Assembly (NCBI GenBank): GCA_013360285.1 | Contig: JABWCM010000011.1 | Location: 24,877 to 88,876, forward strand | Length of the DNA stretch: 64,000 nt | Direction of reading: 5' to 3' | Origin: Myxococcales bacterium | Lineage (GTDB): Bacteria; Myxococcota_A; UBA9042; JABWCM01 | Part shown: positions 1 through 64,000 of the stretch, piece by piece | Numbering within the stretch: the stretch's first letter is position 1 | Layout: each line of letters starts with the position of its first letter | Translations under genes and position numbers: made by a program | Notes under the pieces: generated by a model | Told to the model about the DNA's origin: nothing | What the model saw: the letters and a program-made list of their open reading frames with translations, nothing else | The model's database searches: none

Positions 1-2
1 TG

Positions 3-323
3 GAAGGCGTTGTCACCGTCGAAAACCTGGCGACCGAGGTGCATACGACCGGTACGTTGACGCTTCGGCCAAGGCGACGTTGGGGCACACTGATCTACGA
101 CCTGACATGGTGTGGTGATGACGGCGCGACGTATTTTCTTCACGGGGAAAAAAACGTTTCATTGTTCCGACCGCTGACCGGCATGACGACGTTGTACACC
201 GAAATTTGCGGCGCGGCCAAAGTTCCCCTGTTTCGGGGCCAACTTCGATTTAAGTGGGCAGATTTGCCCGCGTTTTTGGCGACATGGCGTTTCCGCCAAA
301 AACCTTCGAACTTGCAGCCATGA
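3..323 (+). CDS. C-terminal fragment of a protein that begins upstream of the window; function not assigned
   Basis: Reading frame is open from the window edge (EGVVTVENLATEV...) into the listed ORF 39..323. Left end truncated. Confidence 0.55.
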   Translation, partial: EGVVTVENLATEVHTTGTLTLRPRRRWGTLIYDLTWCGDDGATYFLHGEKNVSLFRPLTGMTTLYTEICGAAKVPLFRGQLRFKWADLPAFLATWRFRQKPSNLQP

Positions 324-335
324 CTGCAAAAAAAT

Positions 336-902
336 TTATACCCGAAGCCTTCCGCGAAATCCCCGCGCCGCATAATACGATTCGGCGCCGTTGTGATACA
401 CAAACACGTGATGATAACGCCGGTCACAAAAGAGAGCCCCGCCGAGTTTACGAATGGGGTCGGGCGTTTTGATCCAACTGGAAGTTTTGCGATCAAATTC
501 GCCCAAAAGTTGTAATTGCCGGTACTGTTCTTCGGTGAGCAACTCGATTCCCATGGTCGACGCCATCTCTATGGCATTTCCTTTGGGTTTGTTTTCTTTC
601 CGCGAATCCAAAGCCGCACGGTCATAACAAAGACTTCGGCGTCCGAGTGGACTTTCGGGTGAACAATCACAAAAAACAAACTCCCCAGATGCGGCATCCA
701 AACCCACGACGTCGGGTTCGCCTCCAGTTTCTTCCATAGCCGCCAATGCGGCCAATTTTTCCGGGAACTTATGCAGTCGGGCCAAGACAGAATCCCAATC
801 GATTCCGGAATGGCGCCGGTGATTTTTCTGAAATCGATCAGCCAAAACGGCAATAAGGCCGCTATCGGGTAATGTTTCCAAGTCGTTTCCTTGTAATAAC
901 AA
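336..902 (-). CDS. DUF4256-like protein
   Basis: 188 aa ORF with LLTEEQYRQLQLLGEFDRKTSSWIKTPDPIRKLGGALFCDRRY..VYHNGAESYYAARGFRG, characteristic of the DUF4256 family. Confidence 0.8.
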   Translation of the reverse strand: MLLQGNDLETLPDSGLIAVLADRFQKNHRRHSGIDWDSVLARLHKFPEKLAALAAMEETGGEPDVVGLDAASGEFVFCDCSPESPLGRRSLCYDRAALDSRKENKPKGNAIEMASTMGIELLTEEQYRQLQLLGEFDRKTSSWIKTPDPIRKLGGALFCDRRYHHVFVYHNGAESYYAARGFRGRLRV

Positions 903-1012
903 ATGCGGCTCCGAAAAAACAATGGCCGCTGTTTCGGTACGTTGCCGAGTGTAAAGCCGCCCCGCGGCATGTCAACAGACACATGGTGGTAAGATAGGGA
1001 TCTCCCGTGGAG

Positions 1013-1200
1013 CTTCCGCCGCCGTCTGGAAGCTTCCGCCGCGGAAAAAAAACCTTCCGCCGCCGCGAAAATGCTGTGTTCTGGCGACCGATGGTTTTCG
1101 ACGCCAAAAAAAAAGCGCCGAACGACGCGTTGTAAGTGCCCTTCGCCATTGAAGAAAAATTTTCAGGCCCGCGGCGGAAGCTTCCAGACGGCGGCGGAAG
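1013..1200. repeat. Perfect 32-bp inverted repeat (1013-1044 / 1169-1200) around a ~124 bp spacer
   Basis: CTTCCGCCGCCGTCTGGAAGCTTCCGCCGCGG at 1013-1044 is the exact reverse complement of 1169-1200. Confidence 0.85.
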
Positions 1201-1229
1201 GCCGGGTTATCGCAGAGTAGACCAGACGT

Positions 1230-1397
1230 CTAGGTGTGTGGTGTTTTTAGATGAAATTTTGTCATCGCGGCCTTTGGCCGCCTCGCCCCCCAAAAAAACC
1301 TTGCGCCATATTCCCGATATGCCTCAAGTTTTTGGGGGGCGATCCGGCTCAAATTCGGCTGGGTCGTAAAATCCCCCAAAAAACACCACACACGTAG
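1230..1397. repeat. Dispersed palindromic intergenic element, copy 1
   Basis: Ends CTAGGTGTGTGGTGTTTTT / AAAAACACCACACACGTAG (19 bp, one mismatch). Centre TTGCGCCATATTCCCGATATGCCTC is flanked by GCCCCCCAAAAAAACCTT / AAGTTTTTGGGGGGC arms. Confidence 0.75.
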
Positions 1398-1926
1398 GTG
1401 GCTTTTTTCGTTTAAGGGATACGTATCTCACTAAAGACATCGCAAAGAAGGTCAGCGACAACGTCGATGACGTGGGTTGAGACCTCGCCATTGATTAGGA
1501 ATGACGGCTCGATTGAAAACGAACATCTCTCGCACGCCAAACGATGTCATCTCAACGCACCGATTGACCAACACGAATCTCTTGCAGGTGGCAGGGTAGG
1601 GTCATGGACACTTTGCAATACCTTCGCGACACGGCTCGAACACCTGGTTGATGCCACTGAGTGGTCTACTGGATACCATTCGGTGGCCAAAGGTTGCCTT
1701 CAAGACACCTCCGGAAGTCCATATCGGGGTGTGTTTCCGGCATTTATGACACGTTGTTGGGTGTCGCGGCCGTGTGCCCATCATATCATCAAGGCCAGTA
1801 CCAGGTCTCTCGAACACGTCGCGGAGACAACTTAGTCGTAAAATGAGGGTGTTCGAGCCGTGTTTCGAATCTCGTTAGCCATCTCTGAGGGTGCTACAGT
1901 GACCGCGTAACATATGCAAAAGACCG

Positions 1927-2118
1927 GAGTTTGTAAAAAAGTCGCGACAACGGGCGCTGGTGTGTGGTGTTTTTCGATGACTTCCACGCCCTGCCGCCTT
2001 TGGCCGTGTCGCCCACAAAAATTCCTGCGCCATATTCCCGATATTACTCGACTTTTTCCTGGCCGATTCGCCGCCAAATCCACGCCTACACTCCGCGCCC
2101 AGATTTTTTCACAAACTC
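1927..2118. repeat. Dispersed palindromic intergenic element, copy 2 (divergent or composite)
   Basis: Centre CCTGCGCCATATTCCCGATATTACTCGACTTTTT. Outer ends GAGTTTGTAAAAAAGTC / GATTTTTTCACAAACTC, with GTGTGTGGTGTTTTTCGATGA inside the left end. Confidence 0.65.
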
Positions 2119-2302
2119 AGAGTAATGGATTTATTGAGGAATTTTCCTTAAGAACTAACCAATGACAAACGTAAAGTGGCAGAATAACTCACAAAAACCT
2201 CAGGTCATCGGCATTAGGGCTGGGGTCGCAACCTTGTATCGATTTTGTTAATGTTGTGACCCAGAGGCGGTGTAACCGTTCATCGAAATTCGTTTTTGCC
2301 AA

Positions 2303-3967
2303 GTGGAGTATAACGTGTCTTTTCCCGAACCCCTTTCGTCGTCCGTCGCCCGGTTGCGTGCTCGTGCTCCTCTGCCGGATTCGGTCGACGTTGCCATTGT
2401 GGGCGCTGGTCCCGGTGGATTGACTGCCGCTGGTTATCTTACTCAATTGGGATTGAGGACTGCTGTTTTTGACAGTCACTATGTGGCCGGCGGTTGTGCT
2501 ACCCAGTTTTCCCGTGGTCCCAAAAATCAACGGTATCATTTTGATATTGGGCTTCATTACGTCGGAGATTGTACGCCGGATGGTCTCATTCCCAAGATGT
2601 TGGCAGACATCGGGGTGCACGTCGATTTTCTGGAAATGGATCCCGATGGGTTTGATACCTTTGTGTTTCCGGACTTTCGGTTTCGGGTCCCTGCGAATTT
2701 GGATTTGTATCGGCAGCGGCTGGTCGATTTGTTTCCGTCGGAACGCCGCGGGATTGATCGGTATGTGAAACTGGTGCAGCAGGTGGATCGAATCGGCCGT
2801 ACCATGGCGAATCGGGGTGGGAAACTTTCTGCGGTCGTGGTGCTGGAAGTGCTGTTGTTTGGGCGCCTGTTGGCCCGATATCAAAACGCGACACTGGGTG
2901 CTTTTTTGGATACGGTGACCCAAAATCCTCATTTGAGGGCGGTGATTGCCGGACAAAACGGGGATTACGGTTTGCCGCCAAGTCGGGTCAGTGTGGCGCT
3001 GCACGCGGGGTTGGCCGCACATTATTTTCGTGGGGCATATTATCCCCGCGGAGGTGGGCAGGTATTGGCGGATAACATCGCCGCTGCCGTAGAAAGTCGC
3101 GGCGGTACGATCCATCTGCGGCGTGGCATTTCGCAAATCCTGGTCGAAAACGGGCGCGCCGTAGGGGTTCGTACCGAGCCGCGCGATGGGGAAATCGCCG
3201 AAGTGCGGGCTAAAGTGGTGATTTCCAATGCAGATTTGAAACGTACGATGTTGGAACTGGTTCCGCCCGCTGTGTTGCCGACCCCAGCTTTGGAAAAAGC
3301 AAAACAATACGAAATGGCTGCCGCCATCTTTTTGACTTGCCTTGGGATAAAAGCCGATTTACGCGCTTTGGGGATGCAGGTCACCAACTACTGGCAGTTT
3401 GATACCTACGATATGGAGTCGTTGTATCGGGACGCCAATCAGAAAACCACACCCGAAGTCGGCGCTTGTTATATTACCAGTGCCACCATGAAAGACCCGG
3501 TCAATCCGCATCATGCTCCTGAAGGGATTTATAACGTCGAAGTCATGACCCTGGTGCCCGGTAACCCCCGATTGTGGGGGGTCGAGCCAGGTTTGGCCGA
3601 CAATTGGGGATACAAACGGAACGATGTCTACCTCCGCCGAAAAGAAGAGGTTGAGAATCAGATGATCGAAAGGCTCAACAACTTATTTCCCGGGTCCAAA
3701 GATCACATCGTATTTCGTGAATCGGCCACACCGGTCACTCACAGCCGATTTACTCGGGCCACAGACGGCACCGGATATGGACTGGCGGCGATCCCGTCTC
3801 AGTTTATGAAAAACCGTCCTTCTTATCGGTCACCAATCCCGGGGCTCTATTTTTGTGGCGCGTCCACCCGCGCGGGACACGGGATAGTCGGCGCCATGAT
3901 GTCCGGAAAACACGCCGCCGCCAAAGTCGCAGCCGATTTGGGGTTGGTGTTTCCTGACCGTCGCTGA
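2303..3967 (+). CDS. FAD-dependent phytoene desaturase / retinol saturase-like oxidoreductase (NAD(P)/FAD family)
   Basis: VDVAIVGAGPGGLTAAGYLTQLGLRTAVFDSHYVAGGCATQF dinucleotide-binding motif; C-terminal GLYFCGASTRAGHGIVGAMMSGKHAA. Confidence 0.85.
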   Translation: MEYNVSFPEPLSSSVARLRARAPLPDSVDVAIVGAGPGGLTAAGYLTQLGLRTAVFDSHYVAGGCATQFSRGPKNQRYHFDIGLHYVGDCTPDGLIPKMLADIGVHVDFLEMDPDGFDTFVFPDFRFRVPANLDLYRQRLVDLFPSERRGIDRYVKLVQQVDRIGRTMANRGGKLSAVVVLEVLLFGRLLARYQNATLGAFLDTVTQNPHLRAVIAGQNGDYGLPPSRVSVALHAGLAAHYFRGAYYPRGGGQVLADNIAAAVESRGGTIHLRRGISQILVENGRAVGVRTEPRDGEIAEVRAKVVISNADLKRTMLELVPPAVLPTPALEKAKQYEMAAAIFLTCLGIKADLRALGMQVTNYWQFDTYDMESLYRDANQKTTPEVGACYITSATMKDPVNPHHAPEGIYNVEVMTLVPGNPRLWGVEPGLADNWGYKRNDVYLRRKEEVENQMIERLNNLFPGSKDHIVFRESATPVTHSRFTRATDGTGYGLAAIPSQFMKNRPSYRSPIPGLYFCGASTRAGHGIVGAMMSGKHAAAKVAADLGLVFPDRR

Positions 3968-4228
3968 GGGGTCCTGTCAGAACGGTGACAAGAAAACACT
4001 TACGTTTGTAGTCGTGTTGTGAGACAAAGTTTTCGACAAACAACTTCGATTGGCCGGCAGGTTGGGATTTGACCTGCCGGCCATTCGGTGATTTGACGAA
4101 GTAAGGTGCCAAGGCGTACGGCGTTGTTGTTTTGAGCGGTCAGGATAATCAAATCCGGTCAGGACGCAGAAATCGTAGCCGAATTGTGATGTAACAGGAA
4201 CGGCGGCGTTGTTTTTTTAGCGAGGAAG

Positions 4229-7200
4229 GTGGCCATGTTCGTATACGAAAGTGTTTTCCGGAGTAATCCACCGGCTTACAACGACATTGGATGGTTTCGG
4301 CGCCTGGCGGCGGCGACGATGATGATTGTTTTTGTCATGACGGCGCAGAGCGCCTATGCCCAATTGGTGGGGGACTCGATTCCCGTAACCGGGGAATTTC
4401 GGCTGACGGACACAAGCGGCACACCGCTTGATCTGGTGAATCCGGCACTGTTGGATCCAAACGGCGCCGAAGTGTATAATGTACTACAAAATCACGGGTT
4501 TGCGTCGATGACCTACTGGGGTGGATTGTGGGACGGAAACTTCGGCATTCGAGCGTATTCGGACTCCACACCCACGATCCCAACTTTGTATGCGTACGGC
4601 CAGATCACAACGGTCAACAGCATGCGCGCGTCGTACATCTTGAATGTACAGCGCGCACTTAACGAAACGTTGTACTACAACGTGAACCCGTGGATGCGAC
4701 TGGATCAACAGGGGATTCCGGGGACACAATTCAACGCCTTATATTACCAAACCGAACGAAAAGAAAACAACATCGATAAACGAATTGCGGTGACCCCGGC
4801 CACCAACTCGGTTCCCAATCACCATTTTCAAACGTCTCCGGCGGTTATCGAAGTGCAGTTCTATATCGGTTCGGCTGCCGACAATCAGATTTTTACCGGA
4901 ACCGGCGCTGGATCTGCGTGTGCTGCGGGTGGAAAAACGCCGGTTGTGACGACAGGCGGGAACCTCTACATCGCTGCGTTACAAGGGAATGACTACCAGA
5001 ATCCGCCGATCAGCGAAGGTACTACGGCGATATGGTACAACACTTGCTGCAACAACGAATTTGTGGTCGTCCGCGGATTTCAAGACCCCGCGCGCCAAAA
5101 TTACCGGATCACTCACAGCACATTTATCAGCTACAACCATCCCGATGGCACTTCCAGGAGTGTTAAGTTTGCCGATTTGTTGGGTGGCTTATCCTATGTC
5201 GACGTTGTGGCGCCCCCGATGGCGGTCACCAGTGTGTGTATTCCGTTGACCGATCTCCAAGATCGTTCATGTATCGTCGGATATGGCGACGTTTATGGTG
5301 AAAACGAGATCACTTCTACCATTTGGTTCCAAGGTACGTTTGGCGAAGTCGCAGCCAGCCGCAATGGAATTTTGGATACGGTTGCCAATCCTTCGTCCGG
5401 CGAGTTTGTGATTCCTTCGTTGGTGCCGGCCACTTTCAATGGTGTTCGGTTCCAGAGTGTTGTCGATCGCCCGCCGACGGTGGCCGGCTATCCCAACTCC
5501 GGCGACAGTTTGGCCCGTTTGTACACCCACCCGAGTTATGACAAAGATGCCAACGGCAATCCGCGTACTTCTGCGTTTACTACGGTGGGGTATCCGACTC
5601 CTCCCGGGCCGTCGGTGCCCAGCCAGTGTTCGATTTATGCGGCTCCGGGTACGTCACCGACCCCGACGTTGGTTCACCCCGGTTATGTGTCGGGAACCGT
5701 GACGATGTACGACGGCGGAACGTTTATCGATGCCGACGCCCCGAATCCGGTGCGTTTGCTGGCCGCGGTCGATTATTATACCGAAGCCAACAAAATCCAA
5801 AACGGTGCGTGGACTTATGTGACGACTTACGAGGCGTTGACCCCTACGGGTGGAGATACCGGCGCATTTACCTACGGGGAGCCGATTCCCGACCTCGATC
5901 CCATTACCGGACAACCTTATATCGATCCCAACGGCAACAAAACCACCGGGATTTATTATTATCCGGTGATTCGCCCCAACTGGACCGCCCCCGATGGCAC
6001 CTGGTTGCCGGGATATTGGCGAGCTCGTATTCTGGTGTTGCAGTTCAAAGCGGGGGTTACGACTGATCCTGAAGGGTATATCAGCCAAACGCTTCATTAT
6101 ATTCGACAGCAACCCAACGCTGCTCAGACTGCGCCGACTCTTCTTGATGCGTCCCCGATTTTTCCGGGACAGACGTTGGCAAACCAGAACTTCGACCTCT
6201 GTTTTGGCGTTGTACGGTTGACTATCAAGGACACCGGAGGAGGTGTCGCCAAGATGATTTACGATCCGGTTGTTTCCAAAGATGTGGCCGGCGCGGGATT
6301 CCTGGTGGGCGATTTCGAGCCGTTGGCGGCGGGTTCTCCGAGCAAAATCGGTGGGCCGCGGATCGACATCAAAGCGGTCAATGGAACGCCTTCGGGTGTG
6401 GCCAATGCGGCCCAGGAAGGAATCATCAAAATGATCCTGCCGGCGGGTGTTTATAAGGGGTTGAACCTGAGTTACAAAATCGTCAACGGTGGATCGACAA
6501 CGTTGCCGCCATTTGATGTCGGCGCCGTGGGGTGTGGTCAAACCGTGGAAATTACGCCCAATCTGCAAATTACCGCGAGTGCACCTCCGTGTGTGGAGCA
6601 GGACAACGTCGGTGATTTTGGTGTGGTTGGCACGGTGAATTCGATTCCTTTGGGACCGGGTGCCCAAGCGGTTGCCAACGCTCAGATCCAATCGATGTGG
6701 TATACCGTGGAAAACGGCCCCCCGATCATGTTGAACCCGGCCATTCATCGGACCGACGTACCCGGTGCAACCGAGTGGGGGCTGACACCCACCTATGGGT
6801 TTGATGCTATCTTACCAACCGAATGTGAAATCTATCACATTAAAGTGAGTGCAGAGCTTGTTGACGGCACCATCGCGTCTTCGGAAAGCATCACGGTGTA
6901 TGATGACGGTCAGGCGCCGGTGTTGGAATGCGACGACGTGACATTGGTAGATATCAACCTGGATGGGTCGGAAGCCGGAAACCTTTCCAACTTTATTTCG
7001 GCTACCGACAATTGCGATATCAATACACAAATCAGCTACTTTGGTGCGCTGGGGGTGTATCCTCTCAATTCGTCTACGGAAGTGGTTGCAACCGGCAAAG
7101 ATAGCTGCGGGAATGCTGCGACGTGTACGTTTAATGTCAACGTCGTGCCGCCACCTATCCCCGATATCCCGACACTGCCCACGGTGACCGGTCAATGTTC

Positions 7201-7978
7201 CGCATCGGTGGCGGCAAACCCGCCTACCGCAACCGATTACCTTGGCAATACCATTGTGGGTGTGCCGCTTGGCGCCACGACGTTCTCACAGCAGGGTGTG
7301 TATACGGTGAACTGGCAGTACACCGATGGTTTGAATACGGCGGTGGTACAAACCCAACAGGTGATTGTGGATGATACCTTGGCACCTGTGCCGGCGATCA
7401 ATCCATTGCCCGATGTGGCCAGTGAGTGTGTTTATACCCTTACGCCGCCTGTTGCGCAGGACAACTGTGCCGGACCCATTGTTGGCACTACCAACAGTCC
7501 GACTGTTCTCAGCCAGTTGGGGACTTATACGGTGACCTGGACGTTTGACGATGGGTTGGGCAACACGACTACCCAGGATCAAGACATCGTGATTTCCGAT
7601 TGTAACGACCTGGATGATTGTAATGGGGAAGAACAGTGCGACGGTGCCAACGGATGTATTCCGGGCACGCCCGTACCGCTGACACAGTGTGGTATCTGTG
7701 CGTCTATGGGTGATGTCAATGGCGATGGTCTGGTGAATGTTGGGGATACCAACTGCCTGATCCAAGTGGCGTTGTGGAATCTCAAAAACCCCACCGATCC
7801 GCCCCCCGCTTGTGTTCAGCCAACTATTTATTATGCCGATTTAAACTGCGATGGGACCTGGAATGTCAAAGACGTTCAGATGTCTATGGTCCTTGTACAA
7901 CTCGCCCTTTCGGGCACCCCCCTTCCGTTCACCGTAGATAACGACGGCAACGGTTGCCCTGATACCTGCCACGATTGA
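4229..7978 (+). CDS. Large secreted protein with HYR-like repeats and a C-terminal dockerin-like domain
   Basis: Signal-like N-terminus; repeated VDDTLAPVP..DNCAGPIVG..LGTYTVTWTFDDGLGNTTT. C-terminal pair GDVNGDGLVNVGDTNCLIQVAL and ADLNCDGTWNVKDVQMSMVLVQLAL. Confidence 0.75.
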   Translation: MAMFVYESVFRSNPPAYNDIGWFRRLAAATMMIVFVMTAQSAYAQLVGDSIPVTGEFRLTDTSGTPLDLVNPALLDPNGAEVYNVLQNHGFASMTYWGGLWDGNFGIRAYSDSTPTIPTLYAYGQITTVNSMRASYILNVQRALNETLYYNVNPWMRLDQQGIPGTQFNALYYQTERKENNIDKRIAVTPATNSVPNHHFQTSPAVIEVQFYIGSAADNQIFTGTGAGSACAAGGKTPVVTTGGNLYIAALQGNDYQNPPISEGTTAIWYNTCCNNEFVVVRGFQDPARQNYRITHSTFISYNHPDGTSRSVKFADLLGGLSYVDVVAPPMAVTSVCIPLTDLQDRSCIVGYGDVYGENEITSTIWFQGTFGEVAASRNGILDTVANPSSGEFVIPSLVPATFNGVRFQSVVDRPPTVAGYPNSGDSLARLYTHPSYDKDANGNPRTSAFTTVGYPTPPGPSVPSQCSIYAAPGTSPTPTLVHPGYVSGTVTMYDGGTFIDADAPNPVRLLAAVDYYTEANKIQNGAWTYVTTYEALTPTGGDTGAFTYGEPIPDLDPITGQPYIDPNGNKTTGIYYYPVIRPNWTAPDGTWLPGYWRARILVLQFKAGVTTDPEGYISQTLHYIRQQPNAAQTAPTLLDASPIFPGQTLANQNFDLCFGVVRLTIKDTGGGVAKMIYDPVVSKDVAGAGFLVGDFEPLAAGSPSKIGGPRIDIKAVNGTPSGVANAAQEGIIKMILPAGVYKGLNLSYKIVNGGSTTLPPFDVGAVGCGQTVEITPNLQITASAPPCVEQDNVGDFGVVGTVNSIPLGPGAQAVANAQIQSMWYTVENGPPIMLNPAIHRTDVPGATEWGLTPTYGFDAILPTECEIYHIKVSAELVDGTIASSESITVYDDGQAPVLECDDVTLVDINLDGSEAGNLSNFISATDNCDINTQISYFGALGVYPLNSSTEVVATGKDSCGNAATCTFNVNVVPPPIPDIPTLPTVTGQCSASVAANPPTATDYLGNTIVGVPLGATTFSQQGVYTVNWQYTDGLNTAVVQTQQVIVDDTLAPVPAINPLPDVASECVYTLTPPVAQDNCAGPIVGTTNSPTVLSQLGTYTVTWTFDDGLGNTTTQDQDIVISDCNDLDDCNGEEQCDGANGCIPGTPVPLTQCGICASMGDVNGDGLVNVGDTNCLIQVALWNLKNPTDPPPACVQPTIYYADLNCDGTWNVKDVQMSMVLVQLALSGTPLPFTVDNDGNGCPDTCHD

Positions 7979-7984
7979 TTTCTG

Positions 7985-8017
7985 CCCGGATTTCTCACAC
8001 CCGCTGAGAAATCCGGG
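7985..8017. terminator. Perfect 13-bp stem-loop between convergent genes (candidate bidirectional terminator)
   Basis: CCCGGATTTCTCA (7985-7997), loop CACCCGC, TGAGAAATCCGGG (8005-8017); lies between stops at 7978 (+) and 8018 (-). Confidence 0.7.
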
Positions 8018-9301
8018 TTAATGAAATTGTTCGGTTTCTGTGGATTCGTGTAAAGCAAGTGTCGATGCCGCGCCGCCGGTAATTGTTTCGGCGATGGTGT
8101 CAAAGTAGCCGGTACCAACTTCGCGTTGATGGCGGGTGGCGGAATAACCAGAGGTTTCCGCAGCAAATTCAGCTTGTTGTAAGGCTGAATAGGCGGTCAT
8201 GCCGTGGTCTTTGTAACCTTTTGCCAATTCAAACATCCCGTAATTTAACGAATGGAATCCGGCCAGGGTCACAAACTGGAATTTGTATCCCAATTCTCCC
8301 AACTCCTTTTGAAATCGCGCAATTTGGTCGTCGGTTAAATGTTTTTTCCAGTTAAAGGACGGCGAACAATTGTACGCCAACAACTTGCCTGGAAACTTCC
8401 TGTGAACGGCATCGGCAAATCGTCGCGCTTCCTCAATGTCGGGGGTCGATGTTTCGCACCACAACAGATCGGCAAACGGTGCGTATGCCAACGCCCGTGC
8501 GATCGCGGCCTCGATTCCGCCGGCGTATCGAAAAAAACCTTCGGGAGTACGATCCGGTAACACAAACGGGCGGTCGACTTCATCCACGTCGGCGGTCAAA
8601 AGGCGGGCGCTGTTGGCGTCCGTGCGGGCGATGAGAATGGTTGGCACACCGAGAACGTCGGCAGCGAGCCTTGCTGCAACAAGGTTACGAATAAACTGCG
8701 ATGCCGGAATCAACACCTTGCCGCCCATATGGCCACATTTTTTTTCCGCGGCCAATTGATCTTCAAAATGAACGCCGGCGGCGCCCGCTTCAATCATCGC
8801 TTTCATTAACTCGTAGGCGTTGAGTGCACCGCCGAATCCGGCTTCGGCGTCCGCTACCATCGGGGCGTACCAGTCTCGCGTCACCTGTCCTTCGGAGTGT
8901 TCGATCTGGTCGGCGCGTTGTAAGGCTTGATTGATTCGTCGCACCATTGCCGGAACACTGTTTGCGGGATACAGACTCTGGTCAGGGTACGTATGCGCCG
9001 CTAAATTACCATCGGCTGCAACCTGCCAGCCGCTTACATAAATCGCCTTGAGACCCGCACGAATCTGTTGCATAGCCTGGTTTCCGGTAATGGCTCCCAA
9101 TGATGCGACGTAGGGTTCTTCGTGCATCAATTGCCAAAGGCGTGTAGCTCCACGGCGTGCCAAGGTGTGTTCAATGACTAGCGACCCTTGAAGACGTTTC
9201 ACTTGTGCCTGGGAATAGGGTCGGGTGATGCCCTTCCAACGTTCGGGGTCGTTCATACTACCACGCTGTGTGTCAAATGGTTTATTTGAGGTATCGGTCA
9301 T
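8018..9301 (-). CDS. aceA: Isocitrate lyase
   Basis: ORF 8018..9397; probable start at [51 protein letters not shown] and [14 protein letters not shown] are isocitrate lyase signatures. Confidence 0.95.
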
Positions 9302-9344
9302 ATCTGTTCCTTTCTGAGGTTGTTGAAATCGATTGTGTATGATG

Positions 9345-10973
9345 TCACTGCTCAGTGCCCACCTTGGATTCATGGTCGAGCAATTGGTTGTAGGCAACTA
9401 CGGTCAGAAATTCTGTATAGTTTTTCTCCGTAGATAGTTGCGAAAACAGCTTTTTGGCTTCGGCAAATCGCCCCGCGGCGTAGGCTTCGTCCCCCACTTC
9501 GTTACGAATCGCGTCCATTTCTTGGTCCAAAACTTCATAAAACCAAGCCGGAGTCAATTCTTTGTCGCCGTCCAAGAATGTTCGGTGGTGTAACCACTGC
9601 CATACCTGAGTACGAGAAATTTCCGCAGTTGCTGCGTCCTCCATCAGGTTGTAAATCGGTACACATCCTGAGCCACGAAGCCAGGCTTCCAGGTATTGGA
9701 CGCCGACACGAATGTTGTGCCTCAGACCGGCTTCGGTACGAAATCCGGTAGGAGGGGAGACCAGATCGGTGGCGTCGACCGCAACATCCAACCGCAACTT
9801 GTCGATCTGATTCGGCGTTTGCATATGTTGGTCGAAAATTTCCCGCGCTAAAGCCACCAATCCCGGATGTGCAACCCATGTTCCGTCGTGCCCATCCAAC
9901 ACCTCACGGAGTTTGTCTTCGCGCACTTTGGCCATCGCGGCCGCGTTTTTTTCCGGGTCATTTCGGATTGGAATCTGCGCTGCCATTCCACCCATTGCAA
10001 AGGTGCCACGCCGGTGACAGGTCCGAATCAACAAGGATGTATAACTGCGAAGAAAATGCTGGGTCATGGTGACCTGGCCACGGTCGGGAAGCACCCGTTC
10101 GGGGTCATTACGTAATGTTTTGATGTAGCTAAAAATATAGTCCCACCGGCCACAGTTCAGACCCAACGAATGATCCTTGAGTTCATATAAGATTTCGTCC
10201 ATTTCAAACGCCGCAGGTAGGGTTTCAATCAGAACGGTGGCGCGGATCGTGCCCAGCGCAATCCCCAATGCGGCTTGTGCTTTGACAAATACACTGTTCC
10301 ACAATGCGGCTTCTCGGTGGCTTTGTAGTTTGGGCAAATAAAAATAGGGCCGGCTACCACGACTTAGCAACTCCGTTGCATTGTGATAAAAGAACAGACC
10401 AAAATCGAACAACGCTCCCGGGACCGGTTTTCCGCGGACTTGCATGTGGGATTCGACAAGATGCCAGCCACGAGGTCGAACCATCAGTGTGGCGGGTTTG
10501 GGGCCGAGCGAGTACACTTTTCCCGATTGTGGATCAGTAAACCCAATGGTACCGCGGACGGCGTCCCGAAGGTGAACCTGGCCCAATACCACGTTGTCCC
10601 AAGTGGGTGAATTCGAATCCTCAAAGTCCGCCATGAACACGTTGGCGCCGCTGTTAAGCGCATTGATGATCATTTTTCGGTCAACCGGCCCGGTAATTTC
10701 TACGCGACGGTCGATCAAATCGGCTGGGATAGGGGCAACTCTCCAATCCGATTCTCGGATAACGCGGGTCTCCGGCAAAAATTGGGGCAGTTCCCCGTTA
10801 TCAAATCGTTTCTGTCGTAACTGCCGTGTTTCCAACAACGCCGATACCGCCGGCGCAAATTGCTCCACCAACATGACAACAAATTCGAGTGCCGCGGGGG
10901 TCAGGATTTCAGCTCCGATGTCTGTGCGAGGGGCTATCATGACATTGGGCGAGGTTTCGACAAGGTTGTTCAT
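9345..10973 (-). CDS. aceB: Malate synthase A
   Basis: [28 protein letters not shown] and [14 protein letters not shown]; adjacent to aceA. Confidence 0.95.
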
Positions 10974-11146
10974 TCCAGAAAACTCCCGAATTCCGATAAA
11001 CTACGAAGGAATATTGACATTATTTACAAGCCTGTCAAGCAGATGAACTGCCGATAAACCGTGGTGTTTGTAAGCAATTCATTGTAAACTATTTGTGTGA
11101 ATTTGTTGATTTTGTAAATATTTGCAAAAATCACGAGGATCGAGTC
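10974..11146. promoter_or_regulatory. Divergent intergenic control region with RamB-like boxes
   Basis: TTTGTAAATATTTGCAAAA at 11111-11129, plus TTTGTAAG, ATTGTAAAC and ATTTACAAG variants, between aceB and its presumed regulator. Confidence 0.5.
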
Positions 11147-12592
11147 ATGCAATTTGGTGCAAAAGTAAAGTCAATGAGAACCCAACGGGGAGTGACTCAG
11201 GCCCAGCTTGCCGCGGAACTTGGGATCTCGGCCAGTTACTTAAACCTCATCGAACATGATAGGCGACCGCTCACGGCCAACGTGTTGATCAAACTTGTGA
11301 AGGCGCTGGACGTTGACCTGGCGCAGTTTGAATCGGACGTGGACGAACGTTTGGTGTTGGAACTGCAGGAAGTGTTTGGGGATTTGGCGCTGGAAAACCA
11401 TGTGGTTCCCGCAGACGATATCCGGGAGTTCGCTCGCACACTTCCCGGGGTGGCGGACGCGGTGGTTGCTTTGTATCAGCGGTACCAAAACACGCAGACC
11501 TCGCTGACAACCGTCGCGTCTCAGGTGACTCACAACGACGAGTTGGTTGGCGTGGATGTTGCGCGGCTGCCGACCGAAGAAGTCAACGACTTTGTCCAGC
11601 GACATTTGAATTATTTTCCGCAGTTGGAAGAGCATGCGGAAGATTTCTGGCGAAAAGCGGACCTCGATGAAGATGATGTCTATCGGGGATTACATTGGTT
11701 TCTCGAAAAACATCTTGGAGTCCAGGTGCGTATTGATCGCTCCGGTGAAAGGGGGCATACGCTGCGGAGGTTTGATCGTACGCAACGTGTTTTGTACTTG
11801 TCGGAACTACTGCCCCCGCGAAGTCGTAACTTTCAGATGGCGCATCAGGCCGGAATGCTGTTGCACTACGACGATATTACGCAACTTACTGACGATGTGA
11901 CGTTGACAAACCCGGTGTCCCGCTCCATCGCCCGGGTTGTGTTGGCAAACTATTTTGCTGCGGCCGTTTTGATGCCGTATGACAAATTTCACGAAGCCGC
12001 AATCAAAGAACGTTATGACATTGAGTTGCTGGGACATCGGTTTCGTGCTGGTTTTGAACAGATTTGTCACCGTTTGACCACACTACGCCGTAAGGGTCGT
12101 TCAGCCATACCATTCCATATGCTACGAATCGACATCGCCGGCAATATCTCGAAACGGTTTAGTGCGTCGGGGATCCGCTTTGCACGATTCAGCGGCGTTT
12201 GTCCGAGATGGGACGTATGTCTGGCGTTTCTCACACCTGGAATGATTCGGGTTCAGGTGTCGCAGATGCCGGATGGAGCCACTTTTTTTTGTGTGGCGAG
12301 GACCATTTCGAAACGCCTCGGTGGGTATCCGTCAACCGCCCCGGTCCATGCCGTGGGGTTGGGATGTGAAATCAGTCACGCGCGGCATCTTGTTTATGCC
12401 GATGGGGTTGATTTGGACAACGTGCAGGCAGCCGTTCCGGTTGGGGTGACCTGTCGGCTGTGTGACAGGCTCGATTGTGAACAGCGGGCGTTTCCGCCAT
12501 TACACCATCCACTGACGGTTGATGAAGATTCGCGGGGGGTGTCATTTTATGCGCCGACACCATCTAGTGGGAATGGGCAGCAGCCTAAATAA
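11147..12592 (+). CDS. XRE-family / IrrE-type short-chain fatty acyl regulator (RamB/PrpC2-regulator-like)
   Basis: HTH: VKSMRTQRGVTQAQLAAELGISASYLNLIEHDRRPL; FQMAHQAGMLLHYDDITQL peptidase-like region; C-terminal Cys-containing domain. Start chosen at ATG 11147. Confidence 0.8.
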   Translation: MQFGAKVKSMRTQRGVTQAQLAAELGISASYLNLIEHDRRPLTANVLIKLVKALDVDLAQFESDVDERLVLELQEVFGDLALENHVVPADDIREFARTLPGVADAVVALYQRYQNTQTSLTTVASQVTHNDELVGVDVARLPTEEVNDFVQRHLNYFPQLEEHAEDFWRKADLDEDDVYRGLHWFLEKHLGVQVRIDRSGERGHTLRRFDRTQRVLYLSELLPPRSRNFQMAHQAGMLLHYDDITQLTDDVTLTNPVSRSIARVVLANYFAAAVLMPYDKFHEAAIKERYDIELLGHRFRAGFEQICHRLTTLRRKGRSAIPFHMLRIDIAGNISKRFSASGIRFARFSGVCPRWDVCLAFLTPGMIRVQVSQMPDGATFFCVARTISKRLGGYPSTAPVHAVGLGCEISHARHLVYADGVDLDNVQAAVPVGVTCRLCDRLDCEQRAFPPLHHPLTVDEDSRGVSFYAPTPSSGNGQQPK

Positions 12593-12629
12593 GCGGGTTG
12601 TTCAGTTATATTTATTGATGCGGAGTGGA

Positions 12630-14435
12630 TCAGGGTGTGCACGGACCCGGGGTAATCCGAAACGTTTTTGGGGAGTGTGTTGTCGGCACAACGCATTTTG
12701 GGTCCTTGGAGCGGAAATACTGTGCAATGATTTCACGAACAAGTCCGCCTCTTTCGACTACTTTGGCGCCAGTCATGGCCGGGGCCAGATGATCTCCGCC
12801 ATCCAACAAGAAGTCGCTTACCACCACGCGGTAAGTGTGGTTTTCGTCGATCGGAGCGCCATCGTCCGTTACAACATGGCATAATTTATCGAGTTCCCAT
12901 TCCTCGATTTTGGAGTCGCCGTTCAGGTCGGACCCAGTGGTTTTTGCCGGGTCAAAGGCGTAGCGGACGCCGGACACCTGAAGCACCCCGTGTGCGCCGG
13001 AAGAACCGATTCGCAACATGGTTTTGATTTGGTGGCCGGTCATTTCCAGCAGCACCGTTTGGTTATCAAATGGCATGACGTCGGCGACGTGGCGCCGACG
13101 GATTTTTCCCTTGGGAAGATCCGCACGCAGCCCACCTGAATTTTGAATCGCGATATCAACGTCGGGGAATGCGTGATGTAGAGCATCGGCAACCACGTTA
13201 CCAAGGGGACTTTCAGTGGTGCGATTGCGGTTCAACACTTCATCGGAACATCCAACGATATCACACTGACTGCCGGCCCTCGATTCGAGGCCTTTGAGCC
13301 ATTCCACAACATGGGAGTCGGGCGTCAGCGTTACACCACCCACGTCTACTGGGGCGATGTCGTATGTACCCCCGTCGCATCCAGGATCAAGTGGGCGATG
13401 AGTCAATGCCCATGGTTTATGGAGAATCGATTTGTCGGGATCGATGCCGGAAGGACCGACAGCCAGCGTCAATCTCCCAATGATATGGCCACGACTTCGA
13501 TTGGACAACACGAACGTCTTTTCGGTTCGTTGGGCGACCAACGAATGGGTATGTCCGGCAATGATGACGTCGACAAATCCGGGAGGCAATTCGGTCAAAA
13601 TTCGCCCAAGTTCACCGTCCGGCGTACACGGTTCGCCAGGTTCAACATAACTGAACGGCTTACAGGTTCCGGTGAGATGGCCAAGTACCACGACCACGTT
13701 GGCGCCGGCGGCCCGCATTTGAGGCACATGGGTTCGTAATGTTGTGATGGGGTCTTCAAATCGTAAATCAGCCACATTTTTGGGTAGGGTTGTGGTAGGC
13801 GTTTCGGTAGTGGTTAGGCCGATAATTCCAATTTGAATACCTTTTTTCCGAATGACGGTCCAGGGCAAAATACCTTGGGGTTGATAAGGCGCCCAAACGT
13901 CGCCCTGTTGTACAGAAATGTTTGCCGTAAGCCACAAAAATGGTGCATTTTTGGCAGCGTCTTCTAGCGCTCCGCGAAGGGGATGGCCGTCGTTAAGGCC
14001 CTTTCCGTAATCAAATTCGTGGTTTCCAATCGCCGACGCATCGACCCCCATGTAACGAAACGCTTTCACCGCAGCGGCTCCCGCGGTTTTGTTTACCGGC
14101 CAACTACCTTGAAAAACGTCGCCGGCGTCGACTACCAGCAGATCAGGGTCGTTTTTACGCAAATGGTGCAGCGCAGAAACCACCACCGGCAGTCCGCCAA
14201 TGGCGAGTTCCGGTTGTCCTGCCACCCGCTCTTCATATAAACCGCCATGAAAATCGTTTAACGCGGCGATGTTCAAGTAGACCAATGGCTGTTCGCCATA
14301 TGCGGAATGGGATACGCAACCACCCAATATCCCCACGACGATTACCGCGCCGACCAGCCAGTGGCGAAATGGGGTTGAATGTGGGTCAGGTACAAACATT
14401 CCGCAGTGGTTTGCGGATAAAGAAAAATTCTGCAT
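12630..14435 (-). CDS. Secreted 5'-nucleotidase / UshA-like metallophosphoesterase
   Basis: NIAALNDFHGGLYEE, DAGDVFQGS, AIGNHEFDYGK, IIAGHTHS; C-terminal 5'-nucleotidase domain. Confidence 0.9.
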   Translation of the reverse strand: MQNFSLSANHCGMFVPDPHSTPFRHWLVGAVIVVGILGGCVSHSAYGEQPLVYLNIAALNDFHGGLYEERVAGQPELAIGGLPVVVSALHHLRKNDPDLLVVDAGDVFQGSWPVNKTAGAAAVKAFRYMGVDASAIGNHEFDYGKGLNDGHPLRGALEDAAKNAPFLWLTANISVQQGDVWAPYQPQGILPWTVIRKKGIQIGIIGLTTTETPTTTLPKNVADLRFEDPITTLRTHVPQMRAAGANVVVVLGHLTGTCKPFSYVEPGEPCTPDGELGRILTELPPGFVDVIIAGHTHSLVAQRTEKTFVLSNRSRGHIIGRLTLAVGPSGIDPDKSILHKPWALTHRPLDPGCDGGTYDIAPVDVGGVTLTPDSHVVEWLKGLESRAGSQCDIVGCSDEVLNRNRTTESPLGNVVADALHHAFPDVDIAIQNSGGLRADLPKGKIRRRHVADVMPFDNQTVLLEMTGHQIKTMLRIGSSGAHGVLQVSGVRYAFDPAKTTGSDLNGDSKIEEWELDKLCHVVTDDGAPIDENHTYRVVVSDFLLDGGDHLAPAMTGAKVVERGGLVREIIAQYFRSKDPKCVVPTTHSPKTFRITPGPCTP

Positions 14436-14523
14436 GATTTTCCCGAAACGTCGATGTCAAAACAGGAGGCGTGGCTCCTCCGAACTTACGCCGCTTGGTA
14501 GGTCAAAACCCGAACCGTAACAA

Positions 14524-14705
14524 GAGGCTGTGAAAAAATAGCTACGTGCCCCAATTCCGGCCGCTTTTGGCCCCAAAGGCTTCCGAAAAAGGTTTCGCAA
14601 TATTCCCGATATTACTCAACTTTTTCGATATTACTCAACTTTTTCAAAGCCAACGGGGCGGAAAATCGGCTGACTTGGGTCACGTCCATATTTTTTCACA
14701 GCCTC
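14524..14705. repeat. Dispersed palindromic intergenic element, copy 3, with internal 19-bp tandem duplication
   Basis: Perfect 17-bp TIR GAGGCTGTGAAAAAATA / TATTTTTTCACAGCCTC; centre CAATATTCCCGATATTACTCAACTTTTTC; GATATTACTCAACTTTTTC present twice in tandem. Confidence 0.85.
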
Positions 14706-14804
14706 CAAGAACATGGCGTGTCGAATTTCGGAAGTCAAGGTGTTGAAGTTGGACCAGCAGTGGCCAAAACGGGTGGGAGAAGCAAGGTTGCCGAGTGGGA
14801 TGGG

Positions 14805-17624
14805 TTAGGCCGAACGACGTCGTTTGGTCACCAGGAGGACTACTACAGCAATCATAAGTGCGAGCGGGAGGTTGCTCGGTGTTGAATTGCTCTGTGTTGA
14901 ACATCCACCCCGGTCATTTGAACCGCTACCGGTTGCTCCTGAACCAGTTGGTGGAACCGACCCGCCATTGTTGGTGGCGTCGCTGGAACCGGTCGTGTCT
15001 GACGTCGTATTGGCGGTATCTGCGCCACCCGTGGTGCCTGCATCGTTGTCGCCACCGGCCGTGTCGTCGCCAGTAGTGGTGTCTGGTCCATCCGGGCTAC
15101 ATGCACCCTCGTGATCGACTTCCACATTCGCACATGCAGCAAGGCAGCCGTTGCTATAGGTGGTTCCGTCTTTGCCGCACACGGGTTCTTCTACAGCGGG
15201 GCATACACATTCGTCGTCACATACGCTGTTATCTTTGCAGTAGTCGCAAATATCTTCACAACAATCGCCGACGTTGCCACACTCACTATCGCATTGGCAG
15301 TTCGCGTTGTCGTCAAATTCGCCACAACGGTTTTCACAGGTGTCAGGCGATCCCGACGATACACATTTGCCTTCTTGACAATCTTCGTCCCCATCGCAGT
15401 CACCGCACGAGCCGCCACAGCCATCGTCGCCGCATTCAGCGTCTCCGCACTGCGGAACACAGGCTACAGCTTCGCATTGGAAGGCAGCAGTGCAGGTTTC
15501 GCCGCCTTCGCACGTACCGCAGGAACCTCCGCAACCGTCGTCGCCACATTCTTTGCCATCACAAGACGGAGCACATTCCGCGGAACAGGTCCCTGCATCA
15601 CAGACAGCGCCGTCAGTACAGTGACCGCATGACCCACCACAACCGTCGTCGCCGCATTCTTTACCGTTACATTGAGGGGCGCATTCACCAACACATTGCC
15701 CTTCGACACACGTTTTTGTGTTTCCGCAACTCCCACAATTTCCGCCGCATTTGTCGTCCCCACACTGTTTTCCGGAGCAATTGGGCACACAATCGGCAAC
15801 ACACTGGCCCGACGCGTTACACGACGATCCGCCGGCGCAGGTTCCGCAGGACCCGCCGCATCCGTCGTTACCACAAACTTTTCCTGAGCAGGAAGGCGTA
15901 CAGATGGCAACACATTGCCCATTGGTGCAATTGGTGCCGGCGCCACAGGTGCCGCAACTTCCGCCGCAACCGTCGTCGCCGCAGGTTTTGCCGGTGCAAT
16001 TGGGTTTACACGTCGCTTCACATTGCCCGGCGGCATTACACGTTGTACCCGCACCGCACGTGCCGCAACTTCCACCACATCCGTTGTCGCCGCACTTTTT
16101 ACCGGTGCAAGATGGTTCACATAAGCAGGCTTGGTCGTAATCTTCGCAGCAGTCGTTATATTGTTTGCACAAATCGTCGCAGTAACAGCCGGCATCCGAT
16201 TGTCCACCACAGAACCCAACACAGGATTTCGGAGGGGCGTCGGGTCCACAGAATTTGCAGTCGTTACACTCACACAACCATTCGGGCCCCGAACACGGGA
16301 TTGTCGCGCTGCATTCGCCAGTATAACCCCCCGCAGGCGCGGAACATTTGCCGCCAGAGCAGGTTCCATCGGCAATCCAAGCTTTGTAATTGCCGACCGG
16401 CAGGGTTCGGGTAATACAGTGAATGGTTCCACTGTAACTGGCGATTTTATCGCTGATGATGCCAATGTGTTTGTAGGTGGGCATCGTCTGTTGCCACACC
16501 GCCAACGCCTCCGCTTCTGCGTCTTTCATGTCGGTATAAATAGGCCAAAGATTGACGCCGTTAACAAACGTGCTGTTAATATAAGTTCTTGGAATTCCGC
16601 CTTTTTTGCTTGGAAACGGCATCCGCACAACCTTGATCTTGCTGCCGCCGGCCACGGTTGTCGCTTCCAGTTGCAGTGCGTTGTCATCCATCCGCTTTTT
16701 GTTGGTTGCATCGGTTACGTAAGGCAACTTGTACTCGCCCATAATCGCGGTTGTTTTGTCAACCAGCTTAAAAAACATGTCGATGTGGCCGGTTCCGTCG
16801 TCGGTGATATCTTTCATCACGATGACCTGCTTGGTACACGCAAGGTAATCCGACCAAATTTGTTGGAACTGCGTCAGCGTCATGCCTGCGTTTTGGAGTG
16901 CACGTTGCGCTGTATAACAGGTGCCTTCGCCGTCACCTTGGAAGGTGCCGCCTTCGGTGTTGACCGGCATTCGGAAGGTATTGATTTTGTAATACGCGCC
17001 CATCTGCGTTGGAATGGCGTCGTCCTCGACCCGTTGGTGGTAATACCGGAAATCGCCAAACGCGATGTTGTCATTCATGTCAAGCAGCGGCACCGGGCCA
17101 TAGTCAATATGCCAAATGGTTTCGTTTTTGATCTGATGAAAAAACACCATGCTGTTGATTTGTGTCTGGGTCATCCCGTTCGCCAACAACCGGTTGGTTA
17201 AGTCGGTTTTGGCCGATGCCTTTTCGTAGATGACCGCAACTTTTGTTTTGGCGTCCACCACGGTGCCCTTGACAATATCTACAATGGTTTTCGCAACCTG
17301 CGGGTCCGACGGCATGGAGTCCGAGTACGTCGTGTACAGGATCTGCATCGGTTCCCACTCGGTCATATGCCGGTAGGTGTTTGGTTTGGGAAATTCGGTG
17401 ATCGCATACCACTGTGGATTTGCCGCGCGGTAGTCGTCATAAGTATCGGCCTTGCCGGGCACTTTTTTTTCCCACGGCAATTCGTAGGCCGGCAACGTGA
17501 CTTCAACTTCGGGCGTTGTTGCACCGCCGGAATTACCGTTGTCGTCGCTCTGGGGCTCCTCCGCGCCGCAGGCCAACATCAGTGTTGCCGCGCCGCATAA
17601 CCAAACCAAATCTCGAATACGCAT
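14805..17624 (-). CDS. Peptidyl-arginine / agmatine deiminase-family lipoprotein fused to Cys-rich repeats and a MYXO-CTERM-like tail
   Basis: Lipobox LMLAC-G. EGGTFQGDGEGTCYTAQRAL, DGTGHIDMFFKLVD and GTIHCITRTLP (deiminase core with Cys). Repeated CxPxCxGKxCGDDGCGGSCGxC. C-terminal CS..LPLALMIAVVVLLVTKRRRSA. Confidence 0.85.
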   Translation of the reverse strand: MRIRDLVWLCGAATLMLACGAEEPQSDDNGNSGGATTPEVEVTLPAYELPWEKKVPGKADTYDDYRAANPQWYAITEFPKPNTYRHMTEWEPMQILYTTYSDSMPSDPQVAKTIVDIVKGTVVDAKTKVAVIYEKASAKTDLTNRLLANGMTQTQINSMVFFHQIKNETIWHIDYGPVPLLDMNDNIAFGDFRYYHQRVEDDAIPTQMGAYYKINTFRMPVNTEGGTFQGDGEGTCYTAQRALQNAGMTLTQFQQIWSDYLACTKQVIVMKDITDDGTGHIDMFFKLVDKTTAIMGEYKLPYVTDATNKKRMDDNALQLEATTVAGGSKIKVVRMPFPSKKGGIPRTYINSTFVNGVNLWPIYTDMKDAEAEALAVWQQTMPTYKHIGIISDKIASYSGTIHCITRTLPVGNYKAWIADGTCSGGKCSAPAGGYTGECSATIPCSGPEWLCECNDCKFCGPDAPPKSCVGFCGGQSDAGCYCDDLCKQYNDCCEDYDQACLCEPSCTGKKCGDNGCGGSCGTCGAGTTCNAAGQCEATCKPNCTGKTCGDDGCGGSCGTCGAGTNCTNGQCVAICTPSCSGKVCGNDGCGGSCGTCAGGSSCNASGQCVADCVPNCSGKQCGDDKCGGNCGSCGNTKTCVEGQCVGECAPQCNGKECGDDGCGGSCGHCTDGAVCDAGTCSAECAPSCDGKECGDDGCGGSCGTCEGGETCTAAFQCEAVACVPQCGDAECGDDGCGGSCGDCDGDEDCQEGKCVSSGSPDTCENRCGEFDDNANCQCDSECGNVGDCCEDICDYCKDNSVCDDECVCPAVEEPVCGKDGTTYSNGCLAACANVEVDHEGACSPDGPDTTTGDDTAGGDNDAGTTGGADTANTTSDTTGSSDATNNGGSVPPTGSGATGSGSNDRGGCSTQSNSTPSNLPLALMIAVVVLLVTKRRRSA

Positions 17625-17833
17625 TTTGTTCCTCCAAACACGAAAAAACCGACGCTGTACCATATAGAAACGGCGAGGGTGTTCGCAAGTGATTCCGACG
17701 CGCAATTGTGGTTTGTTTCCACTCATGTTTGGACCGCCCCAATGATGGTACGATTTCAGAAACAAGATTACCGCCTCATGGTAAGTTAAGAGCTGCGCTT
17801 GTCGGCACGGTGTGCTCTAGCTACACTGCAACA

Positions 17834-18862
17834 ATGATTTCTCGGCGGGTCACAATATTTGTCGGGTTCTGGGTGGTGACGGGGCTTGTGGCCGGTGTCG
17901 TCGCGGGTCTTTATTACGCACTACGGCCTGACACGACTGTTAAGTTATATATCGCGTTTGATAACGTACCAGATTTGCACACCGGCGCCCCGGTTCGCTT
18001 AGGTGGTCTGCGTATTGGCACAGTAGAGTCCGCAGTGTCCCAGGCCGGAAAAGCATGCGATGCTTCGTTGGCCGAAGGCGCTCATTTGCTTGTCGCGGTG
18101 TCAGTCGACGCCAAAGAATTTCACCACATCCGGTCCGACTCACGAATGCACATCACCACTGTAAGCCCATTGGGGGAATACTATGTGGAGGTGGACATCG
18201 GCGCCCGGGGGGCTCCTGTCAACCCCGGCGACCGGCTCTGTGGGCAACCCGGCATGAACCTGACCGCACTTTTTGACCACGCGACGCACACATTGGGTGT
18301 CTTCAACGAAGCCGGAAGTAGTATCTCGAGCCAAGTGGACTCGTTCCGGAGTAAAGTGACGGACCTCGTGTTTGTGTGGTGTGAACTTGGATGGTGCTCG
18401 GCCGAAAATTTTGCGGAATTGAACACAAAAGGTATTCGTATCGGCGAGTTATGGAAAGATTTTCAAACAAAACTGGACGAATTTTCCTTTCCCAACGTTG
18501 ACGTGACCCATATTGTTGCGCAATTCACAGAGATTCGGGATACCGTGGCCCGACGTACTGCCTCATCCATGGCGGGACTACGACGGTTCGACCGCGAAAT
18601 CGTTACGGAACTGTCGGAGATTGTTTCGGAACTGCAAACCCGCACCTTGAAAATGCAAGACACGGCTCAAAGTTCCATGCTGAACACACAAAATAACCTT
18701 CGAACTCTCTCCCAACGTCTGGCTGACAAACGGTATACTCTGGGTGCTTTTGCCGCTGATTTAGAAATGCAGAATGACGTCAAGGGGTTGCAGCGCGATC
18801 TAAAAAGATATCTTCTTCGATTTATGCTGTCGGGCGGCGACGAAAGTCTTCCCGCACGATAA
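17834..18862 (+). CDS. MlaD/MCE-family protein
   Basis: N-terminal TM then VKLYIAFDNVPDLHTGAPVRLGGLRIGTVESA MCE domain. Start chosen at ATG 17834. Confidence 0.8.
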   Translation: MISRRVTIFVGFWVVTGLVAGVVAGLYYALRPDTTVKLYIAFDNVPDLHTGAPVRLGGLRIGTVESAVSQAGKACDASLAEGAHLLVAVSVDAKEFHHIRSDSRMHITTVSPLGEYYVEVDIGARGAPVNPGDRLCGQPGMNLTALFDHATHTLGVFNEAGSSISSQVDSFRSKVTDLVFVWCELGWCSAENFAELNTKGIRIGELWKDFQTKLDEFSFPNVDVTHIVAQFTEIRDTVARRTASSMAGLRRFDREIVTELSEIVSELQTRTLKMQDTAQSSMLNTQNNLRTLSQRLADKRYTLGAFAADLEMQNDVKGLQRDLKRYLLRFMLSGGDESLPAR

Positions 18863-18871
18863 GAAGCCGTT

Positions 18872-20704
18872 CTAACTTTCAACGAAACTTTGGAGTTTTT
18901 TGCACCGGGTTGGGTGCCGAAGTTTTCTTAGCGCTTTCGCTTCGATTTGGCGGATTCGTTCACGTGTCACATAAAAATCTTGTCCGACTTCCTCCAGTGT
19001 GTGGTCACTTTTTTCGCCGATGCCAAATCGCATCCGGAGCACTTTTTCTTCGCGCGGGGTCAACGTCGCCAAAATTTTGCGGGTTTGTTCTTGCAAATTC
19101 ATGTTGATGACCGCTTCGGAAGGACTAACAATACGTTTATCTTCAATAAAGTCACCAAGATGGCTGTCTTCTTCTTCACCAATCGGGGTTTCAAGGGAAA
19201 TAGGCTCCTTGGCGATTTTTAACACCTTTCGAACTTTGTCGATCGGCATCTCCATTTTTTCGGCAATTTCTTCCGGGCTTGGCTCTCTCCCCATTTCTTG
19301 AACCAGATATCGACTGGTGCGGATCAGTTTGTTGATGGTTTCGATCATATGCACCGGAATCCGGATCGTTCGCGCCTGATCGGCGATCGCCCGGGTGATG
19401 GCTTGGCGAATCCACCAAGTGGCATAAGTCGAAAATTTGTAGCCACGTTTGTATTCAAATTTGTCGACCGCCTTCATCAAACCGATGTTGCCTTCTTGGA
19501 TCAGATCAAGGAACTGCAAACCCCGGTTGGTATATTTTTTGGCGATACTGACCACCAGCCGAAGATTCGCTTCAACCAGCTCGCTTTTTGCGCGTTCGGC
19601 CTTCCGTTCTCCGTTCACAATCGCGCGGTACGTACGACGAAGGTCTTCTACGTCCAAACACGTGGTTTCCGTTACCGACTGCATCTTACGTCGTGCGTGG
19701 CGGATTCGTTTGTCTGCATCTGCGAGGTCGTCGGGCGAAAGCCCTCGTTTTGCGGCGAAAGCCAACGCGTCCTGGTTGCCCTTTTTGGTGTCCCTCACCA
19801 AATCCGTTATCTGAGCTTCCGTGAGTCTTAACTGGCGTTCGACGTCTAAAACCTCGGTTTCGGCCTTTTGAACCCGTTTCACTTCCGCCTTCAACCGCTC
19901 ACCGATCCGCTCGATCTGCCGTTTGTTAAATCGTGCTTCCTTCAGCGCGGAAATCATTTCCTGACGGTTGCTGCTCAATTGTTCGTTGGCTTGTTCCAGG
20001 CTGGCGCCGACAAGTTCTCCTTTTTCGACTTGTTGCGACAACCGTTCGTTTTCTTTACGTAGCCTTCGAACCTTGCCCAACATTGCAAAAACTCGGATTC
20101 GGGCGCCTTCTTCGTCGGCGTTTCCCTCCTCGTCGTCGACGTCTCTCACCACGTCTTTGATGGTGATTTCGTTTTGTTCGAGTTTTGTTTCGATTTCAAA
20201 GAGTTCGTTGATGGCGATGTCGGTACTCATGATCACATTGAGTACCTCCTGTTCACCTTCTTCGATTCGTTTTGCGATTTCGATTTCCCCTTCGCGGGTT
20301 AACAGGGACACCGAACCCATGCGGCGCAAATACATCCGAACGGGATCGTTTGTTTTGCTGTAGGCGTCGGTCAGAGCGTCATCGTCTACTTCTTCACTTT
20401 TTTTCTTGATGCCGGGCTCGGGAAGGATCTTGGCCGGAGGTGCTACCGGTGCTACAGGTCGCGGAGCCGCCTTGGCGGCCTCGAAAACAACCTCAATGCC
20501 GTTTTTGCGTATTTGGCTCAAAAAATCGTCGAGCCCGTCGGGATCAAACTCCCCTTCCGGAATCGATTGATTTAACTCGTCGTACGTCAGAAATCCTTGA
20601 CGTTTTCCTTGACCAATGAGCTTTCGAAAATCTTTTTCTTCCAACAATGCGGTCATCTGACATCCCTGACATGTATGTCTTCGCCCATGACCTGCCGTAC
20701 TCAT
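18872..20704 (-). CDS. rpoD: RNA polymerase sigma factor RpoD (sigma-70)
   Basis: [57 protein letters not shown]; region 4 [28 protein letters not shown]. Confidence 0.97.
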
Positions 20705-20746
20705 CGGCAGATCATCTCAGGCGCAGTATCTAACCAATAACGGTCA

Positions 20747-22561
20747 CTATCTAATAAGTGGGCGGCGATGGCTCCGGCTTAGCTCGGTTAATTGGCGCAT
20801 CACCTCTTTCACTTTGGCAACATCCCCTGCTCTTTCCGCCGTTTCCAAGTCATCTTGCAGCCTTTTTCGCTGATTTTTTCCATAGTCGCTTCGAATCAAT
20901 TGAAGCATTTGTTCCGTATTCTTTTTTGTTGTTTCTTCGTCAAATTTTGGCTCAGAGCACAGTGTTGCTTTTGTCCAATCGGACATCAATGAGCCCGATA
21001 GTTTACTCAACAACTCCGCGCCGTCCAATCGTCCTGTTTCTCCGTACAGGGCAACCGCTTCCGACAGCACTTCTCGTAATCCATCATGCTCGATCCAGGT
21101 CGACTGGTCATCGACGAGAAGCAAACATGCCGGATAATGGAGGCAACCTTCAACAAGAACACGTTCCCTGATCGACGCACGAGCCACGGGATTATTAGGC
21201 TTTGATGCAATTTGAACCACCGCTTGTTTTGCTCGCGTGGGTTCACTCAACAACTCTCCAACCCGGGATTCCGGAAGTCTCAGGTGACTTGCAATACGGG
21301 TCACGTATAAATCCCGCTCCAGAGTATCTTTTACTTTGGAAACGTAGGTGGCCAATTCCGACAACGCCATCGCCTGAGAATGGGCGCTTCCGTCAACCTT
21401 TTGTAATGTTTGCTCAATCAGAAATTCCATTAAAGACTGCGCATGTTTTAGCAGTTGATTGAGTGCATCCGATCCGCGGGATTGAACATACGTATCCGGA
21501 TCCTCTCCCTCCGGTAATACCGCGACGCGCCCGAATACGTCGGCTTCCAGCAACAAATGAAGCGCTTTCATGGATGCCGCTCGCCCGGCGATGTCCCCGT
21601 CGTACAACAAGATGACCTCGTTGACAAAACGGCGTAGCAGATGGACCTGGGTTGTCGTCAATGCGGTTCCCATTGGCGCCACTGCGTTGCGGAAACCATA
21701 CTGGTGAAGCATCAGGAGATCGATATTTCCTTCAACGATGATCGCTTTGTTGGTCGCGCGTGCGTGTTTTTTTGCCTGCGCCAACCCAAAAAGCACGTCC
21801 CCTTTGGTATAAATCGGATTGTCGGGCGAGTTAATGTATTTTGCGGCCTGGTCTTCTTCGGATCCCGGCAATTTACGGCCTCCAAACCCTATAGGTCGTT
21901 CCAGCGTATCAAAAATGGGAAAAATCAATCGGTTCCGAAACCGGTCATAATGTCCCGGCCCGTTTTTCCGGGGCAGAATAAGACCCAGTGTTTCCGCAAC
22001 TTTCTGCTCCGTTGTGTTCGAACGAAACCGATCGGCCAACCACGCCCACTCCGGAGGCGCGTATCCCAGTCGAAATTCCGATACCGTTTGTTCTGTGATG
22101 TTCCGATTGGTAATATAACGCCATACAGGCGTGTCTCGCGGTTGACCAAGCAGATTTTTGTGGAACAGCTCCATTGCGGAGCGGGTCGTCTCCAAACATT
22201 GCTCAGAAAGCGCCTGATTCGGATTTCGTTTGTGGGCGTTAAAATCCCTACCGTCAGCAGCCCTGTCTTTCTTGAGTTCGATTCCGGCACGCGTTGCCAA
22301 CAAAGCCAGTGCTTCCCGAAACGTCATGCCGTTGTGTTTTCGAAGAAACTCAATCGCATCGCCGTGTTCACCGCAGCCGAAGCAGTGAAAAAAACCCTGT
22401 TCTTCGTTCACGGTAAACGACGGGGTTTTTTCCTGGTGGAATGGGCAAAGTCCTTTGTACCGTACGCCCATTTTTTTTAGCGTAACAAATTCTCCGATCA
22501 GCCTAACTGTGCTTGTTCGCGCAAGAATTTCGCGCACTTCTTGATCTGGTCCGGATGTCAT
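20747..22561 (-). CDS. dnaG: DNA primase
   Basis: Zinc-finger CPFHQEKTPSFTVNEEQGFFHCFGCG; TOPRIM VEGNIDLLMLHQYGF. Confidence 0.95.
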   Translation of the reverse strand: MTSGPDQEVREILARTSTVRLIGEFVTLKKMGVRYKGLCPFHQEKTPSFTVNEEQGFFHCFGCGEHGDAIEFLRKHNGMTFREALALLATRAGIELKKDRAADGRDFNAHKRNPNQALSEQCLETTRSAMELFHKNLLGQPRDTPVWRYITNRNITEQTVSEFRLGYAPPEWAWLADRFRSNTTEQKVAETLGLILPRKNGPGHYDRFRNRLIFPIFDTLERPIGFGGRKLPGSEEDQAAKYINSPDNPIYTKGDVLFGLAQAKKHARATNKAIIVEGNIDLLMLHQYGFRNAVAPMGTALTTTQVHLLRRFVNEVILLYDGDIAGRAASMKALHLLLEADVFGRVAVLPEGEDPDTYVQSRGSDALNQLLKHAQSLMEFLIEQTLQKVDGSAHSQAMALSELATYVSKVKDTLERDLYVTRIASHLRLPESRVGELLSEPTRAKQAVVQIASKPNNPVARASIRERVLVEGCLHYPACLLLVDDQSTWIEHDGLREVLSEAVALYGETGRLDGAELLSKLSGSLMSDWTKATLCSEPKFDEETTKKNTEQMLQLIRSDYGKNQRKRLQDDLETAERAGDVAKVKEVMRQLTELSRSHRRPLIR

Positions 22562-22605
22562 ATTCTGGTTGCCGAAATGCGGCGGGAAACGGATCTCGAC
22601 CGGTT

Positions 22606-22656
22606 GTTAACCCGGATTTCTGTCATAACACGAATTCTGGTGAGAATCCGGATTAA
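22606..22656. repeat. CCCGGATTTCT-type hairpin related to the one at 7985-8017
   Basis: GTTAACCCGGATTTCT ... GAGAATCCGGATTAA, near-symmetric; right-hand TTA is the SCP2-like gene stop. Confidence 0.5.
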
Positions 22657-23285
22657 GGGGACATGAACACGCTCAAAAGACCCATCGGTAATCCCATATC
22701 GCCGGCAAGCTGGATTCGTCCTTGCATAAACGCCTGCTGAAGATTGGTCTGACCTGTCAGTGATCCAAGCCAGTCGTTCAACAGAATCGTTAATTTAGCG
22801 CGAGGATTTGTTAAATTTGGCTTATCGCCGCCAATCGTAATCGTCAGCAGATATTTGTTCAGCTCCTCTCGGTCATCGATTTCCAACTGTAAGTCGCCGG
22901 CAAATTGACGTAGCCGGGAAAACTGATCCTGACTCAGGAACAACTTTCCGAATATCGATGGGTTGTACAGCGCTTCGGCTTTTGCGCGCCCGCCCAAAAT
23001 ATCGACCGCGCGATCCCGAACCGAACCAAACATCAATTCACGCCAGTCGTCTTCGGTGATCGACAGGTGCAGCACCGCCCCTGTGATATGTCCCGAACGT
23101 ATTGTGACCGTTTGTCCGTCCACGCCGATGGACCACGACCCTCCATTCTCACCGTGAACATGTACCAGACAGCGTTGTGGGCTTGCGTGTGGTGGCACCG
23201 GAATACGCGAGAGTTCCGACGGCAGGATGGTATCGAAAAATTGAATCGGTGTGGTGTCGTCGGGCAGATCGAACAATGTGATCAT
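22653..23285 (-). CDS. SCP2 sterol-binding-like protein
   Basis: SWSIGVDGQTVTIRSGHITGAVLHLSITEDDWRELMFG and a lipid-transfer-like fold pattern. Start chosen at MITLFDLPDD. Confidence 0.55.
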   Translation of the reverse strand: MITLFDLPDDTTPIQFFDTILPSELSRIPVPPHASPQRCLVHVHGENGGSWSIGVDGQTVTIRSGHITGAVLHLSITEDDWRELMFGSVRDRAVDILGGRAKAEALYNPSIFGKLFLSQDQFSRLRQFAGDLQLEIDDREELNKYLLTITIGGDKPNLTNPRAKLTILLNDWLGSLTGQTNLQQAFMQGRIQLAGDMGLPMGLLSVFMSP

Positions 23286-23487
23286 CGGGTCACTCCTTAC
23301 TTTGCATGAATCGTTTGTAGCCGCGTTACAACGTGACGGTCGCATTCTCCGAAAGCCGTCCTTTCTGTCAAGGACTGAATCTTCGTATCGAACGAACTTT
23401 CCGGTCGTACAGTGGTCATTGGCGAAAAAATGGCTTATTGCGGATAACGGCTACAAAGACACTTTTGATCGAGCGGAGGCTACAACG

Positions 23488-24327
23488 ATGACAAATCCTG
23501 AACCCAAAGTGGTACTTAGCATTGCGGGCAGTGACAGCGGAGGCGGCGCGGGGATTCAGGCGGATATCAAAACAATCGAAGCGCACGGTGCGTTTGCGAT
23601 GACGGCTGTCACCGCCGTTACCGCACAAAATTCCCGCGGTGTTCAAGGAATCTTTTCCATATCACCCGAAATGCTTCGTAAACAGATTCAGAGTGTATTT
23701 GATGACTTTCCGGTCGCAGCGGTGAAAACGGGTATGTTGTACTCCTCGGCACATATTCGTGTTGTGGTTGAAGAGCTGGCGCGTCATTCCGATGTCCCAA
23801 TCGTGGTTGATCCGGTGATGGTCGCCAAAGGAGGCGCTTCGCTTTTGGATGATGATTCGGTGGATGATTTGGTTGAGCGACTGATTCCGATGGCAGCAGT
23901 CGTGACGCCAAATATTCCGGAAGCTTGCCGAATTCTCCGAATGAGGCGAATTTCGAGCATCGAAGAGCGCCGTCTCGCCGCATCGCTCCTTCATCGTATG
24001 GGAAGCAAGGCGGTGGTAATAAAAGGTGGGCACTTGGACGGCAAAGCAACGGACTTGCTCTATGATGGTCGTCAATTTCGCGACATGAGCGAAGAAAGAG
24101 TGACTACAAAGCATACTCATGGAACCGGATGCGCATTTTCCGCGGCAATTGCTTCCAATCTCGCGTATGGAAAAGATGCCGCTGCTGCGGTTGTCGCGTC
24201 GAAGCAGTACGTGCACAATGCGCTCCTCAACGTGCCGGGTTTGGGGTCCGGCCATGGTCCCCTTGGTTTTTTTCACCGCCTGGCGCCCATTCGACTTGTT
24301 TCCGCCGATGACGCGGCGCTTTTGTGA
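23488..24327 (+). CDS. thiD: Hydroxymethylpyrimidine/phosphomethylpyrimidine kinase
   Basis: VLSIAGSDSGGGAGIQADIKTIEAHGAFAMTAVTAVTAQN; VVIKGGHLDGKATDLLYDG; HTHGTGCAFSAAIASNLA. Confidence 0.95.
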   Translation: MTNPEPKVVLSIAGSDSGGGAGIQADIKTIEAHGAFAMTAVTAVTAQNSRGVQGIFSISPEMLRKQIQSVFDDFPVAAVKTGMLYSSAHIRVVVEELARHSDVPIVVDPVMVAKGGASLLDDDSVDDLVERLIPMAAVVTPNIPEACRILRMRRISSIEERRLAASLLHRMGSKAVVIKGGHLDGKATDLLYDGRQFRDMSEERVTTKHTHGTGCAFSAAIASNLAYGKDAAAAVVASKQYVHNALLNVPGLGSGHGPLGFFHRLAPIRLVSADDAALL

Positions 24328-24334
24328 GGAAATA

Positions 24335-25102
24335 ATGAATATTCAAGATCTGGCAGTAATTGTCACCGGTGGTGCTTCCGGTATGGGAAAACATTTTACG
24401 CTTCGGTTGGCCGAAGGTGGCGCCAATGTGTTGGCCGTAGATGTCAACCAGGAAGCATTGGCCGTGCTTACACAAGAAGGTGCCGGCAAAGCAGGAACCA
24501 TTGCGACTCGAGTATGCAACGTTGCCAACGAAGAAGACGTCGTGAGCGCGGTAAACGACTGCGTGACGCGGTTTGGCAAAATCAACGGCGTAGTCAACAA
24601 TGCGGGGATTTTCCGGGATGCGTTGTTGGTAAAGCCCGACAAAGATACGGGCCGGGTACAGCGAATGAGCTTAAAACATTGGCAAGCCGTTATCGACGTG
24701 GATTTGACCGGGCCATTTTTGTTCGCCCGTGAAGTCGCTGCGGCGATGGTCGAAAATGGTTGGAAACCCGGGGTGATTGTCAATATCAGCTCGGTGAGTC
24801 GCCACGGCAACGCCGGGCAGGGGAACTACAGCGCCGCAAAAGCGGGACTCGTTGCCGACACCAAGTTATGGGCAACGGAACTCGCCCGATATGGAATCAG
24901 GGTTGGCGCAGTGGCTCCTGGCTTCGTAGACACCCCAATCCTCCAGGGAATGCGCCCTGAGGTATTGGACAAGATGTTGGCAGGTGTTCCGCTTCGGCGT
25001 GTAGGGACGCCCGAAGAGATTTATCGCGCCATTCAGTTTATCATCGAATGTGATTACTTTACCGGCCGATGTATCGATGTAGACGGCGGTTTGACCATGT
25101 GA
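24335..25102 (+). CDS. SDR-family oxidoreductase
   Basis: VIVTGGASGMGKHFTLRLAEGGANVLAVD; NNAGIF; NYSAAKAGL. Start chosen at ATG 24335. Confidence 0.88.
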   Translation: MNIQDLAVIVTGGASGMGKHFTLRLAEGGANVLAVDVNQEALAVLTQEGAGKAGTIATRVCNVANEEDVVSAVNDCVTRFGKINGVVNNAGIFRDALLVKPDKDTGRVQRMSLKHWQAVIDVDLTGPFLFAREVAAAMVENGWKPGVIVNISSVSRHGNAGQGNYSAAKAGLVADTKLWATELARYGIRVGAVAPGFVDTPILQGMRPEVLDKMLAGVPLRRVGTPEEIYRAIQFIIECDYFTGRCIDVDGGLTM

Positions 25103-25127
25103 AATGGTTCACCTCGTGGGCGATTCG

Positions 25128-25679
25128 TCAGGGACAGGGAACTTTTCTCAGTTCTGCCCATCTCGCCCCAAATCCGTCTTTTTGGGATATCGCTCGTTCG
25201 TGTGCCGCTTGAATCGTTTTTGCCCACGACGCACTCGTATACCCAAACGTTTCCCAGATACGAAAAACGGCTTCTTGATTCCCACGTTTCTGTGCGCAGT
25301 AAACGAGACGAACGGCTCTCAACAACACCTCATCCGGATCTTCGTCGGTGGGTAGTGGTGGCGCGGTATCCGTTTGTGGTCTGGAAAGGGTTTCGGTGAT
25401 TAATCCGGGATTGGGAGCCAACGGTTCGTTGTGGTTTGACCCGACAAGAGATGTCATTTGGGTGTCGGGTGACGACAGATGGTCTGTTTCAGGATCCGGG
25501 GATGTCTTTTTCGCGGTCTCGGTATCGTTTATCTGTCGTGATTTTGGTAGGTCATCTTGGAATTTTTTGCAATTTGACTGCAAAAATGGGCAAAAAACGA
25601 AAACAACAAGAAAAATGAACCGCGCAGCGACTCCAAACTTGTACCATGAGGTTTGCTGTGCGGGGGGGGACTCGTTCAT
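25128..25679 (-). CDS. Small lipoprotein-like protein with YCAQKR domain (paralogue of 28125-28577)
   Basis: FCPFLQSNCKKFQDD lipobox-like segment, low-complexity linker, then LLRAVRLVYCAQKRGNQEAVFRIWETFGY. Confidence 0.6.
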   Translation of the reverse strand: MNESPPAQQTSWYKFGVAARFIFLVVFVFCPFLQSNCKKFQDDLPKSRQINDTETAKKTSPDPETDHLSSPDTQMTSLVGSNHNEPLAPNPGLITETLSRPQTDTAPPLPTDEDPDEVLLRAVRLVYCAQKRGNQEAVFRIWETFGYTSASWAKTIQAAHERAISQKDGFGARWAELRKVPCP

Positions 25680-25770
25680 TTTCCTACTCCAGACCCCCTA
25701 TCCGACCCTAACCCACCCGATGTGGTTTGTGCCACATTCCCCCGTTGCGCCCCAATGGTCCAAGCGGTAG

Positions 25771-27129
<1,359 letters not shown>

Positions 27130-27198
27130 AGTTTAGCTATTCGTTTGTTTACATTAAATGCAACTCATCGCTGTCGAAAGGGTTGAGGTAAACCGCCA

Positions 27199-27987
27199 AT
27201 GGAAACCAATGATACGATCGGGGTTGTATTATCCCAGCAAAATAACGGTGTGTTGACGTTGACCATCAATCGGCCGGATCGCCGTAATGCCTTGTCCGAT
27301 GAAGTGGTTGGGGCGTTGAAAGCGGCCGTCGAATCTGCACGTGTGGATCCAACTGTGCGTGTCATTGTGATTACGGGTTCCGGCGACCGGGCGTTTTGCG
27401 CCGGCGGAGATTTAAGCCCGGGCAGCGGCGGTTTGTTGCAGCGCCATGACCAACGCGGCGGTTTTGTAGAGTTGTTACAAGCACTCTGGCGGGTCGGTAA
27501 ACCGACGGTGGCCCGCGTAAACGGGCATGCGTTGGGCGGAGGGTTCGGACTGGTGTTGGCATGCGATTTGGCGGTTGCAACTGATTCTGCGGTGCTCGGA
27601 ACGCCGGAAATCGATGTGGGGTTGTTTCCCATGATGATCATGGCGCTTATCCACCGTTCGTTGCCGCCAAAACGGACGTTGGAGATGATGTTGATGGGTC
27701 GGCGAATCGGTGCGGCCCAGGCGTACGATTGGGGGCTCGTCAACGCCGTGGTTCCTGCATCGGAATTGGATACCCAAGTTGCTGAAATCACGACGCGCCT
27801 TTGTTCGGTGAGCCCGGCGATTCTTCGTTTGGGGCTCGAATCGTATCACACCATGGCCGACATGCATCAAGACGAAGCGCTTCGATTTTTGCAAAGCCAA
27901 TTGACGATCAACACGTTATGCGACGATGCCGCCGAAGGGGTGGGCGCGTTTTTGGCGAAACGGCCACCGGAATGGAAGGGGAGATAA
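27199..27987 (+). CDS. Enoyl-CoA hydratase/isomerase family protein
   Basis: LTINRPDRRNALSDEV; GDRAFCAGGDLSPG; NGHALGGGFGLVLACDLAVA. Confidence 0.92.
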   Translation: METNDTIGVVLSQQNNGVLTLTINRPDRRNALSDEVVGALKAAVESARVDPTVRVIVITGSGDRAFCAGGDLSPGSGGLLQRHDQRGGFVELLQALWRVGKPTVARVNGHALGGGFGLVLACDLAVATDSAVLGTPEIDVGLFPMMIMALIHRSLPPKRTLEMMLMGRRIGAAQAYDWGLVNAVVPASELDTQVAEITTRLCSVSPAILRLGLESYHTMADMHQDEALRFLQSQLTINTLCDDAAEGVGAFLAKRPPEWKGR

Positions 27988-28124
27988 ATCCACCGGGGTC
28001 GGTTTGTGGATGGCAACGATCCGATGTTGTCATTTGCCGCGTGAAAAGCGATTGCGGCAAAAAAAAACTTCACTTAAAATTAGCCGCTGTTTTGGGGGAA
28101 ACCTTTCAAATCTGGGAGTTTTGG

Positions 28125-28577
28125 ATGCGAGCGTTTGGAATGACACGAAGTTATGTTGCTGGTTTGTTCATTTTGGGTTTGGTTTTGCCCACCGGATGCA
28201 AAAAAGAGGAACCGAAACCCGAAAGTAGCCCCGCTGTAGAGGCTACAAAACCCGAAGAAAAGGCCGAAACGCCGACCGAACCCCCTCCCGCTGCTGAGCC
28301 CGAGGCAACTCCAAAACCGACCGAAGAGGTCGCGGCCGAAAAACCGGACGCCGGCAACAAAAAAGACAAACTCGCCACCGCGTTTGCCGAGCTGTATTGT
28401 GCCCAACGCCGTAACGATGCGACCAATCTGTTGGAGCTCTACAAAAAACACGGTTTTGAATCACCGGCGGTTTTTTCCAAAGAATGGGACAAAACCGCAA
28501 CCGATGATTCCGAGTGGGCGGAAACCGTTGTTTCCGGGGCTATGGCGTCGGATTGTGCGCCGCCGGCAAACCCATAG
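28125..28577 (+). CDS. Small lipoprotein with charged linker and YCAQRR domain
   Basis: VLPTGCKKEEPKP lipobox, Pro/Glu/Lys-rich linker, ATAFAELYCAQRRNDATNLLELYKKHGF. Confidence 0.65.
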   Translation: MRAFGMTRSYVAGLFILGLVLPTGCKKEEPKPESSPAVEATKPEEKAETPTEPPPAAEPEATPKPTEEVAAEKPDAGNKKDKLATAFAELYCAQRRNDATNLLELYKKHGFESPAVFSKEWDKTATDDSEWAETVVSGAMASDCAPPANP

Positions 28578-28594
28578 GTGGTAACAAACTCAGA

Positions 28595-28756
28595 GAGTTT
28601 GTGAAAAAATAGCTGAACGGACTTGGACGGATGCTTTTGTCCCCGCTGCCCAGAAAAAAACCTGCGCCATATTCCCGATATGACTCGGTTTTTTTTCCGG
28701 GCATCGGGACCAAAATCCTCGCGTCCAAATCCGTCCCCATATTTTTTCACAAACTC
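28595..28756. repeat. Dispersed palindromic intergenic element, copy 4 (best-preserved type copy)
   Basis: Perfect 17-bp TIR GAGTTTGTGAAAAAATA (28595-28611) / TATTTTTTCACAAACTC (28740-28756); imperfect palindrome through the whole length; centre CCTGCGCCATATTCCCGATATGACTCGG. Confidence 0.9.
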
Positions 28757-31181
28757 AATCCCCGTCGTTTTTCCAAAGCCGTACCCCGTCGGATTCCAGG
28801 GTGACCGCGCCGTCTACGTCGGTTCGGAGCACTTCTGTCCCATGTTGTTTCCATCGTGTGAGCACCTCTTCGTCCGGCAAACCGTGGGCTCCGTGTTGAT
28901 TACAGGACACGATTGCCAACGATGCTCCGGTTGCCCGAATAAACGCGGTGGAACTGGATGTTTTGGATCCGTGGTGGGCTACCTTGACAACATCTGCCGT
29001 TAACTTACCCGGATCATGAAGCAACCATTCTTCCCCTGCTTGCTCGATATCCCCCGTAAACAAAAACCGATGTCGACCGTAGCCGATTCGCAGCACCAAA
29101 GACCGGTTGTTTTCGGACCAATTTGCAGTCCGGGTTGAATCAGGTGGAGCCAACGTCTCGATTGTGCACTCCCCCAGGCCAAACCGGGGATCCAACGTTG
29201 CTGCAAAAGGGTCGAGCCCTCGGAAAATCGCCGTACTAAGCAGCACCCATTGCAGGGGCGACGCGGTAAGTTGCCCATTCCACCACAGATGCTCGACATC
29301 GCGCCTTTGTAATACTGTTACCAAACCACCGATGTGGTCCAAATCGGCGTGGGTGTTGACAACCGCAGACAAAGACGAGATTCCGAGTGCATGCAACGAC
29401 GGCACAACCGCGTATCGACCCATTCCCGTGGGGTCGCGATGGGTACCGCCGGCATCGATCACGATGGGTGCTGCGCCGGGGCACTCGACGATGGCTGCAT
29501 CCCCATGACCGACATCCAGATAGGTGATTCGAAGTCTGTCGATGGGTTTGGATTGAAAAACGAGCCAAATGACCCCAACGATACATACAACCCACGCAGT
29601 CAATCGAATACTTCGATGGCGATCGGTCCCCGAAAGCACAACGAACACCGCGATGGTGGTCAATAACAACCACACACCGCTGGGGCGGCCTACCACCATG
29701 GTTTCCGACAAAAAAATCAACCGGTCCAACAATCCAAACAACCCGCCGTTGGCCCACTCAATCAGTTGCAGACCTACCGATTCACCCCAAGGCCACCCAA
29801 TCAATACAAAGGTCAATCCCAATACCGAGCACGGCATCCAAAACAGGGTCACATAGGGTACGACGACCGCGTTGATGAGCGGGGCGCCGAGTGAAACAAA
29901 ACCAAAATGATAAATCGATATCGGTGCGGTGGCGATCCATGCCGCAAAGCAGGAACACAGTGTTCCCAAGACCCAGCGTCGTATTCGATTTTGATGGGCG
30001 TCGTCCCAGCCGAGTTTCTGATAAAGAAATGACACGGTTGGCGCCGAGATCAAAAGGCCAAAGACGGCCGCAAAACTCAGTTGGAACGACGCCCCCCACA
30101 CTTCCGCCGGCTCCCAGATGGCAATGGTCAAAGCGGCCGCGGCCCACCAAGATAAGGTGTCGTGATCGTGATCCCGTAAAGCGGCCCATGCGAGCAACGC
30201 GATCATACAGCAGGCCCGAACCGTAGGGATATGAGAACCAGTCAACAGGGTAAACAGGATACATCCAATGGTTGTGACCACCCAGGCCAACTTGTTGGCG
30301 GTACCGCGTAACAACAATCCGGTAAACCGGTTCAAGAGTCGTCGACAACAAAAAAAGAGCAGCATGGCGACCCAGGCCATGTGTAATCCGGAAATCGCCA
30401 ACAGGTGGGACGTGCCGGTGTCGGCGAATCGATCGCGTAATTCCGGGGTGATGTCACGAGCGGCACCGAGCAACATGGCGATGGTGACCGAATAAGCATC
30501 CGCCGACAAACCTTGGTGTAATCGTTGAATCAATCCGGTCCGTGCGCTGTGCCCACACCTGTCCGAGTCACCATCGGCATAACAAACCAGACCGGTGGTC
30601 GTGTCGACACCGATTCCGACTTTGGGGTTGGCATAGGGATTGCCAAGAAAACCTGGATTGGTCTGCTGGTTTGGCAACAGGGGGTGTCCAAGAAACAGCA
30701 CCCGGCTTTGAGGTTGGGCATCAGGAAGATCGCCGTGGCCGTACAACACGACGTTTTGGTTGGGAAAACCGACATCATTCCAGACGACGGTAGCGTCGAC
30801 ACTCCAGCCGTCGTTTGTTCGTGGGTCGAAGTCTCCGGTTAATATGGCAACAAATCGGCCGGTGGGCCAAGGTTCCGCCCGTGGGGCATCGGGCTCCGAG
30901 TCGGCAGGTGACGGCACCCAAACCCAAGCCGTAAAGGTGGCCAACCCAAACGCCAGAGGAATCACGATCATGTGGGGACGACGGTACCAGACGGCAACCA
31001 AGGCGACATAGGCTGTCAGCAAGATCCACAAAAACACCACGACGGTGTAAAGAACCCAACTGGTTTCAGCAACATATAAACTACCCAAAAAGGTGAATGT
31101 CACAGCCAACAGTGGACGTTTCCGAATCTGTTCAAACAACCCGCCGATCATCGGTTTAGCCTCCGCATAGTGATGGGGCAT
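28755..31181 (-). CDS. comEC: ComEC/Rec2-type DNA internalization protein
   Basis: Competence-domain TM segments (AISGLHMAWVAML) and C-terminal metallo-beta-lactamase-like LDVGHGDAAIVECPG..NTHADLDHIGGL..HHGSKTSSS. Confidence 0.9.
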   Translation of the reverse strand: MPHHYAEAKPMIGGLFEQIRKRPLLAVTFTFLGSLYVAETSWVLYTVVVFLWILLTAYVALVAVWYRRPHMIVIPLAFGLATFTAWVWVPSPADSEPDAPRAEPWPTGRFVAILTGDFDPRTNDGWSVDATVVWNDVGFPNQNVVLYGHGDLPDAQPQSRVLFLGHPLLPNQQTNPGFLGNPYANPKVGIGVDTTTGLVCYADGDSDRCGHSARTGLIQRLHQGLSADAYSVTIAMLLGAARDITPELRDRFADTGTSHLLAISGLHMAWVAMLLFFCCRRLLNRFTGLLLRGTANKLAWVVTTIGCILFTLLTGSHIPTVRACCMIALLAWAALRDHDHDTLSWWAAAALTIAIWEPAEVWGASFQLSFAAVFGLLISAPTVSFLYQKLGWDDAHQNRIRRWVLGTLCSCFAAWIATAPISIYHFGFVSLGAPLINAVVVPYVTLFWMPCSVLGLTFVLIGWPWGESVGLQLIEWANGGLFGLLDRLIFLSETMVVGRPSGVWLLLTTIAVFVVLSGTDRHRSIRLTAWVVCIVGVIWLVFQSKPIDRLRITYLDVGHGDAAIVECPGAAPIVIDAGGTHRDPTGMGRYAVVPSLHALGISSLSAVVNTHADLDHIGGLVTVLQRRDVEHLWWNGQLTASPLQWVLLSTAIFRGLDPFAATLDPRFGLGECTIETLAPPDSTRTANWSENNRSLVLRIGYGRHRFLFTGDIEQAGEEWLLHDPGKLTADVVKVAHHGSKTSSSTAFIRATGASLAIVSCNQHGAHGLPDEEVLTRWKQHGTEVLRTDVDGAVTLESDGVRLWKNDGD

Positions 31182-31242
31182 GCCAGCGTTCGAATCAGCG
31201 GTTTTTCGGTTGCCCCCAAGGTGTGTTATGGTCGCGCCCTGA

Positions 31243-31605
<363 letters not shown>

Positions 31606-31850
31606 CTCCAAATTCACTAATTTAAGCATCAACCATCGGAAGGACCTGGCACCACCTGGAGCTATGACAAGGATTTGACCGAACTGCCGCCATCGCCGTC
31701 GGCGGATTGGTTCAAAAAAATAGCGGCTTGCCCGATAAAAAAATATTTTCGCAATCAATGTGACATAATTTGGAAACATTCTTCAGGTGAAGTGTGCCTC
31801 GTTCGACGCTGAAAATGGTTTTGGCGTGATTTCAACGATGAGGTGACAAG

Positions 31851-33266
31851 ATGAGGACTCCGCAGGATGTATTGGCGTTTGCCAAAGAACATGGCTGTCA
31901 GATGGTGGATTTAAAATTTCTTGATTTTGTTGGCATGTGGCAACATTTAACCGTGCCGATCAGCGAGTTCGACGAAGGGCGATTTGAAGATGGATTCGGA
32001 TTCGATGGGTCGTCCATTCGGGGATGGCAGCCGATTCATGCATCCGACATGTTGATGATTCCGGATCCAAGTACGGCGAAATTGGATCCGTTTCCGAAAT
32101 ATTCAACTCTGTCGCTGATTTGTGATGTATTCGACCCGATTACCAAAGAGCCCTATTCGCGTGATCCACGGCATATCGCCAAAAAAGCGGTTGCGTTTTT
32201 GAAGTCGACCGGAATCGGAGACCATGCTTATTTCGGCCCGGAAGCCGAGTTTTTTGTGTTTGATGATGTTCGGTTTGATCAAACCCGGCATTCGGCGTTT
32301 TACCATTTGGACTCCTCCGAAGGGCGGTGGAATACGGGTCGAGATGAGAAACCCAATCTCGGATACAAACCTCGATACAAAGAAGGATATTTTCCGGTTT
32401 CTCCCACCGACAGTTTGGTGGATTTACGCACCGAAATGTGCCTGGAACTTCAGAAGTTGGGGATTCAGGTCGAAGCGCAGCATCACGAAGTCGCGACAGC
32501 CGGTCAATGCGAAATCGATATGCGGTTTAGTGATCTTGTGACGATGGCCGACAATTTGATGTGGTTTAAGTATGTGATCAAAAACGTGGCACGTCGCAAC
32601 AACAAAACGGTGACTTTTATGCCCAAGCCGTTGTTTGAAGAAAACGGCAGCGGAATGCACTGTCATCAGAGCATTTGGAAAGGGGACAAAAACCTGTTCG
32701 CCGGCGACACGTATGCCGGGCTCAGCGACATGGCAATGCATTATATCGGTGGGATTTTGAAACATGCACCGGCGATTTGTGCGCTCACCAATCCAACCAC
32801 CAATTCTTACAAACGATTGGTTCCCGGTTACGAAGCGCCGGTCAATCTGGCTTATTCGAGCCGGAACCGGTCGGCGGCGATACGGATTCCGGTTGCGGTG
32901 TATTCGGCGAAAGCCCGAAGAATCGAATTTCGAACGCCCGATCCCTCGTGTAATGGGTATATGGCGTTTGCGGCGATGTTGATGGCGGGACTCGACGGTA
33001 TTGAAAACCGGATCGATCCCGGCAAACCGCTGGACAAAGATATTTACGGGTTGTCGCCCGAAGAACTGAAAGATATTCCGAGTGTGCCGGGTTCGCTGGA
33101 GGGCGCATTGAACGCATTGCGTAACGACCACGAGTTTTTGCTGCGCGGCAACGTGTTTACCGAAGATGCAATTGAGATGTGGGTAAACTACAAAATCCAG
33201 TCGGAAGTACGCCCGGTGCAGATGCGGCCGGTTCCTTATGAATTTGCGTTGTATTACGATATCTAA
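31851..33266 (+). CDS. glnA: Type I glutamine synthetase
   Basis: [73 protein letters not shown]. Confidence 0.97.
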
Positions 33267-33625
33267 CCGACCCCCAATCGACCCTTAAGTTACGAAATTC
33301 CTGCCGATCTGACTCGTCCAGCCCACGTCTCCACTTCTCTGCGGCAATCAATTCAATTTTCGGCCCTGTTGTGGTCCAAGGGGCGTCTTTGTTCGTTCGA
33401 AGCGATGGTTGACGTTTACCTGGTCAGTGGCCAATTGTTGGGCAGTTTAAAAAATGGTGATGGAGATTGGGCGACTTGCGGCCTTAGTCCACCGCTGTGG
33501 GTGTTTGTTGGCTCGGGCGAAGTGATTATCCCGTGAATCGGGCGAAGGGCGAAAGTGGGGCGGAAGAGATGGCATTGTCAATTATTACAACACATTAAGG
33601 CGACGTAGCGGCGAGGCAGAAAACT

Positions 33626-33641
33626 TGGCACACAACCTGCA
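33626..33641 (+). promoter_or_regulatory. Candidate sigma-54 (RpoN) -24/-12 promoter
   Basis: TGGCACACAACCTGCA against the TGGCAC-N5-TTGCW consensus: invariant GG and GC at correct 10-nt spacing, one deviation (CTGCA for TTGCA). Predicted start about 33652. Confidence 0.7.
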
Positions 33642-33651
33642 ATAGTGTTTT

Positions 33652-34735
33652 TACGCGAGGCGCTGGATGAATAAACCAGCCAAGCAACCCAGGCCTAAAG
33701 TCACTAAACAGCTAATCCCTGTTCATTAGATCGGCCAAAAACATCAAGAGGGCCGGCAATCTCGAGAGAGATAAGCCAAACTCCCAGTACGACATACTCT
33801 GAATGACACACGTCACCTGATCACCGCAGCAGCAATGTTGTGGCTGAAGAAGTGTCGATAAAGTCAGTTGAATCCCATGTGAACCGTAAGGTCGTGTGTG
33901 TGTTCATCTCGAAAGAGGAGAGGATCGTCCACGAAGGTGGAACCAAGGCTGGAGTGAGAATTCCCTGAAGATGTGAACAACCAAGAAAGCATCGGGGTAT
34001 TTGGGCGTCGCGGAAACGCGGCACAATACCAACGGACTTTCCCACGGATGAAAGCCCTGAAGGCGCGGGTTCTCTGAAGCAATTCAGCGAACAAAAACGA
34101 CAAGAGGGCAACACGCCAAAGATAATGCGGCGGTGCTGTGTGAAAGGGAAAAGCTTTGAAGGGTAGAATCCCACGAGTGCTTGTCGAGTGAAACAAATCG
34201 ACAACCAATGAAAAGAGAAAACCGTCACGAAGGAGAGAAACCTTGAAGGCGGAAAGGCGGCGGGCTAGGTAAACCCGAAGCCGATTTCGTAAGTCTTCGG
34301 ACTCAGCGAACTCGATAAATGGATTTTCATTGAGAATAGCGCTGTAGGGAAAAAAAACCTCATGAGAGGTGCTGTTCCAAAAACAGCAGGATCAAACGAC
34401 CGGGAGTGTCGAAAGGCCCTCCGGTGGAATTTCACAATGGCCGTTGGTTTCCTTCGGACTTTGTCGAATCCAGTGTTCTCTGAAGTAGACGTAAGCTAGT
34501 GAGCGGATGACTCCTTGGAATACAGGGAAGACCTGCTTGTCGAAATACCTCAAGGCCGGGTCACTGCAAAGTGATAATGGCGTAGAGGGAGTGTCAACCA
34601 ATACTACACTACGACAAGCAGATAGAATACGCTGAGTAGCAACCTAACTGCATGAGAGGACAGGACAACACGGTGACGTGTACCGTCCAGCACGTTTGAT
34701 ACGTATCCCTCTGAAGAGGAATTTCGGGTTTGTTT
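33652..34735 (+). ncRNA. Candidate giant structured noncoding RNA (~1.08 kb), no family assigned
   Basis: No supported ORF. More than 20 perfect short hairpins read by eye. Examples: GCTGG..CCAGC 33662-33680; ATCTC-GAGA-GAGAT 33759-33772; CGCG-GAAA-CGCG inside GGTATT..AATACC 33996-34030; GTTC-T-CTGAA-GCAA-TTCAG-C-GAAC 34069-34092; TTGTCGA..TCGACAA 34181-34204; ACCTC-ATGA-GAGGT 34357-34370; GCTGTT..AACAGC 34371-34387; TCACT-GCAA-AGTGA 34561-34574; ACACG-GTGA-CGTGT in GGAC..GTCC 34663-34688. Long-range CTGCTTGTCG (34533-34542) / CGACAAGCAG (34612-34621). Confidence 0.75.
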
Positions 34736-34737
34736 GG

Positions 34738-35901
34738 TCATGTGTTCTTCAGCGTCTCGCTTTTTTTTTTGCCAAATTCCAAAACAAGTGGTGCCGGACC
34801 GATATCGCCAACCAACTGTTCATCGTTGTAGATAAGACATCTTTGTTCAGTGATTTCCCAGCGATTGCCTTCCAACAACGTTTTACCCACATCATAAAAA
34901 AACACCCAGTCGAAATAAGCCGAGTCCACATTGCGGTCGAGCGCAAACGGGGTCAAGAAATCCGTATACGTGTTCTCGGAACCAGGGGCACCGTTGACGA
35001 ACAGCACCTGGCGCCTGTCATCCCAATAAAGCCGGGTCAACGACAAGATATTCAACAGTATTGTGCGTGAACTGGTGTGGGTTTGCGCCAACTTCGTATC
35101 GATTTGTTGCGCATAAACGAAAGATTCCGGGCAGTCGTAACGGCACGGAAACCAGCCAATATAATGGAAAAATGTCAGAGATAGGTTGTTCAACAATGGT
35201 TCAAAGTGGTCACTAGCCCGGGTGCTTTGACCAATGATGGAGTGGTTGCGGTAAATTCGATCGAGCGAGACATAAGCCTGAACACAACAGGATGGATAAC
35301 CCAGTAAGTTACCAAGTTTTGTCATCAGTTCCCGTTCCATGGTAGTATACGCATAGGCCAAAAGCTGTTGATCCAGTTCAACCGCTTGATGGAGTCGGTC
35401 GCGGTCCCAACCGATGTAGGTAAGCAATCGCTGATTTTCCGGAACACGGGAGTCGACGCGGAACACGTATGGGTCTTCGGGTTTGTGGTCGCCTTGATTC
35501 ACCCTGTTTTCCCGGTGGGTACGGGCGTCGGAGTCACAAGTGTATCCGTCAAGCCAATCTTCGCTGATCGTAAGAGGATAACTGGCTGTAAACAATCCGG
35601 TTGTTTCAATTTGTTTCCGTGTGGATTCCCATCTAGCGGCGGGTACAATTTCGCGGATCAGCGGTTTTAAGCCGAGTTGCAGTGCGGTCCACTCGCCGTC
35701 GTTGGCCCCCAACCCAACGTCGTGCCGAGTATTGGCAAATTTGCGATACAGTTTGTAGGTTGTTGGGTCGTTGAGATTCGTCATGGCAGCAAGCGTAGAG
35801 TTGTCTACGTGACCCCAATAGAGGTTTGCCGCAGCCTGGAGTTTGGAGGGTAAAAACTTCATCATGTCCTGTGTCTGGGATCGTAGCAGGACCTCCAGCA
35901 T
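34738..35901 (-). CDS. DUF483-like protein of unknown function
   Basis: 387 aa; LGNLLGYPSCCVQAYVSLDRIY resembles the DUF483 GYPxCC motif; convergent with the ncRNA. Confidence 0.55.
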   Translation of the reverse strand: MLEVLLRSQTQDMMKFLPSKLQAAANLYWGHVDNSTLAAMTNLNDPTTYKLYRKFANTRHDVGLGANDGEWTALQLGLKPLIREIVPAARWESTRKQIETTGLFTASYPLTISEDWLDGYTCDSDARTHRENRVNQGDHKPEDPYVFRVDSRVPENQRLLTYIGWDRDRLHQAVELDQQLLAYAYTTMERELMTKLGNLLGYPSCCVQAYVSLDRIYRNHSIIGQSTRASDHFEPLLNNLSLTFFHYIGWFPCRYDCPESFVYAQQIDTKLAQTHTSSRTILLNILSLTRLYWDDRRQVLFVNGAPGSENTYTDFLTPFALDRNVDSAYFDWVFFYDVGKTLLEGNRWEITEQRCLIYNDEQLVGDIGPAPLVLEFGKKKSETLKNT

Positions 35902-35958
35902 GTTTCCGACATGTTGTCATACTTTGGCGGGCCTCGTCGACTATGAGCGGAGGTTTTT

Positions 35959-36774
35959 GTGCCGGAATTACCCGAGGTAGAAATTTACCGACAGAATATG
36001 GTTGCCTGGTTGGGGGATGACGTGGTCTCTGGGGCGGTGATAGTCGACCCCACGTTGGTTGTGACCCACAATGTGGCGATAGTGGAACGGGACGTGGCCG
36101 GATTGCGGGCGGAGTCATTACGCCGAATCGGCAAATTTCTGATTTGGACAACCGGCGCGGGATCGGCTTTGGTGACTCACTTAAGGATGACGGGGAAATG
36201 GGTTCCGCAATCACCCGGAGATCCTACTCGGTTTGTTCGGGCCAAGTTAGTGGCCCATTCCGGAAAGGAGCTGGCGTTTGTCGATGCCCGACGATTGGGG
36301 CAATGGTGGTGGGGGCGGTATCACGACGTGTTCCACATGTGTGGGGTCGCGGAATTTGGACCCGATTTATTGGATGCCGACCTGACGGCCGAGCGGCTCC
36401 ATGACAGGCTCCGCGGGTCACGTCGCAACATCAAACAGGTGCTGATGGACCAAGGGGTGCTTGCCGGTGTGGGCAACATCATTGCGTCCGAAGGGTGTTT
36501 TCGGGCACGGGTCCATCCGGCGGCCATTGCCGGCGAATTGTCGCTGGACGTTGTTGCTGCACTTTTACGGGAAATTCGAGCCCATTGTGCCGAAGTTATT
36601 CGCGATAATGTAGGTGAGCCGGTCACTTACCAAGGGGAGCCGGGTGCGGTCAATTCCTTTCTGGTATATGGAAGGGACAATCAACCGTGTTCGTTTTGTC
36701 AACAATCGATTCGCCGCGTTGTGATGGGGGGAAGATCAACCTATTTTTGCCCCCAGTGCCAGTCGCTCACTTAA
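35959..36774 (+). CDS. mutM: Formamidopyrimidine-DNA glycosylase (GTG start)
   Basis: MPELPEVEIYRQNM; LVTHLRMTGKW; GVGNIIASEGCFRARVHP; C-terminal zinc finger CSFCQQSIRRVVMGGRSTYFCPQCQ. Confidence 0.95.
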   Translation: MPELPEVEIYRQNMVAWLGDDVVSGAVIVDPTLVVTHNVAIVERDVAGLRAESLRRIGKFLIWTTGAGSALVTHLRMTGKWVPQSPGDPTRFVRAKLVAHSGKELAFVDARRLGQWWWGRYHDVFHMCGVAEFGPDLLDADLTAERLHDRLRGSRRNIKQVLMDQGVLAGVGNIIASEGCFRARVHPAAIAGELSLDVVAALLREIRAHCAEVIRDNVGEPVTYQGEPGAVNSFLVYGRDNQPCSFCQQSIRRVVMGGRSTYFCPQCQSLT

Positions 36775-36813
36775 CAAAAGCGCATGGCGGAATCGGTTGG
36801 TAAGTGAGGGGGG

Positions 36814-37398
36814 TCACTCCACACCGGTGAGCATTCGGCGGTAATTCCACGCCGGAGACCAGCCGGCGTCCCGATCGATAATTCGGCCTTGGCGGTTGAG
36901 CACATAGGTGGTTGGAAACTGGCGGATTTGCATCTGACGCCCAACCTGGTCGTCGCCAAGATAAACCGGATACCGTACCCCTTCCGCTTTCACAAACGCA
37001 GCAACTTCTTCGGGGCTGCCGTCGAGGGCGACTGCAACCAGCGCTGCATTTGCCGGCAAATCGTCATGGAGACTGTTAAGCTGCCGCACTTCCATTTTGC
37101 ATACACCGCACCACGGCGCCCAAAAATGCAGCAATACGGCTTTTCCGCGAAAGTCGGCGATGGATTTTCCCACTCCGTCCGGTGTGCGTATCAGAAATGG
37201 TTCGACTAACGTTCCGTCGGTCGGAAGTAAATCCTTTGAATTCCACCATTTTATCGCGACCAACCCGATGACCATCAATACCGCCAAAATAATGATTTCT
37301 CGTACAAAACGAAACAGCAAACCCAGCATTTTGTGGTGGCGTTTGGGCAAGGGTGCGGCCGGCTCCGGCACGTCGGGCAGTGTTTTTCTCTCGGTCAT
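36814..37398 (-). CDS. TlpA-like membrane-anchored thioredoxin-family protein
   Basis: N-terminal TM; VLLHFWAPWCGVCKMEVRQLNSL (CGVC active site). Confidence 0.9.
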   Translation of the reverse strand: MTERKTLPDVPEPAAPLPKRHHKMLGLLFRFVREIIILAVLMVIGLVAIKWWNSKDLLPTDGTLVEPFLIRTPDGVGKSIADFRGKAVLLHFWAPWCGVCKMEVRQLNSLHDDLPANAALVAVALDGSPEEVAAFVKAEGVRYPVYLGDDQVGRQMQIRQFPTTYVLNRQGRIIDRDAGWSPAWNYRRMLTGVE

Positions 37399-38828
37399 TG
37401 TGGTTGTTTTTTACCTGGTCGTTTGGGTGCCGACTCGATGGGTTCGAGTTTGACGGTGGACAACAATTGTTGTGTGATGCCAACGGGATCACCCAGGCGC
37501 TCGCCCCACAACCCTGCCACCAACGATTCTTGCACGGCGACGTGCAGCGGTGGTTTCGGAGTAGTTCGGAGCGCCGCCGCTGCTTCGTTGGCATCTTCGT
37601 GGGTGTCCCAGATGCTGACCCACGCCATCACGTAACGTTTCTCAGCCCCACATTCAAACAGCATCCATGTATCTCCGTCCCAACCGGCTGCAGCGATTGT
37701 TGCGACGTCTCGTGGACTTCCCTGCGCAAAGAGGGTCCCTTTCAGAAACTCTCCGGCAGTTTCTGTTATTTTAGCAGAACATTGATGTAAATTAAATTCA
37801 GTTGGAACGGTGAACCCAATGGATTGTGGATAATCGCGAGGTTCGGAAAACCAGCGTTCGGGATGCAAAATCGCCTCCGTTGACAGAGGTGGTTCGTGAT
37901 ACAGGGTGTCGAGAGTTTTTGGACCGTGGTGTTCCAGAGCGTACATCACAAACTTTAACCCTGCGGCATAAGGAAACAACAACGATTCGGCAATTACCGG
38001 CGGGGCGTTGACGCTCTGCATTGCGGCTTGCATTTGTGTCGCCAAATTTTCCAACAACCGTTTTCGCATCGAAACAGCGTCTTCGGTGTTGGCATCGATT
38101 CCGAGCATGTCATCGGCCATAACCAGTGTTGCGTCTCCCTCGATCAGTGCTTGGATGGCCGACTGGATGTCGGAAAGTCCTTCTTGCGGTTCCATAAACC
38201 GACCGAGGTCAAAATGTTGATCCTGAAGGGCATGAACAACCTCGTGAACCAGCGTCGGGCGCTGGAGAAAGGACGGCAGCCAGTCGGCAACAAACAACGT
38301 CTTTTTTTCCCAATCGTAATAACCGGCAACTTGATCACGCAGCAAAAGTTTCAACTCGTCGGCCATGTTGTAGTTGTCGGGCAAAACCCCCAGCAGTTGA
38401 AATGCAACGGCAGTCCACTTCAACAACCGTTGTGAATCGGTGGTATCCAACCGCTCCGTCACATAGGTCAAAATCGCGTCTTTGGACGCGACCTTAATTC
38501 CAACCGGGCGCATTTCCGGAAGCTGACGTAGCCGAATCGCCTCGGCTTTGGCGGTGTGTGCCAGTTTGATCAACTCCGCATCGTCTATTTTGGGTGTGTC
38601 CGCAAAGGTTTCAGAATCGGGTTGGCAGGTAGTGCAGGCGGTTATCATCAGTCCGGAGCAAAACAACGTAACCAGCGTCGTGAAACGCCCAAGTGGACCT
38701 AATCGCCCTTCGATTATGGACGGGTTTGCTGAAGTACAATCGTCGTCAACCATTGTGTTTGGTAGTAACATAAGAATCCCGTTATTCAGTTGGTATCGCA
38801 AAGTCATGAAAAGCACGCACCGACTCAT
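37395..38828 (-). CDS. Lipoprotein with HExxH metallopeptidase-like motif
   Basis: LMITACTTC lipobox-like segment; LVHEVVHALQDQHFDLGRF..LIEGDATLVMADDM. Overlaps the TlpA-like gene by 4 bp. Start uncertain. Confidence 0.65.
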   Translation of the reverse strand: MSRCVLFMTLRYQLNNGILMLLPNTMVDDDCTSANPSIIEGRLGPLGRFTTLVTLFCSGLMITACTTCQPDSETFADTPKIDDAELIKLAHTAKAEAIRLRQLPEMRPVGIKVASKDAILTYVTERLDTTDSQRLLKWTAVAFQLLGVLPDNYNMADELKLLLRDQVAGYYDWEKKTLFVADWLPSFLQRPTLVHEVVHALQDQHFDLGRFMEPQEGLSDIQSAIQALIEGDATLVMADDMLGIDANTEDAVSMRKRLLENLATQMQAAMQSVNAPPVIAESLLFPYAAGLKFVMYALEHHGPKTLDTLYHEPPLSTEAILHPERWFSEPRDYPQSIGFTVPTEFNLHQCSAKITETAGEFLKGTLFAQGSPRDVATIAAAGWDGDTWMLFECGAEKRYVMAWVSIWDTHEDANEAAAALRTTPKPPLHVAVQESLVAGLWGERLGDPVGITQQLLSTVKLEPIESAPKRPGKKQPQ

Positions 38829-38976
38829 CGGGTTTGGTGCGGTATTCGTAACACTTCACACACACCACGGCCGGCAACATTGTTGCCATAACTGGCAGGG
38901 ATACGGCAAATTTGAACGATGACGACGGGTAGATCTATAGGTAGTATCGAAATCGTCTGGACGGCATCGTAAGACT

Positions 38977-41181
38977 GTGTTTGGTTTTTATCGCACTATT
39001 TTTCAAAAATTACCGGATATGATCTCATGGGTGGATTTTGTGACGATTTCCCCTAGTCGATTCTCAAATTTATTTTTTTTGTGCTTCTTGTTTCAATTTT
39101 TGCTGCTTTATGGCAATCCAGTTGAGGCGCAAACCGGTCCGGATGCAGGTCACCATTCACCGTCTGATTTGAAACAATCCGAGACCAATGGGGTGGTGGA
39201 CTCAGGGGCGCCGGCCGGGGCAGAAGCAGAACCGAACCCCGCGCCCGAGGTTGTGGATAAAGTCCATACGTCATCTTGGACCTCGTCGGCTCTGACTCAG
39301 AAAGGATATACCGCGCTGCAAAATAGTTGGCCTGCTGTGGCTGCCCTGCTTGCGGCCGAGGATTTTCGGACCGCGCAGATTCAACTGGAAAGTTTGTTGG
39401 CGGTTCAGCACGACCACGGGGTGCGGAATTTTGTGTCCGCAGCGCTGGCGATCCAACGTGCCGCCGTGAAAGCGGTGGAGGCGGGGGAAGTGGACACGGG
39501 TGTTGCCCTTGCGCAGAGTGCGCAGAAACACGCTCCGGATTTGCCTCATGTTTATCTTGGGATGGCGCGACTTTATGTTGATGCCGCTCAACTAGCGCCA
39601 GGCCCGATGACGGCGGAAGTGGCAGCCGGGATCGCCCGCCTTTGGACCCATGTCCCTACCAGGATTCGCCTGCTCGGAAACCTGGCCATGGCGATCATGC
39701 TGCTTCTGATCGTGATGGCGTCGTTTTTTGTGGTGGTCATTGCCGTCCGATACACAGCGTTACTTGGGCACGACTTAAAAAACTTCGCGCCGCGAGGGGT
39801 AAGTGGTTCGCAGATGGCGCTGCTTTTTGTGGTTGTGACGTTGTTGCCGCTGGTATTTGGTTTTGGCGTCATCTACGTGTTGTTTTGTTGGTTGGTTATT
39901 TTCTGGCTGTACATGAACACCCGCGAAAAGGTGGTGACGGTGGTGGTGTTTCTGTCGTTTGCCGGAATGGAAAAAATCAACGATTACGCCGTCCGGCTGA
40001 TGGGTTACGACCAATCCTGGTACGCGGCGGCATATGACTGCACCTACGGCTTATGTGACCACGAACGGGTTTCCAAATTGTATTCGGTGGTCGAAGAAAA
40101 AGACAACCCTTTGGCATTGTTGACGCTTGGATCCTACCATCACCGGTTGTCGCAAGCGGATTCGGCTTCGGCAGCACTCGCAGAGGGCTTTTTAATACGC
40201 GCGTTGTCCTCTCGGGGCGACGACCCGTACGTATTGACCGCCGTCGGCAACTATCGGTTATCCGATGCAATGGCCACCTGCAAAACCAACGCGGAACTTG
40301 CGGATACCCGGATGAAGGAAGCCGACGACTATTACCAGCAGGCGTTGGACGTCGACCCGAATTTTCTTCCGGCATTGTACAATCGAAGTCACTTACTACG
40401 TCGCGCCGGCCAAATAGAAGATGCCGACACGGTGTATCGACGGGCTCAATCTGCCGACGACGGGCGGCTGTACTTTTTTGAGCGGCAGGTCGCCGGCACC
40501 GAAGGTACGTCGCGTTGTCCTGGTCTGTTCAATGTCAACCGCCAACTTATGCCGCCGGGGATTGATGACGAAAAGGTATTCTGGGGTGCGTTGGCGACAG
40601 ATAACCCACTTTCCCGATCCGTTTTGCTGATTCCATTTTCCGATTGGATGGTTGGGCTGTTGGGCCATTCGTCGCTGCCGATTTTTGCGCTCACTTTGAT
40701 TGTGGTTCTGTTGGCGCTTTTGCCGTTTCGAGCGGTGCTTCGTGCCACTTGGTTTTGTCCGCAGTGCGGTAAGATAGCAAATACGCGGGAAAACCCGGAA
40801 CTGGAAGATTTGGACGATTGCGATGAATGCCTGCTCATCCGCATCAAGGGGGCGTTTGTGGACCCCAAAGATTTGTGGTTCCGGCAACGGCGTATTGAAG
40901 CGGATAAGCAGGCCAGGCGCCGTAGGATGCGGTTATTGACCTTTTTGTTGCCGGGCGCCGGGCATTTGTACGGCGGCAGAACATTGCGCGGCGTAGCGTA
41001 TAGTACGACATTCGTGTTTTTGATGATCCAACTGCTCACTCCGGCGGGTGTGATTCGCGACCCTCTGGAAATGACGGCCATGATTTCCTGGCCAAAAATG
41101 ACCATGATGATCCTGTTTGCCGTCGTGCTTTATGTCGTAGCGCTGGCTGATATTTATGCGGCGCGTGATGCACGTCGGTGA
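38977..41181 (+). CDS. Membrane protein with TPR-like repeats and zinc-ribbon-like segment
   Basis: Several TM stretches; YYQQALDVDPNFLPALYNRSHLLRRAGQIEDADTVYRRA; CPQCGKIAN..LDDCDECL. Confidence 0.65.
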   Translation: MFGFYRTIFQKLPDMISWVDFVTISPSRFSNLFFLCFLFQFLLLYGNPVEAQTGPDAGHHSPSDLKQSETNGVVDSGAPAGAEAEPNPAPEVVDKVHTSSWTSSALTQKGYTALQNSWPAVAALLAAEDFRTAQIQLESLLAVQHDHGVRNFVSAALAIQRAAVKAVEAGEVDTGVALAQSAQKHAPDLPHVYLGMARLYVDAAQLAPGPMTAEVAAGIARLWTHVPTRIRLLGNLAMAIMLLLIVMASFFVVVIAVRYTALLGHDLKNFAPRGVSGSQMALLFVVVTLLPLVFGFGVIYVLFCWLVIFWLYMNTREKVVTVVVFLSFAGMEKINDYAVRLMGYDQSWYAAAYDCTYGLCDHERVSKLYSVVEEKDNPLALLTLGSYHHRLSQADSASAALAEGFLIRALSSRGDDPYVLTAVGNYRLSDAMATCKTNAELADTRMKEADDYYQQALDVDPNFLPALYNRSHLLRRAGQIEDADTVYRRAQSADDGRLYFFERQVAGTEGTSRCPGLFNVNRQLMPPGIDDEKVFWGALATDNPLSRSVLLIPFSDWMVGLLGHSSLPIFALTLIVVLLALLPFRAVLRATWFCPQCGKIANTRENPELEDLDDCDECLLIRIKGAFVDPKDLWFRQRRIEADKQARRRRMRLLTFLLPGAGHLYGGRTLRGVAYSTTFVFLMIQLLTPAGVIRDPLEMTAMISWPKMTMMILFAVVLYVVALADIYAARDARR

Positions 41182-42410
41182 CATTTGTTTTCGCGGAGAA
41201 ACGTGTGGGCGAAAAATCGGACGAGTTACAGGCACTGGATTCACCTCGACAAAGTTGGAGTTTCGCCGAGGTGTTGCGTTTGATGTATGACAAGGAACGT
41301 ACGGGTATTCTTGATGTGAGCGGTTTGAGTGGCCAGTGGGAAATCCATTTACGAGCAGGCCAGGTTGTCAACCTCGTTGTGCGCGAAGGACAAAACTGGA
41401 ATCTGGGTAATCTGCTGATTGAAGGGGGGGCGCTGACGGACCCCGAGATGTTGAAGGCGAACAAACGCGCCAAGAAAAACAACGAATCGTTGGAAACAGC
41501 CATTTTGAGCCTGAATCTGGTGACAAAAGATGTGCTCCGGCGGTACGTCGTTTTGGACACAAAAGAAACGTTGTTCCCGTTGTTTGAACAGGTGGGGATT
41601 ACGTGCCGATTTCGGGATCAGCCACCCATATTAAACGATTTGCTGGACGCGATTCCTGTTTCGTTTCTTCTTAAAGAAGCATCACGGCGAATTAAATTAG
41701 GACCAAAGATCGGGAAGGTGGTAAAAGATGCCGAAGCAGTTTACGCAAAAAAACCGGAATTTCTGCGGTTGATGCTCGGCGGAACCGGATCCATGCTGCG
41801 AACGGTGGAGGGAAACGAAGACGATCCGAGTGATGCGTTAACGCCGTCTTCCGTAGATACGGAAATCACCGCGAATGAGCGGATTGTATTTTATTATCTT
41901 AACGGAAAAAAGACGATTACCCAGGTGGCCAGGACGAGTGGGTTGGGGTTGTTTGAAACAAAAAAAGCGCTTTGTCGCCTCATTTCCCGACGAGCAGTTG
42001 ATTTGGTACAGGAACAGGGGACGGGTGAATCTGTTCCCGACAAGACGATATTTCCGATTTTGTTTCGGCTGTCGATGTATGTCGTTATCGTGGGGATTAT
42101 ATCGTTGACCTGGTGGTTTCGTGGGGGCGAAATCACGCAATCCCGCGGATTGTTGTCCACATTAAGCGGGCCAATGGCGGCTGCGTTTGTTGCTCCGCAA
42201 CTCCAGCGGATTCGCAGCGGATTGGATGTGTTTTTTCTTGAAAATGGAAATTACCCGGCGCAGCTTCGGGAACTGGTGGAAAAAAACATTTTGTTTGATG
42301 ACGACATTGACACATCCCGTTTGAGTCTCAAGATTCACTATGTGACGAGCCCGCAAGCGGACGCGTACCAGCTATCTGTCGGGAACACCGAAGCGGCAAA
42401 CGAAACGTAA
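41178..42410 (+). CDS. DUF4388/PATAN-like domain protein
   Basis: MYDKERTGILDVSGLSGQWEIHLRAGQVVNLVVREGQNWNLGNLLIEGGALTDPEMLKA; overlaps the upstream stop by 4 bp. Confidence 0.65.
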   Translation: MTFVFAEKRVGEKSDELQALDSPRQSWSFAEVLRLMYDKERTGILDVSGLSGQWEIHLRAGQVVNLVVREGQNWNLGNLLIEGGALTDPEMLKANKRAKKNNESLETAILSLNLVTKDVLRRYVVLDTKETLFPLFEQVGITCRFRDQPPILNDLLDAIPVSFLLKEASRRIKLGPKIGKVVKDAEAVYAKKPEFLRLMLGGTGSMLRTVEGNEDDPSDALTPSSVDTEITANERIVFYYLNGKKTITQVARTSGLGLFETKKALCRLISRRAVDLVQEQGTGESVPDKTIFPILFRLSMYVVIVGIISLTWWFRGGEITQSRGLLSTLSGPMAAAFVAPQLQRIRSGLDVFFLENGNYPAQLRELVEKNILFDDDIDTSRLSLKIHYVTSPQADAYQLSVGNTEAANET

Positions 42411-42443
42411 ATTACAACCCGCATTGATGACACAGGAGAGATA

Positions 42444-43598
42444 TTGAACATAAACTCTGCGCAGGAATCCACCCACCGGTTGGATTTCGACCAACCAGAA
42501 CTCGTTCGTATGTTATGTGGGCAGTTCGACCAACATCTGAAAGCCATTGAGAAAAGACTGGGAATTACGGTTGGCTCGCGAGGCACTTCGCTTCTGTTAC
42601 GCGGTGAACCTTATACCATTCAGCTCGCGGGACGCGCTTTGGAGCAACTCTACGCCGTCCTTCGCCGAGGGCATTCAATCGGAGAAGACGACGTATTACG
42701 CGCCGTGGATATGCTGACGCAGAATTCGAACAGCAGTATCGCGGATTTATTTGCCGAATCGACCCAAATTCACGCAAGTAGTCGTAATGTTGTTCCAAAA
42801 ACCCTTGCCCAGAAAAACTACATCGAAGCGATGAGAAAAACCGATGTTGTTTTTGGTGTGGGGCCGGCCGGGACGGGGAAAACCTACCTTGCGATGGCGA
42901 TTGCGGTTCAAGAGTTGTTTGCCAAGCGGGTAAAAAGAATTGTGTTATGCCGGCCCGCGGTGGAAGCCGGGGAACGCCTTGGTTTTTTGCCGGGGGATCT
43001 TGCCGAGAAAGTCAATCCGTATCTTCGTCCTTTGTACGATGCGCTTCACGATATGATCGACGTGGAGAAAGCCTTTAAGTTAATTCAACGCGGTACAATC
43101 GAAATCGCTCCGTTGGCGTTTATGCGGGGGCGTACGCTCAATGACAGCTTTGTGATTCTGGACGAGGCTCAAAATACCACCCGCGAGCAGATGAAAATGT
43201 TTCTGACTCGCCTCGGGTTTGGGTCCAAAGCGGTGGTGACAGGTGATGTGACGCAGGTCGATTTGCCGTTGGAGCAAGAAAGTGGCCTGATACATGCGAT
43301 GGATGTCTTAAATGACATCGATGGTATCGCGTTATGTGAGTTCAACCGCAAAGATGTGGTGAGACACCCCTTGGTGCAGAAAATCGTCGAAGCGTATGAA
43401 CGGTCTGAGGAAGATGACGGAAGTGGGCGGGCCGACCGGGAACGCAGGCGGCGCATGGCCATTCAACGCGCTGCCCGAGCTTTTGATCGACATCCCGATA
43501 CGTGGGGACGGCGTAGTTCGGAGCCCACGGCGACCCCCCAATCCAACACAGACAATGGACCGCCGCCTGTGCCGACTCCGACGGTGCCGTCTCGGTGA
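42444..43598 (+). CDS. PhoH-family P-loop ATPase
   Basis: KNYIEAMRKTDVVFGVGPAGTGKTYLAMAIAVQ; RIVLCRPAVEAGERLGFLPGDLAEKVNPYLRPLYDALHDM; FVILDEAQNTTREQMKMFLTRLGFGSKAVVTGDVTQVDLP. Confidence 0.95.
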   Translation: MNINSAQESTHRLDFDQPELVRMLCGQFDQHLKAIEKRLGITVGSRGTSLLLRGEPYTIQLAGRALEQLYAVLRRGHSIGEDDVLRAVDMLTQNSNSSIADLFAESTQIHASSRNVVPKTLAQKNYIEAMRKTDVVFGVGPAGTGKTYLAMAIAVQELFAKRVKRIVLCRPAVEAGERLGFLPGDLAEKVNPYLRPLYDALHDMIDVEKAFKLIQRGTIEIAPLAFMRGRTLNDSFVILDEAQNTTREQMKMFLTRLGFGSKAVVTGDVTQVDLPLEQESGLIHAMDVLNDIDGIALCEFNRKDVVRHPLVQKIVEAYERSEEDDGSGRADRERRRRMAIQRAARAFDRHPDTWGRRSSEPTATPQSNTDNGPPPVPTPTVPSR

Positions 43599-43614
43599 TG
43601 GAAACATAACGAAC

Positions 43615-44331
43615 ATGCCGATTTCCGATTCTTTTCATTACGACGGTGCCGATCTGGAAGCCCTCCAAGATCTTGTCCATTATCCAAGCTGGATCATGGA
43701 TTATCTAAGCCCCGTAGCAAGGGGCGACATTCTCGAAGTTGGACCGGGTCTGGGCGCTGTATCAAAACGACTACGGATTATTTCGGACTCGTTGGATTTA
43801 CTCGAGCCGTCCGCCCGTCATGCGAGTTTGCTTGCCGATTTTTTCCGCGCAGATGAGAAGGTGCGGGTTCTCCCGTTTACCGTTGAGGCGTTTGCTGCCC
43901 ATGCTCCCCGTGGGGTTTACGATACGGTGGTGGCGATCAATATCCTCGAGCATCTCGAAGACGATTTGACCGCACTTGAAACTTTTTTTCGCGTATTACG
44001 ACCGGGTGGGTTTTTATTTTTGTTCGTGCCGGCTTTGAGATTTCTTTACAGCGAGTTTGATCGCCGAATTGGTCACTTTCGACGTTACCACCTTGGTGAG
44101 CTGAAGCGGCTTGTTGAAGGTGCACGCTTTGTTGTGGAAACTATTCGATATTTTGACATGAGCGGCGTCGTGCCCTGGTGGGTGACCAATACGGTGGTGG
44201 GGTCCACTCAAATCAATCCCCGCTTCGCCCAGTGGTATGATCGGTTGGTCGTTCCGGTTTCTCGTCGACTGGAACGTCGGTTCACCCCACCTTTGGGAAA
44301 AAACCTTGTTGTGGTCGCCCGTCATCGTTGA
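43615..44331 (+). CDS. Class I SAM-dependent methyltransferase
   Basis: GDILEVGPGLGAVSKRL; VVAINILEHLEDDLTALETFFRVLRPGGFLFLFVPA. Start chosen at ATG 43615. Confidence 0.85.
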   Translation: MPISDSFHYDGADLEALQDLVHYPSWIMDYLSPVARGDILEVGPGLGAVSKRLRIISDSLDLLEPSARHASLLADFFRADEKVRVLPFTVEAFAAHAPRGVYDTVVAINILEHLEDDLTALETFFRVLRPGGFLFLFVPALRFLYSEFDRRIGHFRRYHLGELKRLVEGARFVVETIRYFDMSGVVPWWVTNTVVGSTQINPRFAQWYDRLVVPVSRRLERRFTPPLGKNLVVVARHR

Positions 44332-44332
44332 T

Positions 44333-44499
44333 CTAGGTGACTGTTTTTTTTTTAGGGGAATTTTTGGCAAGCCGGATTTTCGCCGGATCGTCCGAAAAAA
44401 TCCTGAGGAATATCGAGAATATGCCGCAGGGATTTTTGCGGTCGAGGCGGCAAAATACGGCCAGGACAAAAATTTCATCTAAAAACACCAGCCACCTAG
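44333..44499. repeat. Dispersed palindromic intergenic element, copy 5 (reverse orientation)
   Basis: Reverse complement reads CTAGGTGGCTGGTGTTTTTAGATGAAATTTTTG...CCTGCGGCATATTCTCGATATTCCTCAGGATTTTTTCGGACGATCCGGC...; lies between convergent genes. Confidence 0.75.
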
Positions 44500-44506
44500 G
44501 TTTTGT

Positions 44507-45700
44507 TTAATCGACATACAACAGTAACCCGGTCAAATATCGTCCTTCCGGAAATGACGGCAAAACGGGGTGGTCTGGCGCGGCGCCACGAAATTCGACA
44601 ATACGAACCTGTCTTTTTGCGTCTTCCGCCGATTCTCCGACGATATTTATCAACTGGGTTTCTGTAATATGGCTGGAACAACTCGCGGTGAACAGAATGC
44701 CCCCCGGGGCTACACGCAGGAGTGCCAAGGCGTTGAGTTTTCGATATGCGCGTTCGGCTGCTTTGAGACTTGCCGCTGACGGCGCCATGCTCGGAGGGTC
44801 GACGATAACGAGGTCGTACGGGTCTCGACTTTTGTCAAGCCATTGAAAAACGTCGGCGGTGACAAACGTATAGGCATCGAGTTCTGGGTCGAGCCCATTT
44901 AGCCTAAAATTTCGTTTCGCGGCAGCGATCACGGGTGCGCCGATGTCGACACTTGTGACACTATCGGCTCCTCCGCAGGCCGCTGCTACCGAAAAACCGC
45001 CGGTATAGGAAAACACGTTGAGTACCCGCATCCCGGCGGAAAGTTGCTGTATTCGGCGGCGGTTGTCTCGTTGATCCAGATATAACCCCGTTTTGTGGCC
45101 GCGGGCGATATCGACCTCCAGCATGATGCCGTTTTCTGTTATGTGAATTGTGTCTGTTGGTATATTACCCAAAAGTGGTTCAAGCACTGCCGGCTCCCCG
45201 TCCGTACGCGAAGATTGGCGCAGTACAGCGTGATCGACAGAAAAAGGAGACTGCACGATCTGGTTGACAATAGCGGGAAGCAGCCAGCGCACCGCTGCGG
45301 AATCCAGCTTAAAAACACATGTTTTTGCGTAGTAGTCGCATACGATGCCCGGCATTCGGTCCGCTTCGCCGTGTATCAGCCGCAACGCCTCCGTGTCGCC
45401 TAGTCCTACGAGGTGGCGCCGGAGGTCCAGCGCCGACTCCACCCGGCGTCGTGCGAGTTCGAAGTCCAGTTTTTCGGTTTCGGTTGTGGTCCAGATTCGA
45501 ACGGCAATCGGAGAATGCGCATCCCACAAACCGCGGGCGACAAACTTACCGTCACGGGTCACCACGTCGACTACGGTACCGGTGCCGAGGTCATGAGGGG
45601 GTTCAACCGCGTCCTGATAAAGCCACGGGTGTCCGGACCGGATCGATGACGCCAAATTTTTTCGTAACACTACGCGGGGGTGGTGCTTCATAACAGCCAA
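44507..45700 (-). CDS. RlmI-like class I rRNA large-subunit methyltransferase
   Basis: PUA-like N-terminus; GLYLDQRDNRRRIQQLSAGMRVLNVFSYTGGFSVAAACGGA; DLVIVDPPSMAPS. Confidence 0.88.
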   Translation of the reverse strand: MAVMKHHPRVVLRKNLASSIRSGHPWLYQDAVEPPHDLGTGTVVDVVTRDGKFVARGLWDAHSPIAVRIWTTTETEKLDFELARRRVESALDLRRHLVGLGDTEALRLIHGEADRMPGIVCDYYAKTCVFKLDSAAVRWLLPAIVNQIVQSPFSVDHAVLRQSSRTDGEPAVLEPLLGNIPTDTIHITENGIMLEVDIARGHKTGLYLDQRDNRRRIQQLSAGMRVLNVFSYTGGFSVAAACGGADSVTSVDIGAPVIAAAKRNFRLNGLDPELDAYTFVTADVFQWLDKSRDPYDLVIVDPPSMAPSAASLKAAERAYRKLNALALLRVAPGGILFTASCSSHITETQLINIVGESAEDAKRQVRIVEFRGAAPDHPVLPSFPEGRYLTGLLLYVD

Positions 45701-45745
45701 TGGTTGTTGTGGGTCACGGTGATGGGTACGATGTTGCAGTTTAAC

Positions 45746-47002
45746 TTATGGTTCTGAAGGGTTGACCCGACCGGCAGCACCCCACCACGACACATTGGTG
45801 TCCAGCAACGTGGTCAATACGGCTCCGGTGTTGACGTCCAAAACGATGACATCGCCGGATTCATCAAACGCAAACACCTTGGAGGTCCAACCGGCAAGTC
45901 CATAAATGGAGCTGTAGTTGCCGATTTTTCCGATTTCTTTTTCAATCGCGCCGGTCAGCGGATTGATTGCAGCCAGGATGCTCTGAAACGAACTAGCGGT
46001 CTCAACGGCGGCATAAGTTCCCACACCGATGAGAGAAAATGCGTCACCGTCCGACGTATAACCCGCACCATAAGAGCCAATCACCGTGGCGGTAACTTTA
46101 CCCTGGTCGGGCTTGAGCCGCAGCCAATCGCCGTCGACAGTCACTCCGACAAGCGTATCGGCGTTTGTGTCGTAACTTCCTGCCGGAAGCACAGCCAATC
46201 CGTTAAAACTGGTCGGAAGTTGTCCCAAATGTGAACACGCCGCCGTTTGCGGGTGGCATACCCACAGGTGATCAAAACTGACTCCATATAAGACACCAAA
46301 GGAGTCGATGGCGATGTCGGTCATTTCTTCGCCGGTAAACGAGGTCGGCCACAAAAACGGACCGACGGGTACGACTTTATAAATTTTTGCGTCCAGGAGA
46401 TACAAATGACTCGACGAATGTGCGTACACGGTATTTTTGAGTGCAGAACCAGGCATCAGCGGTTGTGACGGAAACGGATCGAACTCGTTTGGAACCGAAT
46501 CGCCATCCAGATCGCCATCACACACGTCACCGATACCGTCCAGGTCCATGTCTTGTTGACCTGGGTTTGGGGCGTTGGGGCAATTGTCGTCGGTGTCGTA
46601 GATTTCGTCTCCGTCGCTGTCTATCGGGGTTTCGGAGATATCCGCGCCGGGTTGGGCGTCATCGTAGCCTGCGCCCAGGTCGGATTCGTTGGTGGCGTCA
46701 CCGGGTTCGGCGATGGTCGAGTCGGCTCCTAAGTCTGAAAGAGAGCCACCCAGCTCGTTTTTTACGTCGCCATCGGGTCCGGAAACATCTTGAGATCCCC
46801 AGGGATTGTTGCCGGTAGAATCGACAGCGTCCGGTGTGGACGTGTCACCGGATAGGGTGTCGTTTCCATCGGCGTCGTCGCTGCACGCGACCCCCAGCAA
46901 AAAGATGGGTAGGGTCCACCAGGTGGAGCGGGTCAACGCTCGTCGGACCGCGAGTGAGGTTGTTGGGAGAATGACGCATGTTAAATGATGTGATTTGCTC
47001 AT
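45746..47002 (-). CDS. Lipoprotein with thrombospondin type-3-like calcium-binding repeats
   Basis: [11 protein letters not shown] lipobox; [51 protein letters not shown]. Confidence 0.75.
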
Positions 47003-47112
47003 TATATTACTTGTATCAAGAACAATAAGTGAGTCTCGGCTCTGTGGGTGAATGTTGGAGTCGCCGGCCCGGACAAACACACCCCCACTTTGGTCCGTGT
47101 CAAGTGGGTTTT

Positions 47113-49317
47113 TTATAGGAGTCGTTTGTGATCGGATTCGCTGAGACTCCGGAATATCTTGCCGGCATTCTTACATTCCTGCTCTGCGCTTTCTTCAATG
47201 TGACGCATGGAAATCGGTGCCTGGGTCACCGCGGCCCGGTAAGCGGCGCGCACGATCGCATTTTTGATATAACCGCCGCTCAATTCAAAGTTTTTACCGA
47301 GCAATTCGAAGTCGATGTCCGGCTCTGTTGGGCATTCTTTGGGGATCAGTGTTCGCCAAATCCGCGCACGATCCTTCGGATCAGGGAACGGAAACAGGAT
47401 CTTAAACTGGATCCGGCGTTTAAACGCTTCGTCCATGTTTTTTTCGTGGTTGGTAGTAAGAATGCAAATGCCCTCAAATCGTTCGATTTCCTGCAACAAA
47501 AGATTTGTTTCCATGTTCGCAAACCGATCTACGGAGCTTTCCACCTTCACACGACTGGTAAACAGCGCGTCCGCTTCGTCAAACAGCAGCATGGATTGGC
47601 TTGCGCGGGCTTTAGAAAAGATTTTCGAGATGTTTTTTTCGGTTTCTCCGACCCATTTGCTCATGATTCTCGGAATGCTGACACGATACAAACTTAAACC
47701 CATGTTGCTTGCGATGATCTCTGCACAGAGGGTTTTCCCGGTTCCCGGTTCTCCTGCGAACAAGATCACGAGGCCTTTGCCGGTGGTCAACCGTTTTCCA
47801 AATCCCCAGTGGGTCATGACGAAGTTGCGCATTTTGCACGCGTTGAGCACTTCAACCACCAGCTTCATTTCATCGGCCGGTAATACAAGGTCGGCCAACG
47901 ACAGCGTAATTCGCGATTTGTGAGACAAATCATCCATGTCGGCGCGAAGTTGTGCATGGGCACTCTTTTCAAGCAGCGATTGGTCAATCTGCATCTGACC
48001 CCCGCGCGCCATCGCCCGGTTCAACGCGATCAACACGGCGTTCCGAATCTGGCCGCCGGTGAATTCAAATTGCTGAGCAAGGCTTTTGATGTCGACGTTG
48101 TCCGCAAGCGGAGCATTCGGCGGCAAATGGATGCGCCACAACTCCTCACGCAGGGCAGGGTAGGGCAGTTCCAGCTTCAAGTGGTACGCCACCCATCGTT
48201 CCAGCGCAAAATCCAACTCCTGCGGGTCGCTTGTGACCATCAGCACAATGCCATCATAGTCTTCGAGTTGGCGATACACGGTTGCAGCCCGGGGATTACG
48301 TTGGCTGAACAGCACATCGCAGCCGTCAAAACACAACACCGCACTGCGTTGGCGGGCCTCGAAAAAGATCTTATCCGCCCGGTCGTTAAATAACCGATCA
48401 TCGGACACAAGTTTGGCGCAGTCGACCGTCAGCAACCTGCGGTCCAAGTGTGTCGCAACTCCCTGAACCAGAAGCGATTTTCCACTTCCTGGTGGCCCGC
48501 TGATCTGAATGACGAGGCAAGTACCGGCGGCCAGGGTTTGTTGTATGTGAACTTGCTGCTCCTGGTCACGGTGTGATGCATAATGGTTCATCAAACCGAG
48601 GAACTCTTCCATGTCTTCCGGAGGAAGGACAACCTGGGTAAGCGGAGTCGAAGGGTGTGACAGCCGAGCGCAACCGATGATCGCGTCGTCCAGTGCTTCC
48701 TGCCCCAGCACGAAACTGACTACTCGCGTCGGCACACGTAGTTCATAGGCGAGCAGGTTTTCTGAAGTCATTGCCTCCTTCGGAAGAGCCAGGTCAACGA
48801 GTTTATCACGTACCAATGCGCTGTGAGGTTCAAAGTGGGTGCGGGCCGCCAGCCGCGAAATCCGATCGGGCATGAGCAGGGTCATGGCCAGATCGACGTC
48901 GGTGTAATTTAAGAGGATATTGTCACGAAAAAGTGCGATTCGTTTTCTGAAACTCGAGTCGAGCAGCGGAACAAGAGCGAGTAGGAAGGCATCGGCTTCA
49001 AATTCGTTCAGTCCCGCCTGGCGCACCAACGTGTCAAGCGGCAATTCTACACCGCCGCGCGCCGCATCGGCTCTTAACGCGACCATGGCGCTTTCTGCTT
49101 CTTGGCAGGTTTCCTCGACCGCGGTGTAAAGGTCGTCGGTTCCATAATGACGAGCGGTCTCCATCATTTGGACTGACCCAGGCGGATAATTTAAGAGGAT
49201 CGCGCGATCAACAATCGACTCCATTCGTGTTATTGCCCGGTCCAAATAATGAAGATTCAACCGCAGCAGATCCGATCGGGGGATTTCTCGTCTGGAAATT
49301 TCAGCAATACCCATCAA
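47113..49317 (-). CDS. Tandem AAA+ ATPase
   Basis: Two P-loops: [17 protein letters not shown] and [17 protein letters not shown]; Walker [10 protein letters not shown] and [11 protein letters not shown]. Confidence 0.88.
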
Positions 49318-49620
49318 TGTTCTCTCCTACCCATTACCCAAGCATACGGAACTACAAGGCGTTCGGCAATCCCGGTGGGATCCTCCGTTATCTCTGATCT
49401 GTAATGGTTTGATATTATAAATGAAATATTCGAAAATCGCGGATGGAATGGTGCGTCTCGACACACACGGCCGTTGAAGTTAACATTCGATGTGTTTTGT
49501 GCAGTAAATCAGTTGCACTTTTATTGCGGTACACCTTATTTTCTGTGCGGAAATAGTAATTTAGTGACGGGAGACCGCATCCCCGAAAAAACCGGGTCAA
49601 ACTATTGTGGAGAAAACCTG

Positions 49621-50679
49621 ATGTTGCAGTACTCTGAAATACAGTCTTTGTTGGGCGAAGACGCCGAATCGTTGTTGGGACATCGATGTAATACCATTTC
49701 CAAAGAGCTGTTGACGATACCAACGCCGGATATTGTTGGCGGCGCGTTTGGTGGAAGTGACCGAAATATTCCTACATTGCGTAATCTAGAAGCACTTTAT
49801 GCTCACGGAAGGCTGGCAAATACAGGTTATCTTTCGATCCTGCCCGTCGATCAGGGAATTGAACATTCTGCCGGAGCTTCGTTTGCGCCAAATCCTATTT
49901 ATTTTGACCCGGAAAATATCGTTCGGCTAGCTATGGAGGGGGGCGCCAATGCCGTGGCGACCACCTTTGGTGTGCTTGGGTCCGTGGCACGAAAGTATGC
50001 CCACAAGATTCCGTTTGTGGTGAAAATCAATCACAACGAGATGTTAAGTTACCCAAACCGCTACGACCAAATCCTTTACGGAACTGTGGATCAGGCATGG
50101 AATCTGGGTGCGGTCGCCATTGGCGCGACTATTTATTTCGGGTCGAATGAGTCGTCGCGACAGATTCAAGAAGTTGCCGAAACCTTTGCCTACGCGCATG
50201 AACGCGGGATGGCCACCATTCTTTGGTGTTATTTGCGTAACAACGGCTTCAAAACCGGTGGTGTCGACTATCACGTCGCGGCTGACTTGACCGGGCAGGC
50301 AAATCACCTCGGTGTGACGATTCAGGCCGATGTCATCAAGCAGAAACTCCCTGAAAACAATGGGGGTTACAATGCGGTTAACTTTGGAAAAACCCACAAG
50401 GCGGTTTACGACAAGTTGACCACCGACCATCCCATCGATCTGACGCGGTATCAGGTGGCCAATTGTTACATGGGGCGCGTCGGACTGATTAATTCGGGTG
50501 GGCCAAGTGGAAAAAATGATTTCGCGGAGGCCGTGCGCACAGCCGTCATCAACAAACGTGCGGGTGGGGCGGGCCTCATTAGCGGACGTAAAGCGTTTCA
50601 GAAACCGATGGCGGACGGTGTGAAATTGCTCCATGCCATTCAGGATGTGTATTTATGTAACCAGGTCACGGTGGCATAG
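49621..50679 (+). CDS. Class I fructose-bisphosphate aldolase (DhnA/FbaB type)
   Basis: [63 protein letters not shown]. Start chosen at ATG 49621. Confidence 0.9.
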
Positions 50680-50925
50680 ACCGATGATGTTCGACAGCCC
50701 TCAAGTACGGTCGGCCAAAAAGACATAGTCATGTTTTGGTTTCCGGTATTTGCTTTCCGACGAACGTTCAAGCTGGTATCCTCACGCCATTGTTGTGCTG
50801 CTGACCCGTGCCGTGCCAAAAATTCATAGTGATCCCGGAATCGGATGGGCTGGCTCGAATTTCTCATGAGTTTGCGGGCCTGGTCATTTAACGTCCTGAC
50901 AAGATCATTTAGCCCAGGAGACTGT

Positions 50926-53145
50926 ATGTGCTCGTGGAAGGTGACAGGGGTTTGGGGGTTCATGATGTGCGGATTGGTCATCGCCTGTACCGATGAAGAG
51001 ACCGCCGCCGTCGCAGATCTGTCGGCCCAGACCGGAGCCAACGACGTGATTGGTTCTGGCTCGCAGTTTGGGGGCAACCAGGGGAGCGAGGGTTCGGGAT
51101 GGACCGGGGCCGGGATCGACGATACAGCCGGTTCGGATGACGGTCCCCTGTCCGTCGACTTTCATTCCGATGGAAAGGGAACCGACGCTGCTGTCAACAA
51201 CGGTGACGTGCCGGCCGGAAATCCACCCGATGCCGGCCTCGGTAACCTTCCCGAGGCCGATGGCGGCAGACCGCGGGAGACAGTTGGCCGCGGTGATCTG
51301 CCGGATGCGCAGTGTGGATATGGCAAAGTTCTGGGTTTGATTTGTTCGCCGAATGATCAGGTGTTCGTCAACAACGCCGCAGTGTGGATCGACACCATGG
51401 ATTGTGAAGGCAACCCCATCCATCTTGAGACCGTGTCTGATGACGGCGGATTTTACACCATTGAAAATGTACCAAGCGGCTATCAAACTGTGCATTATCA
51501 AAGTGGAACGTTTAAAAACGAGCATAAGATTCTTGTCAAATCTGGAAAAACGACAGATGTAACTGGATTTGGGTACAAACAGTGTTTCAAAGTGACCAAC
51601 GATCCCGAGACACCGCCACCAGTCGAGCCGGTGGTCTGTGAAACGGGCGCGATTTTAGGCACCTTGTGTGAGGGTGAAGGGTTTGTGATCGTGGGGCCAG
51701 CGACTGTGTACGTCAATACGATCGACTGCAACGGTGAGTTTGTGTATGTCGAAGCGTCTTCAGCACCGGATGGGACGTATGTTCTCAATGGAGTGCCGGT
51801 TGGGCCGGTGTGGGTGTTCATTGAGATGAACAACTTGGCCATTCAAGTTCAAACCACGGTGCAGGCCAACCAAACTACGGTGCTGGATCCGCTTTTTGAC
51901 CCGATTTGTTTTCCAAAGGAGCCGTGCGGATTTGGTTCCGCCGCCGGCAAGGTGTGTTCCTTACAAGGAGATGCTTGGATTCCCGACGCCGTGATCACCG
52001 TCACGACGGTTGATTGCGACGGGAAATCCGTTGTTGCGAAGACTCAAAGTCAGGCCGATGGATCGTTTGCGTTGGGGGGCCTGCCGGTGGGTACACAATG
52101 GCTTGTCGTGGAATACGACGGTGGGGGATACCAAGTACCTGTTGAGATATTAAAAGGCACTACCACGGATGTGGGAGTCGTTGGTGCCCCTTCTTGCAAT
52201 CCGGGAGGTGGATGTGGATATGGCGCACTTGCCGGATACGTGTGTGCTCCATCCGGTGTAAAAGTAGGTAACGCAACGGTTTATGTTACGGCCATAGATT
52301 GCAACGGAGCCCCGGTGACCATTGTGGCTCAAAGTGATGGTCAGGGGAACTACTTTGTCGATGGTGTGCCGTCTGGAACCGTGACCGTACAAGTTGTCAA
52401 AGGAAACTTCTCGGTTACGTACACGGTGCCTGTTGAAAAAAACAAAACTACCGCGGTTAGCGATGTCGTTTTGAGCATTTGTTTTCCGAAAAACCAGGCA
52501 AAGTTGGCTGTGGTGACCGGGGATTGGGACCATATCCAGGCAATTTTGGACAAGTTGGGGCTCACTTATGACCTGTATGATGGAACAAATAACGTCAGTC
52601 AAACAGTTAATTTACTAACGAATCTACCTAAATTAATGGAATATGACGTTGTATTTTTCAATTGTGGTGCGGATCACTACGGTATTTTTGGGACGAGTAC
52701 ACTGATTTCCCAGAACCTGCAGACCTATGTTCAGGCGGGTCATTCGATTTATGCAAGTGATTGGGCGTTTATTTACGCTGAAGCCCCCTGGTCCTATGCC
52801 ATTGATTTTTATGGGGACGATGCCGGCAACTCGGGTCCCAAAGTAGGGGCGGCAAAGACCATTACCGGGGTGGTGCAAGATCCCAACTTGGTCAATTATC
52901 TCGGAAAAAGTGAGGTAACAATAAAGTACGACCTTGGTGCCTGGGTTGTGGTTCAAAGCGTCGTGGCCCAAGTGATGACCCATATCGCAGGTTATATAAC
53001 CGAGGCAGGCGGTAATGTACCATTGATGATGAGCCATCACCCATATGGAGGTGAAGGTCGGGTATTATATACGACTTTTCACAATGAACCTCAGGCGACG
53101 CAGGATATGACCCAGATTCTGTATTATTTGGTGTTTGAGTTGTAG
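50926..53145 (+). CDS. Lipoprotein with four carboxypeptidase-regulatory-like repeats and a C-terminal GATase/Rossmann-like domain
   Basis: LVIACTDEE lipobox; four CG(Y/F)G..G.VC....A.V.V.T.DC.G......A.SD..G.Y...GVP.G units; KLAVVTGDWDHIQAILDKLGLTYDLYDG. Confidence 0.7.
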   Translation: MCSWKVTGVWGFMMCGLVIACTDEETAAVADLSAQTGANDVIGSGSQFGGNQGSEGSGWTGAGIDDTAGSDDGPLSVDFHSDGKGTDAAVNNGDVPAGNPPDAGLGNLPEADGGRPRETVGRGDLPDAQCGYGKVLGLICSPNDQVFVNNAAVWIDTMDCEGNPIHLETVSDDGGFYTIENVPSGYQTVHYQSGTFKNEHKILVKSGKTTDVTGFGYKQCFKVTNDPETPPPVEPVVCETGAILGTLCEGEGFVIVGPATVYVNTIDCNGEFVYVEASSAPDGTYVLNGVPVGPVWVFIEMNNLAIQVQTTVQANQTTVLDPLFDPICFPKEPCGFGSAAGKVCSLQGDAWIPDAVITVTTVDCDGKSVVAKTQSQADGSFALGGLPVGTQWLVVEYDGGGYQVPVEILKGTTTDVGVVGAPSCNPGGGCGYGALAGYVCAPSGVKVGNATVYVTAIDCNGAPVTIVAQSDGQGNYFVDGVPSGTVTVQVVKGNFSVTYTVPVEKNKTTAVSDVVLSICFPKNQAKLAVVTGDWDHIQAILDKLGLTYDLYDGTNNVSQTVNLLTNLPKLMEYDVVFFNCGADHYGIFGTSTLISQNLQTYVQAGHSIYASDWAFIYAEAPWSYAIDFYGDDAGNSGPKVGAAKTITGVVQDPNLVNYLGKSEVTIKYDLGAWVVVQSVVAQVMTHIAGYITEAGGNVPLMMSHHPYGGEGRVLYTTFHNEPQATQDMTQILYYLVFEL

Positions 53146-53170
53146 TTGGCGGGGGAGAGATATCTTGATT

Positions 53171-54298
53171 TTACTCAAGGATTGGGTTGATGGGCACGTC
53201 GGAGTTACAAAAAACATAGAGGCAGTCACCCGCATGAGCTGCTGCGTGTTCGGGGAGCAGGCCGGGCAGTTTGATCTTGAGTGCGACCTCGCCTTCGTTA
53301 CTCATGGTCGTGTCAAACACTGCACATCCTTGGTCTCGCATGATATCGACCAATTCCAACGGTGTCGTCCGTTTTTCCAGCAGCTTGTCTACGCGTCGGC
53401 GCTGTTTCCAACCCAGATAGGCCACCCAGGCGCGTCCCTCCAAGGCACCTCGTACTTTAATACGGAGAAACAAAGTTGGCGTCTGATCATCCAGATGCAC
53501 TCCCAGTGGGGTGTCCGGGTGTTCTCGGCCTTTTCCGGCTACCCACCGACCGTTGGGATCCCAGCACCAAGGTTTCCATGGAACGGTGTCCGCGGAACTC
53601 ACCGGTACGTCATCGGTGGGGTCGGATTCTAACTGCCGGATCAACGCACTAATGGTCTCCGCTAGTTCCAGTTCATTCATGCCGCCGAACTGCGTCGGTG
53701 TGGTCACGGCTGTGAGTTCGTCATCGGATGAATAAGTCATCGCTCGGTTTAACCAGTCCTCCTGATGAACGTCGGTGCGGCGTGTGGCCGATGCGGGTGG
53801 CGGTGCACTCAGTTCATCTAAGGCATTGTAAACCTGGGTCCGTTGTTCCGGCGTGATATCCGAACCTGCAACTTCACCGAGAAACGTTTCGGCAATATCC
53901 CGGTCCACTTTTGCGGCAAGTCGCGCAAACAGCAAACACTCTTGTATTGTGACGTTGCCGTTGTTGAGGATGCTCGTGAGCGTGTCCTCGGCGTCGGAAG
54001 TTGATCCCACCGCGGCCAACGCAACAGCAAAAATGACCGTGTCAACATTGCCTTGGGGACGTGGCCAGGCACGAATCGTAGCCCGGATGTTCTTGCTATC
54101 GGCAGCAAGGAGTTGGTCTACTGCTGTAGCCAAAATTCCCCACGGTCTTGGGCTTTTTTGGGCTATTTCGATGATTTCCTGCGTGCTGTGTGCCCGGTTT
54201 TCCAATTCGCTGGTTCCTGCCGAACGCAGCAACGGTTCGACGATGCGAATAAAATCACCAGATAGCCAGGTCCTCTGTCCCATCGTTGTCCTCCGCAC
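53171..54298 (-). CDS. Hypothetical protein
   Basis: 375 aa uninterrupted ORF with no motif recognised. Confidence 0.55.
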   Translation of the reverse strand: MRRTTMGQRTWLSGDFIRIVEPLLRSAGTSELENRAHSTQEIIEIAQKSPRPWGILATAVDQLLAADSKNIRATIRAWPRPQGNVDTVIFAVALAAVGSTSDAEDTLTSILNNGNVTIQECLLFARLAAKVDRDIAETFLGEVAGSDITPEQRTQVYNALDELSAPPPASATRRTDVHQEDWLNRAMTYSSDDELTAVTTPTQFGGMNELELAETISALIRQLESDPTDDVPVSSADTVPWKPWCWDPNGRWVAGKGREHPDTPLGVHLDDQTPTLFLRIKVRGALEGRAWVAYLGWKQRRRVDKLLEKRTTPLELVDIMRDQGCAVFDTTMSNEGEVALKIKLPGLLPEHAAAHAGDCLYVFCNSDVPINPILE

Positions 54299-54379
54299 GT
54301 CTTGGGGTCGGCGGCCGACCCGATTGACGAAGTCCCCCAGTTTTTCGCTTCGTTATATCGCCTCACCCGCGAAGAATAG

Positions 54380-55747
54380 TCAACCACGAGACGCTTCCGT
54401 CAAATCGATCATCTTTTCCAGCGCACGGCGTGCATAGGTTGCGATCTCGGTACGCGATTGGAGATCGAGCCTTTCTCGGGCTCCTGATGATTCGTCGACC
54501 ATATCGCCCGCCAAAACAAGATTTTTGGCGGGTGGACGTCCTTGGCGTAACAGATCCAACATCCCCACAAGATGGGGTGGATCGTTTCGGCTCATTGTAG
54601 CACACCCACAACCAACACTCCCCGCCGGGCCGGGAACGTCGGCAAGGTTTCTGACGTCGACACCGAGTTTTCTGCCTAATTTCGCTGCGTTGCGAACAAA
54701 ATGACCTTCGGTCGCGATTGCGATTTTGGCTCCTGGCTTCGCGTCTTGCACAACACGCCACAGGTAATTGGTCGAGCCGTGGCCATCCGCCAGAGAAACG
54801 ACTTCACGTGTGCACTCCGGGTGTACGTGCACTTCGTATCCCTGGGAACGCCAAAAATGAATATGTGCAACCGTAAAGACAGTATGAACGCTGCAGTACG
54901 AACCCCACAAAATTAGCTGAGATGAGTCTAAACGAAGTTTATCCTGGTTACTTAGTTGATCGATGGAGGTTCGTGCACCTTCCCACCCCGGCGGCCACAC
55001 GAATTGGTCGTGCGGCGAAATTCCAACGGTAGCCGCCGTATTTTCGCCAAGATGGCGGTCGGGAATAAAAAAAACCTTCTTATTTTGTTCTTTTGCCCAC
55101 CGCAGAATAACGGGAGCGTTGGCGCTGGTACATACCGCACCTCCGGTGATCCCCGCCATTGCCTTCACCCGACCAGATGTGTTCATGTAACAAATCACCA
55201 CCAGATCGTCGCCATAACGGTCGATCAACTGGTCAAAAACGGGTGCCACCATGGCTTCTTTGGCCAAGGTTTCCATGGTGCAGCCACTTTTGGGGTTTGT
55301 GATGTACACCTGTTGATGTGGGTGGGCCAGCAACGTGATGGTTTCTGCCATAAAATGAACCGCGGACTCCACAAAGATGGATTTTTCCGGGTGTCGGACA
55401 GCTTGTAAGGCCAACTGATAACTGTCAGCAATCGCGCCGCCATAGTGCTCTACCACCGACACGATTTCGCCGCCCATGTAAAAATGGGCAAGCAGCATGA
55501 TGGAATCACCAAAGTGATCGAGCGCCGGAACCACGTAGCGGTCCATCCATGGCACTACGGTTTGAGCGGTTCTGTCCGGTAACGCTAGATACTCCTCGGC
55601 ATATGGGCGAAATTCGTCCTGATACCAGTCCAATGGCAAGTCTGTTTGGCAAATTGGAATGTTGGGCTCTATGGTCAACCCGCTCGAACGTAAGGGAGCG
55701 TCGATATCCACCGAACGATGTCTGATAATGTCGGTCAGCTTCATCAC
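54380..55747 (-). CDS. nadA: Quinolinate synthase A
   Basis: LLAHFYMGGEIVSVVEHYGGAIADSYQLA; VICYMNTSGRVKAMAGITGGAVCTSANA; FFIPDRHLGENTA; HPECTREVVSLAD. Confidence 0.9.
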   Translation of the reverse strand: MMKLTDIIRHRSVDIDAPLRSSGLTIEPNIPICQTDLPLDWYQDEFRPYAEEYLALPDRTAQTVVPWMDRYVVPALDHFGDSIMLLAHFYMGGEIVSVVEHYGGAIADSYQLALQAVRHPEKSIFVESAVHFMAETITLLAHPHQQVYITNPKSGCTMETLAKEAMVAPVFDQLIDRYGDDLVVICYMNTSGRVKAMAGITGGAVCTSANAPVILRWAKEQNKKVFFIPDRHLGENTAATVGISPHDQFVWPPGWEGARTSIDQLSNQDKLRLDSSQLILWGSYCSVHTVFTVAHIHFWRSQGYEVHVHPECTREVVSLADGHGSTNYLWRVVQDAKPGAKIAIATEGHFVRNAAKLGRKLGVDVRNLADVPGPAGSVGCGCATMSRNDPPHLVGMLDLLRQGRPPAKNLVLAGDMVDESSGARERLDLQSRTEIATYARRALEKMIDLTEASRG

Positions 55748-55753
55748 AAATAC

Positions 55754-56464
55754 CTATGACCAGTCATCAATGTCCAACTGCTGTCCGTGATGTTCTGGAC
55801 CCAGTGTTGCGAGCATGCGTGTGAGGATTTGAGCGGCGTCTTGCGGTGAACGTGCATCGTCTGCGGGGCTGCCAAGGTACTCCGCCAGCATATCGGTTGC
55901 TACCATACCTGGCGACAAAGATACTACCACGATTGGGGTGTCCCTTACTTCCTCTGCAAGTGCTTGAGTAAGACCTTCGACGCCAAATTTGCTCGCGATA
56001 TACCCGGCGCAGTTTGGTAATCCGTGTCGCCCCAGGTAGCTGGAGACATTCAGAACCAACGCCTCCGGCGACTTCCGTAGATGGGGCAAAGCCGCACGGG
56101 TTACACAGAAGGTGCCCACGACATTCACCATGAGAGTGGTCTGAAAGTGAGTCGTTGGGTACGCGTCGAAGGGAAGTCGGGAACCTAACATACCGGCGTT
56201 ATTCAGTAGTATATCAATGCGTCCTGACGATGAAACCGCTGTATTGACAAGATGTTTTATGTCCGCTTCGTTTTGAATATCACCTGCGCAGACGTATGCC
56301 GCGCCGCCGGTGGACTGAATCTCGTGCGCGACTTCTTCAAGCAACGGCTTTCGCCGCGCAAACAGCGTAACGGTGACGCCAGCTTGGGCCAATTCGCGTG
56401 CCCACGCAGCACCCAATCCTGAACTTGCACCGGTAATGATGGCAGACTTTCCCAACAACTTCAT
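55754..56464 (-). CDS. SDR-family oxidoreductase
   Basis: SAIITGASSGLGAAWARELAQAG; LLNNAGMLG; GYIASKFGVEGLT. Confidence 0.88.
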   Translation of the reverse strand: MKLLGKSAIITGASSGLGAAWARELAQAGVTVTLFARRKPLLEEVAHEIQSTGGAAYVCAGDIQNEADIKHLVNTAVSSSGRIDILLNNAGMLGSRLPFDAYPTTHFQTTLMVNVVGTFCVTRAALPHLRKSPEALVLNVSSYLGRHGLPNCAGYIASKFGVEGLTQALAEEVRDTPIVVVSLSPGMVATDMLAEYLGSPADDARSPQDAAQILTRMLATLGPEHHGQQLDIDDWS

Positions 56465-56708
56465 GATGTGGCCTTTTCGGTTTCCGCTTTGGCATTGGCG
56501 GTGTACTACGCACCACGGTTTCTTCCAAAACCCGGATTGAAATCGTTTGTTTACAACGACGCACCGGGAGCCGGATTATCCCTGCTTAAATCGTATTATG
56601 CAATTGATGATCGGCTGGCACCGTGTCGTGATTGAAGGGTGCGACGTGGTATCGACTTGACAGGTTGGGTAGCTCCCACGATAGTCGACTACGACGACGG
56701 AGGACAGG

Positions 56709-57197
56709 ATGGTCGAGGAAAAAAAACGCGGTACTGACGGAGACACTGCGGACAAACAACATTCCGACAACGAATGGGCCAGTATTTCCAAACGGCTGGA
56801 AAAGTACTTACCGGACATCATGAAGCGTTCGGCATCTACCGCGGTTCGGTCATTTCTACACACGGAAGAAGGCGTGCGCACGGTGATTTCCGCGATGTTG
56901 CCGCCGAAGTCACTGCACACCGTTACTGAAGTTCTGGAACGGGCAAAGACGGACATTGCAAGTCGTTTTGCCAAAGAATTTCATGATTTTCTTGGTCGTA
57001 TTGACCTAAACAAGGAGATTCAGCGCGCTCTAACCAGCCTAAGCATCGAACTGCGGACCGAAATTCGGTTTATTCCCAACGACAAAGCGGTGATCAAGCC
57101 CAAAATTGAAACAAAGACACGCGTAACGAGGACCCGGCCGCCCTCGCGGGGAAAACAGAAGCAGCCCCAACGACGTGGCGGACAGCCAGAGGACTGA
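56709..57197 (+). CDS. Hypothetical charged protein
   Basis: 162 aa ORF with Arg/Lys-rich C-terminus and no motif recognised. Confidence 0.5.
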   Translation: MVEEKKRGTDGDTADKQHSDNEWASISKRLEKYLPDIMKRSASTAVRSFLHTEEGVRTVISAMLPPKSLHTVTEVLERAKTDIASRFAKEFHDFLGRIDLNKEIQRALTSLSIELRTEIRFIPNDKAVIKPKIETKTRVTRTRPPSRGKQKQPQRRGGQPED

Positions 57198-57224
57198 CGC
57201 GGTGGGCTTGGTGTTAAACCAGAA

Positions 57225-58625
57225 CTAGGATTCGTTATTCGTTTTTGTACGAAACCTGCTTTTAAATAAGTCAATTCGTTCCTTATCCAAGGGAATCCAA
57301 CGTTTCTTTTCAGTCCGTTTCTCGATTTGCGATTTGTCGAGTTGCAGGCTGGTAACCAGCTTGCCGGAATCCGCAAAAACATGGATCCGCCCCCGTGGGC
57401 CAACAACCACGGTCGTATGTTTGTCGACGTCCCAGAAAAGGCGGTTATCCGGTGCTGACGACGCGTCAGATAACGCATTTCCGGTGGGACGTTCGCCGTC
57501 CAGGTGGCGTTGAGCAGCATGTTCCGTGCGTCGCGATTCAGATCGAAACACACGTTCCAGGTCAGATCTGGTATCGTTCAGTACGGCCAAAACCTCGGCG
57601 CGTAGGTCAAACGGGCGTTTTTTTCGAGCAGCAAGATGGCTCTTTCGGCCCAACGTATCGATTTTGTCGCGTAGGGCGCCAATTGCCCGTCGAATACTCT
57701 CCGCAGGACCTCGGTCGGCTCCGGCACCCGCCAGGGCGGCCAACTCAGGTTGACTTAACCCGATCACGTTGAGACGCAGTCGACGTGAGGCGCTCGCAAC
57801 CTGAGTTTCCACGATTTGTAAGGTCAGCACGATGCGATCCGGAGGGATTGCCGGAGTGTGGTCTGCATACATGGTCACCGACGGCGGACGACGATCAGGC
57901 AACGCTGGTTCCAGTTTGGTTTGTGATGCTGCCTCAGTCGTAAAACCGGGTTGATTATTGCCTTTTTGTTCGTAGGACTTGTTGTGCCGATTTGGCGGTT
58001 TCACCGGCAAAAGACCGACAACCGCTTGTCCAAGGACGCTGAAAGCAAGACTGTTTTTGCCGAACCCCGGCAAGAGGTTTTGCGCCAATTCGTCTGCCAT
58101 TTGAACGATTCCAATGATTTCCGGCTTTTTCGCAAACAACAGGTCCACTCGGGGTTCTTTGGATGCCAGACACAGACTTACAAAGGTCTGCCACTCAGGT
58201 TTGCCGGTAGCCGTATACCCTGAGAACGTATAGATGGGATCCGGTGGGACACTGTGTGCGCAGTCCGCAGTGTCGCACTGGAAACAGTAGACCCGTCCTA
58301 TTACGAACGCCACGAGGCTTCTGGCGGTTTCGTCAACGAGATTACGCACAGTTGCAAGTAGCCGTTGCTGTGCCTCCGCGTCGTTCCGGTCGATGTCGCG
58401 CAAAGCTGTGCTGATTTCGACGGGAATCGTCATCTCCGCAGGTACACCGTCCGATTCCAAACGAACCTGCGCTTCATATGCCACGGCGAGAACCAATTTT
58501 CGTAACTCATCCGCAACACGGCCGGCTCGTTCTTCCAATGTGGGTTGCGGATACCGGGCCGTATGTCTGGACTTGGTTTTTGTTTTTGTGGTCGGTTGAA
58601 GCGGAGGAGTGGGCGAATGCGACAT
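57225..58625 (-). CDS. Hypothetical protein
   Basis: 466 aa uninterrupted ORF with no motif recognised. Confidence 0.55.
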   Translation of the reverse strand: MSHSPTPPLQPTTKTKTKSRHTARYPQPTLEERAGRVADELRKLVLAVAYEAQVRLESDGVPAEMTIPVEISTALRDIDRNDAEAQQRLLATVRNLVDETARSLVAFVIGRVYCFQCDTADCAHSVPPDPIYTFSGYTATGKPEWQTFVSLCLASKEPRVDLLFAKKPEIIGIVQMADELAQNLLPGFGKNSLAFSVLGQAVVGLLPVKPPNRHNKSYEQKGNNQPGFTTEAASQTKLEPALPDRRPPSVTMYADHTPAIPPDRIVLTLQIVETQVASASRRLRLNVIGLSQPELAALAGAGADRGPAESIRRAIGALRDKIDTLGRKSHLAARKKRPFDLRAEVLAVLNDTRSDLERVFRSESRRTEHAAQRHLDGERPTGNALSDASSAPDNRLFWDVDKHTTVVVGPRGRIHVFADSGKLVTSLQLDKSQIEKRTEKKRWIPLDKERIDLFKSRFRTKTNNES

Positions 58626-58811
58626 GGCTAGGGTCCTCGGATGATGAGAGATACGGTGGGTCTTGTCATGGCGCAGTTTTGGGGTTTGTGGAGAAGAAGC
58701 AAAGGGTCGGGCACCTATCTTGACGATAAATGCCTATAGATAGACCCGGTACCTGGTGGGCTAGTTCGCAAGCTTTTCAGAAATGCGGGCAAAGTCCTCG
58801 GTCCCCTTTGT

Positions 58812-59723
58812 TTATTGGCGACTGATGGTCACTTTTTTTAGCGTGATGGGCGTTGCTGGTCGACTTCGGCTAGGATCATTCGGATCCTTGTCCACACGGG
58901 CCATTGCCTGAACGATTTCCACCTCCTTACACTGACCGAAAATCGTGTGGCGGTTGTCAAGGTGTGGAGTGGGCACTTCGGTGATAAAAAACTGGCTGCC
59001 ATTGGTGGTCGGTCCAGCATTGGCCATGGAAAGTCGGCCGGGTTGGTCATGCCGCAGGGATGGATCGAACTCATCGGCAAACCGGTAACCCGGTCCCCCA
59101 GTGCCATTTCCGGCAGGGTCGCCTCCTTGGATCATAAAGTTAGGAAGGACTCGGTGAAAGATAAGGTTTTCATAAAGCGGTTTGCGAGTAACCTGGTTGT
59201 CCGGTGTCGTCCACGCTTTTAGACCTCGCGCGAGCCCAACAAAGTTCGCTACCGTGATCGGCGCTTTGTCCGCAAACAATTCGCAGTGGATGTCACCCAT
59301 AGAGGTTTCAAACGTGGCCATCAGCGGACCGTTTCCGGGAAGATCAGCTATATATCCGCGTAAGTCGTCGGCTTTGGGGGGCCGAACCTCTTCGGTGGCA
59401 ATCACGTCACCGGGGGGCGCGGGGGGGGCTGTATCCGCGTTTGCCTGGGGTTGAGCGGCTACGTTCTGTGGCGCGACATTTCCTGGATCGGCGGCTGGTT
59501 TTGTGCCGCCCTCTTCGGCGGGTTTGGCGGGTTGTTGCTCGTCTGGCTTAGCAATACCCTCTCCTTCGCCCGTCTTTTGGGGTGATTCGTTCGATACCTT
59601 AACGGCCGCCGCGGCGGGCTCGCTTTTTGGGGCAGCGGGTGCTGCCTCGTCTTTTTTACAACTGGTCCCGGCCAGCAAACAAATCGTGGCCAAGGTCAAC
59701 CCGAAAGTCCATCTGGTGCGCAT
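58812..59723 (-). CDS. Cyclophilin-type peptidyl-prolyl isomerase lipoprotein
   Basis: [14 protein letters not shown] lipobox; [71 protein letters not shown]. Confidence 0.92.
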
Positions 59724-59874
59724 TCGTTCCTCCGTTGAGCTTCTATATAGCTGAATCTACTCTTGAAGTGGGCAAAGTCACCGCCCGCCGGCACTCTCCA
59801 GTCGGCGCCAGGGGCTGTTGAGGACCGCATTGTTACTACGTACGTTTCGTGCTTTCAATCGACGGCTGTCTATA

Positions 59875-60678
59875 TTACGGAGATTTGGGCTTGTCGGGGG
59901 AGTCGGCCTTTTTCTGGATAATTTTGTCAACTATGTCGGAGACGTCGTTGGGGTTCCCTTCGCTCATGATATCTTGGATCAACGGGTCGATTTTTTTTCC
60001 GGCCATTCCGACGGCCACTCTGTCGCTCAGTCGTTCCTTCCAGAGTCCCCTGTCAGCGACAATCAACGTAAAACAACCATATTCCGTGCGTCGGTCAGTC
60101 AACTCAATTACGGATTTGGCACTTTCCCAGGTGACCCGGTAAGGAGGATTTTTGCTGTTTCCTCCTTGGAATTCGGTTTTTGATGGTTTACCAAGCTCAG
60201 AACTCAAATTAAGTGCAAACGAGCCGAAATCCGCGGTCAGTGGAAACGTTTCAACCACCTTCCACAATTTTCCATCAGCGAAAATCCAATATCGATCGCC
60301 GATGTCCGTTGGCCGTTTGATCAGGCCGTCGCCGGTTCCTTTGCGGATTTCTCCCGCAAGGATGGATACGTCGTAGGTTGTATCTCCTGCGGCCAGTTCT
60401 GAATATGAGCCGTCGATTTCTGCGGTTTTTGCTGTCAGTTCCTTCTTTAGCTCATCACGGCGGCGAGGATCTCGCTCCACCCGAATCAACTCCCGATAGG
60501 AGGCACTAACCTTTTCCGTTAGCGTTTTCGTAATGGTTTTTACCGGTGCACCGAGTGGGGCCGAAATACACTCTTGCGCAGAGTCCATCATTTCGGCCAA
60601 AACAGGACTTGTGGCAAAGGAAGTTCCAAACAAAATTCCGATAGTGGTCAGCAATAGTGTGCGTATCATGGTTCTCAC
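59875..60678 (-). CDS. Hypothetical secreted protein
   Basis: Signal peptide-like MRTMIRTLLLTTIGILFGTSFATSPVLA; 267 aa. Confidence 0.6.
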   Translation of the reverse strand: MRTMIRTLLLTTIGILFGTSFATSPVLAEMMDSAQECISAPLGAPVKTITKTLTEKVSASYRELIRVERDPRRRDELKKELTAKTAEIDGSYSELAAGDTTYDVSILAGEIRKGTGDGLIKRPTDIGDRYWIFADGKLWKVVETFPLTADFGSFALNLSSELGKPSKTEFQGGNSKNPPYRVTWESAKSVIELTDRRTEYGCFTLIVADRGLWKERLSDRVAVGMAGKKIDPLIQDIMSEGNPNDVSDIVDKIIQKKADSPDKPKSP

Positions 60679-60718
60679 CTGTCACTACGAGGGTGTTTGG
60701 GTCAAAATTACGTTATGA

Positions 60719-60880
60719 GCCTGTGAAAAAAATAGCTGCGCACCCCGGTGCGAGCGAATTTTGGCCGCCTTGGTTCCGAAAAAACCTGCGCCATATTCCC
60801 GATATAACTCAGGATTTTTTCGGACGATCCGGCTCAAATTCGGCTGGGTCGTGAAATCCCCCAAACAACACCAGCCACCT
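60719..60880. repeat. Dispersed palindromic intergenic element, copy 6
   Basis: CTGTGAAAAAAATAGCTG left end; CCGAAAAAACCTGCGCCATATTCCCGATATAACTCAGGATTTTTTCGG centre; right arm CGATCCGGCTCAAATTCGGCTGGGTCGTGAAATCCCCCAAACAACACCA shared with copy 1. Confidence 0.8.
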
Positions 60881-60936
60881 CGCTCGACATTCTCACTCCG
60901 AACGTTGTGAGAAATCGCGTTTAGAAAACCACTTCT

Positions 60937-63900
60937 TTATGGAGCAATTCCTCCCTGACTTTGTGTAACACACTGGACGATTTGTTGAAAACAAAACTGA
61001 ATAGCGCAGTTCTGAATCTCGGCATCGGTGTCGTACTGAAAACATCCGCTATCGACAACACATTCATACGCGATATTAAACAGTTTTTGGCTGATAGCGG
61101 ACCCTTTGGCGACGCATTGATTCGCGCACGTGGTTGTTTCGCAGTCCATGTAGCAATTGTAAATGTCTACACAGCTCAAACCAGTTGGATTAGGGCATGT
61201 TCCGCAGTCTGAGGGACAGGTTTGGCAGGATTCGTTGCTGTTACATTGTTTGTCACCGCATACCGACGGACAAGTTCCACAATCTTTGGGACAGTTTTGG
61301 CAACTTTCGCCAACGTTGCATTTGTTGTCTCCACAAACCGGGGGGCACTGCCCGCAATCCTGTGGGCAATTCGTACAGGACTCTCCGAATCCACAGGATT
61401 TGTTGCCACAAATATCGGTGGGTGTACCACCGCATCCGCCGCATGGTGATTTACATTCGTTTACGCAGATTCCGTCCCACGCGGTGTTACAGCAGAAAGA
61501 ATCCATTTTGCAGACACATTCTTCGCACGGACATCCACCGCACCCCGGCGTGTTCGTTGCAACACAACCGCCGTTTCCGGGAGGACATTTGCCGCAGTCG
61601 ATTGCGCAACTTGTGCAATTTTCTTCCGGTTCACAAAGACCATTGCCACAGCTAGGTTTACAGGGTCCACAATCCGCGGGACACGACTGACACGACTCGG
61701 TGGGCATACACAACCCGTCGCCGCATGGATTGCTGGGATCATCACATCCTCCGCACGGTTGTTCACATTCGTTTACACAAATGTCGTCCCATGCGGAGTC
61801 ACAACAAAACGGGTCCATTTCGCATACACAACCTTCACACGGGCATCCGCCGCAACCGGGTTTTTCGGTCGGAAAACACCCGGAACCGCCCGATGGGCAC
61901 TCTCCGCAGTCTTTGGGACAGATGTCGCAGCTTTCATCAAACGAACAATTGCCGTCCCCACAGACCGGAAATGTTGCGTCGCATCCGTTGCATAAGGAAG
62001 CACATTCCTCCACGCACAACTCGTCCCATTGCACCTCGCAGCAGAAGGGATCTGTGTCACAAACACATTGTTCACATGCGCAACCACCACAGCCGGCGAT
62101 GTCCGAAACGGTGCATCCGGCGCCCTGAGGTGAACATTCGCCGCAGTCTTTGATACAGTTTTCGCAGCTTTCACCTGGTGCACAGACTCCGTCCCCGCAA
62201 GGTTTGATGTCGGGATCGCACCCATTACATTTCCAGGCGCAAACGTCGACACACGCACCATCCCACTGAACGTCGCAACAAAATGGATCGGCTTGGCAAA
62301 CACATTGTTCGCAGGGGCATCCGCTGCATCCCGCTTGATCCAACGGCAGGCAGCCCGTTGGTCCATTACACGGCCCGCAGTCTTTTGGACAGCTTTGACA
62401 CGTTTCGTTGGGTTCGCAGATGCCGTTTCCACACAGGGTAGGACACGTTCCGCAGTCTTTTGGACAGCTTTGACACGTTTCGTTGGGTCCGCAAATGCCG
62501 TTTCCACACGGGGTAGGACACGTTCCGCAGTCTTTTGGACAGCTTTGACACGTTTCGTTGGGTCCGCAGATGCCGTTTCCACACGGGGTAGGACACGTTC
62601 CACAGTCTTTTGGACAGCTTTGACACGTTTCGTTGGGTCCGCAGATGCCGTTTCCACATAGGGTAGGACATGTTCCACAGTCTTTTGGACAGCTTTGACA
62701 CGTTTCGTTGGGTCCACACTGTCCGTCGCCGCAACCGCCTGGCACAATCGAGCAACCGTTACACTGGTTTGCGCACTCGGAAGCGCATAGGTTGTCCCAC
62801 ATGGTTTGACAACAAAATGCGTCCATGGCACACACACACTGTTCGCACACACAACCGTTGCATCCCGGGCCGTTTGCCGGCTGACAACCGTCACCCGTAA
62901 CACACGGGCCACAATCTAGGGGGCATCCTTTGCAGTCTTCGCCAGGTACACATTGACCGTCCCCGCATTTCGGGGGGCACGATCCGCAATCTTTGGGACA
63001 ACTTAGGCACGTTTCATTGGGTCCGCATTGCCCGTCACCACAACTTCCCGGCAGAATCGGACAACCCTGACATTGATTCGTGCATTCGGAAACGCAGAGT
63101 GCATCCCAGAGGGTCTGACAACAAAACGGATCCATCGCACAAACGCATTTCTCACACGCACAGCCACCGCATCCTGGACCTGCTCCTGTCTTACATCCGT
63201 CGGTTGTTCCACAAGGGCCACAGTCTGTCGGACACACTTTACAATCTTCGCCGGGGGCACACTGGCCATCACCGCATTTGCCCTGGCATGGTCCACAATC
63301 GAGTGGGCAGGTCTGACAACTCTCATTGTCGCTACAGACCATATCACCGCATTTGCCCTGGCATGGTCCACAATCGAGTGGGCAGGTCTGACAATTCTCA
63401 TTGGTACTACAAACCATATCACCGCATTTGCCCTGGCATGGTCCACAATCGAGTGGGCAGGTCTGACAATTCTCATTGGCACTACAAACCATGTCTCCGC
63501 ATTTGCCCTGGCATGGTCCACAATCGAGTGGGCAGGTCTGACAATTCTCATTGGCACTACAAACCATGTCTCCGCATTTACTCGGGCAAGTCCCACAATC
63601 CTTGGGACAGCTTTCACAGGTTTCGTTCGGACCACACTTTTGGTCTCCACACCCTCCGGGAACAATTGGGCATCCGTTGCAATCGTTCGCACATTCCGCA
63701 GAGCACAGCGAATCCCACTGAACGTCACAGCAGTACGCGTCCAGCTTACATACACATGCCTCACAGGCGCACCCACCACATCCCGGGGCGTTTGTAGGTT
63801 GGCATCCATTGTTCGTCCCGCACGGGCCACAGTCTATCGTACAATTTTTGCAATCTTCTCCCGGAATGCAGATCCCGTCGCCACAAGCACCGGGACAGGT

Positions 63901-64000
63901 TCCGCAGTCTTTGGGGCAGGTTTGGCAGTTTTCGTTGGCTTCACATTTGCCATTGCCGCAAGCACCGGGACAGGTTCCGCAGTCTTTGGGGCAGGTTTGG
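60937..64000 (-). CDS. Very Cys-rich modular secreted-type repeat protein; N-terminus lies beyond the window
   Basis: Listed ORF 60937..63567 stays open to the right edge (CGNGKCEANENCQTCPKDCGTCPG...). Alternating ~25-aa CGxGxCxxxExCxxCPxDCGxC units and longer GCGGCxCExCVCxxDPFCCxxxWDxxCVxEC units. Confidence 0.85.
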   Translation of the reverse strand, partial: QTCPKDCGTCPGACGNGKCEANENCQTCPKDCGTCPGACGDGICIPGEDCKNCTIDCGPCGTNNGCQPTNAPGCGGCACEACVCKLDAYCCDVQWDSLCSAECANDCNGCPIVPGGCGDQKCGPNETCESCPKDCGTCPSKCGDMVCSANENCQTCPLDCGPCQGKCGDMVCSANENCQTCPLDCGPCQGKCGDMVCSTNENCQTCPLDCGPCQGKCGDMVCSDNESCQTCPLDCGPCQGKCGDGQCAPGEDCKVCPTDCGPCGTTDGCKTGAGPGCGGCACEKCVCAMDPFCCQTLWDALCVSECTNQCQGCPILPGSCGDGQCGPNETCLSCPKDCGSCPPKCGDGQCVPGEDCKGCPLDCGPCVTGDGCQPANGPGCNGCVCEQCVCAMDAFCCQTMWDNLCASECANQCNGCSIVPGGCGDGQCGPNETCQSCPKDCGTCPTLCGNGICGPNETCQSCPKDCGTCPTPCGNGICGPNETCQSCPKDCGTCPTPCGNGICGPNETCQSCPKDCGTCPTLCGNGICEPNETCQSCPKDCGPCNGPTGCLPLDQAGCSGCPCEQCVCQADPFCCDVQWDGACVDVCAWKCNGCDPDIKPCGDGVCAPGESCENCIKDCGECSPQGAGCTVSDIAGCGGCACEQCVCDTDPFCCEVQWDELCVEECASLCNGCDATFPVCGDGNCSFDESCDICPKDCGECPSGGSGCFPTEKPGCGGCPCEGCVCEMDPFCCDSAWDDICVNECEQPCGGCDDPSNPCGDGLCMPTESCQSCPADCGPCKPSCGNGLCEPEENCTSCAIDCGKCPPGNGGCVATNTPGCGGCPCEECVCKMDSFCCNTAWDGICVNECKSPCGGCGGTPTDICGNKSCGFGESCTNCPQDCGQCPPVCGDNKCNVGESCQNCPKDCGTCPSVCGDKQCNSNESCQTCPSDCGTCPNPTGLSCVDIYNCYMDCETTTCANQCVAKGSAISQKLFNIAYECVVDSGCFQYDTDAEIQNCAIQFCFQQIVQCVTQSQGGIAP
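62378..62735. repeat. 75-bp tandem DNA repeats within the Cys-rich gene, about 5 copies
   Basis: CAGTCTTTTGGACAGCTTTGACACGTTTCGTTGGGT recurs every 75 bp from 62378; encodes CGNGICGPNETCQSCPKDCGTCPTP. Confidence 0.9.
63255..63575. repeat. Second 75-bp tandem DNA repeat array within the Cys-rich gene, 4 copies
   Basis: GTCCACAATCGAGTGGGCAGGTCTGACAA recurs every 75 bp (63291, 63366, 63441, 63516); encodes CGDMVCSANENCQTCPLDCGPCQGK. Confidence 0.9.

Follow-up and report, generated by a model that had tools for sequence, protein, structure and literature searches.

The window, by which we mean the whole 64,000-nt stretch of Myxococcales bacterium DNA that was analyzed (contig JABWCM010000011.1), contains glnA at 31851-33266, with a Pfam Gln-synt_C match, and in the interval after it, on the plus strand, a gene for a giant structured noncoding RNA. 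The 3′ end of this RNA slightly overlaps the 3′ end of a convergent gene on the minus strand (34738-35901), which encodes a DUF483-like protein of 387 aa. The Pfam score of this protein lies just below the cut-off, and weaker relatives of it were found in 31 of 52 genomes of the class, the window's own genome included; a scan of named genomes that took this neighbor as a lead confirmed no relative. The first-pass annotation had proposed a noncoding RNA at 33652-34735. The RNA itself was borne out, but its 3′ limit had been set too early, because a pairing between 33655-33667 and 34748-34760 is followed directly by a run of ten T and the RNA thus extends to about 34770. In the partition function of the window RNA, this pairing yields one closed molecule. 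The features of the locus, all on the plus strand, are:

~33652-34770, plus strand: whole giant structured noncoding RNA, delimited by covariance models R1-R3, closing helix, promoter and T-tract (ends approximate).
33626-33641, plus strand: putative sigma-54-type (-24/-12) promoter, TGGCACACAACCTGCA, a sequence match 29 nt before the closing helix.
33655-33667, plus strand: 5′ strand of the closing helix, GCGAGGCGCTGGA, predicted to pair with 34748-34760 (13 bp, probability 0.99).
33752-33777, plus strand: 5′-domain GNRA hairpin, GCCGGCA-ATCTC-GAGA-GAGAT-AAGCC, a motif that recurs with compensated stem changes among several members of one clade.
33986-34157, plus strand: module C, the third module, with moderate support in the window copy from its branching topology and an R3 match.
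34150-34372, plus strand: module B, matched by R3 at 151.8 bits (E 1.9e-47), the window copy being among the 13 training sequences of that model.
34474-34662, plus strand: module A, or 3′ module, the source of models R1 and R2.
34668-34681, plus strand: GNRA hairpin ACACG-GTGA-CGTGT after module A, with a GNRA hairpin at the same place in relatives.
34708-34719, plus strand: 3′ element, CCTCTGAAGAGG, with a similar CUCUG-GAGG in relatives shortly 5′ of the 3′ closing strand.
34748-34760, plus strand: 3′ strand of the closing helix, TTCAGCGTCTCGC, partner of 33655-33667.
34761-34770, plus strand: T-tract (T10), adjoining the closing helix directly, the probable 3′ end.

Four hairpins with 5-bp stems and GNRA loops had been claimed, and all four are present on the plus strand of 33652-34735, where 0.055 would be expected. 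None of 1000 dinucleotide shuffles reached four such hairpins, and the minus strand of the same interval has none. The perfect stems without GNRA loops cited alongside them are also real, but other 5-bp hairpins are only mildly above expectation (12 versus 5.9) and equally frequent on both strands, so that the GNRA loops are the informative part. The folding energy of 33640-34600 is -314.7 kcal/mol (z -4.55). Most 200-nt segments of the plus strand are unremarkable (z about -1, with the exception of 34500-34699 at -5.0 and 34200-34399 at -2.4), because much of the structure is long-range. Beyond modules A and B, the closing helix and the pair of GNRA hairpins listed above, the structure of the window copy is mostly energy prediction.

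In agreement with the first reading, the interval appears to encode no protein, as the ORFs tested there had no Pfam match. Long ORFs do run antisense to the RNA, in the window (33821-34228, minus strand) as well as in L089, L091, L093 and L094, and they are mutually similar between genomes; those of the window had no Pfam match. Such ORFs risk being annotated as hypothetical proteins.

The genome has only this one copy of the window RNA, and a BLAST search at the DNA level with the entire RNA against 138 genomes, phages and plasmids recovered nothing beyond chance, because the sequence is too divergent. Both observations would suit a structure that arose by chance, or a protein-coding region, whether intact or decayed. 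Relatives were instead recovered with covariance models, whose E-values the tool itself declares to be rough. The first model, R1, was built from one sequence and its own predicted structure, covering only the most stable part of the RNA (34474-34662), and it matched in five genomes of the same class with E-values from 2e-12 to 8e-7. Among these six sequences, 38 of 58 pairs were changed on both sides; none of 500 shuffles equaled this, and sliding the partner by 1-3 columns collapsed the signal. A refined model, R2, matched in 39 of 379 genomes of the phylum at E<=0.1. The 60 matches aligned contained 967 double-changed cells versus 316 after shuffling and 134-214 after sliding, with 88% of cells paired, in alignments that, being fitted to the structure, are biased in its favor, although the first relatives had been found before any covariation entered the model. 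Full-length RNAalifold consensus structures for two clades gave 292 double-changed cells versus 93 shuffled (34-58 slid) and 127 versus 45 (10-29 slid). The covariation across homologs on which the first-pass annotation had staked its proposal is therefore significant in modules A and B and, in two clades, over the full length, and the conserved fold is supported to the same extent. Covariation and independent relatives, together with ORFs that belong to no protein family, exclude a chance or coding origin for practical purposes, and we give that reading next to no weight.

The core of the RNA is a tandem array of homologous modules of ~190 nt, at least two and probably three or four in number. 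In 13 RNAs, the module A model also matched a second, upstream place, which in the window lies at 34150-34371. A third model, R3, was built from those 13 upstream sequences, aligned alone, with its structure drawn from their RNAalifold consensus; in this alignment 29 of 44 pairs were double-changed, a value reached in 0 of 500 shuffles. The relationship between the two modules was recovered in both directions, since R3, trained on module B only, matched window module A at 39.2 bits (E 1.1e-10), and R2, trained on module A only, matched window module B at 24.1 bits (E 6e-6 in the region). R3 locates module B in most RNAs of the family, and module A, absent from its training set, as well. In the planctomycete locus L157 it found three successive modules (E 1.6e-11, 4.4e-41 and 3.3e-11), and L153 is alike. 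In module C of the window, R3 matched 62 nt only (34051-34112, E 1.2e-5 in the region), and the branching topology is the same. A possible fourth module, in the 5′ domain, is read from the topology, and both module C and the 5′ domain of the window are assigned mainly from energy prediction and topology. All modules share one plan, which comprises a 4-bp outer helix, the 3x3 loop CUCU-GAA-G / C-AUG-AGAG and a second helix, together with a hairpin and a long two-armed helix. We infer that the RNA grew via duplication of one module.

Two of the GNRA hairpins proposed at first pass were upheld by comparative data. Shortly after module A, in the position of ACACG-GTGA-CGTGT, 43 of 64 loci have a GNRA hairpin, built on 38 different stems, against a shuffled mean of 1.1. 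A divergent clade retains the hairpin ATCTC-GAGA-GAGAT with compensatory changes in its stem. A 10-bp long-range helix between 33808-33817 and 34672-34681, drawn by the energy model, is probably wrong, as it competes with the conserved GNRA hairpin. Within the modules, the loops AACCAAUA (module A), UGAAACAA and UGAGGUAA (both module B) are conserved on stems of varying sequence. GNRA loops that persist while the stems beneath them change are generally a sign of tertiary docking, and the loops of the window RNA family may dock in this manner.

The size of the RNA, its elaborate fold and its strongly conserved unpaired nucleotides are typical of large ribozymes, and one may ask whether the modules, once docked, create a catalytic center that acts in trans on RNA or another substrate by cleavage, ligation or modification. 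OLE has been proposed as a ribozyme on similar grounds (PMC11332333). Set against this, the Rfam models of known ribozymes, group I and II introns and RNase P among them, gave no match, a Hammerhead_II match in L087 (E 0.22) fell far below the gathering score, and an array of like modules does not obviously make up one active site; a catalytic role thus seems unlikely, if still credible.

The closing helix joins both ends of the RNA in about 20 relatives, with a sequence that differs from clade to clade. Promoter-like boxes stand just 5′ of it in relatives, and in many an intrinsic terminator stands just 3′. RNAs whose two ends are set by the closing helix and by boxes or terminators are 837-1186 nt long. 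The RNA of one clade is ~1.9 kb, with ends read by eye; this clade comprises L052, L053, L079 and L080 together with L051, which is broken by a contig end, and its module B is enlarged to ~290 nt. No neighboring gene of the family loci was consistent beyond genus-level synteny. L087 and L101, from two different families of the phylum, encode similar proteins before the RNA, by eye apparently HD-domain phosphohydrolases, and this common upstream gene is possibly inherited synteny. A cis-regulatory RNA, whether riboswitch or leader, was rejected on the grounds that no gene family lies consistently downstream and that the terminators come after the RNA. Group I and group II introns resemble the RNA in length, GNRA loops and A-rich junctions, but there was no Rfam intron match, and the RNA is intergenic (between glnA and the convergent gene), has its own promoter-like box and T-tract, and splits no gene that we saw. 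With its closing helix, promoter-like boxes, T-tract or terminator and unshared neighbors, the locus fits an independently transcribed, stand-alone RNA gene, neither riboswitch nor intron, as judged from these sequence signals.

The putative promoter TGGCACACAACCTGCA scores 19.5 of 21.7 and is joint top among the -24/-12 sites on both strands of the window, in a tie with a site at 5033 on the plus strand. In L087, L088, L090, L101 and L115 the same -24/-12 element precedes the closing helix by 28-32 nt, so that in the window and five relatives (not six independent cases, as L088 and L090 are paralogs in one genome) the -24 GG and -12 GC, at a constant spacing to where the RNA starts, would mark a sigma-54-dependent unit. 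Other clades have sigma-70-like boxes, for example TTGACA-N17-TATAGT in L103. Inside the window RNA, a simple promoter scan gave two sigma-70-like sites, no more than expected by chance. A search for inverted repeats as an activator site upstream of the TGGCACACAACCTGCA promoter found none. A direct repeat, TCGGGCGAAG, occurs at 33513-33522 and 33538-33547, 25 nt apart and ~80-115 nt upstream of the promoter, and is a possible activator site.

A conditional sigma-54-type promoter and a stand-alone unit would also suit a trans-acting regulator, whose modules titrate a regulatory protein, as CsrB or 6S RNA do, or base-pair with mRNAs; a repeated module could offer one protein many binding sites. 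Known sponge RNAs have short repeated hairpins. The long-range helices, fixed GNRA hairpins and covariation throughout the present RNA exceed what such RNAs need, and we regard this role as quite unlikely.

Against the 4227 families of Rfam, the window had no match at gathering score, and the sole match at E<=5 in the region was a chance match on the other strand. The single gathering match among relatives was a tRNA, on a contig later dropped. Weak matches to MAT2A_C, mir-320, Hammerhead_II, snoU89 and others were far below gathering and differed between members, and were dismissed as chance. No member of the family tested thus matches a known family above chance, in line with the first-pass annotation, which could not assign the RNA to one. 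The comparison drawn there with OLE, GOLLD and ROOL holds for the kind of RNA, but tests for homology were negative: GOLLD, ROOL, OLE and HEARO gave no gathering-score match in the window or 15 relative loci, and at E<=5 neither the window RNA nor three relatives matched them. Like GOLLD, the RNA is giant, elaborate and multi-branched with conserved loops; GOLLD, however, is phage-associated and forms a homo-oligomeric nanocage (PMC12286853), whereas the present family has tandem homologous modules and different hosts, with no phage found and no Rfam match. ROOL is likewise a large ornate RNA without a known protein partner, but is ~660 nt long and found mostly in phages and prophages (PMC12286853), and the window RNA has no Rfam match to it. 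OLE, too, is a large RNA encoded in bacterial chromosomes whose intricate fold is conserved, yet it is ~600 nt long, occurs in Gram-positive extremophiles and acts with Oap proteins at the membrane (PMC9723947, PMC10898510), while the present family belongs to other phyla and has no Rfam match.

Very long, multi-branched and supported by covariation, the RNA is a giant ornate RNA, a term for a kind and not a homology family. The literature searched, in which subscription papers and preprints were thinly covered so that an earlier description is possible, yielded no description of such an RNA family, and in those sources the architecture is undescribed for this kind. The proposal of a large ornate RNA, possibly of a new class, is thus supported by both covariation and the lack of an Rfam match, and none of the outcomes it had named as refuting came up; what the first reading had missed were the tandem modules, the sigma-54-type promoter, the closing helix with its T-tract and the second phylum. 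That the locus encodes a giant structured noncoding RNA, transcribed independently and belonging to a family undescribed in the literature searched, we take as almost certain.

The family was found in 72 of 379 Myxococcota genomes with R3 at E<=0.001 and in 18 of 392 Planctomycetota genomes with R2 at E<=0.01. A third phylum, reached via a Balneolales record, gave 1 of 296 genomes (E 0.0075), which is chance level. Seven named records were confirmed by the model: Myxococcales HKST-UBA33 and MJ-time_bin-5834, Deltaproteobacteria OFTM289 and GMC8, Planctomycetota OFTM272, Phycisphaerae PDA_C_MAG.97 and an uncultured proteobacterium. The named hosts of the family are MAGs. The Balneolales contig L119 and the viral contig L127, both matched by a conserved-core DNA pattern, were dropped when the model did not confirm them. 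Plasmids and phages were searched without a family match, and no viral contig was confirmed.

Distribution is patchy, and some genomes hold several copies of the RNA, a pattern that would also be expected of a selfish or mobile RNA element spreading as a unit. In L161 (G467:C8), two 1150-bp copies (2496-3645 and 6321-7469), 99.65% identical and ~3.8 kb apart, flank a protein-coding region. Their ends match those of the RNA gene, from a -10-like box to just past the terminator, which suggests, as read from these sequences, that the RNA gene has recently moved or been duplicated as one unit, and speaks for such an element. No target-site duplication was seen by eye in L161, however, and no associated protein was found at the loci. 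Loci are also syntenic within genera, and copies within a genome are mostly 67-82% identical and must therefore be old. We consider a selfish element very unlikely. Two genomes of one genus, G038 (L049, L089, L105) and G023 (L093, L100), each carry divergent paralogous copies, and the pairs L089/L093 and L105/L100 are syntenic between them; distinct paralogous copies seem to be kept in that genus.

The reading we prefer is that of a new-family giant RNA gene, conditionally transcribed, with an architectural function in trans, and we put the probability of this whole statement at about 0.5. In the window lineage the RNA would be switched on through sigma-54, and hence by an enhancer-binding activator, if the promoter, a sequence match, is used as such. 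Its modules would then dock on one another via GNRA and loop contacts to form a compact particle. OLE, ROOL and GOLLD form oligomers that assemble from RNA only (PMC12286853). The particle may act as an architectural RNA, either RNA-only, as these three are, or as a scaffold that binds a partner repeatedly, and a tandem array of like modules could provide an OLE/ROOL/GOLLD-like assembly within one chain. Taken by itself, this architectural mechanism falls somewhat short of an even bet. More tentatively still, the RNA may be a machine of a categorically new class, controlled by sigma-54 in several lineages, that arose by tandem duplication of one module and packs its modules in a single chain into a pseudo-symmetric particle, the covalent equivalent of homo-oligomers made of RNA only.

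Few classes of giant ornate RNA are known from bacteria; the present family adds a class in two phyla, and its covariance models make it annotatable. The sigma-54-type promoter in several lineages hints at conditions under which function could be tested. The tandem homologous modules hint at how giant RNAs may originate, by domain duplication and divergence.
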